From contig JAKLEZ010000001.1 of assembly GCA_022711465.1 (NCBI GenBank), positions 620,001-684,000 of the forward strand: a DNA stretch of 64,000 bases, given 5' to 3'. This stretch comes from Planctomycetota bacterium. Its GTDB lineage: Bacteria; Planctomycetota; Phycisphaerae; UBA1845; PWPN01. Below are positions 1 to 64,000 of this stretch, one piece after another (position 1 is the first letter of the stretch; each line of letters begins with the position of its first letter). The position numbers were made by a program, and so were the translations under genes. The notes beneath the pieces were generated by a model. It did not search any database. It was not told where the DNA came from and saw only the letters and a program-made list of their open reading frames with translations.

Positions 1-792
1 GGGGACGAGCGCCGCTTCAGGGTGGCGATCGATGACCAGATCAACGCGGTGGGTGATGCCCTGAACCTGGGCCTGCCGGCCTGGATCGACCGGATTGACG
101 CGTACGCCGGCGATTTCTGCGTATTTGGGAGCGTCTGCGAGCCCCACGAGATGCTCTGGCGGATCATCGGAACGGAGAACGCGCTGCTGAAGATGGGGGA
201 GGAGCCTGGCCGGATTGCCCGGTTCATTGAGCGGCTTGGCGACTTCCTGGTGGGCATTGCCGAGGCCCAGATTGCGGTAGGCGGGGAGCGACTGGCCGGG
301 CTGTACATTTGGGGTGACGTGGCCTACGTCAAGGGTATGTTTTTCTCTCCGAGGTACTGGCGCGAGGTGTACAAGCCGCAGCTGAAGCGGATCTGCGACG
401 TGGTTCATTCCGCGGGGCTTAAAGCGATTTATCATGGCTGCGGCAATGCATCGGCTGTCTACGAGGACATGATTGAGGCCGGGGTGGACGCGTACAACCC
501 GCTTGAGGCCAAGGCCGGGCTGGACGTAGTCGAGCTCAAGCGGAAGTATGGGCAGCGGTGGTCATTCAACGGCAACATCGACGCCCGGGTGCTGGCCACC
601 AACGACCGGGGCAGGATCCGCCGCGAGGTTCTCACGAAGTTGAACGCGGCCAAGGGTGGCGGTTACATCATCCAGTCGGACCACTCGATCCCGGAGAACG
701 TGGATTTTGCCAGTTATGACTACATGGTTCAGCTGGTCAGGGAGCATGGCCGCTACCCGCTTCAGTTAGGCGAGTTCGACCGTCTCGTGTGA
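1..792 (+). CDS. UroD/MtaA-like family protein, C-terminal part (5' truncated by window edge)
   Basis: The reading frame is open from base 1, so the gene begins upstream of the window and the GTG at 22 is not a convincing start. About 263 residues are visible. They match the C-terminal half of the uroporphyrinogen decarboxylase superfamily TIM barrel: a YHGCG motif in the position of the zinc-binding HxC of MtaA/corrinoid methyltransferases, then FNGNIDARVLA and GGYIIQSDHSIP, which are typical closing motifs. True HemE uses a different active site, so this is more likely a methyltransferase-type or uncharacterised member than a haem biosynthesis enzyme. A second family member lies at 2881-3933. 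The substrate is unknown; such proteins are frequent beside sugar genes in Planctomycetota, which is my recollection rather than something shown here. Confidence 0.8.
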   Translation, partial: GDERRFRVAIDDQINAVGDALNLGLPAWIDRIDAYAGDFCVFGSVCEPHEMLWRIIGTENALLKMGEEPGRIARFIERLGDFLVGIAEAQIAVGGERLAGLYIWGDVAYVKGMFFSPRYWREVYKPQLKRICDVVHSAGLKAIYHGCGNASAVYEDMIEAGVDAYNPLEAKAGLDVVELKRKYGQRWSFNGNIDARVLATNDRGRIRREVLTKLNAAKGGGYIIQSDHSIPENVDFASYDYMVQLVREHGRYPLQLGEFDRLV

Positions 793-1116
793 GCCGAATC
801 ACGGAATCGACCGCAGCAGTTCCGGAGCGCGACCGGGGTCGGGCTGAAGGTCTGTTTTTGCCTGGTCGGGCGTTTGGGGCTATTGGTCAGTCATCGGTCA
901 TTCTTCTGGTTGCTGACGCCGCCTTCAGCCTTGTCGGCCCCCGCAGCCCAGATCGTGGGCGGGTCCTGACCCGCAGATTCATCCCTGACTGACCACTAGC
1001 CTGGGGCGGTGGATGAGGATACAATCGATACAGAGGGCGTCGTTCGGCCCGGGGAGGTGTCGGGCGACAGCAGCGGACGAGGGCAAACGCGAACACATCG
1101 GAGCGTAGGCACCGGC
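793..1116. other. Intergenic region with a 7-2-7 palindrome and weak promoter-like sequence
   Basis: There is no convincing gene here. Bases 959-974 form a perfect palindrome with 7-base arms (GCGGGTC/GACCCGC) around CT, which could be an operator. A TACAAT hexamer at 1020-1025 resembles a -10 element, but I see no good -35 partner at the expected distance. If it is a real -10, transcription would begin near 1032, which favours the ATG at 1117 over the in-frame GTG at 1009 for the next gene. A short T-run at 854-858 has no strong preceding hairpin. Confidence 0.35.
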
Positions 1117-1530
1117 ATGGAGACCTCCACGGACGGGGCATGGAAGGTTTGGGCTGCAGTGGGCGTCGTGGGCGGTGTGGCGGTCATCGCGATCCTGCTC
1201 TGGGGTCTGGGCGGGCTGGCCGTCTCGGTGAAGGGCAGCGACGAGCAGGTTCTGGCCCGGCTGATTGCCGCCAAGTCCGACGAGCGGGACGCGATGGTGA
1301 TTGAACTGGGCCGGCGCGGCGTCAAGGTCATACCCGGCATTGTCGCGGCGTACCAGAAGGCGGAGGGCGATCCGGTTCTGAGGACGCACCTGGTGATGAT
1401 TATTCGCCGGATCGGTCCGGTCGGCGAAGCGAAGCGGGCGTTACAGGACCTTGGGAAGGAAGAGAAGGACGGCGAGGTCAAAGACCTGATCGAGCGGCAC
1501 CTGGCGGATCTGAATCGCATGAGCAGGTAG
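1117..1530 (+). CDS. Small membrane-anchored protein with HEAT-like helical domain
   Basis: This is a 137-residue product from the ATG at 1117; an in-frame GTG at 1009 would add 36 residues of low-complexity, non-conserved look. Residues about 9-31 form one hydrophobic membrane segment (WAAVGVVGGVAVIAILLWGL). The rest is soluble and helical, with the sequence logic of one or two HEAT-type repeats (a helix pair around RDAMVIELGRRGVKVIPGIV). That suggests a bitopic protein with a C-terminal protein-binding domain. I do not recognise a family. It lies 40 bases upstream of a pilin-like gene on the same strand, so it may share a transcript, but nothing else in the sequence tells its job. Confidence 0.55.
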   Translation: METSTDGAWKVWAAVGVVGGVAVIAILLWGLGGLAVSVKGSDEQVLARLIAAKSDERDAMVIELGRRGVKVIPGIVAAYQKAEGDPVLRTHLVMIIRRIGPVGEAKRALQDLGKEEKDGEVKDLIERHLADLNRMSR

Positions 1531-1570
1531 TCCGGGAGAGATCGGGCCGGGACCCGAGCGGAGGCTAGCC

Positions 1571-2407
1571 ATGAGACCGATGGACGATGGTCGAGGTTTT
1601 ACTCTCATTGAGGTCCTGGTCGTGGTGGCGATCATCGCGTTGCTGGTCGCTGTTCTGATGCCGTCATTCGCTCGGGCGCGTGAGCAGTCGCGGATGGTCA
1701 TGTGCCAGAGCCAGCTGCACCAGTTCAGCATCGCCTTCCTGGCCTACGCCTCGGCAAACAAGGGGCGAACGCCGGGCATCAGTGAAGACCGCAATGCCGA
1801 CTGGCTGGGCGGTGCGAACAGAGGAGGAAGGCAGCCGGAAGACGGCACCATCTACAAGTACCTGGGGGCCAACAAGAACATTTTCTGCTGTCCGACCGAC
1901 GAGACGCTGCGTCCCGGCAACACTCTCCGCTACAGCTACACCGGCAGCACGCTGATGAGCGGCGTGGATCCCAACTGGGTGAGGGGCGCGCACTACCAGC
2001 ACGAGCCGAAGAGCGTGAGCAACTACAGCACGTCCGACCACAGGACGAACATGCGTCCTCTCCGTCCGATGATGATCATCGAGGAGGATCCCGACTGGTA
2101 TCTCGTCGGCGTTACCAACAGCGCGTGGGACAACGACGACGGGGTAACCACGCGGCATCTCAAGAAGTTCGGGAACATCGGTTTCCTCGACGGCAGTGTC
2201 GGCTCGGTCAATCTGCCCGCCACGCCGCACACCAACGGCAAGTATTTCTCGAACAACGCGATGTGCGTGCGAGTAAAGGACATGTGGATTTCCGGCAAAT
2301 CCTGGGAGGACATGCTCTGGAGCGACGCCACGAAGAGCGGAGCCTACGGCAAGCTCACTATCCAGAAGCCCGCCAGCGCCAAGGGTGTCACCCACGCCAC
2401 TCCCTGA
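1571..2407 (+). CDS. Prepilin-type N-terminal cleavage/methylation protein (planctomycete pilin-like family)
   Basis: The 278-residue protein has a classic type III prepilin signal: a short charged leader, then G|FTLIEVLVVVAIIALLVAVL, with cleavage expected after Gly9 and Glu5 of the mature form present. The C-terminal part contains RHLKKFGNIGFLDGSVG, which matches the His...LDG closing motif of the large planctomycete family of secreted pseudopilin-like proteins (DUF1559 or the related H-X9-DG type). A GGAGG ribosome site lies about nine bases before the ATG. These proteins are very abundant in Planctomycetota, and their function (pilus subunit, or secreted protein using pilin export) is not settled. 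It is far from the main secretion operon, so it may be a substrate or minor pilin of that machine. Confidence 0.85.
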   Translation: MRPMDDGRGFTLIEVLVVVAIIALLVAVLMPSFARAREQSRMVMCQSQLHQFSIAFLAYASANKGRTPGISEDRNADWLGGANRGGRQPEDGTIYKYLGANKNIFCCPTDETLRPGNTLRYSYTGSTLMSGVDPNWVRGAHYQHEPKSVSNYSTSDHRTNMRPLRPMMIIEEDPDWYLVGVTNSAWDNDDGVTTRHLKKFGNIGFLDGSVGSVNLPATPHTNGKYFSNNAMCVRVKDMWISGKSWEDMLWSDATKSGAYGKLTIQKPASAKGVTHATP

Positions 2408-2435
2408 AGCCCACAGGGCATACCTGGCCAAGGGA

Positions 2436-2463
2436 TTGACACGTCCCGCGACGAGGTCATAAG
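2436..2463 (+). promoter_or_regulatory. Candidate sigma70-type promoter for rhaM
   Basis: A perfect TTGACA at 2436-2441 is followed after 16 bases by CATAAG at 2458-2463, which matches four of six -10 positions. Transcription would start near 2470, leaving a leader of about 97 bases before the rhaM ATG. It sits just after the pilin-like gene, consistent with rhaM starting a new unit. Confidence 0.4.
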
Positions 2464-2566
2464 TTGGGAACCATGGTCTCGTCGTCCCGTCCGTTCCAAG
2501 CGCTTCTGTTCAGGGTGATCCGCGCCCGCGGACCTTCGATGCGGGTGTGTTGAGAGGAGCGACACG

Positions 2567-2890
2567 ATGCAGCGATACGGCATGGTTCTCAAGGTACGTC
2601 CTGAGAAGTTCGAGGAGTACAAAAGCCTTCACGCGGCTGTCTGGCCCGACGTCCTGAAGATGATCACGGAGTGCAAGATCCGCAACTACTCGATCTACCA
2701 CAAGGACGGCTATCTGTTCAGCTACTTCGAGTACGTGGGCACCGACTTCGCGGCGGACATGGCCCGGATGGCCGCGGACGCGACCACGCAGCGATGGTGG
2801 GCGGTGTGCATGCCGTGCCAGGACCCGCTCCCCACTCGGGCCCCTGGCGAGTGGTGGGCGAACATGGAGGAAGTATTCCATTGTCCATAA
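2567..2890 (+). CDS. rhaM: L-rhamnose mutarotase
   Basis: The 107-residue length is typical of RhaM, which interconverts the alpha and beta anomers of L-rhamnose in the cytoplasm so that the isomerase gets the right form. The opening MQRYGMVLKVRPEKFEEYKSLH and the AAVWPDV stretch contain the conserved Tyr/His region (YKSLHAAVWPDV) of the family's dimeric alpha/beta-barrel. SIYHKDGYLFSYFEY and WWAVCMPCQ follow the expected core. The WANMEEVFH ending matches the conserved WxxMEEVFH tail. The stop codon overlaps the likely TTG start of the following UroD-like gene by 10 bases, implying translational coupling. No rhamnose isomerase or kinase is present in the window, but a GH106 rhamnosidase and a BMC shell gene lie further right. 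Confidence 0.92.
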   Translation: MQRYGMVLKVRPEKFEEYKSLHAAVWPDVLKMITECKIRNYSIYHKDGYLFSYFEYVGTDFAADMARMAADATTQRWWAVCMPCQDPLPTRAPGEWWANMEEVFHCP

Positions 2891-3933
2891 CCTCGCGCGA
2901 GCGTGTCCTGGCCGCCTTCGAGCACCAGGAGCCGGATCGGGTGCCGGCCTGGTGCGGGTCGTCGCCGGAGTTCTGGGTGAAGGCCAAGCGGGCCCTCGGG
3001 CTGGACGATGAAGGGCTGCTGGTCCGGTTCGGCGACGACTTCCGCCGGGTTTGGGCCCGCTACGACGGGCCCGCCTTCCCCTTGGCGCCAGGGGCCAGCC
3101 ATCGCACGGTCTTTGGCAGCAACCGGCGCGGCCTGGGCTACGGCCAGCCGATGGAGCATCCTCTGGCCGATGCCACCCTCGATCAGGTCCATGCTTACGC
3201 CTGGCCCGACCCGAGTTGGATGGACGTGAACCAGATCCGAGCCGGCGCGGTGAGCTACGGGCGGCAATACGCCATCCTGGGCGGCGACTGGTCCCCTTTC
3301 TGGCATGACGCCATTGACCTCTTGGGCATGGAGAACCTCATGCTCAAGATGTACGACCAACCCGAAGTCGTCGACGCCGTTCTTGGCCACATCGTCGATT
3401 ACTACGCTCGGGTCAGCAGTCGTATCTTCGACGCCGCGGGGGACGTGATCGACATCTTCTTCATCGGCAACGACTTTGGCAGTCAAACCGGTCCCTTGCT
3501 GGGTGAGCCCCTGTTCCGCCGCTTCATCCTTCCCCACTTGCGGCACCTGGTGGACCTCGGCCACGCATACGACCTGAAGGTCATGATGCACTGCTGTGGC
3601 GGCTTTGCCCCGCTGATACCGGCCATGCTCGAGACCGGCCTCGACGGTCTTCACGCCATCCAGCCGTCCTGCCGCGGGATGGACCTTGCGACACTGAAAG
3701 CCCGATATGGCCGCCAGATCCTATTCAACGGAGCCATCGACTCTCACCACGTGCTCATCAATGGCCATCCCGAGTCGGTGCGAGCCCGGACTCGAGAAGT
3801 GCTGACGATCATGAAGCCGGGCGGAGGCTATGTGGCCGGTGCCAGCCATGACTCGATCCTCGAGCAGACCCCGGTTGAGAACGTGCTGGCGATGTTCGAT
3901 GCCATCCGCGAGTTTGGGGGTTATGGGGAATGA
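2881..3933 (+). CDS. UroD/MtaA-like family protein
   Basis: The 350-residue protein belongs to the uroporphyrinogen decarboxylase / cobamide methyltransferase superfamily. I take TTG at 2881 as the start because the conserved N-terminus (TSRERVLAAFEHQEPDRVP) begins there and GGAGGAA ends eight bases before it; the longer upstream frame is only the shadow of rhaM. The motif MMHCCGG carries a His-x-Cys like the zinc-binding site of MtaA-type methyltransferases, and LFNGAIDSHHVLING and GGGYVAGASHDSILEQTP close the barrel. It is co-transcribed and overlapping with rhaM, so a link to deoxysugar use is possible but unproven. The substrate is unknown. It shares its C-terminal motif order with the partial protein at 1-792. 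Confidence 0.8.
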   Translation: MSITSRERVLAAFEHQEPDRVPAWCGSSPEFWVKAKRALGLDDEGLLVRFGDDFRRVWARYDGPAFPLAPGASHRTVFGSNRRGLGYGQPMEHPLADATLDQVHAYAWPDPSWMDVNQIRAGAVSYGRQYAILGGDWSPFWHDAIDLLGMENLMLKMYDQPEVVDAVLGHIVDYYARVSSRIFDAAGDVIDIFFIGNDFGSQTGPLLGEPLFRRFILPHLRHLVDLGHAYDLKVMMHCCGGFAPLIPAMLETGLDGLHAIQPSCRGMDLATLKARYGRQILFNGAIDSHHVLINGHPESVRARTREVLTIMKPGGGYVAGASHDSILEQTPVENVLAMFDAIREFGGYGE

Positions 3934-4145
3934 AGCCCCGGGAGGGCTGCCCTGCGTCGGACGGGCGATCTCCATACCTGTAGCGAGTGACGCACCCGAG
4001 GTGCCGGGAGGGGGTCGCTGCCGAGCTCGGCGTGACGCGGCGTCCCGCCCGGCAAGCAACTCACGTATAACATCATTGCCTACAATATCTTACAAGCACA
4101 CAAGACTTTCATCCCCCGGCGTGGGCTGAGAAAGGAAGAGGGGAC

Positions 4146-4174
4146 TTGTCCGGGGGCAGGAGGATGCCTACAAT
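4146..4174 (+). promoter_or_regulatory. Promoter of the superoxide dismutase gene
   Basis: TTGTCC at 4146-4151 (four of six to the -35 consensus) and TACAAT at 4169-4174 (five of six to the -10) are separated by exactly 17 bases. The predicted transcript starts near 4181, about 46 bases before the ATG at 4228, and the palindromic operator at 4191-4205 falls just inside it. Confidence 0.55.
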
Positions 4175-4190
4175 TACGCAAAGCTAATAG

Positions 4191-4205
4191 TGAGACTGAG
4201 TCTCA
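4191..4205. promoter_or_regulatory. Perfect 7-1-7 palindrome, Fur-family-type operator upstream of sod
   Basis: The 15 bases TGAGACTGAGTCTCA are two perfect 7-base arms around one central G. This is the same geometry as the Fur/PerR/Zur/Mur 7-1-7 boxes (for example TGATAAT-n-ATTATCA), with TGA/TCA ends and different inner bases. It lies at about +10 to +24 relative to the predicted start, a place where a bound repressor would block transcription. No regulator gene lies in the window, so which protein binds is unknown. Confidence 0.5.
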
Positions 4206-4227
4206 GTTGCCAAATGAGGTGGACACG

Positions 4228-5043
4228 ATGACCGATGCCATTGCTCGCAGGCAGTTCCTGCTGAAACTCGGAACGTCCGTTCTTGGGGGTGCGGCGGCAA
4301 CCGCGCTGCTCATCCCGAAGTCGGCCGTGATGGGCGCGGAGAAGCGCCCGTCCAATCCGGGAGATACCTCGGGACGGACCCAACATCGACAAGGAGACAA
4401 ACACATGGCCTACACACTGCCCGATTTGCCGTACGCATTCGATGCCCTTGAACCGTACATTGACGAAACGACGATGCGAATTCACCACGGCAAGCACCAT
4501 GCGGCTTACGTGGCCAACGTCAACAAGGCCTTAGAGGGTCATGCCGACTGGGCGGCGAAGGGTATTGAGGATCTTGTTGCCGAGGTTGCCAAGGTTCCGG
4601 AAGCGATCCGCACTGCGGTGCGGAACAACGGCGGCGGCCATTTCAACCACAGCCTTTTCTGGAAGAGTCTGGCCCCCGCCGGCAAGAAAGGCGGTGGAGA
4701 GCCGAGCGGCGAGTTGGCCGCGGCCATCACGAGGGACCTGGGCAGCTTTGCGGCCTTCAAGGAGGCGTTCAACAAGGCGGCGGCCACTCGGTTTGGCTCG
4801 GGCTGGGCATGGCTGTCGGTCGGCGTCAGCGGGAAGCTGTTCGTATCCTCGACACCGAACCAGGACAACCCGCTGATGTCGGGGATTGCCGAGGCCCCGG
4901 GCAAGCCGATTCTGGGGCTGGATGTATGGGAGCACGCGTACTACCTGAAGTATCAGAATCGCCGACCGGAGTACATTGAGTCCTGGTGGCACCTGGTGAA
5001 CTGGGAGTTCGTGGCTGAGCAATACGCGAAGGCCAGGCGATAG
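4228..5043 (+). CDS. sodA: Superoxide dismutase (Mn/Fe family) with Tat signal and internal start
   Basis: The enzyme disproportionates superoxide. The 271-residue form from ATG 4228 starts with a twin-arginine signal ([10 protein letters not shown], then a hydrophobic stretch GGAAATALL), so it would be exported folded. Residue 60 is a second Met (ATG 4405) preceded by AAGGAG with eight bases spacing, an excellent ribosome site. That start gives a normal-length cytoplasmic enzyme of 212 residues beginning [17 protein letters not shown]. Metal ligands are visible: His in [11 protein letters not shown], His in [11 protein letters not shown], and Asp and His in LDVWEHAYY. The NQDNPL motif with GGGHFNH resembles the Mn-type gln/gly pattern rather than the Fe type; cambialistic use cannot be excluded. 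Promoter and operator sit just upstream, and a terminator follows at 5251. Confidence 0.93.
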
Positions 5044-5496
5044 TGTCGATGGAAGTGCCGGTGTGACCGACCGGTGAGGGGGGGCACCGGGCGCTATCGT
5101 CCTATTGGCGCAACCGTGTCGGCGGAAGCACTAAGCGACGGTGGGGCTCAAGTCGGAGGAGGAGAGGGGCTTCAAGGGGAAGGAATGGCCTGGGGGAGCG
5201 TGAAGGAGTTTGGCGGACAGGGAAGCGAGAAGGAGAGAGCTGTGATCTTCACGGCGTGGCGGGCAAGCCGCCGCGCCGTTTCTGTTTTGCGCACTCGCGG
5301 GTGAGTGGCCGGTGCAGCTTGCCTGACCGGCTTGGGCTGAGCGTGGCTGCCCTGCTCCTCGAGTCACCGCTTGTGGTTCTGGTTGGCCACCGGCCAGGCC
5401 GGGCGGTGCGGATCTGGATTTCCACGGGACCTTGCGTCACAATACCGCCCGGTTACAGGAATCGAGTCTGTTGGTTTGGAGCATGGAAGGTGCAGA
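5044..5496. other. 453-base gene-poor interval between sod and pgk
   Basis: No recognisable protein gene is present; the short frames here lack conserved motifs. The first 200 bases include a very purine-rich tract (about 5155-5190, repeated GGAGG and GGGGAAGG) and end in the strong intrinsic terminator at 5251-5288. A transcript reading through the sod stop would therefore have an unusually long 3' region, or an independent small RNA could end there. The 200 bases after the terminator must hold the pgk promoter, but I see no clear -35/-10 pair. Confidence 0.4.
5251..5288 (+). terminator. Intrinsic terminator after sod
   Basis: A 12-base-pair stem (5251-5262 with 5268-5279, one G-U pair) closes a five-base loop and is followed by TTCTGTTTT. 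This is a textbook rho-independent terminator on the plus strand. It lies 208 bases beyond the sod stop and separates sod from pgk. Confidence 0.75.
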
Positions 5497-6735
5497 ATGG
5501 CCAAGAAGACAATTGCTGACGTGAACGTGAAGGGCAAGCGGGTTCTGATGCGGGTGGATTTCAACGTTCCCCAGGACGACAAGGGCAAGATCACGGACGA
5601 CCGTCGGATTCGCATGGCCCTGCCCAGCATCGAGCAGGTGCTCAAGGGTGGCGGCCGGCTGATTCTGATGAGCCATCTGGGGCGGCCGGAGGGCAAGGAC
5701 CCGGCGGCCGACAAGCAGTGGACGATCAAGCCGTGTGCCGATCGGCTGAGTCAGCTCATTGGCAAGAAGGTGATGTTCGCCCCGGACTGCGTCGGCCCGG
5801 AGGTCGAGAAGATCGTGGCCGGCATGAAGGACGGTGACTGCTGCCTGCTGGAGAACGTTCGTTTTCACGCGGCCGAGCAGATCAAGGACAAGAAAGCCAA
5901 GGACGACCCGGCCCTCAAGGAGAAGAAGGAGAAGTTTGGCAAGCAGCTTGCCGCCCTGGCCGACATCTACGTGAACGACGCATTTGGCACGTGCCATCGT
6001 GACAACGCGAGCATGCTGACCGTTCCCCAGCAGATGGCCGGCAAGCCCCGGGTCGTCGGCTTTCTGGTCAAGAAGGAATTGGAGTATCTAGGCGAGGCGT
6101 TGAACAGTCCGAAGCGGCCGTTCGTCGCCATTCTGGGCGGCAAGAAAGTCTCGGACAAGATCGCGGTCATCGAGGCCTTGCTGAAGAAATGCGATACTGT
6201 GCTGATCGGTGGGGCCATGAACTACACCTTCATGCTGGCTCAAGGCAAGAAGGTAGGGACAAGCCTGGTGGAGGCTGACAAGGTGGACGAGGCCAAGCGG
6301 CTACTTCAGCTTGGCGGCGACAAGCTCAAGCTGCCGGTGGACGTGGTGGCGGCTGCCGAGTTCAAGGCCGGGGCGGCCGCGCAGACTTTGGCGGGGGACA
6401 TTCCGGACGGGCTTCAGGGCCTTGACATCGGCCCCAAGACCGTGGAGATGTTCAGGAAGATCATTGCCGGCGCCAAGACGGTGGCCTGGAACGGCCCGAT
6501 GGGTGTCTTCGAGATGAAGCCGTTCGACGCGGGCACGCTGGCGGTAGCTCAAGCCCTGGTGGAGGTCACGGCCAAGGGTGCGATTACGGTGATCGGTGGG
6601 GGGGACAGTGCCGCGGCCATTGAGCAGATGGGCATGAGCGAGAAGGTCAGCCACGTCAGCACCGGCGGCGGCGCCAGTCTCGAGTTCATGGAAGGCAAGA
6701 GCTTCAAGGCCGTCGAAGTGCTCGACGAAGCCTGA
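5497..6735 (+). CDS. pgk: Phosphoglycerate kinase
   Basis: The 412-residue enzyme transfers phosphate between 1,3-bisphosphoglycerate and ADP in glycolysis and gluconeogenesis. The start at ATG 5497 is set by GGAAGG six bases upstream and by the canonical opening MAKKTIADVNVKGKRVLMRV. Substrate-loop motifs are clear: VDFNVPQD, MSHLGRPEG, CLLENVRFH, NDAFGTCHRDNAS and the mobile region around AILGGKKVSDK. The C-terminal nucleotide-binding half has WNGPMGVFE and the GGGDSAAA glycine-rich loop, then STGGGASLEFMEGK near the end. Length and motif order are normal, so the gene is intact. It is followed after 28 bases by a terminator hairpin and then rpe, so rpe probably gets reduced read-through or its own initiation. 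Confidence 0.98.
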   Translation: MAKKTIADVNVKGKRVLMRVDFNVPQDDKGKITDDRRIRMALPSIEQVLKGGGRLILMSHLGRPEGKDPAADKQWTIKPCADRLSQLIGKKVMFAPDCVGPEVEKIVAGMKDGDCCLLENVRFHAAEQIKDKKAKDDPALKEKKEKFGKQLAALADIYVNDAFGTCHRDNASMLTVPQQMAGKPRVVGFLVKKELEYLGEALNSPKRPFVAILGGKKVSDKIAVIEALLKKCDTVLIGGAMNYTFMLAQGKKVGTSLVEADKVDEAKRLLQLGGDKLKLPVDVVAAAEFKAGAAAQTLAGDIPDGLQGLDIGPKTVEMFRKIIAGAKTVAWNGPMGVFEMKPFDAGTLAVAQALVEVTAKGAITVIGGGDSAAAIEQMGMSEKVSHVSTGGGASLEFMEGKSFKAVEVLDEA

Positions 6736-6763
6736 GTTGTGCAGCAGGGTCCCGTATACTTCG

Positions 6764-6796
6764 AGCCCCGGGCACCCGCGCCCGGGGCTTTGTTTT
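6764..6796 (+). terminator. Intrinsic terminator between pgk and rpe
   Basis: Bases 6764-6772 pair perfectly with 6781-6789 (9 bp, AGCCCCGGG stem, 8-base loop) and run into TTGTTTT. The ribosome site of rpe (GGAGG, 6797-6801) begins directly after the T-run. The hairpin can therefore stop pgk transcripts or, if read through, sit just in front of the rpe ribosome site. Confidence 0.75.
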
Positions 6797-6810
6797 GGAG
6801 GCGACCGACC

Positions 6811-7503
6811 GTGCCCACCGCGACCCAAGACACCTGGCCCCTAGCGACTCCGCGGATCCGCATTGCGCCTTCCCTCCTGGCGGCCGACTTCGCCCGTCTG
6901 GCCGATGACGTCGCCAAGATCGAAGCCGCTGGGGCCGAGATTCTGCACCTGGACATCATGGACGGGCACTTCGTACCGAACATCAGCTTCGGCATTCCGG
7001 TGATTGAGAAGCTGCGTCAGGTTTCGCGGTTGTTCTTTGACACGCACCTGATGATCACCGAGCCGGTCCGCTACGCGGAGCCGTTCGTGAAGGCCGGCAG
7101 CGATCTGCTCACTTTTCATATTGAAGTATCACATGAACCTCTGCGTGTCGTTGACCACATTCGTGGGGCTGGTGCCCGGGTGGGTGTCACGCTGAATCCG
7201 GGGACGGAGGTTTCGGCTCTGCGAGAGGTTGTCGCGTCGGTGGACTTGGTGCTGGTAATGAGCGTGTGGCCCGGTTTTGGGGGCCAGACGTTCATCGCAT
7301 CGACGCTGGACAAGTGCCGTGCGTTGCGTGGGCTGCTGAGGGCGGATCAGCGTCTGGAGGTGGATGGCGGGATTGGGCCGGACACGGTGGCGGCGGTGGT
7401 CCGAGCGGGGGCGGACACGCTGGTCGCGGGTTCGGCGGTATTTGGTCGAGCTGATCCCGGGGGTGCGATGCGTGAACTGGAGCGACTGGCCGGGCGGGCG
7501 TGA
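6811..7503 (+). CDS. rpe: Ribulose-phosphate 3-epimerase
   Basis: The 230-residue TIM-barrel enzyme interconverts ribulose 5-phosphate and xylulose 5-phosphate in the pentose phosphate pathway. GTG 6811 is chosen because GGAGG lies nine bases before it and the upstream frame runs through the terminator hairpin. Family motifs are in order: IAPSLLAADFARL, HLDIMDGHFVPNISFG (catalytic Asp and metal His), FFDTHLMI (metal His), VMSVWPGFGGQ, and VDGGIGPDTV with the second catalytic Asp, then VAGSAVF for phosphate binding. All metal ligands (two His, two Asp) appear present. Its close position behind pgk fits a central-carbon cluster. Confidence 0.95.
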   Translation: MPTATQDTWPLATPRIRIAPSLLAADFARLADDVAKIEAAGAEILHLDIMDGHFVPNISFGIPVIEKLRQVSRLFFDTHLMITEPVRYAEPFVKAGSDLLTFHIEVSHEPLRVVDHIRGAGARVGVTLNPGTEVSALREVVASVDLVLVMSVWPGFGGQTFIASTLDKCRALRGLLRADQRLEVDGGIGPDTVAAVVRAGADTLVAGSAVFGRADPGGAMRELERLAGRA

Positions 7504-7594
7504 CCGGTAAAGTGTGCATCTATCGGTGGCGACGGCGTCCTTGAGCAGCGGGCGGGGTACATTTGAAGCGTTGGATCGGCTTCGAGGTGCCGCC

Positions 7595-7624
7595 TTGACC
7601 GGACTCTTGCCTGTTCCGTAGAAT
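7595..7624 (+). promoter_or_regulatory. Sigma70-type promoter of the FG-GAP gene
   Basis: TTGACC (7595-7600) and TAGAAT (7619-7624) match five of six consensus bases each and are 18 bases apart. Transcription would start near 7631, leaving a leader of about 138 bases that begins with the hairpin at 7632-7664. Confidence 0.55.
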
Positions 7625-7631
7625 ACGCCGG

Positions 7632-7664
7632 CCCGCAAGAGGTTGTGCTTGTGGATCTTGCGGG
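7632..7664 (+). promoter_or_regulatory. Stem-loop at the predicted 5' end of the FG-GAP transcript
   Basis: CCCGCAAGA (7632-7640) pairs perfectly with TCTTGCGGG (7656-7664) across a 15-base loop. Its position at about +2 of the predicted transcript suggests a 5'-protecting or regulatory hairpin. There is no T-run after it, so it is not an ordinary terminator. Confidence 0.4.
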
Positions 7665-7768
7665 TCACAACAGGCGGCAAGCCACCTTCGGCGGGCAGAG
7701 GGCGCGCGGGGGGGTGTTTGTCTGCCTGGAAATGACGACCACAGCACGAGCAAAAGGATGCGTTGCGC

Positions 7769-10700
7769 ATGGCGGGATATCGCAAGAGCCTCGGCATTGG
7801 CACAGTCACGGCGATCGGCCTCCTGCTGTCTCTGCCCCTGGTCGTCGGACAGGGTTGCCCGTCCACCACACCTGGCCGCGTCGTACCCATCGGCGGCGCC
7901 TGGTCTACTGGCGGATGGACGACTGGCGACGACACGACGGGGGGCACCTCCTCGACGTCACCGCGGCTGGTCTTCACCAACCCGCTTTCGGATGTCAGTA
8001 TTGAGATGGGCGACTCGATACTGGTTCAGTGGACTGAACAGGACCTGGCGGCCACTGCGGCCATCACTCTGCTGCTTGATCCCGATAACATCTACGGTAA
8101 CGGCAACGAGCTGGTGGTGATGCCCCTGGCCCTGGCCAGCGACCAGGGCAACGTCGGGTCGTTCCTGCTGAATACCGGCCTGTTCAATCTGCAGGCTGCG
8201 ACCTACCGGATCGTGGCCAAAGTCACGGATGGGACCAACCCGGACATGCTGGTTACCGCGACCGGGCGCATTCTGCTTTACGGCCACGGCCTGTTGCCGG
8301 GGAACATGGCCCCCACGATCAGCATGCCGGAGCCGGCCATCAACCTCGGAGCGGCTCAGGGTGACACGGTCGCGATTCAGTACTGCGGTAACGACCCCGA
8401 CGCCGACGGCAAGATGCCGTCGACCAAACCTGACATTGTCCTGATGCTCGACTACGACAACGACCCGACGAACGACATCGACGGCGTGGTCGACTACTTC
8501 CTGACCAACGGCCTGGGTGATCGCCAGACCGTGTTCACCCGCATGTGTGCCGCGGGCAGCTACCCGGCACCGCTGGAGGACATTTTCACCGAGGTCCCGA
8601 CAGCGCTCACGCTGGACAAGGTCATCATCCTGAGCTGCGGCAAGGACAACGGCTGCGGGCTGATCATTCAGGTCCCGCTGACGGACGCCCAGGGCAACCC
8701 GGTGTTGGACAATCAAGGCAACCCGATCATGGTCAACCAGCTGACCGGCCCGAGCAGTTTCACCCTGTCGATTGACGTGGGCATTATTCCTCTGCGGGAT
8801 GATGGCAGCCCGTACTACGTGCGCGGTTTGGAATGGGACCGCGTCAATCTGCCGGTCAACGCGTATGCCCCGGGCACGATCAGCGTCACCGGCATGGGCG
8901 CCGGCACCATCGACCTCGGTAAGGTCGGACGGACCGTCACCGGCACGCGGTTTCTCGGCTTCAACGCCGGTGACCAGGCCGGCTCGGGCGGTACCGATGT
9001 CGGCGACATCAACAACGACGGCGTGGACGACTTTGTCATTGTCAGCCGCTACGGTCGGGGTTACGAGATTGGCAACGTCGGAATGGCCCACCTGATCATG
9101 GGCCTGGCCGACGCCCAGAAATTCGGGAGTGAAGTCCCCCTCAACAGCATCACGACGACCTATCCGGGAGCGATGTTCTACATGCCGGCCACATCCGGCA
9201 CCACGGGGATCACCTCCGCGTGCCGAATGGGAGACGTCACTGGTGACGGCCGGCCGGACTTCATGCTGGGCGTGCCGCACGTGGAGATTTTTCCCGAGGA
9301 CCACGACGACGACCCTTGCGACTGCTGCGGGGAGAACAACATGCCTTCCTGCAACTTCGACTACCTGCCGAACCCGGAGACGAACGATCCCTCCTGTGGC
9401 GAGGTTCTGGGCGATGCCATGACCGGGTATGACTATCGCGAGTTTGGTAACTGCACCAACGATCTGGATGTGACCAGGTCGACCCCGATCGATGGCGGAT
9501 ACGCGTTTCTGATCGCCAGCGACAACAACGACACCACCCCCTACGACCTGGCAAGTTCGTCGTTTCCCAGCGTGCTCGCGCTGGACAGATGCGGGAGTGA
9601 TCGGATCGACGGCGCCGGCTGGCTCGGAGCCCGGTTCCGAGGCGCGTGGTACACGAACGAGGAAGTGGCTCTGAACATCAGTCAGACGGTCACGCCGTCA
9701 TCCATCATCCCGGACAATCAGTTCGGCGAAACGGTTCGGACGATGCCACCCATGGCGGTCAGCGGCGGCGGGCTGAGCGCCGCGGCCTCGCGATTCGGCA
9801 CGACGGTGCTGATCTCGTCGCCCAACGCCTGGGGCGGGCGAGGCAACGTGGTGGTCACGCCCAACAATGATTTCATCAACATGACGGACATCACGGAGAT
9901 TCCCAACAACAGCCAGTCCATTCCCGTCTATGACAAGGTCGGAGACTGCCCGGGGTGCGGCCGAACCTACTGGTTTCCCGCGTACACGGCGATTATCGGC
10001 AGGGCTGCGGGCGACCATCTGGGTTACGGTGCGGCGGCGGGCGACTACAACCTGGATGGCAGCCAGGACATCCTATGCGGGGCGCCCGGAGCCAGCCGCA
10101 ATGGGGTTCAGCGGGCTGGCATCGTGTACGTGATCTTCGGGCGGCCCGATTGGCCGACCATCGATCTGCAGACCCTCAACCCGCCGCGGATGGAGATCTG
10201 GGGAACGCGTCAGGATGACGGATTTGGCTCGATGCAGGCCATTGTCGGCGACATGAACCAGGACGGTTTGCCGGACATCGGGCTCAGCGCCCAGTATGCC
10301 GATGGGCCCGGCGGCACGGACTCGGGTTTCATCGGGATTGTGTTTGGCGGCCGCCGGCTCACTGGGGAGAACATTTTCAGCGTCGACCAGATCGCGACGG
10401 CCCAGCTTCCGGGCGTACGGTTCTACGGCACGCAGCCGGGCGGGCACGCCGGCTCAGTGATCAGCAATGTCGGCGACTTCAACGGCGACAACATGGATGA
10501 CCTCCTGATCTGCGCGTCGGACGAGTACCGCACGGTGGACGGCATCCGGCGGCACGGCGTGGCCTACCTGATCTTTGGCGGGCCGCACCTCCGCAATCAG
10601 AGCTTCAACCTCGACCAGGTGGGCACCGCCTCCCTGCCGGGCATCATCTTCGTCAGCCCCTACGCCGCGGATACCGCGGAAGAGGCTCCGATCGACTTCG

Positions 10701-10864
10701 TCTCTGCCGCCGGCGACATCAACAGCGACGGTTTCGACGACATCATGCTCGGCGTCAGCAAGGCCGACTACATCAACCCGCTCGAGCCCAGCCAGCGGCG
10801 CATCGACTCCGGCGAGATGTACCTGATGTACGGCAGCAACACCGGATCAAACTCGATGCAGTAA
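7769..10864 (+). CDS. Secreted FG-GAP repeat (integrin-alpha-like beta-propeller) protein
   Basis: The 1031-residue protein starts at ATG 7769 with AAAGGA ten bases upstream. An N-terminal signal segment (GTVTAIGLLLSLPLVVGQGC) ends in a cysteine, but the preceding residues are not a standard lipobox, so lipidation is uncertain. At least six calcium-binding FG-GAP loops are visible, among them GDINNDGVDDFVIVS, GDVTGDGRPDFMLGVP, GDYNLDGSQDILCGAP, GDMNQDGLPDIGLSA, GDFNGDNMDDLLICA and GDINSDGFDDIMLGVS. This indicates a seven-bladed, metal-stabilised propeller in the second half, preceded by about 400 residues of beta-rich domain. The role is probably cell-surface binding. The stop TAA overlaps the aroK ATG (TAATG), an odd coupling for such different genes. 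Confidence 0.88.
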   Translation: MAGYRKSLGIGTVTAIGLLLSLPLVVGQGCPSTTPGRVVPIGGAWSTGGWTTGDDTTGGTSSTSPRLVFTNPLSDVSIEMGDSILVQWTEQDLAATAAITLLLDPDNIYGNGNELVVMPLALASDQGNVGSFLLNTGLFNLQAATYRIVAKVTDGTNPDMLVTATGRILLYGHGLLPGNMAPTISMPEPAINLGAAQGDTVAIQYCGNDPDADGKMPSTKPDIVLMLDYDNDPTNDIDGVVDYFLTNGLGDRQTVFTRMCAAGSYPAPLEDIFTEVPTALTLDKVIILSCGKDNGCGLIIQVPLTDAQGNPVLDNQGNPIMVNQLTGPSSFTLSIDVGIIPLRDDGSPYYVRGLEWDRVNLPVNAYAPGTISVTGMGAGTIDLGKVGRTVTGTRFLGFNAGDQAGSGGTDVGDINNDGVDDFVIVSRYGRGYEIGNVGMAHLIMGLADAQKFGSEVPLNSITTTYPGAMFYMPATSGTTGITSACRMGDVTGDGRPDFMLGVPHVEIFPEDHDDDPCDCCGENNMPSCNFDYLPNPETNDPSCGEVLGDAMTGYDYREFGNCTNDLDVTRSTPIDGGYAFLIASDNNDTTPYDLASSSFPSVLALDRCGSDRIDGAGWLGARFRGAWYTNEEVALNISQTVTPSSIIPDNQFGETVRTMPPMAVSGGGLSAAASRFGTTVLISSPNAWGGRGNVVVTPNNDFINMTDITEIPNNSQSIPVYDKVGDCPGCGRTYWFPAYTAIIGRAAGDHLGYGAAAGDYNLDGSQDILCGAPGASRNGVQRAGIVYVIFGRPDWPTIDLQTLNPPRMEIWGTRQDDGFGSMQAIVGDMNQDGLPDIGLSAQYADGPGGTDSGFIGIVFGGRRLTGENIFSVDQIATAQLPGVRFYGTQPGGHAGSVISNVGDFNGDNMDDLLICASDEYRTVDGIRRHGVAYLIFGGPHLRNQSFNLDQVGTASLPGIIFVSPYAADTAEEAPIDFVSAAGDINSDGFDDIMLGVSKADYINPLEPSQRRIDSGEMYLMYGSNTGSNSMQ

Positions 10865-11394
10865 TGAACCTTGTCCTGATCGGGTATCGCGGCTGCGGGA
10901 AGACCACTATTGGGCGGCTACTCGCATCGCGGCTCGGGTGGTCTTTCGTGGACACCGATGCGCTCATCGAGGAAGGGACGGGGGCCACGATCCGGGAGCT
11001 GTTCTCCGATGGTGCGGAGCAGGCCTTTCGGGACCTGGAGAGCGAGGTGGTGGCGGAAGTGGCCCGGCGTGATCGGCAGGTCATCAGCACCGGTGGTGGT
11101 GTCGTGCTCCGGGCGTCCAACCCGGCGGCGCTCAAACGGAACGGCAAGATCGTCTGGTTCACCGCCCCGGCGGAAGTGCTCTGGCGGCGGATTCTGGGGG
11201 ACAAGGCGCGGTTGGTGAACCGCCCCCCGGCGGACCGAAGCCGCGGCCTTGAGATCGTGACCAGGGCTCTAGCCGTACGCGAGCCGCTGTATGCCCGGTG
11301 GGCGGATGTTGTGATGGACACCCGGCACCGATCGCCGGCTGAGCTTGTGGACGAGGTCCTGGCGGCCCTGCACATCCCCTTCGAGCGAGCCTGA
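10864..11394 (+). CDS. aroK: Shikimate kinase
   Basis: The 176-residue P-loop kinase phosphorylates shikimate at O3, the fifth step of chorismate synthesis. Walker A is GYRGCGKTTIG near the N-terminus. FVDTDALIEE provides the magnesium-binding DxD, FRDLESEVV the shikimate-binding FRxxE, and ISTGGGVV the substrate-binding GGG. The LID arginine lies in ARLVNRPP. The ATG shares one base with the stop of the upstream FG-GAP gene, and no separate ribosome site is obvious, so translation probably depends on termination of the upstream frame. aroA follows after 17 bases, an ordinary aro pairing. Confidence 0.95.
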   Translation: MNLVLIGYRGCGKTTIGRLLASRLGWSFVDTDALIEEGTGATIRELFSDGAEQAFRDLESEVVAEVARRDRQVISTGGGVVLRASNPAALKRNGKIVWFTAPAEVLWRRILGDKARLVNRPPADRSRGLEIVTRALAVREPLYARWADVVMDTRHRSPAELVDEVLAALHIPFERA

Positions 11395-11411
11395 AAGGAC
11401 GCAGGATTGAG

Positions 11412-12692
11412 ATGAGACTGGTTGGCACGGCATCCCGCCTCAGAGGGACGGTCGCGATTCCCGGTTCGAAGTCGCATTCGATCCGGGCGGTGTGCCTGGC
11501 GGCTCTGGCCGACGGCGCGAGCCGGATAGAAGCCGGGTTGGAGTCCGCGGACACGCTGGCGGCGATTGACGCCTACCGGGCGCTGGGCGCGACCATCGAG
11601 ACGTTGCCGGGGCGATGGCTGATCCGAGGCACGGGGGGGCGACCGACCGCGCCGGCCAATGTCATCGATGTCCGCAACTCCGGGACCACGCTGCGACTGG
11701 CCTTGGGTTCGGCCGCCCTGCTGCTGGAGCAAGCCGCGGTATTCACCGGTGACGACCAGATCCGCCGCCGGCCGATCGGACCGCTGGCCCAATCCCTGAC
11801 CGACCTGGGGGCTGACGTCCGCAGCACGCTCAACAACGGCTGCGCCCCGGTTGTGGCCCGTGGCCGCCTCTGCGGGGGTAAGACCCGCATCGAAGCGGTC
11901 ACCAGCCAGTACCTCTCCAGCCTGCTGATCAACTGCCCGCTGGCGGATGGGGACTGCGAGATCGACGTTCCGCTGCTGAACGAGCAACCCTACGTGCACA
12001 TCACCCTGGGCTGGCTGGATCGCTGCGGGATCCGTCTGGAGCGGGACGGACTGAAGTGGTTTCGCATCCCCGGCGGCCAGGGCTACCGGGCGTTTGACGC
12101 TCGCGTGCCGGCCGACTTCTCCTCGGCCACGTTTTTCCTGGCCGCCGGCGTACTGGGCGACAACGACGTGCTCGTCGAAGGGCTGGACTTCGGGGACACG
12201 CAGGGCGATAAGGCGGTGGTCGATTACCTTCGGGCGATGGGGGCCGACATCGAGATCGGGCCCCAAGGTGTCCGCGTGCGGCCGGGCCGGCTGACCGGCT
12301 GCGAGATTGACATGAACGCCACGCCTGACGCCCTGCCGATGATGGCCGTGGTCGGCTGCTTCGCCCAGGGGCGCACCTTGCTGGTCAATGTACCCCAGGC
12401 CCGGCTCAAGGAGACCGACCGGATCGCGGTCATGAGTCGCGAACTGGCCAAGCTGGGCGCCCGGATCACGGAACGGCCGGACGGCCTGGTCATCGAACAG
12501 AGTGATCTTCGCGGGGCGAGGGTGGAAGGCCATGGCGATCATCGCGTGGTCATGGCCCTGGCGGTTGCGGCCACGGCCATCGCCGGCGAGACGCGGATCA
12601 GCACGGCGGAGGCGATGGAAGTGACTTTCCCCACGTTCCTGGGGTGCATCACCGGCCTCGGGGCCGCCTTGCGCCTGGAGCCGGACGCCTGA
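11412..12692 (+). CDS. aroA: 3-phosphoshikimate 1-carboxyvinyltransferase (EPSP synthase)
   Basis: The 426-residue enzyme joins phosphoenolpyruvate to shikimate 3-phosphate. The substrate-binding start AIPGSKSHSIRAV is present with the catalytic Lys of GSKS. RNSGTT in VIDVRNSGTTLRLALG is the PEP-binding loop. TSQYLSSLL, the conserved DFSSATFFLAAG and LKETDRI (catalytic region) all appear in order. The glyphosate-relevant loop reads NSGTTLR, where class I enzymes usually have NAGTAMR, so a class II-like PEP site is likely. The length is normal. It is in the same unit as aroK and is followed 11 bases later by a histidine phosphatase. Confidence 0.95.
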   Translation: MRLVGTASRLRGTVAIPGSKSHSIRAVCLAALADGASRIEAGLESADTLAAIDAYRALGATIETLPGRWLIRGTGGRPTAPANVIDVRNSGTTLRLALGSAALLLEQAAVFTGDDQIRRRPIGPLAQSLTDLGADVRSTLNNGCAPVVARGRLCGGKTRIEAVTSQYLSSLLINCPLADGDCEIDVPLLNEQPYVHITLGWLDRCGIRLERDGLKWFRIPGGQGYRAFDARVPADFSSATFFLAAGVLGDNDVLVEGLDFGDTQGDKAVVDYLRAMGADIEIGPQGVRVRPGRLTGCEIDMNATPDALPMMAVVGCFAQGRTLLVNVPQARLKETDRIAVMSRELAKLGARITERPDGLVIEQSDLRGARVEGHGDHRVVMALAVAATAIAGETRISTAEAMEVTFPTFLGCITGLGAALRLEPDA

Positions 12693-12703
12693 TCGTTCCC
12701 CGC

Positions 12704-13369
12704 ATGGCCATGAACCACGAGCCCATGACCGAACTGATCGTCTTGCGTCACGGAGAGACGTGGTGGAACGTCGAAGGCCGCCTTCAGGGCCACCTGGACA
12801 GCGGCCTGAGCCTGCTGGGCGTGCTTCAGGCGGAGGCCATCGCCCGGCGGCTTGGCCAGGAGCGGTTTGCCGGGCTGTACAGCAGCGATCTGGGCCGGGC
12901 CCTGCAGACAGCGGAGCCGATCGCCCGGGCCACCGGCCTGGCGATCATGACCGACTCGCGGCTGCGGGAACGCAACCTGGGGTTTTTCCAGGGGCTGACC
13001 ATGGCCGAGATCCTGGAGCGGTTTCCCGACGATCACCGCCGGTTCGTCTCCGGCGAGCCCGATCATGTGGTCCCCGGGGGCGAGAGCGGCCGGCAACGGT
13101 ACGAGCGCACCGTGACCTGTGTCAACGAGATTGCGGCCAGGCACGCCGGTGAACGGGTGTTGATCGTGACCCACGGCGGTGTCCTGAGCGGCCTGCTTCG
13201 CCGGGCGCTGGGTGTGGACCTGGCGATTCCCCTGAGCTACCGGCTGTTCAATGCCACGATCAACACGTTCTTTGTGCGGCAGGGAGCGTGGAAGCTGGGC
13301 AGCTGGGGCGACATTCACCACCTTCGCGACATCGGCACGATCGAAGCCGGCGCCGAGGCGAACGCGTGA
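12704..13369 (+). CDS. Histidine phosphatase superfamily protein (phosphoglycerate-mutase-like)
   Basis: About 221 residues from ATG 12704; ATGs at 12710 and 12725 are equally possible starts because the conserved core begins MTELIVLRHGETWWNVEGR. The catalytic RHG histidine, the second arginine in SSDLGRALQTA, the proton donor Glu in RERNLGFFQG and the second histidine in IVTHGGVL are all present. The family includes cofactor-dependent phosphoglycerate mutases, alpha-ribazole phosphatase and broad acid phosphatases; the sequence does not tell which. Its place between aroA and a chorismate-synthase-like gene suggests one transcript but gives no known role in aromatic synthesis. Confidence 0.85.
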   Translation: MAMNHEPMTELIVLRHGETWWNVEGRLQGHLDSGLSLLGVLQAEAIARRLGQERFAGLYSSDLGRALQTAEPIARATGLAIMTDSRLRERNLGFFQGLTMAEILERFPDDHRRFVSGEPDHVVPGGESGRQRYERTVTCVNEIAARHAGERVLIVTHGGVLSGLLRRALGVDLAIPLSYRLFNATINTFFVRQGAWKLGSWGDIHHLRDIGTIEAGAEANA

Positions 13370-13463
13370 CGGGCGATGCCGGAACTCTGGTGGAAGCGCG
13401 TTCGGATCGGGTATTATGGCCTTGGTATCGGGCTTGCGCATTTGAGCCGAGGGAGGCCGAATC

Positions 13464-14780
13464 ATGCTGGGTTGCGATCTGGGTACGATGTTCCGGACCA
13501 CGGTGGCGGGCGGTTCCTACCAGGAGGGTCTGACCATCCATCTACAGGGCGTGCCGCCGGGGCTTCTGGTGACGGAGGAGCAGATCTACGAGGACCTGTT
13601 GATCCGCAAACCCGGGCAAGGCGATCTCACCTCGCCGCGGCGTGAGCCGGACATTCCGATCATCTACAACGGGGTGAACGCGGCGGACACGATGCCGGGT
13701 TTCACCAACGCCGGGTACACGAACGGCACCCCGATGGTCATTCTCATTCCGAACCTGGACCGGCACTTCGAGCACATCGAGCAGTACCAGTCCACGAACC
13801 GGACACCGCGGCCGGGTCACGCCTCCTACGCCTCTTACATGAAGTACGACCAGTGGGACGATGCCATCGGGGCGGGCATTTTCAGCGGGCGGTATACCTC
13901 GACGATCGTGGCCGCGGGCGTGGTCGCCAAGCGGGTGTTGGCCGATCATGGCATTGAGGTCACCGGGTACGTGAAGGAGGCCGCCGGGGTGGTTGGGCCG
14001 GACATGCCGATCGAGGAGATCCGGGCCCGGGCGGAGGCCTACCGGCGGGTGCGCAAGGTTCACGACCCGATCTGGAATTACGTCTACAAGGCCAGCCGGA
14101 TCAAGCCGGGCATGCGTCTTCTCGAGAAGCTGGCGGTGCTCAAGGAAGTCGAGGACCTCATCGAGCGTTTTGCCCAGATCCCGATGAACGAGGATGAGGT
14201 TCGGGCGGAATATGGCGTTCATCCCCAGCTCTTCTGCCCCGACCTGGCGGCCGCCGACGAGATGTTCGACCGCATCGTGACGATCAAGAAGGCGGGCGAC
14301 TCGAGCGGCGGCGTGGTCGAGGTCCAGGCCACCGGTCTGCCGGCCGGCATGGGCGAGCCGGTGTTCAAGAAGCTGGACGGCGAACTCGGGCGGATGCTGA
14401 GCATCGGGGCGGTCAAGGCGGTTGAGATCGGGGCCGGTGTTCAGGTCAAGGACATGACCGGCTCGCAGTGCAACGATCAGCTCTTCGCCAGGGACGGGAA
14501 GGTCTACTTCGGGAGCAACAACGCCGGCGGCCTCACCGGGGGCCTGACCACAGGCCAGACCCTTGTCGTCCGGCTCACGGTCAAGCCCACGCCGACGATC
14601 AGCAGGGATCAGCACACGATCGACAAGGTGTCCAGGGAGGAGACGGTGCTGAAGGCGGTGACGCGCAGAGATCCCACCCTGGTTGCCCGGATCTGGCCGG
14701 TGGCGGAGGCCTTCACCGCCCTGGTTCTGCTCGATCACCTGATGATGCATCTTGGCTACCAGGCGTTGTGGCGGAAGTAG
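13464..14780 (+). CDS. aroC: Divergent chorismate synthase
   Basis: The 438-residue protein is clearly related to AroC (5-enolpyruvylshikimate 3-phosphate to chorismate, using reduced FMN): GVPPGLLVTEEQIYEDLLIRKPGQ, LTSPRREPD, RPGHASY with the conserved His119, SGGVVEVQATGLPAGMGEPV, and NAGGLTGGLTTGQTLVVRLTV-type closing motifs. It departs at signature sites. The N-terminal GESHG is GGSYQ (Tyr19 where the catalytic proton-donating His is expected). The GGG(R/H)xSxR flavin motif reads GAGIFSGR, nearer to the clostridial HFSGR form. The C-terminal RHDPC is RRDPT. It is longer than the usual 350-390 residues, with an extra helical segment around residues 190-260. GGGAGG lies seven bases before the ATG. 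It may be a working variant or a paralogue with another reaction. Confidence 0.8.
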   Translation: MLGCDLGTMFRTTVAGGSYQEGLTIHLQGVPPGLLVTEEQIYEDLLIRKPGQGDLTSPRREPDIPIIYNGVNAADTMPGFTNAGYTNGTPMVILIPNLDRHFEHIEQYQSTNRTPRPGHASYASYMKYDQWDDAIGAGIFSGRYTSTIVAAGVVAKRVLADHGIEVTGYVKEAAGVVGPDMPIEEIRARAEAYRRVRKVHDPIWNYVYKASRIKPGMRLLEKLAVLKEVEDLIERFAQIPMNEDEVRAEYGVHPQLFCPDLAAADEMFDRIVTIKKAGDSSGGVVEVQATGLPAGMGEPVFKKLDGELGRMLSIGAVKAVEIGAGVQVKDMTGSQCNDQLFARDGKVYFGSNNAGGLTGGLTTGQTLVVRLTVKPTPTISRDQHTIDKVSREETVLKAVTRRDPTLVARIWPVAEAFTALVLLDHLMMHLGYQALWRK

Positions 14781-14791
14781 GACCCGCGGGG

Positions 14792-15331
14792 TCATTCGAT
14801 GGTGATGCGGCCGGCGCCGGCCCCGACGCGGACGGTCTTCTGGCGTCCCCCCAGGGCGATCACCACGGTACCCGGCGAGGAAGGCCCGCCGAATCGGTCG
14901 AAGACGAGGGTATCCGGGCCGCCGAAGTCGAAGGATGCGATGGCGGCGCCTTCGTAGGGTGGCTCGCCGAGTTTGACCGTGTAGATCGCGGAGGGATGAT
15001 CCGGATGGGGCATGTCGACCAGGGTATAGGAGTTGGCCGGCACGCTGAAGGTCACGCTCTGCTGCTTGACCGTCTTGATGGCCTGAACCTGGGCCAGGCG
15101 CAAGTCGGCGGCGAGCCTCCGGGCGGCCAGGTCGACCGCCTTGCCCTGAAGGGCGTTGGCGAACCTGGGGATGGCGATGGCCGAGAGCACGGCCATGATC
15201 GCCATGACCACGACCGCCTCGATCAGCGAGAAGGCCGCTGGCCGGCAGCTCGCGCACCCACGGCACTTGGCGCGACCCACCCCAACCAGGTGTCGGCGTG
15301 ACGCTTGTATCACGGCTCCACCTCCCGCCAC
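14792..15331 (-). CDS. GspH/FimT-like pseudopilin
   Basis: The 179-residue minor pseudopilin has a long basic leader of about 33 residues, then a prepilin peptidase site A|FSLIEAVVVMAIMAVLSAIAIPRF. Ala rather than Gly at -1 is less common but tolerated in some pseudopilins. The C-terminal beta-rich part (DTLVFDRFGGPSSPGTVVIAL) resembles the GspH fold, where RFGxxS-type strands are common. It is the last gene of the minus-strand operon and overlaps the preceding gene by 22 bases. Its 3' end faces aroC with a gap of only 11 bases; a small hairpin (GACCC/GGGTC at 14781-14793) covers that junction. Confidence 0.8.
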   Translation of the reverse strand: MAGGGAVIQASRRHLVGVGRAKCRGCASCRPAAFSLIEAVVVMAIMAVLSAIAIPRFANALQGKAVDLAARRLAADLRLAQVQAIKTVKQQSVTFSVPANSYTLVDMPHPDHPSAIYTVKLGEPPYEGAAIASFDFGGPDTLVFDRFGGPSSPGTVVIALGGRQKTVRVGAGAGRITIE

Positions 15332-16563
15332 GAGCCCGGAACGATCTTCATGTTCGTGTCAACAAAGCCGGGGATCATGGCCTGGGCGAGCTGGGGGTCG
15401 TCGTTGCAGACAACCCCGTCGTACACCTGAAGGCCGCTTCCGATGATGCACCCCGTGATCGGGGTACCTGAGCCTTTCATCGAGATGTACGATGAGTCCG
15501 TCCAGACCAGCCCCTTGATGTAGGTACTCAGAGTGTCAAGCTTGTCGCCATCTTCGCTGTAGTCCACCCAGTCATCCCACTCCACCAGCGACGACTCCTC
15601 GAGCTGGAACACGACATTGCTCTGTGTGGAGAAGATCAGAATCGACGGATACGAATAGCCTGCCGGCTCGATGCGGAGCGGGCTCTGGAAGGTCACGGTC
15701 TGTGCTGTGTTGTAGAGGATCAACGTGCCCTTGATGCGGCTATTCTGCACCACCACCGGCCGGTTCGTGCAGTTGAGGGCATAGATGCCGTTGGCGTTGA
15801 TCTGCGACGAGGATTCGGAATTGCGGGTGGGTGTCAGAACATGCTCTCTCAGCCTGGCGGTCGTCCCGGCGATGCCGGCAACGGGTGTCGCCAGCGAGAG
15901 GTAGTAAGACAAGCTCGGCTGCGGGTAGCTCATCGCCGTCGCGGCGTACCTGGAGGGAGTCAGCTCGGAGGCAATGTAGGCGTTCCGGACAGATTCGAAG
16001 TAGGCGTTGTCCTCGGCGTCCGCATTGCCGTCGCTCCAGATGGCCCCGTTGGATCGCACGGGGCCCCGGGCAACGGCATCACTGGCCAGACCGAACGAAT
16101 TGTAGCCGAAGGCGGCAAAGGCCAACGCTGGATGCGGCCGCGGCGTCAAGGTCGCTTTGACCTTGTGCACGGCGTCGCCGACCGTGCCGGTGCTGGTCAC
16201 GATTAGACAATCGCGTTCATCGTCCGACAAGCTGCCGTCCGTGTCCACGGCCGTGATCGTGTACTCGCCCGGCCCAAATGTCTGGTTCGGAAACCACGTG
16301 CCGTTGGGCATGGTCTGCCGCCATGAGGGGTTGGCATACATGTAGTTGAACGCCTTTTCGACACCCGCCAGCGCGACGTGCTGGGCCTGGAGCGATTTCT
16401 GCAGGCTGCCGTGGATTCGGTGGTTCGCGCGAGCCACGGACAGGAGGGTGAAGCCGGTCATGGCCAGGATGGTGGCGATGCCGAGCACGAGGATGCACAC
16501 GGCCACGCCCCGACGGCGAGCGGCTCGGGAATGACCGCGACGGTCACCGCGTCTCCGCGTCAT
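15310..16563 (-). CDS. PilX-like membrane-anchored protein of the pilus/secretion operon
   Basis: The 417-residue protein starts with many arginines and a single hydrophobic helix (GVAVCILVLGIATILAMTGF), the arrangement of PilX N-terminal-type proteins that lack the standard prepilin motif. The large C-terminal region is beta-rich, with serine/threonine-rich segments. Stretches such as GPVRSNGAIWSDGNAD and IKGLVWTDSSYISMKGSGTPITGCIIGSGLQV resemble the beta-helix-like domains of large pilus-assembly proteins. It overlaps both neighbours (22 bases downstream, 20 upstream), so it is translated as part of the pseudopilin block. GspK-like tip function is possible, but the sequence does not prove it. 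Confidence 0.65.
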   Translation of the reverse strand: MTRRRGDRRGHSRAARRRGVAVCILVLGIATILAMTGFTLLSVARANHRIHGSLQKSLQAQHVALAGVEKAFNYMYANPSWRQTMPNGTWFPNQTFGPGEYTITAVDTDGSLSDDERDCLIVTSTGTVGDAVHKVKATLTPRPHPALAFAAFGYNSFGLASDAVARGPVRSNGAIWSDGNADAEDNAYFESVRNAYIASELTPSRYAATAMSYPQPSLSYYLSLATPVAGIAGTTARLREHVLTPTRNSESSSQINANGIYALNCTNRPVVVQNSRIKGTLILYNTAQTVTFQSPLRIEPAGYSYPSILIFSTQSNVVFQLEESSLVEWDDWVDYSEDGDKLDTLSTYIKGLVWTDSSYISMKGSGTPITGCIIGSGLQVYDGVVCNDDPQLAQAMIPGFVDTNMKIVPGSWREVEP

Positions 16564-17020
16564 GTCGCGCCCTCAACAAGAGGAGTTCCGCCCGAACCTG
16601 ACCGTCCTTGGCGACGGTCACGGTGATCTTCTTCAGATCCGTCGAGCCGTCGTACTCCACGACGGCGTTCTGGCTGAACTTCGGGTACTCGTCCATGGGT
16701 GTACCATCGCGCTGCTGGGGCGGAGTAGCCGTCCAGCCGTTGTAGTCGTCGACGTCGTCGAAGTCCTGGCGGGTGCCGTCGGTCTCGTCGGCCTCCGGAC
16801 CGAAGACGATGGTCGCGCCGGGGTCCTCGAACGCCTGGGAGCGGATCTCCGCGGCCAACTGGGCAGCCAGCTCGGTAGCGATCGTGGTCTCACGATCGAA
16901 GAGAGCGCCTCTGGCAAAAGCTCCGAAGGTGTGCAGGGCCATCGCGACGGCGGAGCCCAAGATTACTACGCTGATCACGGCCTCGATGTATCCGAACCCG
17001 CGTCGTTGTCGAGCCTGCAT
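16544..17020 (-). CDS. PilV/GspI-like pseudopilin
   Basis: The 158-residue protein has a short leader QARQRRG, then FGYIEAVISVVILGSAVAMAL, a type III signal with Tyr-Ile replacing the usual Thr-Leu before Glu5. The downstream part includes a helix of about 35 residues (TIATELAAQLAAEIRSQAFED) and a small beta domain with acidic loops. This pattern is that of PilV/GspI minor pseudopilins. The start of the next gene overlaps its end by 20 bases. It is a likely priming subunit of the pseudopilus with its neighbours. Confidence 0.75.
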   Translation of the reverse strand: MQARQRRGFGYIEAVISVVILGSAVAMALHTFGAFARGALFDRETTIATELAAQLAAEIRSQAFEDPGATIVFGPEADETDGTRQDFDDVDDYNGWTATPPQQRDGTPMDEYPKFSQNAVVEYDGSTDLKKITVTVAKDGQVRAELLLLRARHDAETR

Positions 17021-17030
17021 CCTGATGCTC

Positions 17031-18128
17031 CTACAAGCCGGTGATCTCCGGGCGGTTGAGACAGGCCGTGCCGGAGGTCATTTCCGCGGTACTCGAGCCC
17101 TGGGTAAGCTTCAGCCCAAAGGTCAAGCCGGTCAGGTACTTGCGGGTAATGGTCTGACCTTCCTGAGGCGCGGAGTACTTCAGTTGGCCGTACAGGATGT
17201 ACCGGCAATCGCGATCGTTGTCGGCTGACCAGGTGAGGCCGCTGGTGGTGGAGTACTTGTAGTAGTCGCTGCCCGCAGGATTGGCGGTGTACTCGTCGCG
17301 ACCGAAATTGGCCCCGGTCGAGCTGGTGCTGGTACGGGCGATGAGGGAGTAGGTCGTGTCGGGGTTCATCTCGGTGAGGCTGGAGAACGTGAACTCGTAC
17401 CAGAGATACTCGGTCGAGGACAATGAGCTCAGGGAGAGAGTCTCCTCTTCGTAAGTGGTATTCGTCGAGGCGCTGCGGATGGACAGATAGAGCGTACCGG
17501 AGAGACCCGTGCCTTTCAGGTACACTTTGGCCCTGGTGATGCTGTACGACTCGAGGTCGTCTGCCGACACGCTGAACCCTTCGCCTCGCCACGAGGAAGA
17601 GGAGATGGGGCTGGCCCCGAATGTTCCGGACGAACCTGGCGGTATAGCCTCGTGCGATGCGAGCACGACCTCACCGGTCAGGTCGCTGGTTTCGCCGGGC
17701 ACAGTCACCGTGGAACACGTTGAAGCCAGCGAGAACTCGCTCACGTTTTCGACGATGGGCACGGCCGTACCGCCGGAGACCTGTCGGGTGATCGAGCCGC
17801 CGGCGACGCCCGGCCAGTCATAGATGATGAGGTCGTCGGCCCCGTCGCCGTCGACATCGGGATGGGTGAATTCGATGTGGGTCGGGGTGAGACTCGTGAC
17901 GGTGATCGCGGCCCCGAGTTCGCGGCGGATTCGGGCCATGGCGATGGAGGCGTCCGTGTTCAGTTGGGAGGATGCCTGGATGCCCGCGGCCCCGCGGGTC
18001 ATCAGGTGCAGGGCCCCGCCGACGGCGAGCATGACGATGACGGTCAGGCTGGAGGCGACGCTCAACTCGACAAGGCTGAATGCGTAGCGCCGCGATTGCA
18101 TGGGCTGACTGGGTTTCGTCCTGGCCAT
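17031..18128 (-). CDS. PilW/GspJ-like pseudopilin
   Basis: The 365-residue protein carries a prepilin site RRYA|FSLVELSVASSLTVIVMLAVGG after a leader of about 16 residues, with Ala at -1 and Glu5 present. It is larger than usual GspJ (about 200 residues). The extra central region is rich in Ser and Thr and predicted beta strands (for example SYSITRAKVYLKGTGLSGTLY-like jelly-roll sequence), suggesting an inserted carbohydrate-binding-like or CBM-type beta domain; that is an inference. An internal stretch, HPDVDGDGADDLIIYDW, includes a DxDxDGxDD loop able to bind calcium. It sits between the GspG-like and GspI-like genes, matching the order of pseudopilins in secretion operons. Confidence 0.72.
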   Translation of the reverse strand: MARTKPSQPMQSRRYAFSLVELSVASSLTVIVMLAVGGALHLMTRGAAGIQASSQLNTDASIAMARIRRELGAAITVTSLTPTHIEFTHPDVDGDGADDLIIYDWPGVAGGSITRQVSGGTAVPIVENVSEFSLASTCSTVTVPGETSDLTGEVVLASHEAIPPGSSGTFGASPISSSSWRGEGFSVSADDLESYSITRAKVYLKGTGLSGTLYLSIRSASTNTTYEEETLSLSSLSSTEYLWYEFTFSSLTEMNPDTTYSLIARTSTSSTGANFGRDEYTANPAGSDYYKYSTTSGLTWSADNDRDCRYILYGQLKYSAPQEGQTITRKYLTGLTFGLKLTQGSSTAEMTSGTACLNRPEITGL

Positions 18129-18223
18129 GGGCGGTCACCCGAACGAAGGCGGCAGCCACACGTCATCGTGCCGCTGCCGCCGGGAAACGCAACGCTCAAA
18201 GGAACGGGCCGGATTGCCCTGAC

Positions 18224-18757
18224 CTAGTACTGGTTGTACTGCTTGTCGGATTCGTCCTTCTCGCTATCGGCACAGTTGGCGATGATCTCCCCGGTCTTGA
18301 AGCAGTAGACCCAACCGGTTGTCCCGCTCGCCGCCGGGGTGGACGAAGTGACGGTCACCTCGTTGCTGCCGCGGTTGGTACCTGCGGGCAGGGTGGGGAT
18401 CTGTTTGCGGATATAAGGCCCGTACACGTGAGTGGTGTCCTTGGTTTCGGCCACAGCGCCGTTGGCATCGGAGTACATGAGCAACTGGTTCTTGAAGGCG
18501 TCGGCGGTTTCCGCGGCGCCGAAGCTGCCACCTGCGGCGTTAGCCCCGGGGAAGATCCCATTGTGCTCCGAGGCGTAGAGCTCGATGGCATTGCGCAGCA
18601 CCGCGAGGTCGGAACGCAGGGCGGAGTCGCCGGCGCCACGCGCTCCGCGGCTCACTCGCGGGATGGCGATTGCGGCGATGACGCCGATAATCACGATGAC
18701 GATGACCAGCTCGACAAGACTGAAACCCGTTCGGCTCTTGCTCTTGTTCGCGTACAC
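18224..18757 (-). CDS. gspG: Major pseudopilin, GspG-like
   Basis: The 177-residue product starts at GTG 18757, preceded by GGATGGAG with about seven bases spacing; an in-frame ATG at 18793 would make an unusually long leader. The signal is RTG|FSLVELVIVIVIIGVIAAIAIPRVSRGARG, closest to major pseudopilins of type II systems, and the helix continues into SALRSDLAVLRNAIELYASEHNG as in GspG. The C-terminal region (YGPYIRKQIPTLP and WVYCFKTGEIIANC) is the typical GspG ending with a cysteine pair that may form a disulphide. It is probably the most abundant fibre subunit and may need its own promoter in the 93-base or longer gap upstream. Confidence 0.85.
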   Translation of the reverse strand: MYANKSKSRTGFSLVELVIVIVIIGVIAAIAIPRVSRGARGAGDSALRSDLAVLRNAIELYASEHNGIFPGANAAGGSFGAAETADAFKNQLLMYSDANGAVAETKDTTHVYGPYIRKQIPTLPAGTNRGSNEVTVTSSTPAASGTTGWVYCFKTGEIIANCADSEKDESDKQYNQY

Positions 18758-18886
18758 GGTGGTACTCCATCCTTTGCCGGCAATGCGACTCACAACTTGA
18801 CCCCTCTACCGGGGACATTCGTGCTATCGGTTGCCACACTGGGAGGCTTGAAAACAACGTCGTCGGAAAAACGACGGGCGATTCCG

Positions 18887-19462
18887 CTATCCTTTCTGCT
18901 GCATTCTCGGACTATCCTGGGACATGGTCAGCACGGCCTCGCGATCTCTGTTTCGAAAGATGGCCCGATACGGCTCGACCTTATCCAGCCGAAAACCGTC
19001 CAGCACCTGCCCCGGCCGCAGGGTGCGGCCGTTGACCATCGCCATGCGGAGTCTGCCGTCGTTGAAGGTTCCCTCCAGGCGATGGGCCGCCACGAAGGCC
19101 GCGACCTCGTCGAGCTCTGCATTCTGTTCGCGGGCCTGCTCGGTCTCTGACAAAGCCGGTTCGGTGGCCGTCGGCCGAAACAGATCGCGCGCCTCGGCGA
19201 TCTCGGGCAGGTCCCTGATTCTCTGGGCTGCCGGGCTGGTGGGTTCCGGAGCGGCCATCGCTTCGCTCTGGGCGGACGGTGACTTGGTCCCCCCGGCCGC
19301 GGTGGCGGCGGGCGCGGGGGCAGCCGCCTTCGCGGGCCCCGCCGCGGTCTCTCGGGCTCCGGCCTCCTCGGGTCCGGGCCCGATGATGCGATCGACTACG
19401 AAGCCGATGCAGGCGAGCCCGAAGATGGTGCCGTAGATGTACTTCTTACGGGGCGACAGCAT
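18887..19462 (-). CDS. PilP/GspC-like inner-membrane protein
   Basis: The 191-residue protein has one N-terminal membrane helix (YGTIFGLACIGFVVDRIIG), then a long Ala/Pro-rich linker (residues about 30-80) and a C-terminal beta domain with RLEGTFNDGRLRMAMVNGRTLRPGQVLDGFRLDKVE. That domain matches the homology-region logic of GspC/PilP, which contacts the secretin in the periplasm. It overlaps the PilO-like gene by 17 bases. In the machine it would link the inner-membrane platform with the secretin encoded at 30383-32347. Confidence 0.65.
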   Translation of the reverse strand: MLSPRKKYIYGTIFGLACIGFVVDRIIGPGPEEAGARETAAGPAKAAAPAPAATAAGGTKSPSAQSEAMAAPEPTSPAAQRIRDLPEIAEARDLFRPTATEPALSETEQAREQNAELDEVAAFVAAHRLEGTFNDGRLRMAMVNGRTLRPGQVLDGFRLDKVEPYRAIFRNRDREAVLTMSQDSPRMQQKG

Positions 19463-20036
19463 GCGACACCGCCTTGGCCATCACCTGGCCTTCGCGACTG
19501 GTACGAATCCGCAGCGACCATTCCATCTGGCAATCCGGGCCGTCGGATGATCCGAGGGTGGAGACCGACAGGTGGGTTACATCCGCGTAGTCCAGTTCCC
19601 TCTCGATGCCACGCAAGAGCCGGTGGAAGGCTGGAAACGTTCCCCGGCCGGTGAACTGCACTTGGATCTCGCGATGGTCCTCCCGCTCGCGCAGCGGGGT
19701 TGGGACGAGTGAATCGACGGTAATCCCCTGGGCGGAAGCGAGGGCGGTCACGTGAGCGAGGTAGCGTTCGACCTGGTTGGCCCCGGGCAGGCCTCCGCCG
19801 ATGGACGCGAGCTGCCGGCGGGCGGCGTCGGCCTCGGCGCGAAAGCGACTCGTCTCGGTACGGAGGGCGTCGAGTTCACGGGTCGCCTGGGCACACGTCG
19901 ACTGTGCCCCCCAGAGCCCGCGGGCCTCCCGGATCGGCCCGGTGAGGAGCAGGGTGGTGCCGGCGATCGCCACGACGGCCACCACCGTCGCTCCGATCGT
20001 GTCCACCAGACCCAGATTGACTCGTCGGATCTTCAC
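19446..20036 (-). CDS. PilO-like alignment protein
   Basis: The 196-residue bitopic protein has one N-terminal membrane helix (IGATVVAVVAIAGTTLLLTGPI), a coiled-coil-like segment (residues about 45-75 with ETSRFRAEADAARRQL) and a C-terminal ferredoxin-like domain typical of PilO/GspM (VERYLAHVTALASAQGITVDSLV, then EIQVQFTGRGTFPAFHRLLRGIE). PilO pairs with PilN to align the inner-membrane complex. The gene order PilM-N-O-P is complete here. It lies 9 bases after the PilN-like gene. Confidence 0.78.
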   Translation of the reverse strand: MKIRRVNLGLVDTIGATVVAVVAIAGTTLLLTGPIREARGLWGAQSTCAQATRELDALRTETSRFRAEADAARRQLASIGGGLPGANQVERYLAHVTALASAQGITVDSLVPTPLREREDHREIQVQFTGRGTFPAFHRLLRGIERELDYADVTHLSVSTLGSSDGPDCQMEWSLRIRTSREGQVMAKAVSHAVAP

Positions 20037-20045
20037 GGCTGACTC

Positions 20046-20654
20046 CTACCACTCGCAGGTCACGCGAAAGCTCACGCCTTCTTGCTGGCCGGGCTTTCCC
20101 CTTCTTGCCTCCTCCAGCCGCACGGTCTGGAACAAACGGGTGCCATTGATGGCCTCCAGCAGGGCGAGCAGATCGCGGTGCTCGACGGCGTTGCCGGCGA
20201 TCCGCATGGCCGACACGCCGGATGCCGCCGCAGGTTTCTGCTTGCCGCCGGCGGCCCTGATCTCGAAGGCCGGAGAATCCACGTACCTGGGCGGGTCGGT
20301 TTGGATGCTGGTCAGCACGACGCGATCGGGCACGATCAGGCCGAGGTTGCCGAGCCACCGGCTCCAGCAGTGCTTCTCGCGGAGCCGCTCCGCCGCCCGC
20401 ACTTCGCGGGCCATGGCCGCAGCCTCCGCCTGAATAGTCTTGCGATCCGTCTTCTCCTGTTCGAGCAGTCTGGCCAGCCTTGCCGCCTGGGCGCGTTGTC
20501 GCTCGACCTCGCGGATCCGGCCGCTCATAAGCAGGAATACTACGAGTTGGGCACCCATCACCACCAGGCAGGCGCTGATCCACAGGCGGCGGCGACGGCG
20601 ATCGCGGCGACGACGCCGGAACTGGGCGGGCAGGAGGTTGACTCGGGGGGTCAT
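20046..20654 (-). CDS. PilN-like assembly protein
   Basis: The 202-residue protein starts with MTPRVNLLPAQFRRRRRD, the standard PilN opening: the cytoplasmic INLLP-type motif binds PilM. A membrane helix (WISACLVVMGAQLVVFLLMSG), a coiled coil and a periplasmic beta-alpha domain with VVLTSIQTDPP follow. The start at 20654 is set by this conserved motif; a longer upstream frame is only the antisense-free shadow of PilM. It overlaps PilM by four bases. Confidence 0.82.
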   Translation of the reverse strand: MTPRVNLLPAQFRRRRRDRRRRRLWISACLVVMGAQLVVFLLMSGRIREVERQRAQAARLARLLEQEKTDRKTIQAEAAAMAREVRAAERLREKHCWSRWLGNLGLIVPDRVVLTSIQTDPPRYVDSPAFEIRAAGGKQKPAAASGVSAMRIAGNAVEHRDLLALLEAINGTRLFQTVRLEEARRGKPGQQEGVSFRVTCEW

Positions 20655-21769
20655 GGCGGTCCCTCCCCGAGGGCCATTCCGACACAGCCGGCCATGACCG
20701 AGTAGATCTCCGTCCGGGACATGGGATGCGACGGGGTTATCTTGAGGACGCCGTTCGATCCGGCCGGGGCGGCCTTGACGCCCAATTCCCGGCTCAGCCA
20801 GTCGGCCAGGCCCGGCATCCTCGAGCCGCCGCCGACGAGAACGAGGGCGCCGGCCTGACGCCGGGGATACTGTTCCATGACGAACCGGAACGCCCGCTCG
20901 ACATCGGCGAGCATATCGGCGAGCGGCCCGCGGAGGATCGACAGCAGGACGCCGGGCAAGGCCGCCTCGCTCAGTCGCTCCACCGAGCTGGGTGACGTGC
21001 GGCACCCGCGAGCGTCGGTGCCGATGCCGCTTTTTCGCTTGTAGTCCTCCGCGAGAGCGGGCTCGACGCGGAGTTCCTTGGCGATGAGCTGCGTCCAGTT
21101 GTGCCCGCCGCCGCGGACGCTCCGGGCAAACACGGGCGTGGAATCCACCGCCAGATACAGCCGGTTACCGGTGTGGCCCAGGTCGAGCACGCCCCAGATT
21201 TCGTCCTGTTCGCACAAGGCCGACGCCCGGCATGCCCTGACCAGGGAGAGAGCGGCCGGCTCGACCCGCTCGCAGTCCATGTGTTCCGAATCGAGTGATC
21301 CGATCGCACTGACGATGCCGGGGCGCTGGGCGGCCACGGCCATGGCGTTAGATCCGCCGCCCATTGGACCGGGCAAAGGCCATGCGCCGAGTTCGGCCTC
21401 GTCGATAGGGCAGCTGAGCCGCCTTCCGACTTCCCAGCGGATCGCGTCGGCCAGCGAGGCGGGATCCTGCGACCACACCGCTCCCGGGACAGTGAGCAGG
21501 CAGTACTCGGCCTCCGATGGTCCGACCAGGAGACCCGCCCGACGGGTGTCGAACTGTTCGATTCCGGCCAGACTCACGGACGTGCCCGCCGCTTCCTTCG
21601 CACCAGCGGTTCCCGCGGAGGCGGGCGATGACACGGGCGAGCGGCTCTCGGTATTGAGCCAGTGCACGACGGTCGGGAGCTCCTCCCCGAACGCCAATTG
21701 CACTGCCCGGACCGAGCGGGCCCCGCAGTCCACCGCCACGAGCGATTGCCTGGAACTGGGCCACCTCAC
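20651..21769 (-). CDS. PilM-like actin-fold ATPase
   Basis: The 372-residue cytoplasmic protein belongs to the actin/FtsA-like PilM group: LVAVDCGARSVRAVQLAFGE is the phosphate-1 motif, GVLDLGHTGNRLYLAV the phosphate-2 motif, and LVLVGGGSRMPGLADWLSREL the adenosine motif. RGGGHNWTQLIAKEL is the typical PilM helix region. Two starts compete: TTG 21775 and GTG 21769. GGAGG is nine bases from the GTG and only three from the TTG, so I use the GTG. PilM binds PilN and couples the ATPase PilB to the platform. Confidence 0.85.
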   Translation of the reverse strand: MRWPSSRQSLVAVDCGARSVRAVQLAFGEELPTVVHWLNTESRSPVSSPASAGTAGAKEAAGTSVSLAGIEQFDTRRAGLLVGPSEAEYCLLTVPGAVWSQDPASLADAIRWEVGRRLSCPIDEAELGAWPLPGPMGGGSNAMAVAAQRPGIVSAIGSLDSEHMDCERVEPAALSLVRACRASALCEQDEIWGVLDLGHTGNRLYLAVDSTPVFARSVRGGGHNWTQLIAKELRVEPALAEDYKRKSGIGTDARGCRTSPSSVERLSEAALPGVLLSILRGPLADMLADVERAFRFVMEQYPRRQAGALVLVGGGSRMPGLADWLSRELGVKAAPAGSNGVLKITPSHPMSRTEIYSVMAGCVGMALGEGPP

Positions 21770-21771
21770 GC

Positions 21772-23010
21772 TCAAGCTCCTCCCGCCAGTGTAGCCACAT
21801 CGAACAACGGCATGAACAGCGACACAGCCACGAGGCCGACGACCACACCCATGACCACGAGAATCACCGGCTCGATGATCCGCGACAGGGAGGCGAGGAG
21901 CTGGGAATTCTCCGATTCAAGGGTGCCGGCGATGAACAACAGGGACTCACCCAGCCGCCCGCTCTCTTCACCGGTAGCGACCGCGGCGGCCATCGTGGGC
22001 GGCACGAGCGGCGACTCGCGAAGGGCGCTGCCGATGAGCCGGCCATCGGTCACGGCCTCGGCCAGGTGGTCGATGAGGCCGTGAAAGGCCCGACTTCGAG
22101 TGGTGCCCCTGGCCAGATGAAGTGCGTCGATGACGCCGACGTTGTTGGCCACCAGCACGCCCCAGACCCGGAAGAACTTGGCCAGGATCACCCGCCGAAC
22201 GATCGCACCGGCAACGGGAACGCGGGTGAACGCCCCCGCCCACCAGCGTTGGCCCGCGGGACTGCGAAAGGCGAGCACCAGACCTGCGGCCGTCCCGGCG
22301 ATGGCGACAAGCACCACGAGCCAATGGTTGCCGATGACGTCGGAGAGATCCATCATGATGCGTGTCGAGGCCGGCAGATCGGCACCGAGGGTGGAGAACA
22401 GCGAGCGAAAGCGGGGCAGCACGAAGCCGAACAGGCCGCCCATGACTCCGAAGCACATGAGTACCAGCACGGCCGGATAGGTCAGGGCGCCGATCAGCCG
22501 CTGCCGTATTTCCTGCTGCTTCCGGGTGTAATCCGCGAGTTGGGTGAAGGCCCCGGGCATCTGTCCGGTGGACTCGCCGGCGGCGGTCAGGCTGCGAAAC
22601 ACGCCGTCAAAGACCTTGGTGTGATCGGCCAAGGCGACGCTCATGGGAACGCCGTCCTCGACCCGAGCCCGGAGTTGGCGAATCAACCGCTTCATGGCGT
22701 CGCTTTGGGCCTGGTGTTCGACGGCCTGCAGTGCGGGCACCATTCGGGCTCCGCTGCCCAGTAGCATGGCCATCTGCTGGGTGAAGTAGACCACATCCCG
22801 CGAGCGCACGCGTCCGGTTTTCTTGGTGGCATGGCTCGCGGCCGCGGCCTGGGTCTCGGTAGCCGCCTGCCCTTCCGCCGTCTCGGTCAGCCGGGTGACC
22901 AGGAGCCCCTTGGCCTGCAGCAAGCGCGCGGCCTCATCGACCGAGGTGGCCTGGATCAGGTCGCGCACCGACCGGCCGGAAGGATCGATCGCTTGGTAGC
23001 AGAATGCCAC
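21772..23010 (-). CDS. pilC: Inner-membrane platform protein PilC/GspF
   Basis: The 412-residue protein has two repeats of the GspF domain, seen in YFTQQMAMLLGSGARMVPALQAV and again in FFRVWGVLVANNVGVIDALHLA, and three strong membrane helices (about residues 165-190, 215-240 and 375-400). The opening AFCYQAIDPSGRSV matches the soluble N-terminal region. A TTG at 23016 and a GTG at 23010 are both in frame; GGAG is nine bases before the GTG, so I chose it. It anchors the assembly ATPase and drives pilin insertion. Confidence 0.92.
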   Translation of the reverse strand: MAFCYQAIDPSGRSVRDLIQATSVDEAARLLQAKGLLVTRLTETAEGQAATETQAAAASHATKKTGRVRSRDVVYFTQQMAMLLGSGARMVPALQAVEHQAQSDAMKRLIRQLRARVEDGVPMSVALADHTKVFDGVFRSLTAAGESTGQMPGAFTQLADYTRKQQEIRQRLIGALTYPAVLVLMCFGVMGGLFGFVLPRFRSLFSTLGADLPASTRIMMDLSDVIGNHWLVVLVAIAGTAAGLVLAFRSPAGQRWWAGAFTRVPVAGAIVRRVILAKFFRVWGVLVANNVGVIDALHLARGTTRSRAFHGLIDHLAEAVTDGRLIGSALRESPLVPPTMAAAVATGEESGRLGESLLFIAGTLESENSQLLASLSRIIEPVILVVMGVVVGLVAVSLFMPLFDVATLAGGA

Positions 23011-23012
23011 GC

Positions 23013-24842
23013 TCAATCACTCCTGTTTCCGTGAGTGGCACCCGCCAAGGCCGGTGTCGAATGATCCCGTTGACCCTCCGGACAGCTCGAGGTGTTCTTG
23101 GCCGCCGACGCCGGGCGACTTTCGGCCCGGATTTCCTCCTGGGTATCCGAATGGGTGACCCGAAGGACTTCCTCGAGTGTGCTCCGACCGTTCTCGACGA
23201 GATGCAGGCCTTCCTCGCGAAGGGAGCGCCAACCGCGATCACGGAGATACCGCTTGATGTCCTGTTCGTCCTGCTGGCGGTGGATCAGCTCGCGCAGGCC
23301 GTCGTCGACCTCGAGGATCTCGTAGACTCCCATCCGGCCCCGGAAACCGGAGTCGTGGCACTGGCGGCATCCCTCGCCCTTCTGGAAGGCGCGCGGGCCG
23401 GCCTTCTCCCACCCTGCCTGGAGCAGCGCCGCCGGCGAGGGGAAATACGAGGTCCGGCAGTTGCCGCAGATCGTGCGCGCCAGCCGCTGGGCGACGACGC
23501 CGTTCAGGGCGGAGGCGATCAGATAGGGTTCGACCTCCATGTCCGTCAGGCGGGCCAGAGCTCCGGGGCTGTCATTGGTGTGAAGGGTGCTCAGCACCAG
23601 GTGGCCGGTCAGAGCCGCCTGGATCGCCACGCGGGCGGTGTCGGAATCGCGAATCTCGCCGACCATGATCACGTCCGGGTCCTGCCTCAGAATCGAGCGC
23701 AGGGCCCGTGAGAAAGTCAGGCCGACGTGATCCGCCACCTGGATCTGGTTAATCAGATCGAGCTGATACTCGACCGGGTCCTCGACGGTCACGATGTTGC
23801 GTTCCGTGCTGCGGAGCAGGTCGAGGGCCGAATAGAGGGTGGTGGTCTTGCCGCTGCCGGTCGGGCCGGTGACCAGCACCAGTCCGTGGGGCTTCATCAG
23901 CATGCGGCGGAAAGCGGCGAGGGCCTCGGGCTGAAAACCGAGGGTTGCCAGCTCGATTTTGAGATTGGACTTATCCAGGATGCGAAGCACGATCTTCTCG
24001 CCGAGGATGGTGGGCATGCTGGACACACGGATGTCGATCTCTCGCCCTTCCGCGACGATGTGGACTCGCCCTTCCTGGGGCAGGCGTTTCTCGGCGATGT
24101 CCATTTTTCCGATGACCTTGATTCGGGAGACGATGGCCGCGTGCATCGTTGCCGGCGGATTCATCAATTCCCGGAGAATACCGTCGATGCGATAGCGAAT
24201 CCGGGTCCGTTTGCGGTCCGGCTCGACGTGGATGTCGCTCGCCCCGTCGCGAATCGCGGTGAGCATGGCCAGGTTGACCAGGTTGATCACCGGGCTGCCG
24301 TCGATCATCTGGTCCAGGTCGGTGACGGGAGAGTCGTCCACGCTCTCGCGCTCGACGACCTCCACATCGCTCTCCTCGAGCGACACCAGGAAGTCGTCCA
24401 CGGACACGTCGCCAGTCAGGTATTTCTGTAAGAACTCCTCGACGTCCTTTTCCAGGGTGAGGATGGGCCGGATCTCGCAACCAGTGAGCTGCTGGAGGCG
24501 GTCGATGGTCGGCAGGTTCTGGGGCTCGGCCATGGCCACGATGAGCCGGTTGCGGATCTTGAACATGGGGAGGACCTTGAGCCGTTTGCCCTCCTCCCGG
24601 TCGATGAGTCTGGCCACCGCCGGGTCGACCAGCCCGTGGCGGAGGTGGCAGCCCTTGACCCCGAGCTTGTTGGCCAGGGTTTGGACCAGGGCGGCGGCCG
24701 TCACCACGCCCTGCTTGACCAGTATCTCGCCGAGTTTGTGGCCACTCTGTTGATGCTCTGCCAGGGCGGCGCGGAGCTGATCCTGGTTGATCACGCCGGC
24801 TTCCAGCAGGGTCTGGCCGAGTTGTACCTTTTGACGCAGCAC
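23013..24842 (-). CDS. pilB: Assembly ATPase PilB/GspE with N-terminal MshEN domains
   Basis: The 609-residue hexameric ATPase powers pilus or pseudopilus extension. I set the start at GTG 24842, because the longer frame runs through the STAS gene. Residues about 7-50 contain two MshEN-like nonapeptide repeats (LGQTLLEAGVI and KLGEILVKQGVV), the fold that binds cyclic di-GMP in MshE. The first arginine is Gln here, so affinity is uncertain. The ATPase part has Walker A GPTGSGKTTTLYSA, an Asp box and Walker B IMVGEIRDSDTA, and the His box LSTLHTNDS. A four-cysteine zinc site (CGNC ... CRQC) precedes the C-terminus. It ends two bases before the GTG of PilC. Confidence 0.95.
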   Translation of the reverse strand: MLRQKVQLGQTLLEAGVINQDQLRAALAEHQQSGHKLGEILVKQGVVTAAALVQTLANKLGVKGCHLRHGLVDPAVARLIDREEGKRLKVLPMFKIRNRLIVAMAEPQNLPTIDRLQQLTGCEIRPILTLEKDVEEFLQKYLTGDVSVDDFLVSLEESDVEVVERESVDDSPVTDLDQMIDGSPVINLVNLAMLTAIRDGASDIHVEPDRKRTRIRYRIDGILRELMNPPATMHAAIVSRIKVIGKMDIAEKRLPQEGRVHIVAEGREIDIRVSSMPTILGEKIVLRILDKSNLKIELATLGFQPEALAAFRRMLMKPHGLVLVTGPTGSGKTTTLYSALDLLRSTERNIVTVEDPVEYQLDLINQIQVADHVGLTFSRALRSILRQDPDVIMVGEIRDSDTARVAIQAALTGHLVLSTLHTNDSPGALARLTDMEVEPYLIASALNGVVAQRLARTICGNCRTSYFPSPAALLQAGWEKAGPRAFQKGEGCRQCHDSGFRGRMGVYEILEVDDGLRELIHRQQDEQDIKRYLRDRGWRSLREEGLHLVENGRSTLEEVLRVTHSDTQEEIRAESRPASAAKNTSSCPEGQRDHSTPALAGATHGNRSD

Positions 24843-24844
24843 GG

Positions 24845-25180
24845 CTACAGGAAACTCCTCACCGCGGTTTCGACCGAATCGAATGGTTCGAACTCCCCGA
24901 GGAGATCGGTGACATCCAGTATTTCGCGCAAGGTGTCGGTCAGTCCGGCGACTTTTGCGCTCTGGCCGGCCGACCGCTGGCGGTCCGCGAAATCCAGCAA
25001 GGCCTCCAGGGCCACGGAATCCGCGTAGGGAACGCCGCTCAGGTCGAGCACGACGCGGCCTGCGGCCGACTGCCGGGTCATCTCCATGGCCGACAAGAGT
25101 TCCTCGACCTCGGCTTGGGTTACCGAGCCGCGAGGGGCGACCACGCCGACGCTTCCGACCTTCTGACGTTCGATCTTCAC
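24845..25180 (-). CDS. STAS-domain protein (anti-sigma-factor-antagonist type)
   Basis: The 111-residue product is essentially one STAS domain: VKIERQKVGSVGVVAPRG, then VVLDLSGVPYADSVALEALLDFADRQ. In SpoIIAA-type proteins a phosphorylatable Ser lies in the D-S-x-G region; here the pattern is DLSGVPYADSVAL, with Ser at the usual site. The GTG start overlaps the stop of the upstream gene (GTGA). STAS proteins act in partner-switch signalling with serine kinases and phosphatases, but no such kinase is in the window. Placement before PilB suggests a role in control of the secretion machine. Confidence 0.8.
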   Translation of the reverse strand: MKIERQKVGSVGVVAPRGSVTQAEVEELLSAMEMTRQSAAGRVVLDLSGVPYADSVALEALLDFADRQRSAGQSAKVAGLTDTLREILDVTDLLGEFEPFDSVETAVRSFL

Positions 25181-26493
25181 GGTTGTCCCTCCCCGCACAG
25201 GACCGCCTGCTGAGCCGGTTGCGGCTGGGACGGGGCAGCCGAGGGCCGGGCCGGCGGTGCTTCATCTGCCACGCACAGGTCCTGCTGGAGCCGGCGGGCC
25301 TCGCCGGACGCCGCCAGGGCTCGCTTGAGCAGGTCGGCGAAGGTCAGGCGTTGAACCGGCAGGCCTTCGACCTCGGCCAAGGCCGCCTCGGCGGTCTCCG
25401 GCCGGGGGCGTGCCACCCGGTGATTCGAAGCCAGCCCGCAGCGGACCCTGACGGAGTCTACGGCCAGAATCGACGGGCTTTCAAAGGAATCGATCTCTCC
25501 TGGATTCTCTTTGCCCGGACCGGCGGCGGGGCCTCCGACAGCCGTCTGTACCGCCTCTCGCACCCACCCGATCACCTTCTCGGCGATGAGGCGGCCGAGT
25601 CCCACGTCCAGCCAGCGGAGCAGAACCACGAATCGATCGTCGCTGAATCGGCCGACGAGGTCATCATTGCGGAGCTTGCGCCTCAGAACGCGACCCGCTT
25701 CGAGGATGATGCGATCGCGAAGCGTCCATTGTCCCAGATCGTCGAATCGGCGCAGGCCCTCCACCGCGACGGCCATGACAACGATCGGCTCTCCTTCCCG
25801 TCTGGCCTCGGCGGTCGCGCTCTCCCCCGTGCTGAGGAAGTCGGCCCGATTGAGCACTCCGCTACCGCGGTCGGTCCGCCGGGCGATCTGCAGGGATTCG
25901 TAGTCGCGCACGTGCAGCCAGAACGCACTGATCAACTGCGACAGCCCGTCGAGCATGGATCGGTCTGACAAGCTGGTCTCAGGCAGATCGCCCACCACCA
26001 CCAGACCCACGGCGTGCCTGCCGGCGCCCTGCGCGCCGCCGTTGGCCTCGGGTGAGGCGGGAGAAAGAATCGGGAACATCCAGGCGACGGGTCCCTGCTC
26101 GAGCACCGGTCGGGGATTTTGCGTCGCCCGGCCGGATCCCGGTTCCGGAAGCTGGAGTGAACTGAGCACCTGCTGGGCCGACTCCGCTGCGAGCCGGTCT
26201 ACCATCGGGCCGTGGCTCCAGTCGCCCTGGACATACACCCGCCCCAGGTTCAGCACGTGACCCATGAGGGCCGTCGGTGCGATCGCGCCGGAGGCGCCCC
26301 GGGCGTCCTGGGATAACGAGCGCAGGACCTGGCCGTTCTCGGCGGTGTGGAACAGGCGAACCCGCTTGGCTCCGGCGATGTCCAGGAGGGTTTCACGAAC
26401 GAACAGATCGAAGGCCGGCCACAGGCACGTTTCGGTGTCCTGAGCGGACCACCAATCGAGGAAACTCGACGTCACCGTGTTCAAGCTCATCAT
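25177..26493 (-). CDS. GAF-like plus degenerate GGDEF protein
   Basis: The 438-residue cytoplasmic protein has a GAF-like sensor region (residues about 20-195) and a GGDEF-fold region (about 205-300) with the usual VLNRADFL opening. Where active cyclases have GGDEF, this one has SDDRF (residues 284-288, in GRFSDDRFVVLL), so it cannot be an ordinary diguanylate cyclase. It could bind GTP or c-di-GMP as a sensor or act as a scaffold. The C-terminal 60 residues are Pro/Gln-rich. It overlaps the HD-GYP gene by four bases (ATGA) and the STAS gene by four bases (GTGA), so the three are made together. Confidence 0.75.
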   Translation of the reverse strand: MMSLNTVTSSFLDWWSAQDTETCLWPAFDLFVRETLLDIAGAKRVRLFHTAENGQVLRSLSQDARGASGAIAPTALMGHVLNLGRVYVQGDWSHGPMVDRLAAESAQQVLSSLQLPEPGSGRATQNPRPVLEQGPVAWMFPILSPASPEANGGAQGAGRHAVGLVVVGDLPETSLSDRSMLDGLSQLISAFWLHVRDYESLQIARRTDRGSGVLNRADFLSTGESATAEARREGEPIVVMAVAVEGLRRFDDLGQWTLRDRIILEAGRVLRRKLRNDDLVGRFSDDRFVVLLRWLDVGLGRLIAEKVIGWVREAVQTAVGGPAAGPGKENPGEIDSFESPSILAVDSVRVRCGLASNHRVARPRPETAEAALAEVEGLPVQRLTFADLLKRALAASGEARRLQQDLCVADEAPPARPSAAPSQPQPAQQAVLCGEGQP

Positions 26494-27725
26494 CCCGCCT
26501 CCTGTGGCGCGAGGCCAAAGAGTTCCTCCAGTTCCGGAGGCCGCAGTCGCTCGACCCGCTGTACGACCCGGGTGAACTTCTCGACGACCGTGGGGTCCAT
26601 CTTCGTTCCCGATTCCTGCTGAATGATGCCGAGGGCCCGGCGAGTGTCGAACTTGCGGCGGTAGGATCGGTCGGACGTCAAGGCGTCGAAGACGTCGACG
26701 ACGTGCATGACCCGCCCGGCCAGGGAGATCTCCTCCCCCCGCAAGCCGTTCGGGTAACCGGTCCCGTCGAAGTTCTCGTGATGCTCGACCACGATGCGCA
26801 TGACGCCCGCGAGCGAGGCGACCGGCTTGAGGACCTCGTAGCTCATCTGCGGATGGCGTTTGATGATCGCGTATTCCTCGTCCGTGAGCTTACCGGGCTT
26901 GTTCAGAATCGCCTCGGGGATCCCGATTTTGCCGATGTCGTGCAGCAAACCGGCCCACTCCAGCTCTTGGAGCTGTTCGGGCGAAAGGCCGAGTTCCTGG
27001 CCGGTCAGTCGGGCCAGTACGCCGACCCGCTCGGAGTGGCCGCAGGTATACGGGTCCTTCTTATCGATCGCGCTGACCAGTGCGCGGACCGCCTCGAACG
27101 AAGTCCGCTTCAGCCGTTCGACAAGGTGCATGTTGCGGAGCACGTGACCGCCATAGGCCAGCACGGAGTCAAGCAGCAGCATGTCCCCGGCGGTGAATTC
27201 GGCGCAGCACCGGACTGCGGTCACGACCAGGGGCGGTCCTCCGTCGCGCGAACGGAGCGGCCCGGCCATGGCGTGCGTGCCGCCGGAAGGCAGACCCGCG
27301 CAGGGCGACGACACGGTCCGAACCACCACCCGCTCCTCGTGGATGGCCCGGCTGGCCAGCTCGTTGATCTCCAGTTCAACCTCCGGCGGCAGGGTGCAGT
27401 TTCCGCAGGCCACCGGATCGCGGAGGATGAACTCGTCCACGAGGCTCGACCGGCCCACGCACCACACCCCCTGAGCATTCAGGATGGCCTTGAGTCGTTC
27501 ACACAGCAGCCGCTTGACCTCGTAAGCGTCGGTGAGCCCCGCGATCTGGGCGGTGACGTCGAAAATCAGGTTGAGCTGCTCGTAGGTTCGCAGGACTTCG
27601 TCTGCCAGTCCCTCGTTCTCCTTGAGCAGCGATTCGATGCTGGCGGTCATGCCGCCGAGGACGCGCTCGGTTCCGCTCGCAGCGCCCGGGCAGGATGCAA
27701 GTGCTGTTTCGTTGGACTCTGTCAT
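26490..27725 (-). CDS. GAF plus HD-GYP domain protein, probable c-di-GMP phosphodiesterase
   Basis: The 411-residue protein has a GAF-like domain at about residues 50-205 and an HD-GYP domain after it. The metal-binding HD is at 262-263 (LLHDIGKIGIPE), preceded by His in CGHSERV, and the signature GTGYPNG ends in Tyr324-Pro325. All metal residues expected for an active HD-GYP seem present (HHENFDGTGYP). HD-GYP enzymes break c-di-GMP to GMP. The start at ATG 27725 is chosen because the longer frame overlaps the response regulator gene. Next to the degenerate GGDEF and to PilB with MshEN repeats, it probably sets c-di-GMP level for the secretion machine. Confidence 0.88.
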   Translation of the reverse strand: MTESNETALASCPGAASGTERVLGGMTASIESLLKENEGLADEVLRTYEQLNLIFDVTAQIAGLTDAYEVKRLLCERLKAILNAQGVWCVGRSSLVDEFILRDPVACGNCTLPPEVELEINELASRAIHEERVVVRTVSSPCAGLPSGGTHAMAGPLRSRDGGPPLVVTAVRCCAEFTAGDMLLLDSVLAYGGHVLRNMHLVERLKRTSFEAVRALVSAIDKKDPYTCGHSERVGVLARLTGQELGLSPEQLQELEWAGLLHDIGKIGIPEAILNKPGKLTDEEYAIIKRHPQMSYEVLKPVASLAGVMRIVVEHHENFDGTGYPNGLRGEEISLAGRVMHVVDVFDALTSDRSYRRKFDTRRALGIIQQESGTKMDPTVVEKFTRVVQRVERLRPPELEELFGLAPQEAG

Positions 27726-27729
27726 CAGA

Positions 27730-28119
27730 TTATCCCCGAGCAGATGCCGGCCCCGCGACCACCGCCAGCTTGTCCTCAATGACCTGGATCAGCCGGGAAG
27801 GGCTGAATGGCTTGGGATGCACGACTCCGCCGTTGGTTCTGATCGCGTCGGCGATTTCCTTCTGATCGCAGCGCGAGCTCAGCAGAATCGCGCCGTTGGG
27901 CAGAAGGCCCTCCGCTTTGCCAGCCTGCAGGAGTTCGATCCCACTCATACCCGGCATGTTGATGTCCGACACGAGGAGGTCAATACCTCCTGCGCGAAGG
28001 CGATGCAGGGCATCGGACCCGTTGCGCGCCTCGCTGACCTGGTGCCCGTTTCGCTTGAGCCACAGGGCGACGACGTGGAGGATGTGCACATCGTCTTCTG
28101 CCACCAAGATGACTGCCAT
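27730..28119 (-). CDS. Single-domain response regulator
   Basis: The 129-residue CheY-like receiver has the acidic pair Asp9-Asp10 (VAEDD), the phosphoacceptor Asp52 (LLVSDINMPG) and Lys103 (HPKPF). There is no output domain, so it passes a phosphate signal by protein contact. The start is ATG 28119 with GGAG seven to eight bases upstream. It lies between the histidine kinase and the HD-GYP gene and is probably the kinase's partner, maybe acting on the HD-GYP or STAS protein. Confidence 0.9.
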   Translation of the reverse strand: MAVILVAEDDVHILHVVALWLKRNGHQVSEARNGSDALHRLRAGGIDLLVSDINMPGMSGIELLQAGKAEGLLPNGAILLSSRCDQKEIADAIRTNGGVVHPKPFSPSRLIQVIEDKLAVVAGPASARG

Positions 28120-28151
28120 GAACAGGCTCCTCGTCACAGGCCACCCGCCGG

Positions 28152-30077
28152 TCAGGCATTGCCGACCGGCAAGGTGACATGGAATGTCGACCCTCGCCCC
28201 ACGGTGCTCTCCACGGTCACGTTTCCGCCGTGGAGCCGAATCGTTTCCTTGACGATGGCCAGACCCAGTCCGGTGCCGGGCTCCGCCTCGACGCGCTCGT
28301 CGTGGACCCTATAGAACTTCTCGAAGATCTTCTCGTGGTGGGCTTCATCGATTCCGACGCCGGTGTCGGACACCGAGATGCGAAGCACGGCCGGACCCTG
28401 AGCATGCTCGCTCTCCTTCTCCAGGACACAGGACACCTCCACATGCCCTCCCGAGGGGGTGTACTTGATCGCGTTGCCGACCAGGTTGGCCATGACCGCG
28501 GCCAGCCGTTCCTTGTCACCGCGGATCACCGGGAGCTTGGGAGGCAGCCGCAGCCGCAAGTCGATTCCCTTGGCCTCGGCCTGGGCCTGCATGTCCTGAA
28601 CGGCGTCGCGGACCATGCGATCGGCGTACACCTCCCCAAACGACAGGCGAGCCGAGCCGACCTCCAGCTGCGACACGCTGAGAATGCCTTCGACCAGCCG
28701 ACCCAGCCGCTCCGTTTCGCCGGAGATCACGTTGTAGCACTCGCGCAGGGCGACCGGGTCGTCGAGCACTCCGCCCGCCAGGGTCTCGGCGTAGGCCCGG
28801 ATGTTGGTCAGGGGTGTTCTCAGCTCGTGGGTCACGTGGTAGAGGAAGTCGTCCTGGGCCCGCTCGACCTCCTTGAACTGGCTGACGTCCTGCAGGAAGA
28901 TGACCTTGCCGCTGATGACCGCCGCTTTCTCGAGTGCAACGGCCATGAAGCGGATCGTCGTCGAGCCCTCGGTACCTTCGAGGGTGTGGTCGATCCAGCG
29001 GCTCGGGCCCCGGCTACCGCTCAGCACACCCGCCGATATCGGTTCGGGCAGGACCTCTCTGACCTCCCTGCCGACCAGATCCTCCTCGCGCACGCCCAGC
29101 ATTCGCGATGCCGATCGGTTGGCGAACGCGATCTTGCCGTCATCTTCCGCGATCAGCACGCCGTGCGGCATCTGACGGAGAACCGCCGCGAGTCGCTCGG
29201 ATCGATAGCCGTCGAGCGTCGACTCAACTGCCGTCCGGAGGTGGGCCGAGCGCATCTCTTCCTGCATATCGTTCGCGAACTCGATCAGCCGGTTCCACGC
29301 CGCTGCCGCCTGATCCATCGAGTCATTCACGCGCATGGTGGCCAGCTGCTCGGCGATCTGGTCTCCGCTGCTCAGAAGGCGTTCTCGAATCGTCGCCATG
29401 GGCCGCAGTGCCCGGCTGGCGGCCCGGTAGAGTACCCAGAAGAGGCCCATCCCTGCCAAGGCCACGTATCCGATCGATGCCCACCAGGCGAACACCTCTC
29501 CGTGACCCTTCGCTCGAGCGCCTTCGACCACCAGCCAGGCCAGTGAAACCGCGCGTTTCGATATCGGCGATGAGACGGCACTCTCGGCCGGACCGCTGGC
29601 CGCCCGAGCCGGCGCGGCGGTCTTGCGGAGCCGAATAGCCACGCTGGAAGTTTCACCCTCTGAGTCCAGGGCCATGGAGACTGCTTCGACGTCCGTGACG
29701 CCGATCAATCGGCCGGCCAGCTCCTCGCTCACGGCCTTGCCGACGCGTGAGTTCTCCGTACTTGCGAGAATGCGCCCGTCTCGCCCCACGATCTCGCAAC
29801 GCCGAATACTCGGGTCCTGCCGGGCACGCCTCAGCTCGCCCACGGCCGCATCATAGGACTCGCCCTGGACGGTGTTGCCCACGGCCCGGGCCAGCCAGAA
29901 GGTCTGCCGGAGGAGGAAGTCCCGTTCCTGAGCCTGTGTCTCAAGGCGATGGGACCAGAGGGAGACGGCCCCCAGCGCAAGGCTGACCCCAAGGTATAGC
30001 CCCGTGAGACTCAGGCCGACCCAACCCGGGATGCCGTCCGGGCGGTGCTGCCGGGCCTTTGCGTATCCCCATCTCAT
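28152..30077 (-). CDS. Membrane sensor histidine kinase with PAS domain
   Basis: The 641-residue kinase has two membrane helices (about 17-41 and 198-218) that bound an extracytoplasmic sensor region, then a linker helix, a PAS domain at about 300-400, a HisKA domain with the phosphoacceptor His417 (HVTHELRTPL), and a HATPase domain with N-box NLVGNAIKYTP, G1 DTGVGID and G2 GTGLGLAI. All catalytic boxes are intact. GGAGG lies six bases before ATG 30077; the longer upstream frame runs into the promoter region and is rejected. It heads the minus-strand operon and is the likely input for the response regulator next to it. Confidence 0.92.
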   Translation of the reverse strand: MRWGYAKARQHRPDGIPGWVGLSLTGLYLGVSLALGAVSLWSHRLETQAQERDFLLRQTFWLARAVGNTVQGESYDAAVGELRRARQDPSIRRCEIVGRDGRILASTENSRVGKAVSEELAGRLIGVTDVEAVSMALDSEGETSSVAIRLRKTAAPARAASGPAESAVSSPISKRAVSLAWLVVEGARAKGHGEVFAWWASIGYVALAGMGLFWVLYRAASRALRPMATIRERLLSSGDQIAEQLATMRVNDSMDQAAAAWNRLIEFANDMQEEMRSAHLRTAVESTLDGYRSERLAAVLRQMPHGVLIAEDDGKIAFANRSASRMLGVREEDLVGREVREVLPEPISAGVLSGSRGPSRWIDHTLEGTEGSTTIRFMAVALEKAAVISGKVIFLQDVSQFKEVERAQDDFLYHVTHELRTPLTNIRAYAETLAGGVLDDPVALRECYNVISGETERLGRLVEGILSVSQLEVGSARLSFGEVYADRMVRDAVQDMQAQAEAKGIDLRLRLPPKLPVIRGDKERLAAVMANLVGNAIKYTPSGGHVEVSCVLEKESEHAQGPAVLRISVSDTGVGIDEAHHEKIFEKFYRVHDERVEAEPGTGLGLAIVKETIRLHGGNVTVESTVGRGSTFHVTLPVGNA

Positions 30078-30382
30078 CCTGGACCTCCGGGCCGATAACC
30101 ACCAGCCAACGTCCGCTAACTGTCTCCCTCCCGGAAACTGGGGCATAGAGCACCCTCCCGTGTTATCGTTCCGGCCCCCGCGCGACTTAACACCCATGGC
30201 CCACCCCCGGCACCAAGGCATATGACTGAAGGTCCGCATTCCACAGCTAAAGGTCCGCATTTCAGGCGTCGATACCGATAACCAGGCGAAGGACTCGCCC
30301 CCCCCACGTGCCCAAGTCCGACCGTGGCCGACCGCCGCCGGACGAGGTGCGGCTATCGGAAAGAGGAGCCAAGGACCGGCGA
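30078..30382. other. Divergent promoter region between the kinase operon and the secretin
   Basis: This 305-base region serves both directions. It holds the 17-base direct repeat pair at 30227-30264. CGATAAC occurs facing right at 30276-30282 and facing left (as GTTATCG) at 30162-30168, and these are candidate -10 cores for the two divergent units. I see no strong -35 elements. No gene was found. Confidence 0.4.
30227..30264. promoter_or_regulatory. 17-base direct repeats spaced by 21 bases
   Basis: TGAAGGTCCGCATTCCA (30227-30243) and TAAAGGTCCGCATTTCA (30248-30264) match in 15 of 17 bases and share the core AAGGTCCGCATT. The 21-base period is two helical turns, so two proteins would bind the same face of the DNA. 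Placed upstream of the secretin and also between divergent operons, it looks like a regulator site. Confidence 0.5.
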
Positions 30383-32347
30383 ATGATCCCATTGAGGCGT
30401 GACCGGCTTCGTCTTCTGCTCGTGCTTCTGGCAGCTCAGCTGGGCTGGGCTGCCGCCCCGCTTTCGGCGGATGAGAAGCGACCGGCCACCCGGCCCGCCG
30501 CGACCCGCCCTGCGGCCGGTGCTTTGTCGCGGCTGCTCGGGCTGTCCGCGGCCCGTCCGGCGAAGGGGTCGGTTCCAGATGGCGGGTCGATGAAGGCGGA
30601 GGCGGCACCGGAGGACCGGCTGGCCGACGACGCCCCCGAGCCGGAAGTGCAGGTTTCAGCGCGAGGTACCATCGAACTGCACGTCGCGGACGCGGATTTG
30701 TCGACCGTGCTCAAGGCGCTCAGCCGTCAGAGCCGCAGGAACATCATCGCCGCCAAGGACGTGGAAGGGAAAGTCACCGCGGATCTCTACGACCTGACGC
30801 TTGAGCAGACGCTGGATGCGATCCTCAAGGCCAACGGCTGCGGCTGGCGGGAGGGCGACGGCCTCATCTACGTCTACACCAGTGAAGAGTTAGCCAGGAT
30901 CCAGGACGCCGAACGCCCGCCCGAGTGCCGCGTCTTCCATCTCAAGCACGTCAACGGAGAGGAGGCCAGCAAACTGCTGCAGCCGCTGCTGAGCAAGGAA
31001 GGCCGGATCACGGTCACGTCCAAGGCCCAAGTGGGCATATCGGAAGGAGACACCGAGTCCGGCGGCAACAGCCTGGCTAACGAGGATTACCTTCTGATCA
31101 TTGACACGCCGGAGCGGCTGGCGGCTATCGCCAGGGTGCTCGACGAAATCGATGCTCGCCCCAAGCAGGTGCTGATCGAAGCCACCATTCTTCGTGCCCA
31201 ATTGAACCAGGACAACGCCATGGGCATCGACTTCAACATCGTCACCGGCGTTGACCTTCGAATGCTGAACTCGGTGTCCACGGGCGTCACCGATCTGACC
31301 ACCGGCGACGTGCCCCAGGAGATGCTCCAGGAAACCAACATGGCATTCAGGGAGGACTTCACCTCCGCGGTGCCCGCCGGCGGCTTCACCTTCGGGATCA
31401 TCAAGGACCACGTGGGAGCGTTCGTTCGAGCCCTTGAGTCAGTCACTGACACGACGGTCATCGCCAACCCGAAAGTCCTCGCCCTGAACAAGCAACGTGG
31501 CGAAGTGATCGTCGGGCGGCGTGACGGCTATCTGACCACGACCGTCACCGAAACCACCGCCACACAGACGGTGCAGTTTCTCGAGACCGGCACTCAGTTG
31601 ATCTTCCGGCCGTTCATCGAGAACAACGGCTACGTTCGAATGGAGATCCATCCCAAGGACAGCAGCGGCGGTCTCACCGCGGCCAACCTGCCCTTTGAAC
31701 AGACCACCGAGGTCACCACGAACATCACCGTTCGCGACGGACACACGATCCTGATCGGCGGGCTGTTCCGCGAGGTCAGCAAGGCGGCCCGAGGCCAGAT
31801 CCCCTACCTTGGCAACCTCCCGCTGGCCGGCGTCCTTTTCCGCAACACGGCCGACAACACTCAGCGGGAGGAGGTCATCATCCTGCTCACCGTCCACATT
31901 GTGAAGGACGACGACCAGCTCAACGAGGAAAGCCGGAAGGCGCTGGAGAACGTCGAACGATACCGAGCCGGCCTGCGGGCCGGACTGCAGCCGTACGGTC
32001 GCGAGCGACTGGCCCAGGCCCACTACCACTGGGCGATGCAGCACCTTGCCAAGGGGAACGCGCAGCGGGCCCTCTGGGACGCCCGCCTGGCCACCCACTT
32101 GAACCCCATGTTCCTGGAAGCCATCGAGCTGAGCGAGAGACTCACCAACGAGCGAGCATGGGAAGCCGACGGCAGCACGGCCAACAACTTCGTACTGCGT
32201 GAGATCCTGAGAACGGAAGGCGATACTCGACCTCTCCACGGACGGCCGAGCCTGGATCTGCCGGTCATGGACACGAACCGGAGCGGCGGCCGGCAAAAAC
32301 CCGAAGCGAAACCCGCCGGCACGAGTTCCGCTGAATCCAAGCCATAG
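30383..32347 (+). CDS. Secretin, PilQ/GspD-type outer-membrane channel
   Basis: The 654-residue protein has a signal peptide (LRLLLVLLAAQLGWAAA), an Ala/Pro-rich linker, an STN/N0-like domain (IELHVADADLSTVLKALSRQ), N1-type repeats (VFHLKHVNGEEASKLLQPLL and IDTPERLAAIARVLDEIDARPKQV), and the secretin domain (VLIEATILRAQLNQ through GGLFREVSKAARGQIPYLGNLPLAGVLFRN, the conserved PxLGxxPxxGxLFR gate motif). After the secretin domain about 110 residues follow, including TPR-like helices (YHWAMQHLAKGNAQRALWDARLATHLNP), an uncommon addition. ATG 30383 has AAGGA upstream. It is the only secretin in the window and is transcribed away from its partner operon. Confidence 0.92.
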   Translation: MIPLRRDRLRLLLVLLAAQLGWAAAPLSADEKRPATRPAATRPAAGALSRLLGLSAARPAKGSVPDGGSMKAEAAPEDRLADDAPEPEVQVSARGTIELHVADADLSTVLKALSRQSRRNIIAAKDVEGKVTADLYDLTLEQTLDAILKANGCGWREGDGLIYVYTSEELARIQDAERPPECRVFHLKHVNGEEASKLLQPLLSKEGRITVTSKAQVGISEGDTESGGNSLANEDYLLIIDTPERLAAIARVLDEIDARPKQVLIEATILRAQLNQDNAMGIDFNIVTGVDLRMLNSVSTGVTDLTTGDVPQEMLQETNMAFREDFTSAVPAGGFTFGIIKDHVGAFVRALESVTDTTVIANPKVLALNKQRGEVIVGRRDGYLTTTVTETTATQTVQFLETGTQLIFRPFIENNGYVRMEIHPKDSSGGLTAANLPFEQTTEVTTNITVRDGHTILIGGLFREVSKAARGQIPYLGNLPLAGVLFRNTADNTQREEVIILLTVHIVKDDDQLNEESRKALENVERYRAGLRAGLQPYGRERLAQAHYHWAMQHLAKGNAQRALWDARLATHLNPMFLEAIELSERLTNERAWEADGSTANNFVLREILRTEGDTRPLHGRPSLDLPVMDTNRSGGRQKPEAKPAGTSSAESKP

Positions 32348-32357
32348 GACGATCCCC

Positions 32358-33539
32358 ATGATGCGCACGATAAGCCTGTGGATGACCGCCTGTGCCTTGA
32401 CGGCACTGACCGGCTGTCATGCCCTCGCCCCGACGGACATCAAGAAGGAAGCACAGGGGCGATGGGAGAGAGTCCGCGGACAGGTCAAGCTCCAGCTGGC
32501 CCAGGAACACCTTCAGGCTGGACGGATCCTGGATGCCGAACGTCAGTTGAAGGAGGCGTTGGCCCTCGATTCATCGTCCGGGGACGTTCACATCCTGGCC
32601 GCTCGCCTGAACCTTGAACGCGGTGAGCTGGCCGGGGCGCGCTCGTCACTGAACACCGCCATCCAGTTGAGCGGTTCATCCGCGGAGACCGAGCACCTTC
32701 TCGGTGTCATCGCGGAATGGACCGACGATGCCCAGGGTGCTCTCGAGCATTACCGCCGTGCCGCTCAACTCGCGCCCAACAATCCGGCATACGTCATAGC
32801 CCAAGGGGAGATCCTGGTTGCGCTGGAACGATCCTCGGAGGCGATGGAACTGGTCCGCGCCCGCCGAACCGACTTCGCCGGTAATCCGGCGATGTGCACT
32901 TTCACGGGTAACGTCCACAGTTCGCTGGGGGAATACAAGGAAGCGGTCGCCGCCTATCGCGAGGCGGCCTTGCTCGTCCCGCACGACGCCCAGGCCCAGG
33001 CGCGCCTTGGCACCGCCTTGTCCCGCGCTGGCCACTATCAGGAGGCGATCTCCGTGCTGACCCCGGTGGTGGCCGGTCGCAAGGATGCTCCTTGGTCAGC
33101 TCGGTTGGCCCTGGGCCTGGCCCATCTCGAGCATGCCGATCCCGCCTCCGCCCGAGACGTCTTCCGGGAAGCCGCGCGGCTGCAACCGGCCCACGCCGAT
33201 CCCCACGCCTATCTGGCCCGGGCGGCCATCCGCCAAGGGGACTACACCACTGCCCGCCAGAGCATCGAGAAGGCCTGTCAACTTGCGCCCAGCGACGCCG
33301 GGCACTGGCTGCTGCTCGGCTATGTCTGCACTCGCCAAGCGGACAACGCTCGGGCCCGGACAGCCCTCGAGACGGCACTCAAGCTCACCCCCCATGATCC
33401 TGTGGCCCATTACCTCATGGGTCGAGCGCTCGAATCCGTGGGCCAGACCACCGACGCCATCCGCCACTACCGTCAGGCACGGGAAGCCGATCCCAACCAT
33501 CCGCTGGCCCGTGACCTCCTGGCCGCCGCCCCTCAGTAG
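32358..33539 (+). CDS. TPR-repeat lipoprotein, pilotin-like
   Basis: The 393-residue protein has a lipobox LTGC with Cys20 at the end of the signal peptide (SLWMTACALTALTGC), so it is an outer- or inner-membrane lipoprotein. At least eight TPR units follow (for example AQEHLQAGRILDAERQLKEAL and ARTALETALKLTPHDPVAHYLM). This layout resembles PilF/PilW-type pilotins that help secretin assembly, and the gene follows the secretin by ten bases. TPR proteins are common, so the pilotin role is inferred from context. Confidence 0.78.
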   Translation: MMRTISLWMTACALTALTGCHALAPTDIKKEAQGRWERVRGQVKLQLAQEHLQAGRILDAERQLKEALALDSSSGDVHILAARLNLERGELAGARSSLNTAIQLSGSSAETEHLLGVIAEWTDDAQGALEHYRRAAQLAPNNPAYVIAQGEILVALERSSEAMELVRARRTDFAGNPAMCTFTGNVHSSLGEYKEAVAAYREAALLVPHDAQAQARLGTALSRAGHYQEAISVLTPVVAGRKDAPWSARLALGLAHLEHADPASARDVFREAARLQPAHADPHAYLARAAIRQGDYTTARQSIEKACQLAPSDAGHWLLLGYVCTRQADNARARTALETALKLTPHDPVAHYLMGRALESVGQTTDAIRHYRQAREADPNHPLARDLLAAAPQ

Positions 33540-33586
33540 CAGCTACCTGGCAGGATAGCCGCCGGTTCACTGACCGCCGCCGCTGC

Positions 33587-34477
33587 TCAGGGCTTGATAA
33601 GAGCAAGAACGTCGGCGGCGCGGACGGTATCGTGGAACACCATCACCGTCTCGCTGCCGTGGACCTGATCGGTACCCGCGGAGCGTGGTTTCTCACCGTG
33701 GACCGATACCGCCGAGAAGTGGGCGACGGCATTTCCGAACCGGTCCAGGACGGCGGCGCCGCTGGAGCCGGGTGCACCCTCCACCGAGACGTTGATCCGC
33801 ACCGGGTATCGCTCCTTCGAACTGGCTGGATGCAGGTGCTGGTAGATGCGGTTTACCATGCCCCGGCTGAAGAACCCGGGGCGATTGGCCGGATCGCTGT
33901 AGCACCAGACATCGTCGCCCGGGGCGATCCGGCCGCTGAGCGGAAGCGGCCGCAGCGGCTTGTCCGGCGCGATCCTGACGATGCAGGAATCGGTGAATCG
34001 GCTGCCGGCGAGGATCTCCGTCACCGGCAGGACGTCCCCGGCATCGGTCACGGCCAGCAGGTAGCCCTCCTTCATGTTCTGGGGATCGACCACGTGGAAA
34101 CAGGTCGCCACGGCGCCGTCGGCGGTAATTGCATAGCCGCCGGCGACATTGAAGTGCCATTTGCTGCACTTGCTGCACAGGAAGTAGTAGCCCACTCGTA
34201 CGTGGGCGTTGCGAGCCAGGCTCCAGAGTTCACCCCCGCTCAGCGGTCGGCTCCTGACCAGGGGGAGCGACAGTTGGCATGAGGACTTGCGCAGCTGAGC
34301 CTTGACCTCCTTCATTTCCAGAAGCCGACCGGCTTCCTTCAGTTTCTTCGCCTGCTCGATCCACTCGGGATCGGTCCCGTGATACTCGCGGATGATCGCG
34401 CCTTCCGGAGCCCCGACGGGTGAACAACCCGCCACACACACCAGTACCCCACACAGGGCCATAGCCATCGTTCTCAT
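33587..34477 (-). CDS. Trypsin-like serine protease lipoprotein
   Basis: The 296-residue protein has a lipobox VAGC with Cys18, so it is probably a lipoprotein. The catalytic triad of the chymotrypsin fold is visible: His in TCFHVVD, Asp in FTDSCIVRI and Ser in GAPGSSGAAVLD. A CSKCSK segment (residues about 103-108) may form a disulphide or metal site. ATG 34477 is used; a GTG 12 bases upstream overlaps the GH127-like gene. Its target is unknown. It shares a transcript with the two secreted sugar enzymes upstream. Confidence 0.75.
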   Translation of the reverse strand: MRTMAMALCGVLVCVAGCSPVGAPEGAIIREYHGTDPEWIEQAKKLKEAGRLLEMKEVKAQLRKSSCQLSLPLVRSRPLSGGELWSLARNAHVRVGYYFLCSKCSKWHFNVAGGYAITADGAVATCFHVVDPQNMKEGYLLAVTDAGDVLPVTEILAGSRFTDSCIVRIAPDKPLRPLPLSGRIAPGDDVWCYSDPANRPGFFSRGMVNRIYQHLHPASSKERYPVRINVSVEGAPGSSGAAVLDRFGNAVAHFSAVSVHGEKPRSAGTDQVHGSETVMVFHDTVRAADVLALIKP

Positions 34478-34485
34478 GTCCGCCC

Positions 34486-36210
34486 TCACTCAGCTTTCCT
34501 GGTCTGGAACAAGATGCGCTTCCGCGCGGGATCCTTCGCGTCGGGCGTCAGCCACCCGGCCGAGACAATGTCCAGCACTCTCACCCGATCCGAGGGGTCG
34601 ACCACCGGCACCCGCCCGGCGGCATCCAGGACCGGTCGGCCGGCGTCGTCCACACGAACCGCCCACGGCACGTCCACATTGGCCTCCGCGCTGGAGAGCC
34701 CCAGGCACAACGGGCCGTTGAAGATGGCCATACCCTTTGGATCCTTGGCGGGCCACGGGACACCGTACACTTCCGTTCCGAGTGTCACGTCCACGACGGT
34801 CGACGACCGCCAATCACGCGATATCAGCACCCGCCGACCCGGCCCAGTACTTCCCACCGGCACACCGTCGCATGTCACCTTCACTGATCGCGCCCAAAGG
34901 GGCGCCCGCAGAGACAGAACGCAGGATCGAGGCTGCTCACACGTCACCCGGATCCGCACCCGTTCCATGCGCGGGAAGTCGCTGCTGATTTCCAGACACA
35001 TGCCCCATTCGGCGATTCTGATCTCGGCCGCAGGATAGAGGTTGACGTTCAGCGTCCCGTCCGCGACAGTGGCGATGAACCGTCCGACCTGCCCCAAAGC
35101 CCACTGCCCCCAGAGCGAGCAGCAACCGGGATTCTCGCTGCCGAACCGCCCATCCCAACCTTGCCAGTTCTTCCCACCGACGATGTCCTGAGCAAAGGTG
35201 CGATGTCCGAACCCCCCGGTGTGAAACTGGTTGGCGAAGAAATGGTTCACCAGAGTGTGCTCGGCGTCGTCGAGATAACGCTCCTCGCCGGTGAGGGTGT
35301 GCATCATCAAGTTGACGACGATCCAATCCGCCAACGCGCACCCTTCGTCCTGGGGTGAGCCGGGCATCTCTTCGGGCAGACCGCCGTCGACCGTGCGCGA
35401 CTCACGGCACCAGGAGAGATAGTCCTCGACCTTGCCCAGGTACTCCTTCCTGCCGGTGACCCGCGTCAGATCGATCAGCCCGCGACAGAGGGAGAGCGAA
35501 TGATGGGTGTGCTTGGTCCGGCCGGCGCGCTGGGCCAGGCGTTCGGCGAACTGGATGGCCCACTTGTCGCCCCCGTGTTCCGCCAGGGCCACAAGGCCAT
35601 CCAGACAGTGGCCATAGAACTCATGGAGCTTGCCACCGGAGCGGGCCTCCCATTTCGGCGCGATCGCTTCGAAGTAGCGTGCCAGCCTGCGAGCCGCCTC
35701 CAGGTAACGAGGATCATGCGTGTCCGCGAACGCGTCCATCAGGCCACGAAGGGCGAACGCGTTGCCCGAGGGAATCCGAGCGTCATCCGAACCGGCACAA
35801 CCGGGCGGTCCGAAGTTGCCCTCCCCGGTCTGCAGCGGCAGAATCGCGTCTGCAACCGCCTTGCGATGCCACGCCGCCTGCGACCAGCCGTAGCCCTCGG
35901 CCACAGTCAGTACCGAGAGCCATCGGCCGACCTGGTCCCCCGGCCAGTCCCACCACAGCGCCCCCGGCTTGCCGGCCGCACTGGCCGCGAAACTCGACAG
36001 AGGGTACCGGTCTGTCCGGGTCAACAGGTTGCACGTGGCTGCCACGTACCGAGTGCCTAATTCCCCGGACAACCGAACAGCGGCGAATGGCATCGGCTTC
36101 GATCCACCTGCCTGCTGCGGACTTACGGGGCGATCATCCGCCATTGCGGGAGTGCAGACGACGGCTGTCAGACAGCAACCCCAGATACTCGCCAGCGCGG
36201 CTCGATTCAT
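34486..36210 (-). CDS. GH127-like secreted glycosidase (beta-L-arabinofuranosidase family)
   Basis: The 574-residue protein has a signal peptide (LASIWGCCLTAVVCTPAMA), then an (alpha/alpha)6-barrel pattern and a C-terminal beta domain, the layout of the DUF1680/GH127 group. Motifs such as HEFYGHCLDGLVALAEH, FANQFHTGGFGHRTF and SENPGCCSLWGQWALGQV fit the GH127 active-site area, where a Glu and zinc-bound cysteines are catalytic; Glu and a Cys-Cys pair are present. The family acts on beta-L-arabinofuranosides and related sugars, and the actual substrate here is unknown. It is ten bases after the Tat-exported enzyme, in one operon with it. Confidence 0.65.
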   Translation of the reverse strand: MNRAALASIWGCCLTAVVCTPAMADDRPVSPQQAGGSKPMPFAAVRLSGELGTRYVAATCNLLTRTDRYPLSSFAASAAGKPGALWWDWPGDQVGRWLSVLTVAEGYGWSQAAWHRKAVADAILPLQTGEGNFGPPGCAGSDDARIPSGNAFALRGLMDAFADTHDPRYLEAARRLARYFEAIAPKWEARSGGKLHEFYGHCLDGLVALAEHGGDKWAIQFAERLAQRAGRTKHTHHSLSLCRGLIDLTRVTGRKEYLGKVEDYLSWCRESRTVDGGLPEEMPGSPQDEGCALADWIVVNLMMHTLTGEERYLDDAEHTLVNHFFANQFHTGGFGHRTFAQDIVGGKNWQGWDGRFGSENPGCCSLWGQWALGQVGRFIATVADGTLNVNLYPAAEIRIAEWGMCLEISSDFPRMERVRIRVTCEQPRSCVLSLRAPLWARSVKVTCDGVPVGSTGPGRRVLISRDWRSSTVVDVTLGTEVYGVPWPAKDPKGMAIFNGPLCLGLSSAEANVDVPWAVRVDDAGRPVLDAAGRVPVVDPSDRVRVLDIVSAGWLTPDAKDPARKRILFQTRKAE

Positions 36211-36220
36211 CTCACAGACC

Positions 36221-38056
36221 CTATCCTTTCACGAGCGTGCCGATATCTCGGAGCATCTGCTCTTTCACGTCGTTGGGCAATCGCGTCAACCCGAATCCAT
36301 CTCCCCAGCCGTTGGTCACGCTCACCGCGGCGCCGACCTTGCGGGCCAGATCCATCTGGGCCGGCCACAGCGACTTGTACAGCCAGGCACAGGGCAGCCA
36401 GGCCTTCTGGCCCAGTGCGGCCATATACCGGATCGGCGGTTTGCGGTAGAGTTCGTGCCCGAGCAGTCGACCATAGCAGTGATCGCCGCCCTCCCCGTCG
36501 CCCCACAGGCAGAAGTTGGACATCGAGCAGTCGCTGGCGAAGAGAGCCTTCTCCGGCCCGAACGATCGCACGGTCTCCCGGAGTTGCCGCATCAATTCGA
36601 TGCCGCCGGGCGACAGCGGCCCGCTGCGCTCCTTGTGGTGCTCCCAGCCCCAGGCGGCGAACGTCTCGTCGAGCACGATCGCGTCGGGGTTGAGCAGTTC
36701 CATGATCCAGGCCGCCTGCTGCACCAGGTGATCGCGCCATTGCTTTGAGCTGTGCGACATCCGCCAGGACTTCTTGATCGTATCCGGCCCCACCCAACCG
36801 AACGGCGTGGGCTTGCCGGCCGCATCGACCAGGATCGAGTCCCTCATCTTCTCGAACAGAGGCGAGCCCTCGTCCAGAATTGCGTAGTGCATGTAGATGG
36901 CCGGCCGAACACCCGCCTTACGGGTCGCATTAACCCGGGCCCTGATCTTCTCGAGGGTCATGGTCACCGGCCCGGCCGCGTCACCCGACATGGCCTTCCA
37001 TTCCTTCCGGTCGGGATGAATGAAGTCGCCGTAGGACAAGTAGTAGCCGTGCTGTGTGGCCATGCCGACGCGGAACTCGCCGAAATGAGGGAGGTCGAGA
37101 TCGTAGCCGTCACCGCGCGGTCCTTCCGCCTTGATCCCGGACAGGAAGTCGTAGTAATGAACGCGAACGTCGCGTGGCCATGCGATGGCCGGGAACTCAT
37201 CCTTGTGGCCAAGCTCGTGAAAGGCTCGCCAGGCTTCGCTCGCATCGCCGAAGTGCACCAGCAGGAAGACCCTGACCGTCTGGGAGTGCCCGGCCGCCAG
37301 CCGAACCCGCCGACCCGATCGCCAGGCCCGCAACGCCCCCCCCTGCAAGGCCTCCCACATGAGCGGCTCGGTGGATGTACCGAAGAATGCCACATGGCAC
37401 GGCCCTCTGTCGGCGAAGACATCCACTACCGGGGCCAACAACATGGCCCGTGTCTTCGTCCGAACCGGATCGCTGGCTTGCACTTCCAGATAGTGACACG
37501 CGAAGCCCTCAGGGCCAATTGGCTGGAGGCAATCCTTCAACCGCTCTTGTTTGCCATCCTCGGGGTCGCCCAGGCTTGCTGCAGAGAGCGGCACATACAC
37601 CCGCTGATCGGCCGGATCCCTGCACGGGCGGACCCCTGACAGGAAACCCGCGAAGACCTCGCACGACTTGTCCGAGGCGTTCCGCAAGGTCAGCGTCGCC
37701 TCGAGCAGGTCCTCCCGGGAACCGCCGGCGGACCAATGCAGCTGATGAGCCAGCGAAACCTGCACCGGGCCGCAAGCGCCCCTCGGCGTTCCGCACCCGA
37801 ATACCACCTCCGGGCCGGGCTTGCCGTCCTCGATCGACCGGCAGAAAGCATCGAGCAGGCCGACCTTCTCGTCAGGATTCACCAGGCGCTGCCCGTCCAC
37901 CGCGAGCCCGTCGAACAACCTCGAGTTCTCATACCGGCGCCACGCGATCCCGGATCCTCCGCCGGCCTTCACCTCCTGACCCGGGAGGCTCGCCGATCTC
38001 ATCGTTGTGCCGAGGATCGCCGCACCACCCAGGGCCATGAATTCGCGTCGATTCAA
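36221..38056 (-). CDS. Tat-exported putative glycoside hydrolase of unknown family
   Basis: The 611-residue protein begins at TTG 38056, with AAGGAG eight bases upstream, giving the Tat signal NRREFMALGGAAILGTT; an ATG at 38107 is in frame but lacks a ribosome site. The N-terminal 250 residues look beta-rich. The later part looks like a TIM barrel (RVHYYDFLSGIKAEGPRG, RPAIYMHYAILDE, and PDAIVLDETFAAWGWEHH, with an acidic DE at a strand end such as in glycosidases). I cannot place it in a CAZy family. It is exported folded and is co-transcribed with the GH127-like enzyme. Confidence 0.55.
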   Translation of the reverse strand: MNRREFMALGGAAILGTTMRSASLPGQEVKAGGGSGIAWRRYENSRLFDGLAVDGQRLVNPDEKVGLLDAFCRSIEDGKPGPEVVFGCGTPRGACGPVQVSLAHQLHWSAGGSREDLLEATLTLRNASDKSCEVFAGFLSGVRPCRDPADQRVYVPLSAASLGDPEDGKQERLKDCLQPIGPEGFACHYLEVQASDPVRTKTRAMLLAPVVDVFADRGPCHVAFFGTSTEPLMWEALQGGALRAWRSGRRVRLAAGHSQTVRVFLLVHFGDASEAWRAFHELGHKDEFPAIAWPRDVRVHYYDFLSGIKAEGPRGDGYDLDLPHFGEFRVGMATQHGYYLSYGDFIHPDRKEWKAMSGDAAGPVTMTLEKIRARVNATRKAGVRPAIYMHYAILDEGSPLFEKMRDSILVDAAGKPTPFGWVGPDTIKKSWRMSHSSKQWRDHLVQQAAWIMELLNPDAIVLDETFAAWGWEHHKERSGPLSPGGIELMRQLRETVRSFGPEKALFASDCSMSNFCLWGDGEGGDHCYGRLLGHELYRKPPIRYMAALGQKAWLPCAWLYKSLWPAQMDLARKVGAAVSVTNGWGDGFGLTRLPNDVKEQMLRDIGTLVKG

Positions 38057-38142
38057 TGCAGAGACTCCTTCGCTGGCAGGAGAAGAGGGGCTGCCGGGTG
38101 TTCGCATCCGGACCCCGCACCGGCTTCGTCGCTTGGAGCAAG

Positions 38143-38170
38143 ATTATACTGCCGGAATCGAGCCTGCCTA
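38143..38170 (-). promoter_or_regulatory. Promoter of the Tat-exported hydrolase operon
   Basis: Read on the minus strand, a perfect TATAAT (38148 to 38143) lies 16 bases after TAGGCA (38170 to 38165, four of six). Transcription would start near 38136, about 80 bases before the TTG start at 38056. It sits in the gap after rtcA and before the hydrolase. Confidence 0.45.
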
Positions 38171-38178
38171 CTACCGGA

Positions 38179-39195
38179 TCAGCCCACGCCGACCTGCCAT
38201 CGATCGCTGTCCACGTTTTGCACCTGCATCTCGATCCCGAGAAACTGCCTGATCAACTCGACGTGGGTGATCGAATGCAGCGTCAGGGGCATGGTCATGA
38301 ACGCCCCCCGGCCGGCAATGGCCAAGGGCAGCATCACCTGGTCGGCCAAGTACGGGCCGACCGGCACCTCGGCCTTCAGGTAGCGCTGGTAAGCCTGCAG
38401 AGCGTGCGTTGCGACCGCCTCTGCACTGTGCCGCACCTCCCCGAAGCCAGTGAAGACCTCGCTCACATGCTCGCACTCCACCTCGATCAGGACGACGTTC
38501 CCCGGTCCCTGAGCCTCACCCAGGGCCTCGATGGCGTAGTCCGAGGCCGCCCAGGCGGTCCGCCGCCGCAACAGGTCGATCTCCCGCTCGGCGATCGTCT
38601 GCGGCAAGTTGGCGATCAGGGCCCTGGCCCGATGGCTTCGAATCACGCCCCGTTCGAGCAGTTCGATCGCATTGAGTCTGGCGGCCGGCTCCACGGCAAC
38701 CGTGAACCGCCCCCCCCCGGCCGGATAGAACCCGAACCGCTCCAGCGTGGCGGATACCCTGGGCCCCATCCGGCTGACGATCGGCAGGAACGACTTGGCC
38801 AGGAAATCGAACGGCGGTGCGAACGGGTTGTGCGTGCCACCCTCGAAGGTCAGCTTCGAGGGCCCCGATGCGGTGAGCAACGCCGGCAGAACCGTCTGCA
38901 AGACGAGCGTGGTGCTCCCGGCCGTCCCCACCGAGAACGTGTATTCGCCCGGTTCGACCCGGCCCGGCCGAAAAATGACCTGGCTCGAAGCGATGGTGGC
39001 GCCGTTGACTTCCGCGCCGCAGACCTGCGCTGCCGCCTGAACGGCCGTCAAGTGCTGCCGCATCAAACCGGGTCTAGACCGTCCCGCGCGGATCTTCTCA
39101 ATCCGGAACGGCGTGCCGGTCAACATGGACAAAGCCAGCGACGAACGCAGAATCTGCCCGCCGCCTTCACCAGCTGAACCATCAACGGTGAGCAT
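38179..39195 (-). CDS. rtcA: RNA 3'-terminal phosphate cyclase
   Basis: The 338-residue enzyme makes 2',3'-cyclic phosphate at RNA ends with ATP through an AMP-enzyme intermediate. The signature VDGSAGEGGGQILRSSLALS is at the N-terminus and SRPGLMRQHLTAV and GGGRFTVAV follow. The nucleophilic His is probably in LTLHSITHVELIRQF near the C-terminus, where the family has its adenylated histidine. I use ATG 39195, which gives the standard MLTVDGS opening, rather than GTG 39204. No RtcB ligase or RtcR regulator is nearby, so it is a lone rtcA. Confidence 0.93.
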   Translation of the reverse strand: MLTVDGSAGEGGGQILRSSLALSMLTGTPFRIEKIRAGRSRPGLMRQHLTAVQAAAQVCGAEVNGATIASSQVIFRPGRVEPGEYTFSVGTAGSTTLVLQTVLPALLTASGPSKLTFEGGTHNPFAPPFDFLAKSFLPIVSRMGPRVSATLERFGFYPAGGGRFTVAVEPAARLNAIELLERGVIRSHRARALIANLPQTIAEREIDLLRRRTAWAASDYAIEALGEAQGPGNVVLIEVECEHVSEVFTGFGEVRHSAEAVATHALQAYQRYLKAEVPVGPYLADQVMLPLAIAGRGAFMTMPLTLHSITHVELIRQFLGIEMQVQNVDSDRWQVGVG

Positions 39196-39276
39196 TCGTT
39201 TCACCGCTGAGCATCAACTGTCTGGATCGCATGTTCCCATTCTCCGGGATTTGGTCCTCTCCATCAAGTCAATCCA

Positions 39277-39282
39277 TATAAT
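39277..39282 (+). promoter_or_regulatory. Perfect -10 element upstream of the methyltransferase
   Basis: TATAAT at 39277-39282 lies in the gap between divergent rtcA and the methyltransferase, 83 bases before the GTG at 39366. The best -35-like TTGGTC is 20 bases upstream, longer than ideal, so support is partial. Confidence 0.35.
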
Positions 39283-39365
39283 CAGGTCAGCAGTTAGAAG
39301 ACCGTGGGAGGAAAGAAGACCTGGATCGAACCGCCAAGCAGCCGAAGACGGCAAGGAGAGCGCAC

Positions 39366-40151
39366 GTGAATCACGGTGACGTTGGACGCATCTGGGACGA
39401 GAATGCCGCCGCCTGGACGCGGCTCACGCGGATGGGCTGCGACGTGCTGCGGGATTACGTCAACACGCCGGCGTTCCTGGAGATGCTTCCGGAGGTGGCC
39501 GGTCTGCGCGGGCTGGACATCGGTTGCGGCGAAGGTCACAACACGCGCCTCGTGGCCGGCAAGGGCGCGCGGATGACGGCGTTCGACATCTCGCGGATCT
39601 TCGTTCAGCAGGCTCACGCTTACGAGCGGGACCTGCCGCTTTACATCTCCTACCTTCGGGCCAGCGCGGTCGAACTGCCTTTCGCGGCGGAGGCTTTCGA
39701 CTTCGCGATGGCAACCATGAGTCTCATGGACATGCCCGAACACGAACGGGTGATGGGCGAGGTGCACCGGGTACTGAAACCGGGCGGCTTCCTGCAATTC
39801 TCGATCAGTCATCCGTGCTTTGCCACGCCCCGATGGAAGTGGATCCTCGATGAGGAGGGGAACAGGATCGCCATGGAATGCGGCGACTACTTCCAGGAAC
39901 TGCATGGCGAGATGGAGCATTGGATCTTCTCGAACACACCCGCGGAGCTCAAGGATGAGCTTCCCGAGTTCCACATCCCGCGTTTCACCCGCACGCTGAG
40001 CGCCTGGATGAATCTCCTGCTGGACGCTGGCTTCGCCATTGAGCGACTGGACGAGCCGTGCGCCAGCGATGAAGCCCTCGCCCGCCAGCCGACTCTGGCC
40101 GACTCGCGGGTCATCGCCTACACCTTGATCGTCCGGTGCCGCAAAGCGTGA
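39366..40151 (+). CDS. Class I SAM-dependent methyltransferase
   Basis: The 261-residue protein has the Rossmann SAM-binding motif LRGLDIGCGEGHNTRLVA at residues about 48-65, the acidic residue FDIS after strand two, AVELPFAAEAFDFAMATMSLMDM as motif II region, and VHRVLKPGGFLQFSISHPCF as post-motif III. This is a UbiE/type-11 methyltransferase pattern; the substrate is unknown. AAGGAG ends seven bases before GTG 39366. A glycosyltransferase follows after 59 bases, so cell-envelope use is possible. Confidence 0.88.
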   Translation: MNHGDVGRIWDENAAAWTRLTRMGCDVLRDYVNTPAFLEMLPEVAGLRGLDIGCGEGHNTRLVAGKGARMTAFDISRIFVQQAHAYERDLPLYISYLRASAVELPFAAEAFDFAMATMSLMDMPEHERVMGEVHRVLKPGGFLQFSISHPCFATPRWKWILDEEGNRIAMECGDYFQELHGEMEHWIFSNTPAELKDELPEFHIPRFTRTLSAWMNLLLDAGFAIERLDEPCASDEALARQPTLADSRVIAYTLIVRCRKA

Positions 40152-40210
40152 TCCGCAGGGTCGGTGGGTTGACCGTACAAACCTGGATGCCCCCATTCTC
40201 GAGCGGTACA

Positions 40211-41293
40211 ATGGCCGCCTTGAACAACCTGGATCATCGCCACTTCCGACGCATCCTGATCATCAAACCGAGCTCGCTCGGCGATGTGATCCATGCGCTG
40301 CCCGTGCTCAGCGGACTGAGGAGGCGGTTTCCCGAGGCGAGGATTAGCTGGCTGGTATCAACCTCCTGCATGGGTCTCATGGAGGGCCATCCGGAGCTGG
40401 ACGAGCTCATCCCGTTCGACCGTCGGCGGTATGGCAGGGTAGCTCGAAGCTGGAAGGTGACCCGGGAGTTCGCCCGTTTCGCCCTGGATCTGCGTGCCCG
40501 GCGGTTTGATCTGGTACTCGATCTGCAGGGCCTGTTCCGCAGCGGCTTGTTCGCCTGGATCTGCGGCGCCGGCGTGCGGATGGGCTTCACCTCGACGCGC
40601 GAGTTCGGCTGGATCTTCCACACCCACCGCGTGTACGTCCCGCCCCGCGACCTGCACGCCGTGGACTGCAATCTTCTCTTCGCTCGGCGGTTAGGCCTTG
40701 CCGAGGAGCCGGTCCGCTTCAGTCTGCCGGTCCAGGAAGGGGCCCGTTCGGCGGTCGCGGCCATGCTTCACCAACATGGCATTCGGAGCGGCCAGGGCTA
40801 CGCCCTCATCGCCCCGGGCACGCGGTGGGAGACAAAGGTGTGGCCGGTCGAGTATTTCGCCGCAGTGGCCCGGTACGTTCGCTCGAACCACAGCCTGCCG
40901 GTCGTTTTGGCCGGGGCGCCCGATGAACTGGGCATTGCCGGCCGGGTCCAGGAACTGGCCGGCGAGCCGGTGGCCAACCTGGCCGGGCGAACCTCGCTGC
41001 AGCAGATGGTCGCCCTGGTTGACGGGGCGGCGGTGGCGATCATGAACGATACCGGCCCGATGCATCTGGCCGTGGCCCTGGGCAGACCGCTGGTGGCCGT
41101 CTACGGCCCCACCAACGCCGTCCGGACGGGACCCTACCGCCGGCCGGAGAGCGTCGCCCGACTGGACTTGGAGTGCTCGCCATGTTACCTCAAGCGTCTG
41201 AAGGACTGCCCCCACGGGCACAAGTGCCTGAAGGAGTTGGCGCCTGAGACGGTCTGCCGACAAGTATCAGAGGCGTTGCGAGGACGCGGCTGA
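40211..41293 (+). CDS. Glycosyltransferase family 9 (heptosyltransferase-like)
   Basis: The 360-residue enzyme has the GT9 start RILIIKPSSLGDVIHALPVLSGLR, the GSALGD-type loop, and the C-terminal donor-binding part with LAGRTSLQQMVALVDGAA, NDTGPMHLAVALGRPLVAVYGPT and a Cys-rich tail (CSPCYLKRLKDCPHGHKC). These match LPS heptosyltransferase I/II, which add heptose to lipid A-core. ATG 40211 is used; an in-frame start at 40136 would overlap the methyltransferase end. The presence of an LPS-type enzyme agrees with a Gram-negative envelope. Confidence 0.9.
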   Translation: MAALNNLDHRHFRRILIIKPSSLGDVIHALPVLSGLRRRFPEARISWLVSTSCMGLMEGHPELDELIPFDRRRYGRVARSWKVTREFARFALDLRARRFDLVLDLQGLFRSGLFAWICGAGVRMGFTSTREFGWIFHTHRVYVPPRDLHAVDCNLLFARRLGLAEEPVRFSLPVQEGARSAVAAMLHQHGIRSGQGYALIAPGTRWETKVWPVEYFAAVARYVRSNHSLPVVLAGAPDELGIAGRVQELAGEPVANLAGRTSLQQMVALVDGAAVAIMNDTGPMHLAVALGRPLVAVYGPTNAVRTGPYRRPESVARLDLECSPCYLKRLKDCPHGHKCLKELAPETVCRQVSEALRGRG

Positions 41294-41296
41294 GAC

Positions 41297-42718
41297 GTGG
41301 ACACCGCCCTGCTCATCCTGACGATGACGATCCTGGCCCCGGTCGCACAGGCGGACCCGCCCAGATCCACGTCGGCAGGTCACGGCGTCGTGCTCAAGGC
41401 CGGCATCACCGCTCAGGATCCGCAACGGCGCACGGCGGCGATCGGCCTGGGACGCGAAGCGGGGGTCAGGGTGGGGGATCCCTTCTGGATTGTCAGCGAC
41501 TCCCGCGTCTACGGCCGGGGCTCGATCTTCCTGATCACCGACACGGCCTGCGTGGGTCAACTAACGAGCAATCCGGTCGAGGCTCCCGAGGCCCGAACCG
41601 CCTTGATCGTCCGTAGGGCCGGGCTGGCGGCCCTCCGTGATCAGCTCCCCGAGCCCGCAACGCTCCGGGGGCAACTGACTCGCCTCCCGCCCGGCCGGCG
41701 CACGGGATGGCTCAACCTCGGTCGGGCATGCGGCTTGCGTGAAGAGGACCCCTTGCTCGTCCGCCGCGAGGGAATCCCGATCGCCCGCGGACGCATCGCC
41801 CTGCTGGAGGACGATATTGCCCTGACTACGTTACAGCCGCTGGTCGGCAACGCCCTCCCTCAGCCCGGCGATGGCCTCGAGCTCTGGCCCGCACCCGCTC
41901 TTCGACGCAACGGCCAGCTCAACAGCGCCGTTCTGGCGGTCCAGGCCCATCGGGAAGGTGCACTGGTCACGCTGGCGGGCACAGCCGAGGACGGGTTGGT
42001 TATCGGCCGGCTGGTCGACCTGTACCGCGGAAGCGAGTATGTCGGGGTGGCCGTCGTCACGGCAATCAGCGAACCACTCAGCGTGGCCCAGATGATCGAG
42101 TCCGCCAGCCGGCAAGCCCCGGAGGTCGGAGACACGGCCATCATCCGCCCCAGCCCTGCGCCCCCGCTCAAGCCGATCCTGGCCGCCGTGTTCCGGGTTG
42201 CGCCCGATCAGTACTGCCTGGTGGCGGCCGGGGAGAGCGACGGCGTCGCGATTGGTGACAAGTTCATCGTCCGACGCCCGGATCCGAAGGCTCCGAGCCG
42301 GCCGCTGGAGATTGCCGAATTGACTGTCAAGACCGTCAAGGTCGAGCATTGCGGGGCGGACGTGAAGCCCCTCGGTGACGGTGAGAGCAAGCTCGCGATC
42401 TGGGATTTCGCCGAGCGGGTGGGGCAACCTGTTCCCCGCTGGCAGGGGATTGGAGCGGTCAGAGAGGTTGACACCCAGGCGCGGACCGCAATCCTGGATG
42501 CCGACGCCTCATCCGTGTTGATCCGGGGGCAGATGGTGCGTTGGCTCCCCGTGGCCCAGGAATCCTCCAAAGGGTCACCAGGCGGTCAGGCGCCCGGAGC
42601 GGCTCTGCTGATCCATCCCATGCTGAACCAGGCGATGCTGTATGTCCCCCCCGGCTGGGGGAGGCCGGAACAGCTGGAACACGCTCGTATCGAGGTGCCG
42701 GTCACCCCGACGAAGTAA
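41297..42718 (+). CDS. Secreted repeat protein of unknown function
   Basis: The 473-residue protein starts at GTG 41297, three bases after the GT9 stop, with a signal peptide (LLILTMTILAPVAQA). I do not recognise a family. It seems built of about four beta-rich units with a shared phrase: a Gly-Leu-containing strand, a GxxVGDxFxI-like turn and a basic-residue strand. Examples are GREAGVRVGDPFWIVSD, GRACGLREEDPLLVRRE, GLVIGRLVDLYRGSEYVGVAVV and ESDGVAIGDKFIVRRPD. This resembles the small beta-barrel repeats of FlgT-C-type proteins. It is probably envelope-located. No catalytic motif was found. Confidence 0.6.
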   Translation: MDTALLILTMTILAPVAQADPPRSTSAGHGVVLKAGITAQDPQRRTAAIGLGREAGVRVGDPFWIVSDSRVYGRGSIFLITDTACVGQLTSNPVEAPEARTALIVRRAGLAALRDQLPEPATLRGQLTRLPPGRRTGWLNLGRACGLREEDPLLVRREGIPIARGRIALLEDDIALTTLQPLVGNALPQPGDGLELWPAPALRRNGQLNSAVLAVQAHREGALVTLAGTAEDGLVIGRLVDLYRGSEYVGVAVVTAISEPLSVAQMIESASRQAPEVGDTAIIRPSPAPPLKPILAAVFRVAPDQYCLVAAGESDGVAIGDKFIVRRPDPKAPSRPLEIAELTVKTVKVEHCGADVKPLGDGESKLAIWDFAERVGQPVPRWQGIGAVREVDTQARTAILDADASSVLIRGQMVRWLPVAQESSKGSPGGQAPGAALLIHPMLNQAMLYVPPGWGRPEQLEHARIEVPVTPTK

Positions 42719-42745
42719 GGAATCCCCCAGGACAGGAGAACAACC

Positions 42746-43699
42746 ATGCGCGCCCACCAGCCCGCCATGATCGCGGTGCTTCTCGCCGTAACGGTCGGCG
42801 TCCAGGGCCAGAACCTCGCCTTCAGGTCAACCGAAGCGGGCCAGTTTGTTTTTGACACCGGGGCCTACAGGGGACTGCTCCAGGTCGATGACACGCATCA
42901 GGGCATCCTGTCCCTGGTGGATGTGAAGACCGGTGAGGAACTGGCCAAGGGCATCAAGGACTACGGCCTCTTCAACGTCTATCGCCTGCTGGCCTCCAAC
43001 AAGCGATGGGGTGACGCGGGCTGGACGCTTCCCAAGAAGTGCAGACTGACGGCAAACGGTTCCGTTCGAATCGACTGGACCGTGGCGGAAAACAGGCCGT
43101 TCGATCTGGCGGCGGTGTTTCAATGGCAGGCACCGGACACGTTGGACATGGAGATCGCGGTCACCCCGCGGCAGGATCTGCTCAAGTTCGAGGTGTTCCT
43201 GTCGTCCTACGTCAAGGCGGGCATGCGCGGCCTGGTGTACCTCGGGCCTGCCCGGCACGGCTCCGGGAAAGCTGCTCTGATGCCCGGCGATGCGACTCCT
43301 CTGACCATTGGCACGTATTTGTCATTCCCCCGCAATCTGGAGGCCGCCCAGCTGGTCTGCGACGGCCGGTGGGAACAGGGCCAGAATCCGGTGCAGTGGT
43401 CGATCACCCGCTACCTGGCCGCCCCGCTGGCCATGCGACAGGATCCCAAGAGCGGACAGACCCTGTTGTTCATGGCCCGCCCCCAGGATTGCTTTGCCAT
43501 CGAAACCTCGTACAACATGGACCCGCCGGACGGCGTCGCCGGCCACTACTCAACCTACCTGTCGCTCTTTGGGCAGGACCTGAAGGCAGGAAAGGAGGCG
43601 AAGGCTGTGGCCCGGCTGGTTGCGGGAAGAGGAATCTCGCCGGAAGCGGCCATGGAGCTGTACCGGCAATTCACGAGCACGGCGACACCGGGGAAGTGA
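42746..43699 (+). CDS. Secreted beta-sandwich-like protein of unknown function
   Basis: The 317-residue protein has a signal peptide (PAMIAVLLAVTVGVQG) and is otherwise mostly beta strands with no catalytic motif I recognise. AGGAGA lies about eight bases before the ATG. Sequences such as LPKKCRLTANGSVRIDWTVAENRPFDLAAVFQWQAPDTLDMEIAVTP have the look of a galactose-mutarotase-like or sandwich domain that binds sugar, but this is only an impression. It follows another secreted unknown after 27 bases and ends inside the inverted repeat at 43688-43793. Confidence 0.55.
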   Translation: MRAHQPAMIAVLLAVTVGVQGQNLAFRSTEAGQFVFDTGAYRGLLQVDDTHQGILSLVDVKTGEELAKGIKDYGLFNVYRLLASNKRWGDAGWTLPKKCRLTANGSVRIDWTVAENRPFDLAAVFQWQAPDTLDMEIAVTPRQDLLKFEVFLSSYVKAGMRGLVYLGPARHGSGKAALMPGDATPLTIGTYLSFPRNLEAAQLVCDGRWEQGQNPVQWSITRYLAAPLAMRQDPKSGQTLLFMARPQDCFAIETSYNMDPPDGVAGHYSTYLSLFGQDLKAGKEAKAVARLVAGRGISPEAAMELYRQFTSTATPGK

Positions 43700-43793
43700 C
43701 CGTCGGGATGCGGGGGCCTTGCTCCGCCACCATCGGCGGCACGGCGAGGACAGGGCCCGCCGATCGTGGTCCCGCCCAGGGTCACTTCGCCGG
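43688..43793. repeat. Nested inverted repeats between convergent genes
   Basis: The outer arms (43688-43701 with 43780-43793) pair in 13 of 14 bases. Inside, 43727-43739 pairs with 43757-43769 in 12 of 13. Together they could fold into a long branched stem of 106 bases that covers the stop codon of the gene on the left and lies just before the end of the PhoH gene on the right. There is no T-run, so if it is a terminator it is not the simple kind. Confidence 0.5.
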
Positions 43794-43817
43794 GCGTGCC
43801 GCGCACCCGAACGACCG

Positions 43818-45122
43818 CTACAACAGATTGGCGGCCAATTCGGCCAAGGCGCTGCGCTCTCCCTTGTGCAACTCGACGTGGGCGGCGATGGGCTGGCCCT
43901 TGAAGCGGTTGACCACGTAGGTGAAGCCGTTGCTGTTGCCATCCACGTAAGGATTGTCGATCTGGTAGGGATCGCCGGTGAGGACGATCTTGGATTCCTG
44001 GCCGATGCGTGTGATGACGGTCTTGACCTCCAGCGGGGTGAGGTTCTGGGCCTCGTCGATGACCACGTAGCGGTTGGAGATGCTCCGCCCGCGGATGTAG
44101 GTCAGCGGCTGAATCTCGACCATGCCGGAGTTCACCAGGCCGATGGATTCGGTGTAGCCCTTGGCCGGCCCGCCGGCGTCGAGGAGCAGCTCGATGTTGT
44201 CGATGACCGGCTTCATCCACGGATCGAGCTTCTGGCCGACGTCACCGGGGAGGAAGCCGATATCGCGACCCATGGGGAAGATGGGCCGGGCGACCAGGAT
44301 GGCCCGGTAGCGCTTCTGGTGAATGACGGTGTGCATGGCCGCCGCGAGGGCAAGCAGGGTCTTGCCCGTTCCGGCCTTGCCCATCAGGGTGACGAGCTGA
44401 ATGTGGTCATCAAGCAGCGCATCGAGGGCGAAGTACTGCTCCTTGTTACGGGCCTTGACGCCCCAGACGCCGTCCTTGGTCTCGTGCAGGGCGACGAGGC
44501 GCTTGGCTTCGATATCGACCCGGGCAAGAGCGCTGCGCCGGCTGCCGTTCTCCGAGCGGAGCAGGGCGTACTCGTTAGGGGCGAGAGCCTCCATGCCGGG
44601 CAGGACGAGCACGCGGGAGTCGGTGAACTCGGTCATTTGCTCGGGGGTGATATTGAACTCGCGGTACCCGCTGTACAGGTCGGAGAGCTGAACCTGATCC
44701 GACTCGTAGTCCTCGGCCCGCAGCCCCGCGGCATCTGCCCGGATGCGCAGGTTGATGTCCTTCGTGACAATGATGACCGGCACATCGGGCTCGTCCTGGC
44801 GGACCTGCTGGGCCACGCGGAGAACCTCGGTATCGCCGTGGACCTTGTCGTCGGCGAAGATGCGGCTCGGCTCGCAGTAAACCTTGAGGAAGCCGCCGTT
44901 CTCGAGAGCGACACCCTCGGCCAGGCTCCGGTTTGAACGGAGCGAGTCCAGCAGCCGCCCCACCGCCCGGGCGTTGTAGCCGCGGTCGGTCATTTCCTTT
45001 TTGAACCGGTCGATTTCGCTGATCACCGAGATGGGAATGATGACCGTGTTGTCCGCGAAGGAGAAGATCGCCTTGGGATCGTGGATCAGAATATTGGCAT
45101 CGAGGATGTAATTCTTCCGCAT
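43818..45122 (-). CDS. PIN domain plus PhoH ATPase
   Basis: The 434-residue protein joins an N-terminal PIN ribonuclease-like domain (NYILDANILIHDPKAI and the acidic residues of EIDRF, DTEVL and TKDIN in the first 130 residues) to a C-terminal PhoH P-loop ATPase (GKAGTGKTLLALAAA as Walker A; YVVIDEAQNLTPLEVKTVI as Walker B). This PhoH2-like fusion (YlaK type) may be an RNA helicase/RNase. Start ATG 45122 gives the typical opening. There is no ribosome site and the predicted promoter leaves almost no leader. Confidence 0.92.
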   Translation of the reverse strand: MRKNYILDANILIHDPKAIFSFADNTVIIPISVISEIDRFKKEMTDRGYNARAVGRLLDSLRSNRSLAEGVALENGGFLKVYCEPSRIFADDKVHGDTEVLRVAQQVRQDEPDVPVIIVTKDINLRIRADAAGLRAEDYESDQVQLSDLYSGYREFNITPEQMTEFTDSRVLVLPGMEALAPNEYALLRSENGSRRSALARVDIEAKRLVALHETKDGVWGVKARNKEQYFALDALLDDHIQLVTLMGKAGTGKTLLALAAAMHTVIHQKRYRAILVARPIFPMGRDIGFLPGDVGQKLDPWMKPVIDNIELLLDAGGPAKGYTESIGLVNSGMVEIQPLTYIRGRSISNRYVVIDEAQNLTPLEVKTVITRIGQESKIVLTGDPYQIDNPYVDGNSNGFTYVVNRFKGQPIAAHVELHKGERSALAELAANLL

Positions 45123-45131
45123 AGGCTGCCT

Positions 45132-45159
45132 AGTATAGCCCGGACGACGGCTTGGACAA
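45132..45159 (-). promoter_or_regulatory. Promoter of phoH with near-leaderless start
   Basis: On the minus strand TTGTCC (45159 to 45154) is followed after 16 bases by TATACT (45137 to 45132, five of six). The transcript would begin near 45125, about three bases before the ATG at 45122. Confidence 0.45.
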
Positions 45160-45228
45160 GTTGACGTTGCTTGCATCCGAGGTTCCTGTCATCATGTTGA
45201 GCGGAGTAACTCGTGGGAGGTCGCCTCG

Positions 45229-46509
45229 ATGCGGTCCGGCGCGGCTGGCAGTGACCTGAGATCTTCTTTGCGCATCCATCATCCGCGCCGCCATTCCGCG
45301 GTGCGAACTCGCGAGTACCTGTTTGCTCAGCTCATTCCTTACATCGGCAATAAGCGAAAACTCCTGCACCTGATCCAGCGGGGGATCGAGGCCGCCGGCT
45401 GCCGCGGCGGGACCTTCGTCGACCTGTTCGCCGGAAGTACGGTGGTCTCGCGGTTCGCCAAGAAAGCGGGTTTCCGCGTCGTGGCCAACGACTGGGAACC
45501 GTATGCCTACGAGATCGCCCGCGGGACGGTGGCGCTCAACCGCCCCCCCCGTTTCCGCCGCCTTGGCGGTCCAGAACGGGTATTTGCGGACCTCAACGCT
45601 CTGCCGCCGCTGCACGGCTACGTTGCCACCCACCTCTGCCCCCGGGACGACGACAAGCCCGATCCGCTCCGGGAACGCATGTTCTTCACCCGGGCCAACG
45701 GCGAGCGGATCGACGCCATTCGCGAACAGGTCGCGACCTGGGAAGCGGAGGGGCTGATCACGCCGGATGAGCGAGCCTACGTCCTGGCGGCGCTCATCTA
45801 CGCCGTCAGCTACGCGAGCAATACCAGCGGCGTCTTCAAGGGCTTCCACCACGGCTGGGGCGGCAAGACAGCCACTGCCCTGTATCGAATCCGCGGCACG
45901 CTGGCGATTGAACCACCGGTGCTGTTCGACAACGGGCAGGAGAACCTCGCCCTCCGCGAGAACGCCCAGACACTGGCCGGCCGGCTCGCCGAGATCATTG
46001 GACGGCGGCCGGACGTTGCCTACATCGACCCGCCGTACAACCAGCATCCCTACGGCAGCAACTACCACGTGCTGACCACAGTCGCCCTGTGGGACAAGCC
46101 GCCGCTCAAACCGGGGATCCTGGTCGGTGGACGGATACGCAACAAGTCCGCGATTCGCAAGGACTGGCGCGATCGGCGCCGCTCGGCCTACAACTCGGCC
46201 AGCGAGGCCTTGCCTGCTTTTCGGCGGTTGGTGGCAGACCTGGACGCCTCCTGGCTGCTGGTCAGCTACAGCACGGATGGTAATATGCCGCTGGAGGAGA
46301 TGCTGATCACCTTGGCGGAGCGAGGCTCGCTGCAAGTCTTCGCCGAGACGTACAAGCGGTACCGGGTCAGCACGCCGCGGATGTCGAAGAGATCGCACAA
46401 TGTGGAGTTTGTGGCGGTCGTGAACACACGAGGGCGTTCTTCGCGGGGAGCGGTGGACGCTATCGCCGCCGGGATTCGCAGGCAGGAGTACTCATGCAGG
46501 CCTCGTTGA
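45229..46509 (+). CDS. D12-class N6-adenine DNA methyltransferase
   Basis: The 426-residue protein has the two expected SAM-MTase motifs: FVDLFAGSTVVSRFAKKAG (motif I) and VAYIDPPYNQHPYGSNYH (motif IV, DPPY). The start PYIGNKRKLL matches Dam/D12 class enzymes, which often open with YxGxKxxLL. GGGAGG lies eight bases before ATG 45229, supporting this start. No restriction endonuclease gene is beside it, so it is an orphan methylase in this window. Its end overlaps the start of sdaA by 16 bases, an unusual pairing. Confidence 0.9.
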   Translation: MRSGAAGSDLRSSLRIHHPRRHSAVRTREYLFAQLIPYIGNKRKLLHLIQRGIEAAGCRGGTFVDLFAGSTVVSRFAKKAGFRVVANDWEPYAYEIARGTVALNRPPRFRRLGGPERVFADLNALPPLHGYVATHLCPRDDDKPDPLRERMFFTRANGERIDAIREQVATWEAEGLITPDERAYVLAALIYAVSYASNTSGVFKGFHHGWGGKTATALYRIRGTLAIEPPVLFDNGQENLALRENAQTLAGRLAEIIGRRPDVAYIDPPYNQHPYGSNYHVLTTVALWDKPPLKPGILVGGRIRNKSAIRKDWRDRRRSAYNSASEALPAFRRLVADLDASWLLVSYSTDGNMPLEEMLITLAERGSLQVFAETYKRYRVSTPRMSKRSHNVEFVAVVNTRGRSSRGAVDAIAAGIRRQEYSCRPR

Positions 46510-47855
46510 TCAGCGTGTTCGACATCTTCAAGATCGGCGTCGGACCGTCCAGCTCTCACACCGTGGGACCGATGGTCGCGGCCCGGCGTTTCCGCCGATC
46601 ACTGGCCGCCGCGATCCCATCGGGCGAGTGCCATCTGCGGGTCGAGTTGTTCGGCAGTCTGGCGGCCACGGGCAGGGGACACCGCACGGACGACGCGATC
46701 TGCGCGGGCCTGCTGGGGCTTGACTCGGCGGAATCGCCGATGGAGGAGATCTGGCGGGCCGCAGCCGGCATCCAGGAGCAGGGCGGATTTGACATCGAGG
46801 GTCTTCGGGTTGGCTTCGATCCCGGCCGGGACATCCTCTGGAGCAAGTCTCCGCCGAGTGGAATGCGGCTGGCCCACCCCAACACGCTGTGCTTCGCGGC
46901 CGATCAGAACGGAATCCCCCGGCTGGTTGTGACCGCCCGATCGGTCGGCGGCGGCTTCGTCGAGTATGACGATGTGGAAGCGCCGAGCCATCCGCCGGCG
47001 GAGACGGTGCCCTACCCTTTCGACAGCGCGACCGAGTTGGTTGGGGTGTGCGCGATCCACGGCATCAATCCGGTCAAAGTGGCCCTGGCCAACGAATCCG
47101 CCCGGGGCTTTACCGAGGAGCAGATCCGCGCTCGCCTCACGGAAATCTGGGAAGTCATGAACGTGTCGATGGACGAGGGACTCAGCACCGAGGGCATGCT
47201 GCCCGGCGGGCTGCAGGTCGAGCGGCGAGCACCGCGGCTGTACCGGCAGAGCCGCTCCGACCGGTTGCCCCTCGAAAGGCACGCCGACCTCCGAACCAGC
47301 GCTTTCGCCATGGCCGTCGCGGAGCAGAACGCATGCGGGGGGCGGGTGGTCACCGCGCCGACCAACGGATCAGCCGGCGTGCTCCCGGCCGTCCTCCGCG
47401 AGGTCTGTTACGAGCGGGACCTGGGTATCACCGAGATCCAAAACGGTCTGCTCATTGCCGGCGTCATGGCCGCGATCGTCAAATGCGGAGCATCGATCAG
47501 CGGGGCGGAGGTCGGCTGCCAGGGCGAGATCGGGGTGAGCGCGGCCATGGCCGCCGCCGCCGCGACGGGCATGCTCGGCGGGCACGTTCGCCAGATGGAG
47601 GACGCTGCGGAGATCGCCATCGAACACCACCTTGGCCTGACCTGTGACCCGGTCCGCGGCCTGGTCCAGATTCCCTGCATCGAACGCAACGCCATGGGGG
47701 CGATCAAGGCCCTCAATGCCGCGGCCATGGCTCTGGCCTCCGATGGCACCCATGTCGTCAGTCTCGACCGGGCCCTGCGGGTCATGAAGCAGACCGGCAT
47801 GGACCTGCAGGACAAGTACCGCGAGACGGCCACCGGGGGCCTGGCCGTGGGATAG
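46494..47855 (+). CDS. sdaA: L-serine dehydratase (iron-sulphur, single chain)
   Basis: The 453-residue enzyme deaminates L-serine to pyruvate with a 4Fe-4S cluster. The beta-domain opening SVFDIFKIGVGPSSSHTVGPM is typical, and the alpha domain has TAPTNGSAGVLPAVL. Cluster cysteines are in EVGCQGEIGVSAAMAAAA, LTCDPVRGLVQIPCIERN and the preceding region. Length and order are normal for the single-chain type. ATG 46494 overlaps the end of the methylase gene by 16 bases. Confidence 0.96.
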   Translation: MQASLISVFDIFKIGVGPSSSHTVGPMVAARRFRRSLAAAIPSGECHLRVELFGSLAATGRGHRTDDAICAGLLGLDSAESPMEEIWRAAAGIQEQGGFDIEGLRVGFDPGRDILWSKSPPSGMRLAHPNTLCFAADQNGIPRLVVTARSVGGGFVEYDDVEAPSHPPAETVPYPFDSATELVGVCAIHGINPVKVALANESARGFTEEQIRARLTEIWEVMNVSMDEGLSTEGMLPGGLQVERRAPRLYRQSRSDRLPLERHADLRTSAFAMAVAEQNACGGRVVTAPTNGSAGVLPAVLREVCYERDLGITEIQNGLLIAGVMAAIVKCGASISGAEVGCQGEIGVSAAMAAAAATGMLGGHVRQMEDAAEIAIEHHLGLTCDPVRGLVQIPCIERNAMGAIKALNAAAMALASDGTHVVSLDRALRVMKQTGMDLQDKYRETATGGLAVG

Positions 47856-48033
47856 AAACCACCGGCCGACTCGGATATACTAGGGCTGTCGCGGAAGAAG
47901 CTGCACCGTCGCCTGGGCGGCGATGGTTCAATCGCGATAACTGGGTCACAAGGTCTGCGGGGACAGGCTCCAACAACGCCAAGGGTTCACGAAGGATGAC
48001 TCTGCCTCTGGCAGTATGGTGGGAGAGAAGCCC

Positions 48034-51000
48034 ATGCTCGAAGGAAGACACTTCAGATCCGTCGCGGCCGTTTTCAGCCTCACCGTCTTCTGGGCGTCGA
48101 TAGCCTTGGGTTCAACCTGGCAGATGAAGCAGCGCGACATGCAGCACACCGGCCGGGCGGACTACACCGTGCCCGCCGACCGGCTGAACAGCACTTTCTT
48201 CGATGCCATCCTCTGGCAGACCCGCGCCCGCGGACCGCTCAGCTCCACCTCTATGTCCTTCTTCGATGGAGCCGGCCCGAAGGGGACGGACATCATCGTC
48301 GCCGGCTACCATTGGCCTAAAGGCGTGCAGGGCATGGACCGGCAGACCGGCCAGTTCTTCTGGGCGGCCAATCCCTCTGGCGGCGAGACCATCGGGGTCA
48401 TCACGCCCGCCTTCTCCAACGACGGCGAAACCATCTACGTGGTCAACGACGCCACCGACGGTGGCGACTTCCCTCAAGGGCACCCGCTCATGGCCTTCTC
48501 GCCCATCGGAGGACCGGCGGCCGGCTACCGGCACAACGGCCACGATCCCCATCCGGGACAGCTCAGCATGCTCTCCCCCACGATCGCCCCCGACGGCCGG
48601 ATCTTCCTGCACTCCTGGGTCGATCGCCCCTACGCCGGGCAGGACGACGGCTCGGCCATCAGCACCGTCTGGTCAGCGGCCAGCTGGGCCGACTGCGGCT
48701 TGAGCGACCCGTCGCTCTACGACGACGGCGACCAGCTGCGGGTGGTCATCGGCGCCCGATACGGGCAGATCAAGGCCTACGACGGCACCAGCGGCGCAGA
48801 CCTGTGGGCCACATCCACGGGCCGAACGGTCGATGCCCCGGTGACCATCGACCCGGCCAACGGAAACATCTACGTCGCCTGCGGCGACAGCAGCGTCTCA
48901 GTCGCTGGCTTGGACAAGAACGGCACTCCCTTATGGGGGCCGCCGGCCAGTCAGGTCTACCAGTACATCGAATCGGAGAACAACCCTCAGCGAGCTGGCT
49001 CCGCCGGCTGCCTCAGCCACGACGGCCAGACCTTCTACTTCCAGACCAACAGCAGCCAGGGCGACGGCCGGCTCTACGCGATCAACACGGCAAGCGGCTC
49101 GTTGAAGTGGTCCTATCCCACACAGGCCGCGGGCTGGGAAGACCACTCATCCTGCCCTATCGTAACCCAGAACGCCGTGGTCATCGTCGGCAACAACTAC
49201 GGCAGAACCTACTACGCCATCCTCGACGAAGGGACGCAGGGAACACTTCTGGACACGCTGACCGTGGCCGATGACGGCAACGCCCGAGCCAGCGCCACCC
49301 TATCGCCGGACGGCAAGCTGTACCTGCCGATGCGGACGGTCTGGACGGCCAGCAACGGCGACGGTGACATCCCCAATCAGAAGATCGAGAACCTCTACAC
49401 GGCCCTCGACGTCACCGGCAACCCGCCTGCGCCGAAGCTGCCCCCACCCGCCGGCCAGCAGGTCGTCGCCCTGAACCATGCGGTGGCGCTGTCCTGGAAA
49501 CCGGTCGACGATCCCAACGGTTACTTCGACCACTACGCCATCTATCGCGATACCGCTCCGTTCACCTCGATCGAGGGCCGGACGCCGATGGCGACTGTGG
49601 ACGGCCGCACCACGACCAGCCACACCGACATGACGGCGGTCAATGGGACGGGCTATTACTACGCGGTGACCTCGGTAACCACCGCCGGCGGCGAGTTCAG
49701 CGACGTCAAGGCCACGGGCCCGCGCACGCCTCGCGACGAAACCGACCTGCAAGTCGTGACCATCACCCGGACACCGCAGTACCCGAGATACTGGCCGGGC
49801 TACACCAACTGGCCGGTGACCGAGCCCAGTGGTTTCGGCCCGTACTGGTCAGGGGCCGCCGATCGACTCGAGGACGGCCAGACCGCGGATACCCAGCGTT
49901 GGCCCGAGATCGGCGATCCGGTCACCTATACCGCCACCGTTCGCAACCGCGGCACCAATCCGTGGAGCGGCACGCTGACGGGTCAGTGGCTCGTTGACGG
50001 CGCTTGGGTCGAAGCACCCTCCGAAAGCGTCGCCCTGAAACACGCCGATCTGACCACCTTCGCGATCACTCGCCCCTGGGATGGCCAGTTGCACGACATC
50101 CGGTTCGCCATCGACGTGTCCGACGCCCGGCCGGCCAACGACAGCCTGACCATCGGCAGCAAGTCAGTCGCGTTCCTGACGTACGCCGACGTCGATTTCG
50201 TCGAGCAGTTCCGCGAAGACACGGCCGACTACCCCCAGGCGACCACCGATGATCTCTTCGACTGGCTCAACCGGCACATGGAACGGTTCAACGAGATGTT
50301 CGCCGAGGCGGGCTGCCCGAAGCGCGTCCATTACGACGTGCTCGAGATGATCAATGACTCCGATCCCGACCCGGACGTCCGCCGAATCCTCTTTGCCATC
50401 TTCCCGTTCCGATACTACGTCACCGACGGCCATCCACGCGGATCGGGTTACTACCACGCCGCCGTCGACATTGACTACGGCCTGCTGCATGAGATGGGCC
50501 ATCAGCTCGGCCTGGTCGATCTGTACCAGCTCGATCTTCCCCCGGCGCGGAACGAGGTGTCCGGCCAAGGCTACAGTGCGGTCGCCTGCCTGATGCACGG
50601 CTGCTCGCCCTTCCTCAGTAAGCACAGCGCCATGGCCATGACCCACTGGCTGGACAAGGCCCACGGCTACTACGGGCAGTACATGTACAGCATGCCGGCC
50701 GAGATCCGACTCCGCGTCCTCGGTTTCGACGGCCGGCCGTTGCCCGGCGCGACCGTCAAGATGTACCAGAAGGCAAACCGCACCGATGTCGGCCAGTACA
50801 TCACCAGGCAGATCAAGGCCCAGGGCGTCACCGATGCCAACGGCGAATGGATACTGCCCAGCGTGCCCATCGATCCCGCCCGAGTCCCTCCGTCATACGC
50901 CGGCGACGTGCTGCACGACAATCCCTTCGGCTATCTCTCGGTGGTCGGCGAAAACGCCCTCCTCCACTTCCGCGTGGAGTACGACGGCGGGGTCGATTAC

Positions 51001-51861
51001 GCCTGGCTGGATACGCCGGAGGTCAACATCGCCTACTGGGAGGGCCAGACACAGACGGCCGTCTTCGAGCGGAGACTCGGTCTCGGCGGCGAGCGACAGA
51101 ACGTCGCCCCGGCGGACATGACCGAGCTGAACGCCACCGACTGGTCGGCGTGGGCCCAGGGCTCCGATGACCTGAGCACCTACGTGGAGGACGACACCGT
51201 CCGCCGCGTGGTCGGAGCCGGCTCGGTCAAGTTCGTGACTGACGGCGGGTACGACACCTATCTCCGCTATCCGCGATCGGTCACCGCGATGTGGGATCTC
51301 TCGTGCACCCATACGTTGCGGATGAACGTCTACGCCGAGAACCCGAACTTCTCATTCCAGGAGTGCAGCCCGTGGATCCGGCTCAAGGACGCGGACAACA
51401 ACTACTTCGAGTACCGCTACTATCGCTGGTACGGCTGCACCGATCTTCTCAATGAGGCGTACAACCGCTGGCAGTATTGGGAGATCCCCCTCGATCCCAC
51501 GGATACGGAAGGCGACGGCTGGCGGCGAACCGTGGTCGGCACACCCGATCTGAGCCGGATCCAGTACCTGGAGATCCACGCGGACACCTGGGGCGGCGGG
51601 TTCACCCTGTGGTTCGACGGCGTGAGTTTCGATGTGCCCGGGCACACTCCGGCCGACTTCAACCACGATTGCAGCGTGGACCGCGACGACCTGACCCCGC
51701 TGATCGACTGCCTGCTCGGGCCGGCCGTCGCCCAGACCGATCCGGCCTGCCAGGAAACCGACCTCGACGGCGACGGAGATGTCGATCAGTCCGACTTCGG
51801 CTTCTTACAGCGGTGTCTCAGCGGACCGGGAATTGCCGCCGATCCACACTGCGCAGACTGA
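48034..51861 (+). CDS. Large secreted PQQ-like propeller / metzincin-motif / dockerin-like protein
   Basis: The 1275-residue protein has a signal peptide (VAAVFSLTVFWASIALG) and several parts in order. Residues about 30-460 are a PQQ-like beta-propeller (repeats such as GQIKAYDGTSGADLWATSTG and INTASGSLKWSYPTQ). About 470-560 is a fibronectin-III-like domain (LSWKPVDDPNGYFDHYAIYRD). Around 819 the zinc motif HEMGHQLGLVD (H819, H823, D829) has the HExxHxxGxxD form of metzincin-type peptidases. Then come further beta domains and a C-terminal dockerin-like region with two calcium loops (DFNHDCSVDRDDL and DLDGDGDVDQSDFG). Whether the peptidase is active is unclear. ATG 48034 has GGAGAG before it; 48016 is another possible start. 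Confidence 0.82.
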   Translation: MLEGRHFRSVAAVFSLTVFWASIALGSTWQMKQRDMQHTGRADYTVPADRLNSTFFDAILWQTRARGPLSSTSMSFFDGAGPKGTDIIVAGYHWPKGVQGMDRQTGQFFWAANPSGGETIGVITPAFSNDGETIYVVNDATDGGDFPQGHPLMAFSPIGGPAAGYRHNGHDPHPGQLSMLSPTIAPDGRIFLHSWVDRPYAGQDDGSAISTVWSAASWADCGLSDPSLYDDGDQLRVVIGARYGQIKAYDGTSGADLWATSTGRTVDAPVTIDPANGNIYVACGDSSVSVAGLDKNGTPLWGPPASQVYQYIESENNPQRAGSAGCLSHDGQTFYFQTNSSQGDGRLYAINTASGSLKWSYPTQAAGWEDHSSCPIVTQNAVVIVGNNYGRTYYAILDEGTQGTLLDTLTVADDGNARASATLSPDGKLYLPMRTVWTASNGDGDIPNQKIENLYTALDVTGNPPAPKLPPPAGQQVVALNHAVALSWKPVDDPNGYFDHYAIYRDTAPFTSIEGRTPMATVDGRTTTSHTDMTAVNGTGYYYAVTSVTTAGGEFSDVKATGPRTPRDETDLQVVTITRTPQYPRYWPGYTNWPVTEPSGFGPYWSGAADRLEDGQTADTQRWPEIGDPVTYTATVRNRGTNPWSGTLTGQWLVDGAWVEAPSESVALKHADLTTFAITRPWDGQLHDIRFAIDVSDARPANDSLTIGSKSVAFLTYADVDFVEQFREDTADYPQATTDDLFDWLNRHMERFNEMFAEAGCPKRVHYDVLEMINDSDPDPDVRRILFAIFPFRYYVTDGHPRGSGYYHAAVDIDYGLLHEMGHQLGLVDLYQLDLPPARNEVSGQGYSAVACLMHGCSPFLSKHSAMAMTHWLDKAHGYYGQYMYSMPAEIRLRVLGFDGRPLPGATVKMYQKANRTDVGQYITRQIKAQGVTDANGEWILPSVPIDPARVPPSYAGDVLHDNPFGYLSVVGENALLHFRVEYDGGVDYAWLDTPEVNIAYWEGQTQTAVFERRLGLGGERQNVAPADMTELNATDWSAWAQGSDDLSTYVEDDTVRRVVGAGSVKFVTDGGYDTYLRYPRSVTAMWDLSCTHTLRMNVYAENPNFSFQECSPWIRLKDADNNYFEYRYYRWYGCTDLLNEAYNRWQYWEIPLDPTDTEGDGWRRTVVGTPDLSRIQYLEIHADTWGGGFTLWFDGVSFDVPGHTPADFNHDCSVDRDDLTPLIDCLLGPAVAQTDPACQETDLDGDGDVDQSDFGFLQRCLSGPGIAADPHCAD

Positions 51862-51981
51862 AACGCAGGCTGGGCCATCAAGCGGGTCTGCCACTTCCGC
51901 AGGGCATTGACTACCCATACAATCCTATCGGCGGACACTTCTTCGCCTGGTCACTGCTGCTGTCGTGTGGAGTTGATCGAC

Positions 51982-54900
51982 ATGCTTACCCTCATGCTCG
52001 CCTTGTGCCTGGCGGCCGGCAACGACGTCCATCCCACCATGGGTGTGATCGCTGACGATCTCGTCGACTACTCGCAGTGGGTCAGTCAGCACAAGGACTT
52101 GTGGCGCGGTAGCCAGGTGCTCCCCCTCCTGGAGGCCCAGGGTACCAGGCCCACGCTCTTGAGAAGGGAGGATCTGACTCTCGAAGGCTTCTCCCGGTTC
52201 GATGCGATCCTGATCAGTACCGACCACACCTACCCCGAACGCGGAGCGTGGGGCGGGCCAGTGGCCAAGGCCCTGGTCGAGTACGTTCGCGGCGGCGGGG
52301 TGTACGTCATGCCCATCGGCATCCCGCACTGGTCAAGCAAGGACCTCGAGACCGGCAGACTCGAATCCGGCCACTGGAACGACTTCTTCGATCTTCGCGG
52401 TTCGGCGGCCGCCGGGCGCGGCCCGCTCGCCTTGACCCGTCAAGGGCAAGCGATCGGCCTGCCCGATCCGGCCGGTCTGGACGCCAGACCGGTCCGGTCG
52501 ATCGACTGCAAGGAGCGGGCGGTGCTGGTCTGGAGTGCCGACTACTTGCCCTGCCTGAGTGCGATTCCGTTCGGCAAGGGGTGGCTGCTCAACTGGCTCG
52601 GCGGCCCGGAAGGCACCATGACCCAGGGCACGCGCGACTACCTGATGTCGGCCGCCGTTTCAACCGTTCGGGCGGCCAGGGGCGGCAGACTCAGGGCGAC
52701 GGACATGCGGGGCCTGATGGCCGCCGAAGGACTCACCGGCAAGTCACTGGACGACCTCGATCGGCGGAGCTTCGCCCCCGGTCGTTCTCCCTTTGAATCG
52801 AGGCCGATCGAGATCACGCTGTCGCCCGACGATTCACCCGCCGCGGCTCAGCCGTTCGTCCGAAGGACGATCTCGCTGGACGGCACCTGGGAGATGATGG
52901 GCGTGCCCACGGGTGCGGCCGACCCGCGTTCGATGGTGCAGGTACAGCAGGGCCGAGGCTGGCATGCGGCCATCGGCGTGAACATCCCGTGCAGCGTCCA
53001 GACCGGGCTCTTCACCGCAGGCAAGATCCCCGACCCCGCCGTCGGCTTCAATGACCAGATCGCCCGACAGGAGGCTGCAACCAAGGAATGGTGGTTCCGC
53101 AAGGGCTTCGATCGGCCAGGTACCGGCCAGGTGCGGCTGGTCTTCGACGGCGTGGACTACAGTGCCACGTTCTGGCTCAACGGGCACCGGCTGGGCGAGC
53201 ACGAGGGGCCGTTTGGCGGACCGGAGTACGACATCACCGGCCTGCTCCGCGAGCACAACCTCCTGGTCGTTCGACTCGATCCTCTGCCGCCGGACTGGAA
53301 ACAGGTCTTCAAGACCAACTGCGTCTACGGCTGGCACTACGTGGCCTGCCCGCCGATCGGCATCTGGCAATCGGTGCGGCTGGAACTTGAACCGGAGATC
53401 AAGATCCACGATCTGTTCGTGGCCGCCGCCGATGCCCAGAAAGGCCTCATCGATCTGGCCGCCGCACTCGATGGCCCCGAGAGTGGTTTCAGGGTCTCGA
53501 TGGAGGGTTTCATTCGTCCGGCCAACTTCCAGGGCAAGGCGTATCGGTTCAATTTGCCGATCGAGTCGGGCGCGGCGCATGCATTGCGTCACTGGCGATT
53601 GACCCTGCCCGAGCCGCACCTGTGGTGGCCGGTAGACCTCGGCGAGCCAAACCTGTATCGGCTCGACCTGGTCATTCGCGACGGCGAGCGGGTGATCGAC
53701 GGTACAGGGACCCGATTCGGCATCCGCACCATCCGCATGGCCCCCACGCCCGGCGGGCCGGTCCCCCACCAATACAACTGGACGTTCGTCATCAACGGCC
53801 GTCCGACCTTCGTGAAGGGCTGCAACTGGTGCACGCTCGATGCGTTCCTGCGACTCACCCCGGCTCGCTACCGACGGTTCCTGACCCTGGCCAGGGACGA
53901 GCATATCCAGATCATGCGAAGCTGGGGCGGCGGACTGCTCGAGACCGACACCTTCTACGACCTCTGCGATGAAATGGGTATCATGGTCATGCAGGAGTTC
54001 CCGCTCACCTGGCAGGTCTTCGACAATCTCCGCTTGTCGGTCAGCGACGAGATCGCGCACCGCAACATCCTGCGGATCCGCAATCACCCATCGCTGGCCA
54101 TGTGGTGCGGAGGCAACGAGCACCAGGGCCAGGGCCCGCTCATCGAACTGCTCGGTCGGCGTTGCCTCGAACTGGATGGTACGCGTCCGTACCACCGCAC
54201 CGATCCCTGCGGGGGAAGCCTTCACGACTACGGCGTCTACTGGGGCCGCCAGCCGTTCGAGCACTATCTCACCCTCGTACCCTACAAGAATGGCCCCATC
54301 GCCATCGGCGAGACCGGCCTGGCCTCGCCCTGTGCGGTCGAGAGCACGCTGCGGTTCCTGCCCGAACCGGAACGCAACGTCTGGCCACCGCCGGACAACG
54401 GCACCTTCGTTCATCACACGCCGACCTTTACCCGGGAGAATATGGACTTCCTCAACCGGCACGCCAGGGAACTCGACCCCTGCGCCGATCTGGCCGGCTT
54501 CACCCGCGGAGCTCAACTCGCCCAGGCCCTGGGACTTCGCCTGGTCCTCGAACGGATGCGCTGCAACTGGCCGCAGGCGACGGCGATGATCTTCTACAAA
54601 CTGACTGACGTGTACCCCGGTTGCTCGTGGGCCACCGTTGACTACTATGGCGTACCCAAGATCGCCCACGATTTCGTGCGAAGTGCGTTCGCCCCGGTGC
54701 ACGTCTGCGCGCTGTTCGAGAGCCTGGACGCCGAGCCGGGCAAGCCGTTGAAGATCAGAGCGATGCTCCTGGACGACACCGAGCAATTGGCGGCGGACGC
54801 GGAGATCACCGTGCGATTGTTCAATGGGCTGCTGAAGGAAGTGGCCGCGCAGCAGCTGCCGCGCAAGGGCAAGCCCGAGCGGGTCCAGGATCTCGGTGAA

Positions 54901-55296
54901 CTCGCCCTGCCGGTTCCGGACAAGGATGCCGCACCGCTCCTGCTGGTCCTGGATCTGCGACGCGAGGGCAGACTGCTCGACCGAACCTGGTACTGGTTCA
55001 ACTTCCGCTCCAGGCCCGGGTGCCTGTTTCAGCTGCCCAGAACAACACTCAAGGCGGAACACCAGCGCGGCCGAGTGACCATCACCAACACCGGCCAGAC
55101 TCCGGCCGTCGGTGTCCAGGCGATCGCTCCCGAAGCCTCCGATTCGCTTCGCGTTTCCGACGGACACTTTTGGCTGAATCCCGGCGAAACCCGGACCATC
55201 GGCGTCGAACTGACGGCCAACGTCGACGGCCACACTCCGACCATCGGTGTACCACATGTCACCGCATGGAATGCAGATCCCGCCGGGTCGCGATAG
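51982..55296 (+). CDS. GH2-family glycosidase with N-terminal class-I-amidotransferase-like domain
   Basis: The 1104-residue secreted protein has a signal peptide (LTLMLALCLAAG), then a flavodoxin-like/GATase1-like domain (VLPLLEAQGTRPTLLRREDL, DAILISTD, GGGVYVMPIG) as in ThuA or galactosidase trimerisation domains. It continues with a GH2 sugar-binding domain (WWFRKGFDRPGTGQVRL, VDYSATFWLNGHRLGEHEG), an Ig-like domain and a TIM barrel with acid/base Glu713 (MWCGGNEHQG) and nucleophile Glu777 (AIGETGLAS). The sequence around the nucleophile is nearer to beta-mannosidase and exo-glucosaminidase groups than to beta-galactosidase. ATG 51982 has GGAG nine bases before it. It precedes the GH106 gene. 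Confidence 0.85.
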   Translation: MLTLMLALCLAAGNDVHPTMGVIADDLVDYSQWVSQHKDLWRGSQVLPLLEAQGTRPTLLRREDLTLEGFSRFDAILISTDHTYPERGAWGGPVAKALVEYVRGGGVYVMPIGIPHWSSKDLETGRLESGHWNDFFDLRGSAAAGRGPLALTRQGQAIGLPDPAGLDARPVRSIDCKERAVLVWSADYLPCLSAIPFGKGWLLNWLGGPEGTMTQGTRDYLMSAAVSTVRAARGGRLRATDMRGLMAAEGLTGKSLDDLDRRSFAPGRSPFESRPIEITLSPDDSPAAAQPFVRRTISLDGTWEMMGVPTGAADPRSMVQVQQGRGWHAAIGVNIPCSVQTGLFTAGKIPDPAVGFNDQIARQEAATKEWWFRKGFDRPGTGQVRLVFDGVDYSATFWLNGHRLGEHEGPFGGPEYDITGLLREHNLLVVRLDPLPPDWKQVFKTNCVYGWHYVACPPIGIWQSVRLELEPEIKIHDLFVAAADAQKGLIDLAAALDGPESGFRVSMEGFIRPANFQGKAYRFNLPIESGAAHALRHWRLTLPEPHLWWPVDLGEPNLYRLDLVIRDGERVIDGTGTRFGIRTIRMAPTPGGPVPHQYNWTFVINGRPTFVKGCNWCTLDAFLRLTPARYRRFLTLARDEHIQIMRSWGGGLLETDTFYDLCDEMGIMVMQEFPLTWQVFDNLRLSVSDEIAHRNILRIRNHPSLAMWCGGNEHQGQGPLIELLGRRCLELDGTRPYHRTDPCGGSLHDYGVYWGRQPFEHYLTLVPYKNGPIAIGETGLASPCAVESTLRFLPEPERNVWPPPDNGTFVHHTPTFTRENMDFLNRHARELDPCADLAGFTRGAQLAQALGLRLVLERMRCNWPQATAMIFYKLTDVYPGCSWATVDYYGVPKIAHDFVRSAFAPVHVCALFESLDAEPGKPLKIRAMLLDDTEQLAADAEITVRLFNGLLKEVAAQQLPRKGKPERVQDLGELALPVPDKDAAPLLLVLDLRREGRLLDRTWYWFNFRSRPGCLFQLPRTTLKAEHQRGRVTITNTGQTPAVGVQAIAPEASDSLRVSDGHFWLNPGETRTIGVELTANVDGHTPTIGVPHVTAWNADPAGSR

Positions 55297-55389
55297 GACG
55301 CTTGACGCGCGATGCGGTACCCTCGTACGGTGGCGACACGAAGCGTGTGTCCGGATGCCCGACGGCGGATTCCAGCACCAGGTGAGGCG

Positions 55390-58300
55390 ATGATGACTCT
55401 TGGGAGGTTCCTGGCGGTCTGCTCGCTGACATCAAGCCTCGCGGTCGTGGCGGCCGCCGCTGCGGAACCCGACCTTGAACAGGCCTTCCGCGCCCCCCCG
55501 GCCGCCGCCCGGCCCTGGGTCTTCTGGTGGTGGCTCAACAGCAACGTCAGCCGAGAGGGAATCACCCGCGATCTCGAAGCGATGAAACGCCAGGGCATCC
55601 AAGGCGTTCTCATCTTCAACGCGGGCGAAGGAGCAACACCGCGCGGCCCCAGGTTTCTCGGCCCGGAATGGCTGGAGTTGTACAGGTTCACGCTGCAGGA
55701 AGCGTCGCGACTGGGCATGGAGGTCAGCGTCAACCTCTGCGACGGCTGGGATGCCGGCGGACCGTGGATACCGCCCGAGGCGGCCAACAAGAAGCTGGTG
55801 TGGTCAGAGTGCCAGGTGGACGGGCCGCGAGGGGCGCCGCTGTCCCCGCCCCACCCGGCCACCGTGGATGGCTTCTACCGCGAAGTGGCGGTCGTCGCCA
55901 TCCGAGAGCGGCCAACCTGGCCGGTGCAGCCGGCGTCGATCCGGGCCAGCTCCTCGGCCGGTGGCTACTGCGACGAGTGGAATTGGCCCCCGGAGGATGC
56001 GGCCGACGGCGACCGGAACACATCGTGGCAGGCGGCGGTGGCTCCCGCGCCGGGCAGGCCGGCCTGGATTGAATACACCTACTCGGAACCGCTCTTGGCC
56101 TCGGCCGTTTTCGTCTGCGGCGACCGGAGCGACGGGCCTCGCGAATGCGAGTTGCAGACTTCGGAAGACGGCAAAGCCTACAAGACGATCCTGTCGTTTG
56201 AGCAGAGAGCGGGCTTCCCTCAGCAGCTCGAGTTCACCGAGACCGCGTCGAAGGTCTTTCGCTTGCTGGTGAAATCGTCGCCCACGAGAAACCTTCGCGT
56301 TGCGGAGATGTGGCTTCTGCGTCAAGGCGACGAGCCGAGCCTGGGGCGGGGAATCAAGTGGTGGTGGTTCAAGTCGGGCAACCGGAGCTTCTGGGACTGG
56401 CCCAGAGAAGGGCCGGCCGTCATGGAGGAGGAATACCCCGACGACGGCACCCGCGATTGCCTCAGCAGTGAGGTCGTCGATCTGACTTCCAGACTGGGCC
56501 AGAACGGCCACCTGCAATGGGAAGTCCCCATGGGCCGCTGGTCGATCCTGCGGTTCGGATACACCCTCGAAGGCCAGCGCACACGGTGTTCATCGACCGT
56601 CATCGGCTACGAGGCCGACATGCTCGACGCCAAGGGTATCGAGACCCATTTCAAGCACTGCGCGACCCCCCTACTGGAGGCCGCGGGCGATCAAGCAGGC
56701 AAGACGCTGAAGAGACTGCACATCGACAGCTACGAGCTGGGCGCGGATGTCCGCGGGCAACAGCCAACCTGGTCGGCTTCATTCCGCGAGGAATTCCGCA
56801 CCCGGCGGGGATACGATCTCACACCTTTTCTGCCGGCCCTGGCTCGGCGGATCGTCGACGGACGTGAAAAGACCAATCGATTCCTCTGGGACGTGCGCAT
56901 GACCATCGCCGACCTGATGGCTGAACGGTTCTTCGGGCGATTCGCGGAGTTGGCCCATGCCCGGGGGGTTGGCATTCAGTGCGAGACCGGCTATGGAACG
57001 TACCCGCACCCTCAGTTCGACGGCCTTCGGGTGGCCGCCCAGTGTGACGTGACCATGGGGGAGTTCTGGTGGGGAACCGACATCATGTCGCAGTTCGAGC
57101 CGTTCTGTAACGTGATCCGCTCGGTCGCCTCGCCGGCCCACGTGTATGGCCGCCGGATCGTGCAGGCCGAGTCGTTTACCTCCTGGCAGCATTTCTCGGA
57201 GTATCCGGCCACCCTTAAACCCCTGGGCGACCGGGCATTCTGCGACGGGCTCAACCGGATGGTGTTTCACCAGTACACCCACCAGCCCAACGAAGACCGG
57301 CCGGGGTACCAGTACGGCGCGGGAACCCACATCGACCGGCATGTGACCTGGTGGGAGATGGCCGCCCCCTGGCTGAACTACCTGACCCGTTGCCAGCACC
57401 TGCTGCAGAGCGGGCGATTTCACGCGGATGTGGCGTACTTCTACGGGGAAGGGTCGGCTAAGTACGTGCCAGGTAAAAAGTACCTCAAGCCCGCTTTGCC
57501 GGACGGATACAACTACGACTGCGTCAATGCCGACGTGCTGTTGAACCGAATGAAGGTCGCGGATGGGCGGTTGGCGCTGCCGGAAGGCGTCAGCTACCGG
57601 TTGCTGGTCTTGCCCACACAACGCACCCTGTCGCCAGGCCTGCTTCGCAAGATCCGGGAGCTGATCGAGTTGGGGGCTACGGTATTGGGAGACAGGCCCG
57701 CGCGCCCGCCCGGACTGAGCGATTGGCCGAAGTGTGACCAGGAGCTGAAGATCCTGGCCGATGAGATGTGGGGAACGGCGCCGGGCGATCGCGGCCGCCG
57801 CCAGATCGGCAAGGGGCGACTGGTATGGGGCGAGAAACCAGTCGACGTGCTGGCGAGCATCGGCACCCTTCAGGATTTCGAGGTCGCCGGCGACAATGAG
57901 GGCTTTGAGTTCATCCATCGGGTGATCGGCAAGGCGGACGTCTACTTCGTCTCCAGCCAAATCAACGCGCCACAGAGAGTGGAGTGCCGCTTTCGCGTGC
58001 ACGAGCGTCAACCTGAGCTGTGGGATCCGGTTCAGGGTTGCCTGGGGGACCTGCCCGAACAGATCCAGACCGAGGATGACCGCACGCAGCTGAGCCTGCG
58101 ATTCGAGCCGTACCAGAGCTTCTTCGTCGTCTTCCGGAAGCCGCTGGCGCGGGCGCCCCAGGACGTCGCGAAACACAGCTTCGTTTCAGCGAAGCGAGAG
58201 ATAGAGCTTGCCGGGCCGTGGACGGTCGGGTTCGATCCGGCGTGGGGCGGGCCGGAGAAGGCGGTTTTCGAGAAGCTCGAGGACTGGACGCAGCGGCCCG

Positions 58301-59154
58301 AGGAGGGCATCAAGCACTACAGCGGAATGGCCACATACCGGAAGACCCTTGACCTGCCGCGGGCGGCTGACCAGGGCGAGACCCGGCGGTTCCTCGATCT
58401 GGGCACGGTCAACTACCTGGCTCGCGTGCGGCTCAACGGCAAGGACCTCGGCGTGGTGTGGACGGCACCCTGGCGCGTCGAGATCACAGGCACGGTGAAG
58501 ACGACAGGCAACGAGCTGGAGATTGAAGTGGTCAACACGTGGGTTAACCGGATCGTCGGCGACGCGAGTCTGCCCGCGGACAAGCGATTCTGCAAGACCA
58601 ACGTGTCACACCCGGCGGAGCATCCGCTGATGCCGTCCGGGCTTCTCGGGCCGGTGACCGTACGGATGGAGGGCAACCTGGCGGATGCCGAGTACAGCCT
58701 GGCGTGCGGGCGGCCGACGACGGTTTCGTCTTCGATCGAGGCCGGGAACTGGACGCAAGGCCGGCTGGCCGACGGTGAGTTCCACAGCGGATGGAGTTCG
58801 CAGCGAGGGGCTGCGTTCGCCGATCATAACGCGGAGCCGGAATATGCGGCCGTCAAACTGCGGCGGCCGACGGCCGTCGACCGCGTGGTTCTGCACCCGC
58901 GGGACGACGCCCCCTACGCGGGGCTGGGATTCCCGGAGGATTTCGCGATCCGGCTCAGCGACGACGGCACAGACTGGAAGACGGTGATCGAGAAGAAGGG
59001 CTATCCCGCTCCGAAGGACGCGACGCCGCAGGTGTTCACGCTCAACGGCGTTGTCGCGCGGCACGTCAGAGTGGAGGCCACGAAGCTACGGGCTGTCGAG
59101 GGGTTGTACTTCTTCCAGCTCGCGGAGCTGGAGGTCTTCGGGAAGGAACAATAG
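55390..59154 (+). CDS. GH106-type alpha-L-rhamnosidase with F5/8-C-like domains
   Basis: The 1254-residue secreted protein has a signal peptide (FLAVCSLTSSLAVVAAAAA) and the GH106 N-terminus: AFRAPPAAARPWVFWWWLNS, VSREGITRDLEAMKRQGIQGVLIFN. In this family the opening WWW-N-G-x-V-T-xx-G-I-xxDLE is diagnostic. Residues about 185-310 form a discoidin/F5-8C-like insert (GYCDEWNWPPEDAADGDRNT). Near the C-terminus a GH2-like sugar-binding domain (TVNYLARVRLNGKDLGVVWT) and another F5/8-C-like domain (SSIEAGNWTQGRLADGEFHSG) follow. The family releases terminal L-rhamnose from polysaccharides. Substrate is inferred from family only. Confidence 0.85.
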   Translation: MMTLGRFLAVCSLTSSLAVVAAAAAEPDLEQAFRAPPAAARPWVFWWWLNSNVSREGITRDLEAMKRQGIQGVLIFNAGEGATPRGPRFLGPEWLELYRFTLQEASRLGMEVSVNLCDGWDAGGPWIPPEAANKKLVWSECQVDGPRGAPLSPPHPATVDGFYREVAVVAIRERPTWPVQPASIRASSSAGGYCDEWNWPPEDAADGDRNTSWQAAVAPAPGRPAWIEYTYSEPLLASAVFVCGDRSDGPRECELQTSEDGKAYKTILSFEQRAGFPQQLEFTETASKVFRLLVKSSPTRNLRVAEMWLLRQGDEPSLGRGIKWWWFKSGNRSFWDWPREGPAVMEEEYPDDGTRDCLSSEVVDLTSRLGQNGHLQWEVPMGRWSILRFGYTLEGQRTRCSSTVIGYEADMLDAKGIETHFKHCATPLLEAAGDQAGKTLKRLHIDSYELGADVRGQQPTWSASFREEFRTRRGYDLTPFLPALARRIVDGREKTNRFLWDVRMTIADLMAERFFGRFAELAHARGVGIQCETGYGTYPHPQFDGLRVAAQCDVTMGEFWWGTDIMSQFEPFCNVIRSVASPAHVYGRRIVQAESFTSWQHFSEYPATLKPLGDRAFCDGLNRMVFHQYTHQPNEDRPGYQYGAGTHIDRHVTWWEMAAPWLNYLTRCQHLLQSGRFHADVAYFYGEGSAKYVPGKKYLKPALPDGYNYDCVNADVLLNRMKVADGRLALPEGVSYRLLVLPTQRTLSPGLLRKIRELIELGATVLGDRPARPPGLSDWPKCDQELKILADEMWGTAPGDRGRRQIGKGRLVWGEKPVDVLASIGTLQDFEVAGDNEGFEFIHRVIGKADVYFVSSQINAPQRVECRFRVHERQPELWDPVQGCLGDLPEQIQTEDDRTQLSLRFEPYQSFFVVFRKPLARAPQDVAKHSFVSAKREIELAGPWTVGFDPAWGGPEKAVFEKLEDWTQRPEEGIKHYSGMATYRKTLDLPRAADQGETRRFLDLGTVNYLARVRLNGKDLGVVWTAPWRVEITGTVKTTGNELEIEVVNTWVNRIVGDASLPADKRFCKTNVSHPAEHPLMPSGLLGPVTVRMEGNLADAEYSLACGRPTTVSSSIEAGNWTQGRLADGEFHSGWSSQRGAAFADHNAEPEYAAVKLRRPTAVDRVVLHPRDDAPYAGLGFPEDFAIRLSDDGTDWKTVIEKKGYPAPKDATPQVFTLNGVVARHVRVEATKLRAVEGLYFFQLAELEVFGKEQ

Positions 59155-59169
59155 AAACCGGTGTGCCGA

Positions 59170-59265
59170 AATGGAGAATGGTGAATTGAGAATGGAGAAG
59201 GACTCGACACCAGCACAAACATGCGGTCCCGACTCTCTCCATTCTCCATTTTCCATTCTCAATTC
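59170..59265. repeat. Two inverted arrays of a heptamer repeat
   Basis: Bases 59170-59197 are four tandem 7-base units (AATGGAG, AATGGTG, AATTGAG, AATGGAG). On the other strand, bases about 59235-59265 hold four more (AATTGAG, AATGGAA, AATGGAG, AATGGAG) in opposite direction, with a 37-base spacer. The two arrays pair in 24 of 28 positions, so a long hairpin can form between the convergent genes ending at 59154 and 59286. A two-unit fragment lies at 62193-62206. Confidence 0.6.
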
Positions 59266-59285
59266 GCGACGCCGCGGCGTCGCGC

Positions 59286-59729
59286 TCACTCTCTCGGCTC
59301 GTCTCGCGGCTGAGGCTGCATCGCGTCCGCCGGCCCGGTGCGGAAGCCGGTGATCAGCGGCACGTTTTCGGGCTTCTCCGAGGGATGTACGGCGTAGACT
59401 TCGACCCGGACGATCTCGTCGAACGGCACGGTCACGATGAAGGAGCCGACCTTGTACTGCTCGTCAACCGGCTCGCACTCGAAGGTCAGCAGGTTGTTGT
59501 GCAGGCCGACGTCGACCAGCTCCTTGAGTTCATAGCTGAAGCCGTCGCGGAGGTAGATTAGCGTCCGGGCATCGAGCTCGGAAAGGAACTTCTGATACTC
59601 GGCATGGCTGCCGGCCGCCTCGGGACCGACCTGGGGGAACTTCTTGAGCATGACCCGCTGGCGGGCCTGTTGCTTCTGCTGCCCAAACGCGACACCGTGG
59701 AACCAATCGAAGTTGAAGATGCTGGCCAT
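59286..59729 (-). CDS. Conserved-looking hypothetical protein
   Basis: The 147-residue protein has no signal peptide and no recognised domain. It is mainly hydrophilic with an Asp/Glu-rich middle (LSELDARTLIYLRDGFSYELKELVDVGLHNN) and beta strands such as VGSFIVTVPFDEIVRVEVYAVHP. AGGAAG is about nine bases before the ATG. Codon use looks like its neighbours, which supports a real gene. The function is unknown; its neighbours are secreted sugar enzymes, but this protein seems cytoplasmic. Confidence 0.6.
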   Translation of the reverse strand: MASIFNFDWFHGVAFGQQKQQARQRVMLKKFPQVGPEAAGSHAEYQKFLSELDARTLIYLRDGFSYELKELVDVGLHNNLLTFECEPVDEQYKVGSFIVTVPFDEIVRVEVYAVHPSEKPENVPLITGFRTGPADAMQPQPRDEPRE

Positions 59730-60125
59730 TCCTGGCGGCTTCCTTTCTTGTCAGCGCGACTTCACGCTTCTCCCGCCGCGACACCCTAGGTTGCGGCCAG
59801 CGATGTGTCAAATGGGCCGGACGTGATCCGGCCATTTCAACATTCGACTTTGAAGTAGCCAAAGACCGATAATATCATACGCTCCAATGCTGCGAGCGAG
59901 CCCCAAAGGTTGCGTATGGCGCGCATTCGGGAGCAACCCAGCGCACGCCCTTCGCCAATACACCCGTGATCCTGTCCTTCTTTGATTGGCAATCGGCTTG
60001 GTAGTCAGCGTTGTGCTGGTTGAGCTTGTCGGTCCTCGCTTGTGGAGGTGGATGCAGCGGCCGAAATAGGTGACAATCCAGCAGCTCGCAAGTACCAACG
60101 TTTCTTGACACACGGGAGGACGGCA
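59730..60125. other. 396-base divergent intergenic region
   Basis: No gene was found. The stretch is more AT-rich than its surroundings at about 59836-59880. A promoter-like pair, TTGAAG (59850-59855) and TATCAT (59873-59878), is separated by 17 bases and points to the right, but it is about 245 bases before the start of the beta-helix gene. An inverted repeat GGCCGGA/TCCGGCC (59815-59821 with 59827-59833) lies before it. Confidence 0.35.
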
Positions 60126-62168
60126 ATGTTTCAACCGCGTTCTGTGACCACAAATCCGCCTTCACTCGCGACTGGCTCCGCCCTGCTGACACTGGTCCTG
60201 GCGATGACCCTGCCCACACCGCTGCTGGCTGTCGACGCACCGGCCGCCTCGCGCCCGGCCGGAGGCGGGAAGGTGATCTATGTCTCCAAGCTGGGCGACA
60301 ACTCCGACGGGTCGAGTTGGGCGAAGGCGTTCAAGACCATTCACGCGGGACTGCAGGCGGTCCCGGACGCCAAGGGTGGACACAGGGTGGTCGTCCGGCC
60401 GGACACCTACGTCGAGGCCAACCTGTATCCGGCCCACAAGGGAGCGGCCGGGGCGTACAATGTCCTGGTCGGCGACTGGGACGGCAAGTTCGGCTCGGGG
60501 GCGACCGGCTGGGTGGTGATCGATTCGAGCTGTCCGGATGTCGTGGTCCGCACCGATCCCAAGGGCATCACCGGCAACCCGAGTTTCATCATCCTGCCGA
60601 ATGGGCCGCCGGAGAAGGGGCTCAAGAGCATCGACTGGTGGGGACCGTGGAAGTGCGATCCGAGCTTCTCCGGGGCGATCTGGGACCGCTGGGAGTTCCG
60701 CCATCTGTACGCCACCGGCTCGGAGGGCGGCATCGGCTGGGACATGACCTGCCAGGCGAACACCGAGTTCAGCGCCGTGGTCGACGACTGCGTGGGCATC
60801 GGGCGGTTCTGCGGCGCCTGTGTGATGGCCCACGTCGGCCGACCGAACGAACCCGTACTCTTCCGTCGGTCGTACTTCTGCTGCATGGACTGGTGGGGTG
60901 ACGCCGGGGCGGCCTACGTGCGGGCCGGGCACACGAAGATGCCCGAGTACCCTGACGCGGTTTTCGAGGACTGCACGCTGGTCTCGCCGGACAACGCATT
61001 GGAGTGCGGCTACCCCGGCTTTGATCGCTACACGCGGGTCAAGTTCGTCAACTGCCGGATGATCGTGCTGAACTACTCGCAACCGGTGGGCACGCCCGGG
61101 ACCGGCGTCATCCATACGCCGCTGGACGGCAAGCAACTCCACGTCGATCTCGACGGCTGCACGCTCATGGGCTACAAGGCGTTCGGGGCGGGTAAGGGCG
61201 AGATCTCCTACACCGCCAGGAACACGAAGGCCTACGTGCAGTTTCAGCAGAAGCTCCCGGCGGACATCGAGCGGCTGGGGCTCTGGCCGACCGACACCTT
61301 CCGGTCGATCGCCCCGCCGGAGAGGCCGCTGGGCAACCCCATTCTAACCAAGGACGAGAGAACATTCGGCGAGCTGTGCGAGGTGGCCCCCGTCGTCTGG
61401 AAGGACCGGCTGGTGATGCTGGAGTGCCTTCGCCCCGCCACCGGCGCCCCCGAGGAACACTCCCTGGCTCTCAAGGACGTCGAGACCCGCGAGCGGCTGG
61501 CCCACTTCGCCGTGGGCTACAGCCTGGCGTCGGTGATCGTCCATGACGGGGTGGTGCACGTCTTCGCCGCACGGCGCGGCACGGACGGGTCATGGAACGA
61601 CGTCACCCACTTCTGGTCGAGCGATCTGAAGAAATGGGACCAGAACATCGCCATTCAGCAGGAGAGCGAGCACCTGTTCAACTGCTCGGTGTGCCCGGCG
61701 GACGACGGCTTCGTGATGGCGTACGAGACGGACGACTCGCGTTTCACACCATTCAGCATCAAGTTTGCGCGATCCAAGAACCTCGGTGACTGGACCAAGG
61801 TGCCCGAGGTCGTGTTCGGCAAGGACCGGTACGCCGCATGCCCGTGCATCCGGTTCGTCGACGGGTACTTCTACCTCATGTACCTGGAGCACAGGACGCC
61901 AAGATGGTTCTTCGAGACCTGCCTGGCACGCTCGAAGGACCTCAAGGACTGGGAGATCAGCCCGACCAACCCGCTGATCACGCCGGAGGCGGGCGAGGAC
62001 ATCAATACATCGGACCCGGATATCGTCGAGTTCCAGGGAAAGACCTACCTGTACTACAGCATCGGCGACCAGAAGACCTGGGCCAAGGTCAAGCGGGCGA
62101 TCTTCCCGGGCTCGATGGGTGCTTTCTTCAAGAGCCGATTCCAGCACCCACAGCGTCCGCCGGGATGA
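60126..62168 (+). CDS. Secreted right-handed beta-helix plus five-bladed beta-propeller protein
   Basis: The 680-residue protein has a signal peptide (LLTLVLAMTLPTPLLAV). Residues about 45-410 look like a parallel beta-helix (YVSKLGDNSDGSSWAKAFKTIHAGLQAV, FEDCTLVSPDNALECGYPGF, VKFVNCRMIVLN), as in pectate-lyase-like folds. After about 420 the pattern is a five-bladed propeller like GH43/GH32/DUF-type enzymes (VVWKDRLVMLECL, HFWSSDLKKWDQN, KFARSKNLGDWTKVPEV, DGYFYLMYLEHRTP, DPDIVEFQGKTYLYYSIGDQ). The join of the two folds suggests a polysaccharide-binding or degrading enzyme. GGAGG is six to seven bases before the ATG. The catalytic residues cannot be named with confidence. Confidence 0.72.
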   Translation: MFQPRSVTTNPPSLATGSALLTLVLAMTLPTPLLAVDAPAASRPAGGGKVIYVSKLGDNSDGSSWAKAFKTIHAGLQAVPDAKGGHRVVVRPDTYVEANLYPAHKGAAGAYNVLVGDWDGKFGSGATGWVVIDSSCPDVVVRTDPKGITGNPSFIILPNGPPEKGLKSIDWWGPWKCDPSFSGAIWDRWEFRHLYATGSEGGIGWDMTCQANTEFSAVVDDCVGIGRFCGACVMAHVGRPNEPVLFRRSYFCCMDWWGDAGAAYVRAGHTKMPEYPDAVFEDCTLVSPDNALECGYPGFDRYTRVKFVNCRMIVLNYSQPVGTPGTGVIHTPLDGKQLHVDLDGCTLMGYKAFGAGKGEISYTARNTKAYVQFQQKLPADIERLGLWPTDTFRSIAPPERPLGNPILTKDERTFGELCEVAPVVWKDRLVMLECLRPATGAPEEHSLALKDVETRERLAHFAVGYSLASVIVHDGVVHVFAARRGTDGSWNDVTHFWSSDLKKWDQNIAIQQESEHLFNCSVCPADDGFVMAYETDDSRFTPFSIKFARSKNLGDWTKVPEVVFGKDRYAACPCIRFVDGYFYLMYLEHRTPRWFFETCLARSKDLKDWEISPTNPLITPEAGEDINTSDPDIVEFQGKTYLYYSIGDQKTWAKVKRAIFPGSMGAFFKSRFQHPQRPPG

Positions 62169-62292
62169 CGCCGTAGGCTCCGCGACCCTGCTCTCCATTC
62201 TTCATTCACCGCCATTGCGGTAGCCACCCCGGGCAGGGATAATGACGCCACCGTCCACCGATGACGAACGAGTAACCGACAGCGAGGCAGTC

Positions 62293-63300
62293 ATGGCCCA
62301 GAAGAGGTTGAGCGGCATCTTCACCCCCCACATGGTCCCCTTGGACGACCAGGGCCGAATCAACGAGGCTGAACTTCGCCGGCTGGTCGACTGGCTGATC
62401 GCCAAGGGTGTCAGCGGCCTGTACCCCAACGGCAGCACGGGTGAGTTCACCCGGTTCAGCTTCGAGGAACGCAAGACTGTCGTCCGCATCGTGGCCGAGC
62501 AGACCGCCGGCCGGGCCGCGATCCTGGCCGGTGCCGCCGAGGCCAACCTGAAAATGACCCTGGAGGCGGCCGCCTACTACCACCAACTCGGCTGCGACGC
62601 CGTGGCCATCGTCGCCCCGTTCTACTACAAGCTCAGCCAGGACGCGGTCTACGCCTACTTCGCCGAGATCGCCCGCGAGAGCCCCATCCCGCTGACCCTC
62701 TACAACATCCCCCAGTTCGCCAACGACATCGCCAACCCGACGATCAAGCGTCTGGCCGGCGAATGCCCGCAGATTGTGGGTATCAAGGACTCAAGCCGCG
62801 ACCTGCCCCGCTTCCTGAACATGATGCACGACATCCGCCCGATCCGGTCGGACTTCGTCTTCCTGACCGGATGCGAGGAGATGCTCCTGCCCGCCCTGAT
62901 CATGGGCGCCGACGGAGGAACCATTGCCACCAGCGGCGTGGTGCCCGAAGTGGTCATGAGGCTCTACCACCTGGCCACAGCGCACAAGATCGAGGAAGCC
63001 CGGGCCATCCAGTACCAGCTCCTCGACCTGATCCGGCTGATCGTCTTCGGCGCCGACTTCCCCGAGGGCGTCCGCCAAGCCGTCGGCCTGCGCGGCTTCC
63101 GCATGGGCCAGGGCCGCCACCCGCTCTCCGCCGCCCAGCAACTCGATCTGAACACCCTGGCCCGCACCATCCAGTGTATTCTGAATAGCTTCGGCTTCAC
63201 CGACGCCCCACCCGGCGGCTGCGACCCCAATCGCGGCGCAATCACCTCCACCGCGGTGGAACAGATCGTCAAGGAAGTGGTTCGGCGATTGCAGGGCTGA
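62293..63300 (+). CDS. DapA-family aldolase/lyase with C-terminal BMC encapsulation peptide
   Basis: The 335-residue enzyme belongs to the DHDPS/N-acetylneuraminate lyase superfamily. Catalytic residues are clear: the GSTGE loop (NGSTGEF), Tyr137 (LYNIP) and Schiff-base Lys165 (VGIKDSS). Such enzymes make or break C-C bonds of pyruvate; the group includes 2-keto-3-deoxy-sugar-acid aldolases. The body ends near residue 300. A Pro/Gly-rich linker (DAPPGGCDPNRGA) then leads to an amphipathic helix TAVEQIVKEVVRRLQG. This is the form of encapsulation peptides that send enzymes into bacterial microcompartments. ATG 62293 has GAGG before it; 62242 is another possible start. A BMC shell gene faces it 269 bases away. 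Confidence 0.88.
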   Translation: MAQKRLSGIFTPHMVPLDDQGRINEAELRRLVDWLIAKGVSGLYPNGSTGEFTRFSFEERKTVVRIVAEQTAGRAAILAGAAEANLKMTLEAAAYYHQLGCDAVAIVAPFYYKLSQDAVYAYFAEIARESPIPLTLYNIPQFANDIANPTIKRLAGECPQIVGIKDSSRDLPRFLNMMHDIRPIRSDFVFLTGCEEMLLPALIMGADGGTIATSGVVPEVVMRLYHLATAHKIEEARAIQYQLLDLIRLIVFGADFPEGVRQAVGLRGFRMGQGRHPLSAAQQLDLNTLARTIQCILNSFGFTDAPPGGCDPNRGAITSTAVEQIVKEVVRRLQG

Positions 63301-63340
63301 GTGCCAGCGTCGCCGGTCACACGCTTGATGCCGTGAGTTC

Positions 63341-63356
63341 GCGGGCCGCGGCCCGC
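63341..63356. repeat. Perfect 16-base GC palindrome in the convergent gap
   Basis: GCGGGCCGCGGCCCGC reads the same on both strands. It lies 40 bases after the aldolase stop and could form a hairpin or bind a dimeric protein. There is no T-run. The rest of the gap 63301-63569 shows no gene. Confidence 0.35.
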
Positions 63357-63569
63357 CCCTCGCGACCCGAAACACCACTCCTGCCGCCGTCCGTGCAGCC
63401 GCAGAACAATCAGCGGCCATCCCGACCGGCGGTCGGCCGCCGCAAGTCCAGCTTGTTGACATGTTCACGCTCGGCGCCAAAGGAAGCCACCAGACAGATT
63501 GGCCACCTGGTTCCGCGTCATCCGGTGGCTCCGCCTGCCAGCTGATCTGACCGCTGACCGCTTCCCCGA

Positions 63570-63848
63570 TCACTTCGGCAGCAGCGCCGCCAGCTCGTCG
63601 TGGGGGCGAGCGATAACGTGGGCGAGAATGAGCTTGCCGCCGATCCGTTCGACCGCCGCAGCGCCGGCTCGGACGGCGGCATTCACCGCCGCCACGTCGC
63701 CGGTCACCATGACCGTCACGTACGCCGCACCGATCTTCTCCTTGCCGATGATCTTGACGTCCGCGGCTTTGCACATGGTGTCGGCCGCCTCGAGCAGACC
63801 GACCAGACCCTGGGTTTCAATGAATCCGATGGCATCCTGAGCAGCCAT
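63570..63848 (-). CDS. BMC-H microcompartment shell protein
   Basis: The 92-residue domain is a single BMC (Pfam00936-type) hexamer unit: AIGFIETQGLVGLLEAADTM, VKIIGKEKIGAAYVTVMVTGDVAAV, GAAAVERIGG and the tail LILAHVIARPHDELAALLP match PduA/EutM proteins, which tile the shell facet. The usual pore loop KIGSG is KIGAA here (Gly40-Ala41-Ala42). ATG 63848 has AAGGAG with about five bases spacing. The frame has no stop upstream to the window edge, so this may be the C-terminal part of a longer protein or an internally started short form. The rest of the BMC locus, if any, lies beyond 64000. Confidence 0.93.
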   Translation of the reverse strand: MAAQDAIGFIETQGLVGLLEAADTMCKAADVKIIGKEKIGAAYVTVMVTGDVAAVNAAVRAGAAAVERIGGKLILAHVIARPHDELAALLPK

Positions 63849-64000
63849 GGCAGCTCCTTGTGAATCAGCCGCCGGAGAGGCCCCCACCCTGCCCGGCAGC
63901 ATGTGCTCGTAGAAACCCAGGAGGGAATTGTACTCCTGGGCGGAATGAACCAGGAAGTCGGCGTCGGCGGAGTAGCAGGCCCAATCGCGCCCGCCCAGGA
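63849..64000 (-). other. In-frame coding extension upstream of the shell protein (partial at window edge)
   Basis: Reading the shell-gene frame leftwards from its ATG gives 50 codons with no stop up to base 63996. The translation begins LGGRDWACYSADADFLVHSA and goes on QEYNSLLGFYEHMLPGR before a short Ala/Ser-rich linker (VGASPAADSQGAA) joins Met1 of the BMC domain. Third-position GC is high until the linker, as in a real gene. It could be the end of an unknown domain fused to the BMC domain. I do not recognise the family. Confidence 0.5.

Follow-up and report, generated by a model that had tools for sequence, protein, structure and literature searches.

Chorismate synthase completes the shikimate pathway toward the aromatic amino acids. 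Its reaction, a non-redox elimination that depends on flavin, is unusual, and the enzyme is a target for drugs and herbicides. Both active-site histidines of the enzyme have been described as invariant, and the protonation step is debated. The stretch of DNA analyzed here (64,000 nucleotides of a Planctomycetota genome, from now on the window) encodes an AroC homologue with a tyrosine at the site of the N-terminal histidine. Is this protein a genuine chorismate synthase, and can the reaction proceed without this histidine?

The gene, its product and its neighbors

The following genes and signals were assigned in this part of the window:

10864..11394, plus strand: aroK, shikimate kinase (PF01202, 147.7 bits)
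11412..12692, plus strand: aroA, EPSP synthase (TIGR01356, 384.9 bits; the sole aroA match in the genome)
12704..13369, plus strand: gene of the histidine phosphatase superfamily (branch 1) in the interval between aroA and the variant (PF00300, 193.5 bits)
13450..13456, plus strand: ribosome-binding-site-like AGGGAGG, 7 nt 5' of the ATG of the variant (from the sequence)
13464..14780, plus strand: Tyr-type chorismate synthase homologue (open reading frame, PF01264 and TIGR00033 above their cut-offs, AF2 model)

The open reading frame of the Tyr-type (GGSYQ) homologue starts with ATG and encodes 438 amino acids. The protein scored 305.6 bits against TIGR00033 (cut-off 212.2) and 306.9 bits against Chorismate_synt PF01264 of Pfam, the whole profile being covered (cut-off 27 bits); its NF003793 score of 313.3 was slightly below the cut-off of 321. 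The AF2 model (pLDDT 89.8, pTM 0.92) matched 28 PDB entries with E<=0.001, all of which are chorismate synthases, the best with a TM-score of about 0.7 (query) or 0.8 (target).

The location within an aroK-aroA cluster, as described in an earlier note on this DNA, was confirmed, with a histidine-phosphatase-family gene separating aroA from the variant. This gene adjoins the variant in only one of 80 related loci (the best 80 of 312, see below), and an obligatory partnership was therefore rejected. Upstream of aroK lies a gene for a 1033-amino-acid FG-GAP repeat protein (7763-10864), the last base of which is the first base of aroK. A row of pseudopilin-like genes (14792-18793, minus strand; N-methylation motif, GspH-like) is convergent with the variant.

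According to the earlier note, the cell probably has no chorismate synthase other than the variant. A search of the genome disproved this by revealing a second, canonical aroC at G000:C1:831779-832843 with the motifs GESHG, RPGHADL and SARET. Both genes are located on contig C1, 198 kb apart, which makes contamination an unlikely source of the two copies. Omega values were 0.115 for the variant and 0.128 for the canonical copy in a comparison with a congener, and 0.110 and 0.124, respectively, with a more distant relative. These similarly low values indicate that both copies are maintained. In the window genome the variant is probably the copy of the aroA operon, partly redundant with the canonical AroC elsewhere.

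Active-site residues

The motifs GGSYQ (residues 16-20), RPGH (116-119) and GAGIFSGR (136-143), and in the C-terminal part SSGGVVE (280-286), GGLTGG (355-360) and RRDPT (401-405), were read in the open reading frame exactly as noted before, RPGH, SGGVVE and GGLTGG being kept and the other three altered. The residues and regions discussed below are encoded as follows:

13518..13520, plus strand: codon TAC of Tyr19, the site of N. crassa His17 and E. coli His19 (alignment)
13773..13775, plus strand: His104, within the three-residue insertion xH[IV]xxY (His in 94/94 and 4/4 proteins of the two Tyr clades and in 0/66 His-type proteins)
13818..13820, plus strand: His119 of RPGH, the kept flavin-N1 histidine, equivalent to N. 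crassa His106 and S. pneumoniae His110 (alignment; role from PMC3509576)
13869..13892, plus strand: GAGIFSGR, variant of the flavin loop (sequence)
14001..14234, plus strand: extra, mostly helical region, residues 180-257 (AF2 helices 183-200, 202-209, 219-235 and 243-250)
14664..14678, plus strand: RRDPT (RHDPC in His-type proteins) with Asp403, the kept catalytic base, equivalent to N. crassa Asp367 (Asp in 94/94)

When 94 Tyr-type and 66 His-type AroC proteins, the E. coli enzyme included, were aligned, the column of Tyr19 coincided with that of E. coli His19 and contained tyrosine in 94/94 Tyr-type and histidine in 66/66 His-type proteins. The substitution at the N-terminal histidine site was thereby confirmed. 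Since Tyr19 falls exactly on E. coli His19, no realignment can supply a histidine there, and a misalignment hiding one was rejected; His104 belongs to an insertion and occupies another column. The tyrosine is fixed in all 94 relatives of the alignment and in the four proteins of a second clade, which excludes chance and sequencing error.

In the literature the leaving phosphate is assigned to His17 of GESH (PMC2386126, PMC7144000, PMC3509576), protonation of flavin N1 to His106/His110 of RPGH (PMC3509576, PMC7144000) and the function of the base to Asp367 of the N. crassa enzyme (PMC3509576, PMC2386126). The N-terminal histidine of GESHG (His17) has been described as common to all known species (PMC2386126). 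The loss of an "FMN-protonating" histidine, as the earlier note had put it, therefore has to be corrected: the variant has lost the histidine with the phosphate assignment, and the flavin histidine is kept as His119. Ser18, Arg48, His119, Arg143 and Asp403 are invariant in the Tyr-type proteins (His119 and Asp403 in 94/94). Absent are the histidine of GESHG, the SxRET flavin loop (SGRYT in the variant) and R[HS]D-x-C (RRDPT).

Both Tyr clades have Tyr19, Ser57, His104, Ala137, Thr400, Arg402 and Thr405 as fixed residues, which His-type proteins lack or show only rarely; Arg402 and Thr405 border the catalytic Asp403. Judged from the alignment, this co-fixed set looks like a coordinated remodelling of the site. 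The extra region 180-257 brings the variant to its length, compared to about 350-390 amino acids, and its conserved columns R197, D201, R218, K222 and E230 are gaps in His-type proteins.

Occurrence of the Tyr form and its role

Two clade-specific peptides, scanned against 84,980 species genomes, yielded 312 loci encoding relatives of the variant. The proteins of the best 80 of these 312 show 63-85% identity across their full length, all with intact open reading frames and with Tyr19 fixed. Their hosts belong to Planctomycetota, Armatimonadota/Hebobacteria, Verrucomicrobiota, Hydrogenedentota, Spirochaetota, Bacteroidota, Lentisphaerota and others. Within the GTDB family of the window genome the GGSYQ form was found in 11 of 13 genomes searched, and it was absent from the other searched genomes of the order. 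Among Planctomycetota its distribution is patchy (15 of 392 genomes). High sequence identity across phyla together with this patchiness suggests that the Tyr-type gene has spread horizontally. In a quick mixture-model tree without bootstrap, the GGSYQ clade (support 100) was grouped with four GESYG proteins from four Planctomycetota genomes (L014, L044, L205 and L206; SH-aLRT 91). This grouping indicates, with moderate support, that the tyrosine probably arose once. In one of the four genomes (G016) the GESYG form is the sole AroC-family gene, and aroA and prephenate dehydratase are present.

Carriers in which the Tyr form is the lone AroC homologue give strong indirect indications that it serves as the chorismate source in vivo. 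No other AroC type was detected in 29 of 50 carrier genomes (two of these with two Tyr-type copies), the carriers named in the scan being all metagenome-assembled or uncultured, and the assemblies may lack some of the canonical genes. The remaining 21, like the window genome, contain a canonical AroC in addition. Among the 29 Tyr-only genomes, chorismate-using enzymes of PF00425 were found in 28, prephenate dehydratase in 25, and at least one of both in all 29. Sampling across the phylum gave nine carriers of full-length genes that had the Tyr form only, and six of them are 91-99% complete. Completeness among these nine was, for example, 99% (G267), 99% (G498), 96% (G394) and 94% (G496, apparently the same genome as G089 of the 50-carrier set). 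One carrier, G062, showed no aroA above 1e-50, yet its variant has an aroA match as a neighbor; possible assembly frameshifts make it weak evidence. G065 (L063 and L080) and G096 (L111 and L113) each contain two copies of the Tyr type and lack a canonical AroC.

Genus g57, the genomes of which are 99% complete and 1% contaminated, comprises both types: G267 has the Tyr form only, and G319 and G371 have the His form only. In G267 the Tyr-type gene and a secretin-like gene converge, and at the same locus G371 contains an aroK-aroC fusion. The secretin-like flanks of both genomes are syntenic with 73-76% nucleotide identity, and the opposite flanks differ. G267 also encodes aroA, a PF00425 protein and prephenate dehydratase. 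The fusion of G371 (539 amino acids, L194:8810-10429, minus strand) was read directly, and further fusions in some Planctomycetota were deduced from open frames of about 544 amino acids in G319, G397, G120, G208 and G421.

The gene context of the relatives points in the same direction. Among the best 80 of the 312 loci, the gene immediately upstream, in the same orientation, is aroA in 37, and shikimate kinase lies directly downstream in 9. A chorismate mutase gene (CM_1) lies downstream of the Tyr-type gene in L069. In six Spirochaetota loci (L090, L097, L098, L099, L118 and L126) the gene directly downstream is ribF, which serves FMN/FAD synthesis.

Consequently, the variant is very probably a genuine chorismate synthase which converts EPSP to chorismate with reduced FMN and belongs to a Tyr-type clade with a remodelled phosphate-side acid. 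This assignment is based on the sole AroC homologue of 29 chorismate-using genomes, the same-locus replacement in g57, the context of aroA, aroK, chorismate mutase and ribF, the fold, the kept catalytic residues and purifying selection. The earlier note had left a choice between another proton donor and a new role with the true aroC elsewhere. The former agrees with carriers that have the Tyr form as lone AroC homologue beside intact chorismate-using pathways. The latter leaves the Tyr-only, chorismate-using genomes unexplained.

A bifunctional or condition-specific chorismate synthase, adapted to a different redox state or supply of flavin, for instance by a flavin reductase in the helical region, would account for the stable coexistence of both forms in family f1, Bacteroidales and some Hydrogenedentota, for the equal purifying selection on both copies in f1, for the conserved region 180-257 and for the adjacency of ribF in Spirochaetota. 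However, many genomes use the Tyr form alone, and profile searches including Pfam revealed no flavin-reductase signature in the variant, which counts against an internal flavin reductase. We regard such a specialization as rather unlikely, and it is compatible with the assignment as a genuine chorismate synthase. A neofunctionalized paralogue, which accepts EPSP or a similar enolpyruvyl compound and forms another product while the canonical AroC is the real enzyme, would fit the carriers with both genes and the change of a residue described as invariant with several co-fixed neighbors. It is improbable in view of the 29 carriers which still use chorismate without another AroC homologue, the replacement at the same locus in g57 and the neighbors aroA, aroK, aroH and ribF. 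Finally, a decaying, inactive duplicate, as the lost histidine and the canonical copy of the window genome might suggest, was rejected with near certainty because of intact frames in 80/80 loci and 63-85% identity across phyla (both for the best 80 of 312), an omega of 0.11 and the occurrence as sole copy in many genomes.

Proposed reaction and comparison with known enzymes

For a genuine chorismate synthase of the Tyr type, the canonical radical mechanism would apply with EPSP bound over FMN. His119 would protonate flavin N1, the C3-O bond of EPSP would be cleaved, and Asp403 together with FMN N5 would take the C6-proR hydrogen. The leaving phosphate would be protonated or neutralized by another group, and we propose Tyr19 itself and/or His104, the latter with arginines, as candidates. 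Since many bacteria from several phyla have the Tyr version only, the phosphate-side histidine is apparently dispensable. It is likely that the Tyr-type proteins form a mechanistically distinct class of chorismate synthases in many phyla, in which the exchange of His for Tyr is accompanied by the co-fixed xHIxxY and TRRDxT and which displaces the classical enzyme. In genomes with an additional canonical AroC, the Tyr-type gene could be redundant or specialized.

In NCBI models these proteins already bear the name chorismate synthase. The absence of the histidine, the formation of a clade and its acting alone appear to be undescribed, and a prior description is possible: no account of a His-less or second chorismate synthase was found in the open literature, subscription papers lying outside the search. 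A widespread natural clade separates the required chemistry (flavin histidine and aspartate base) from an apparently dispensable phosphate-side histidine, and the debated protonation step can readily be compared between the two types. The clade also calls for caution in annotation or inhibitor design resting on the GESHG signature. If the assignment is true, the acid side of a flavin-radical reaction has been rebuilt in the course of natural evolution.

A close comparison is provided by the GESYG homologues, with about 42% identity to the window protein. Like the window clade they have Tyr19, Ser57, His104, Ala137, Thr400, Arg402 and Thr405; unlike it they retain Glu17, Gly20 and the SGRET loop and have no large insertion. 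With His-type AroC (TIGR00033/PF01264/EC 4.2.3.5) the variant shares the profile match, the fold, the gene neighborhood, Ser18, His119 (flavin), Asp403 (base), Arg48, Arg116, Arg143 and Arg401 as well as the motifs SGG and GG-x-x-GG. It differs by tyrosine in place of the His17 equivalent, the exchange of Glu17 for Gly, of RPGHAD for RPGHAS, of SxRET for SxRYT and of RHDPC for RRDPT, the inserted xHIxxY, the extra region of about 75 amino acids and an identity of 30-39% to canonical forms. The N. crassa and S. pneumoniae enzymes (PDB 1QXO) agree with the window clade in the residues that protonate the flavin and deprotonate N5, and they possess the phosphate-side histidine which the window clade lacks.
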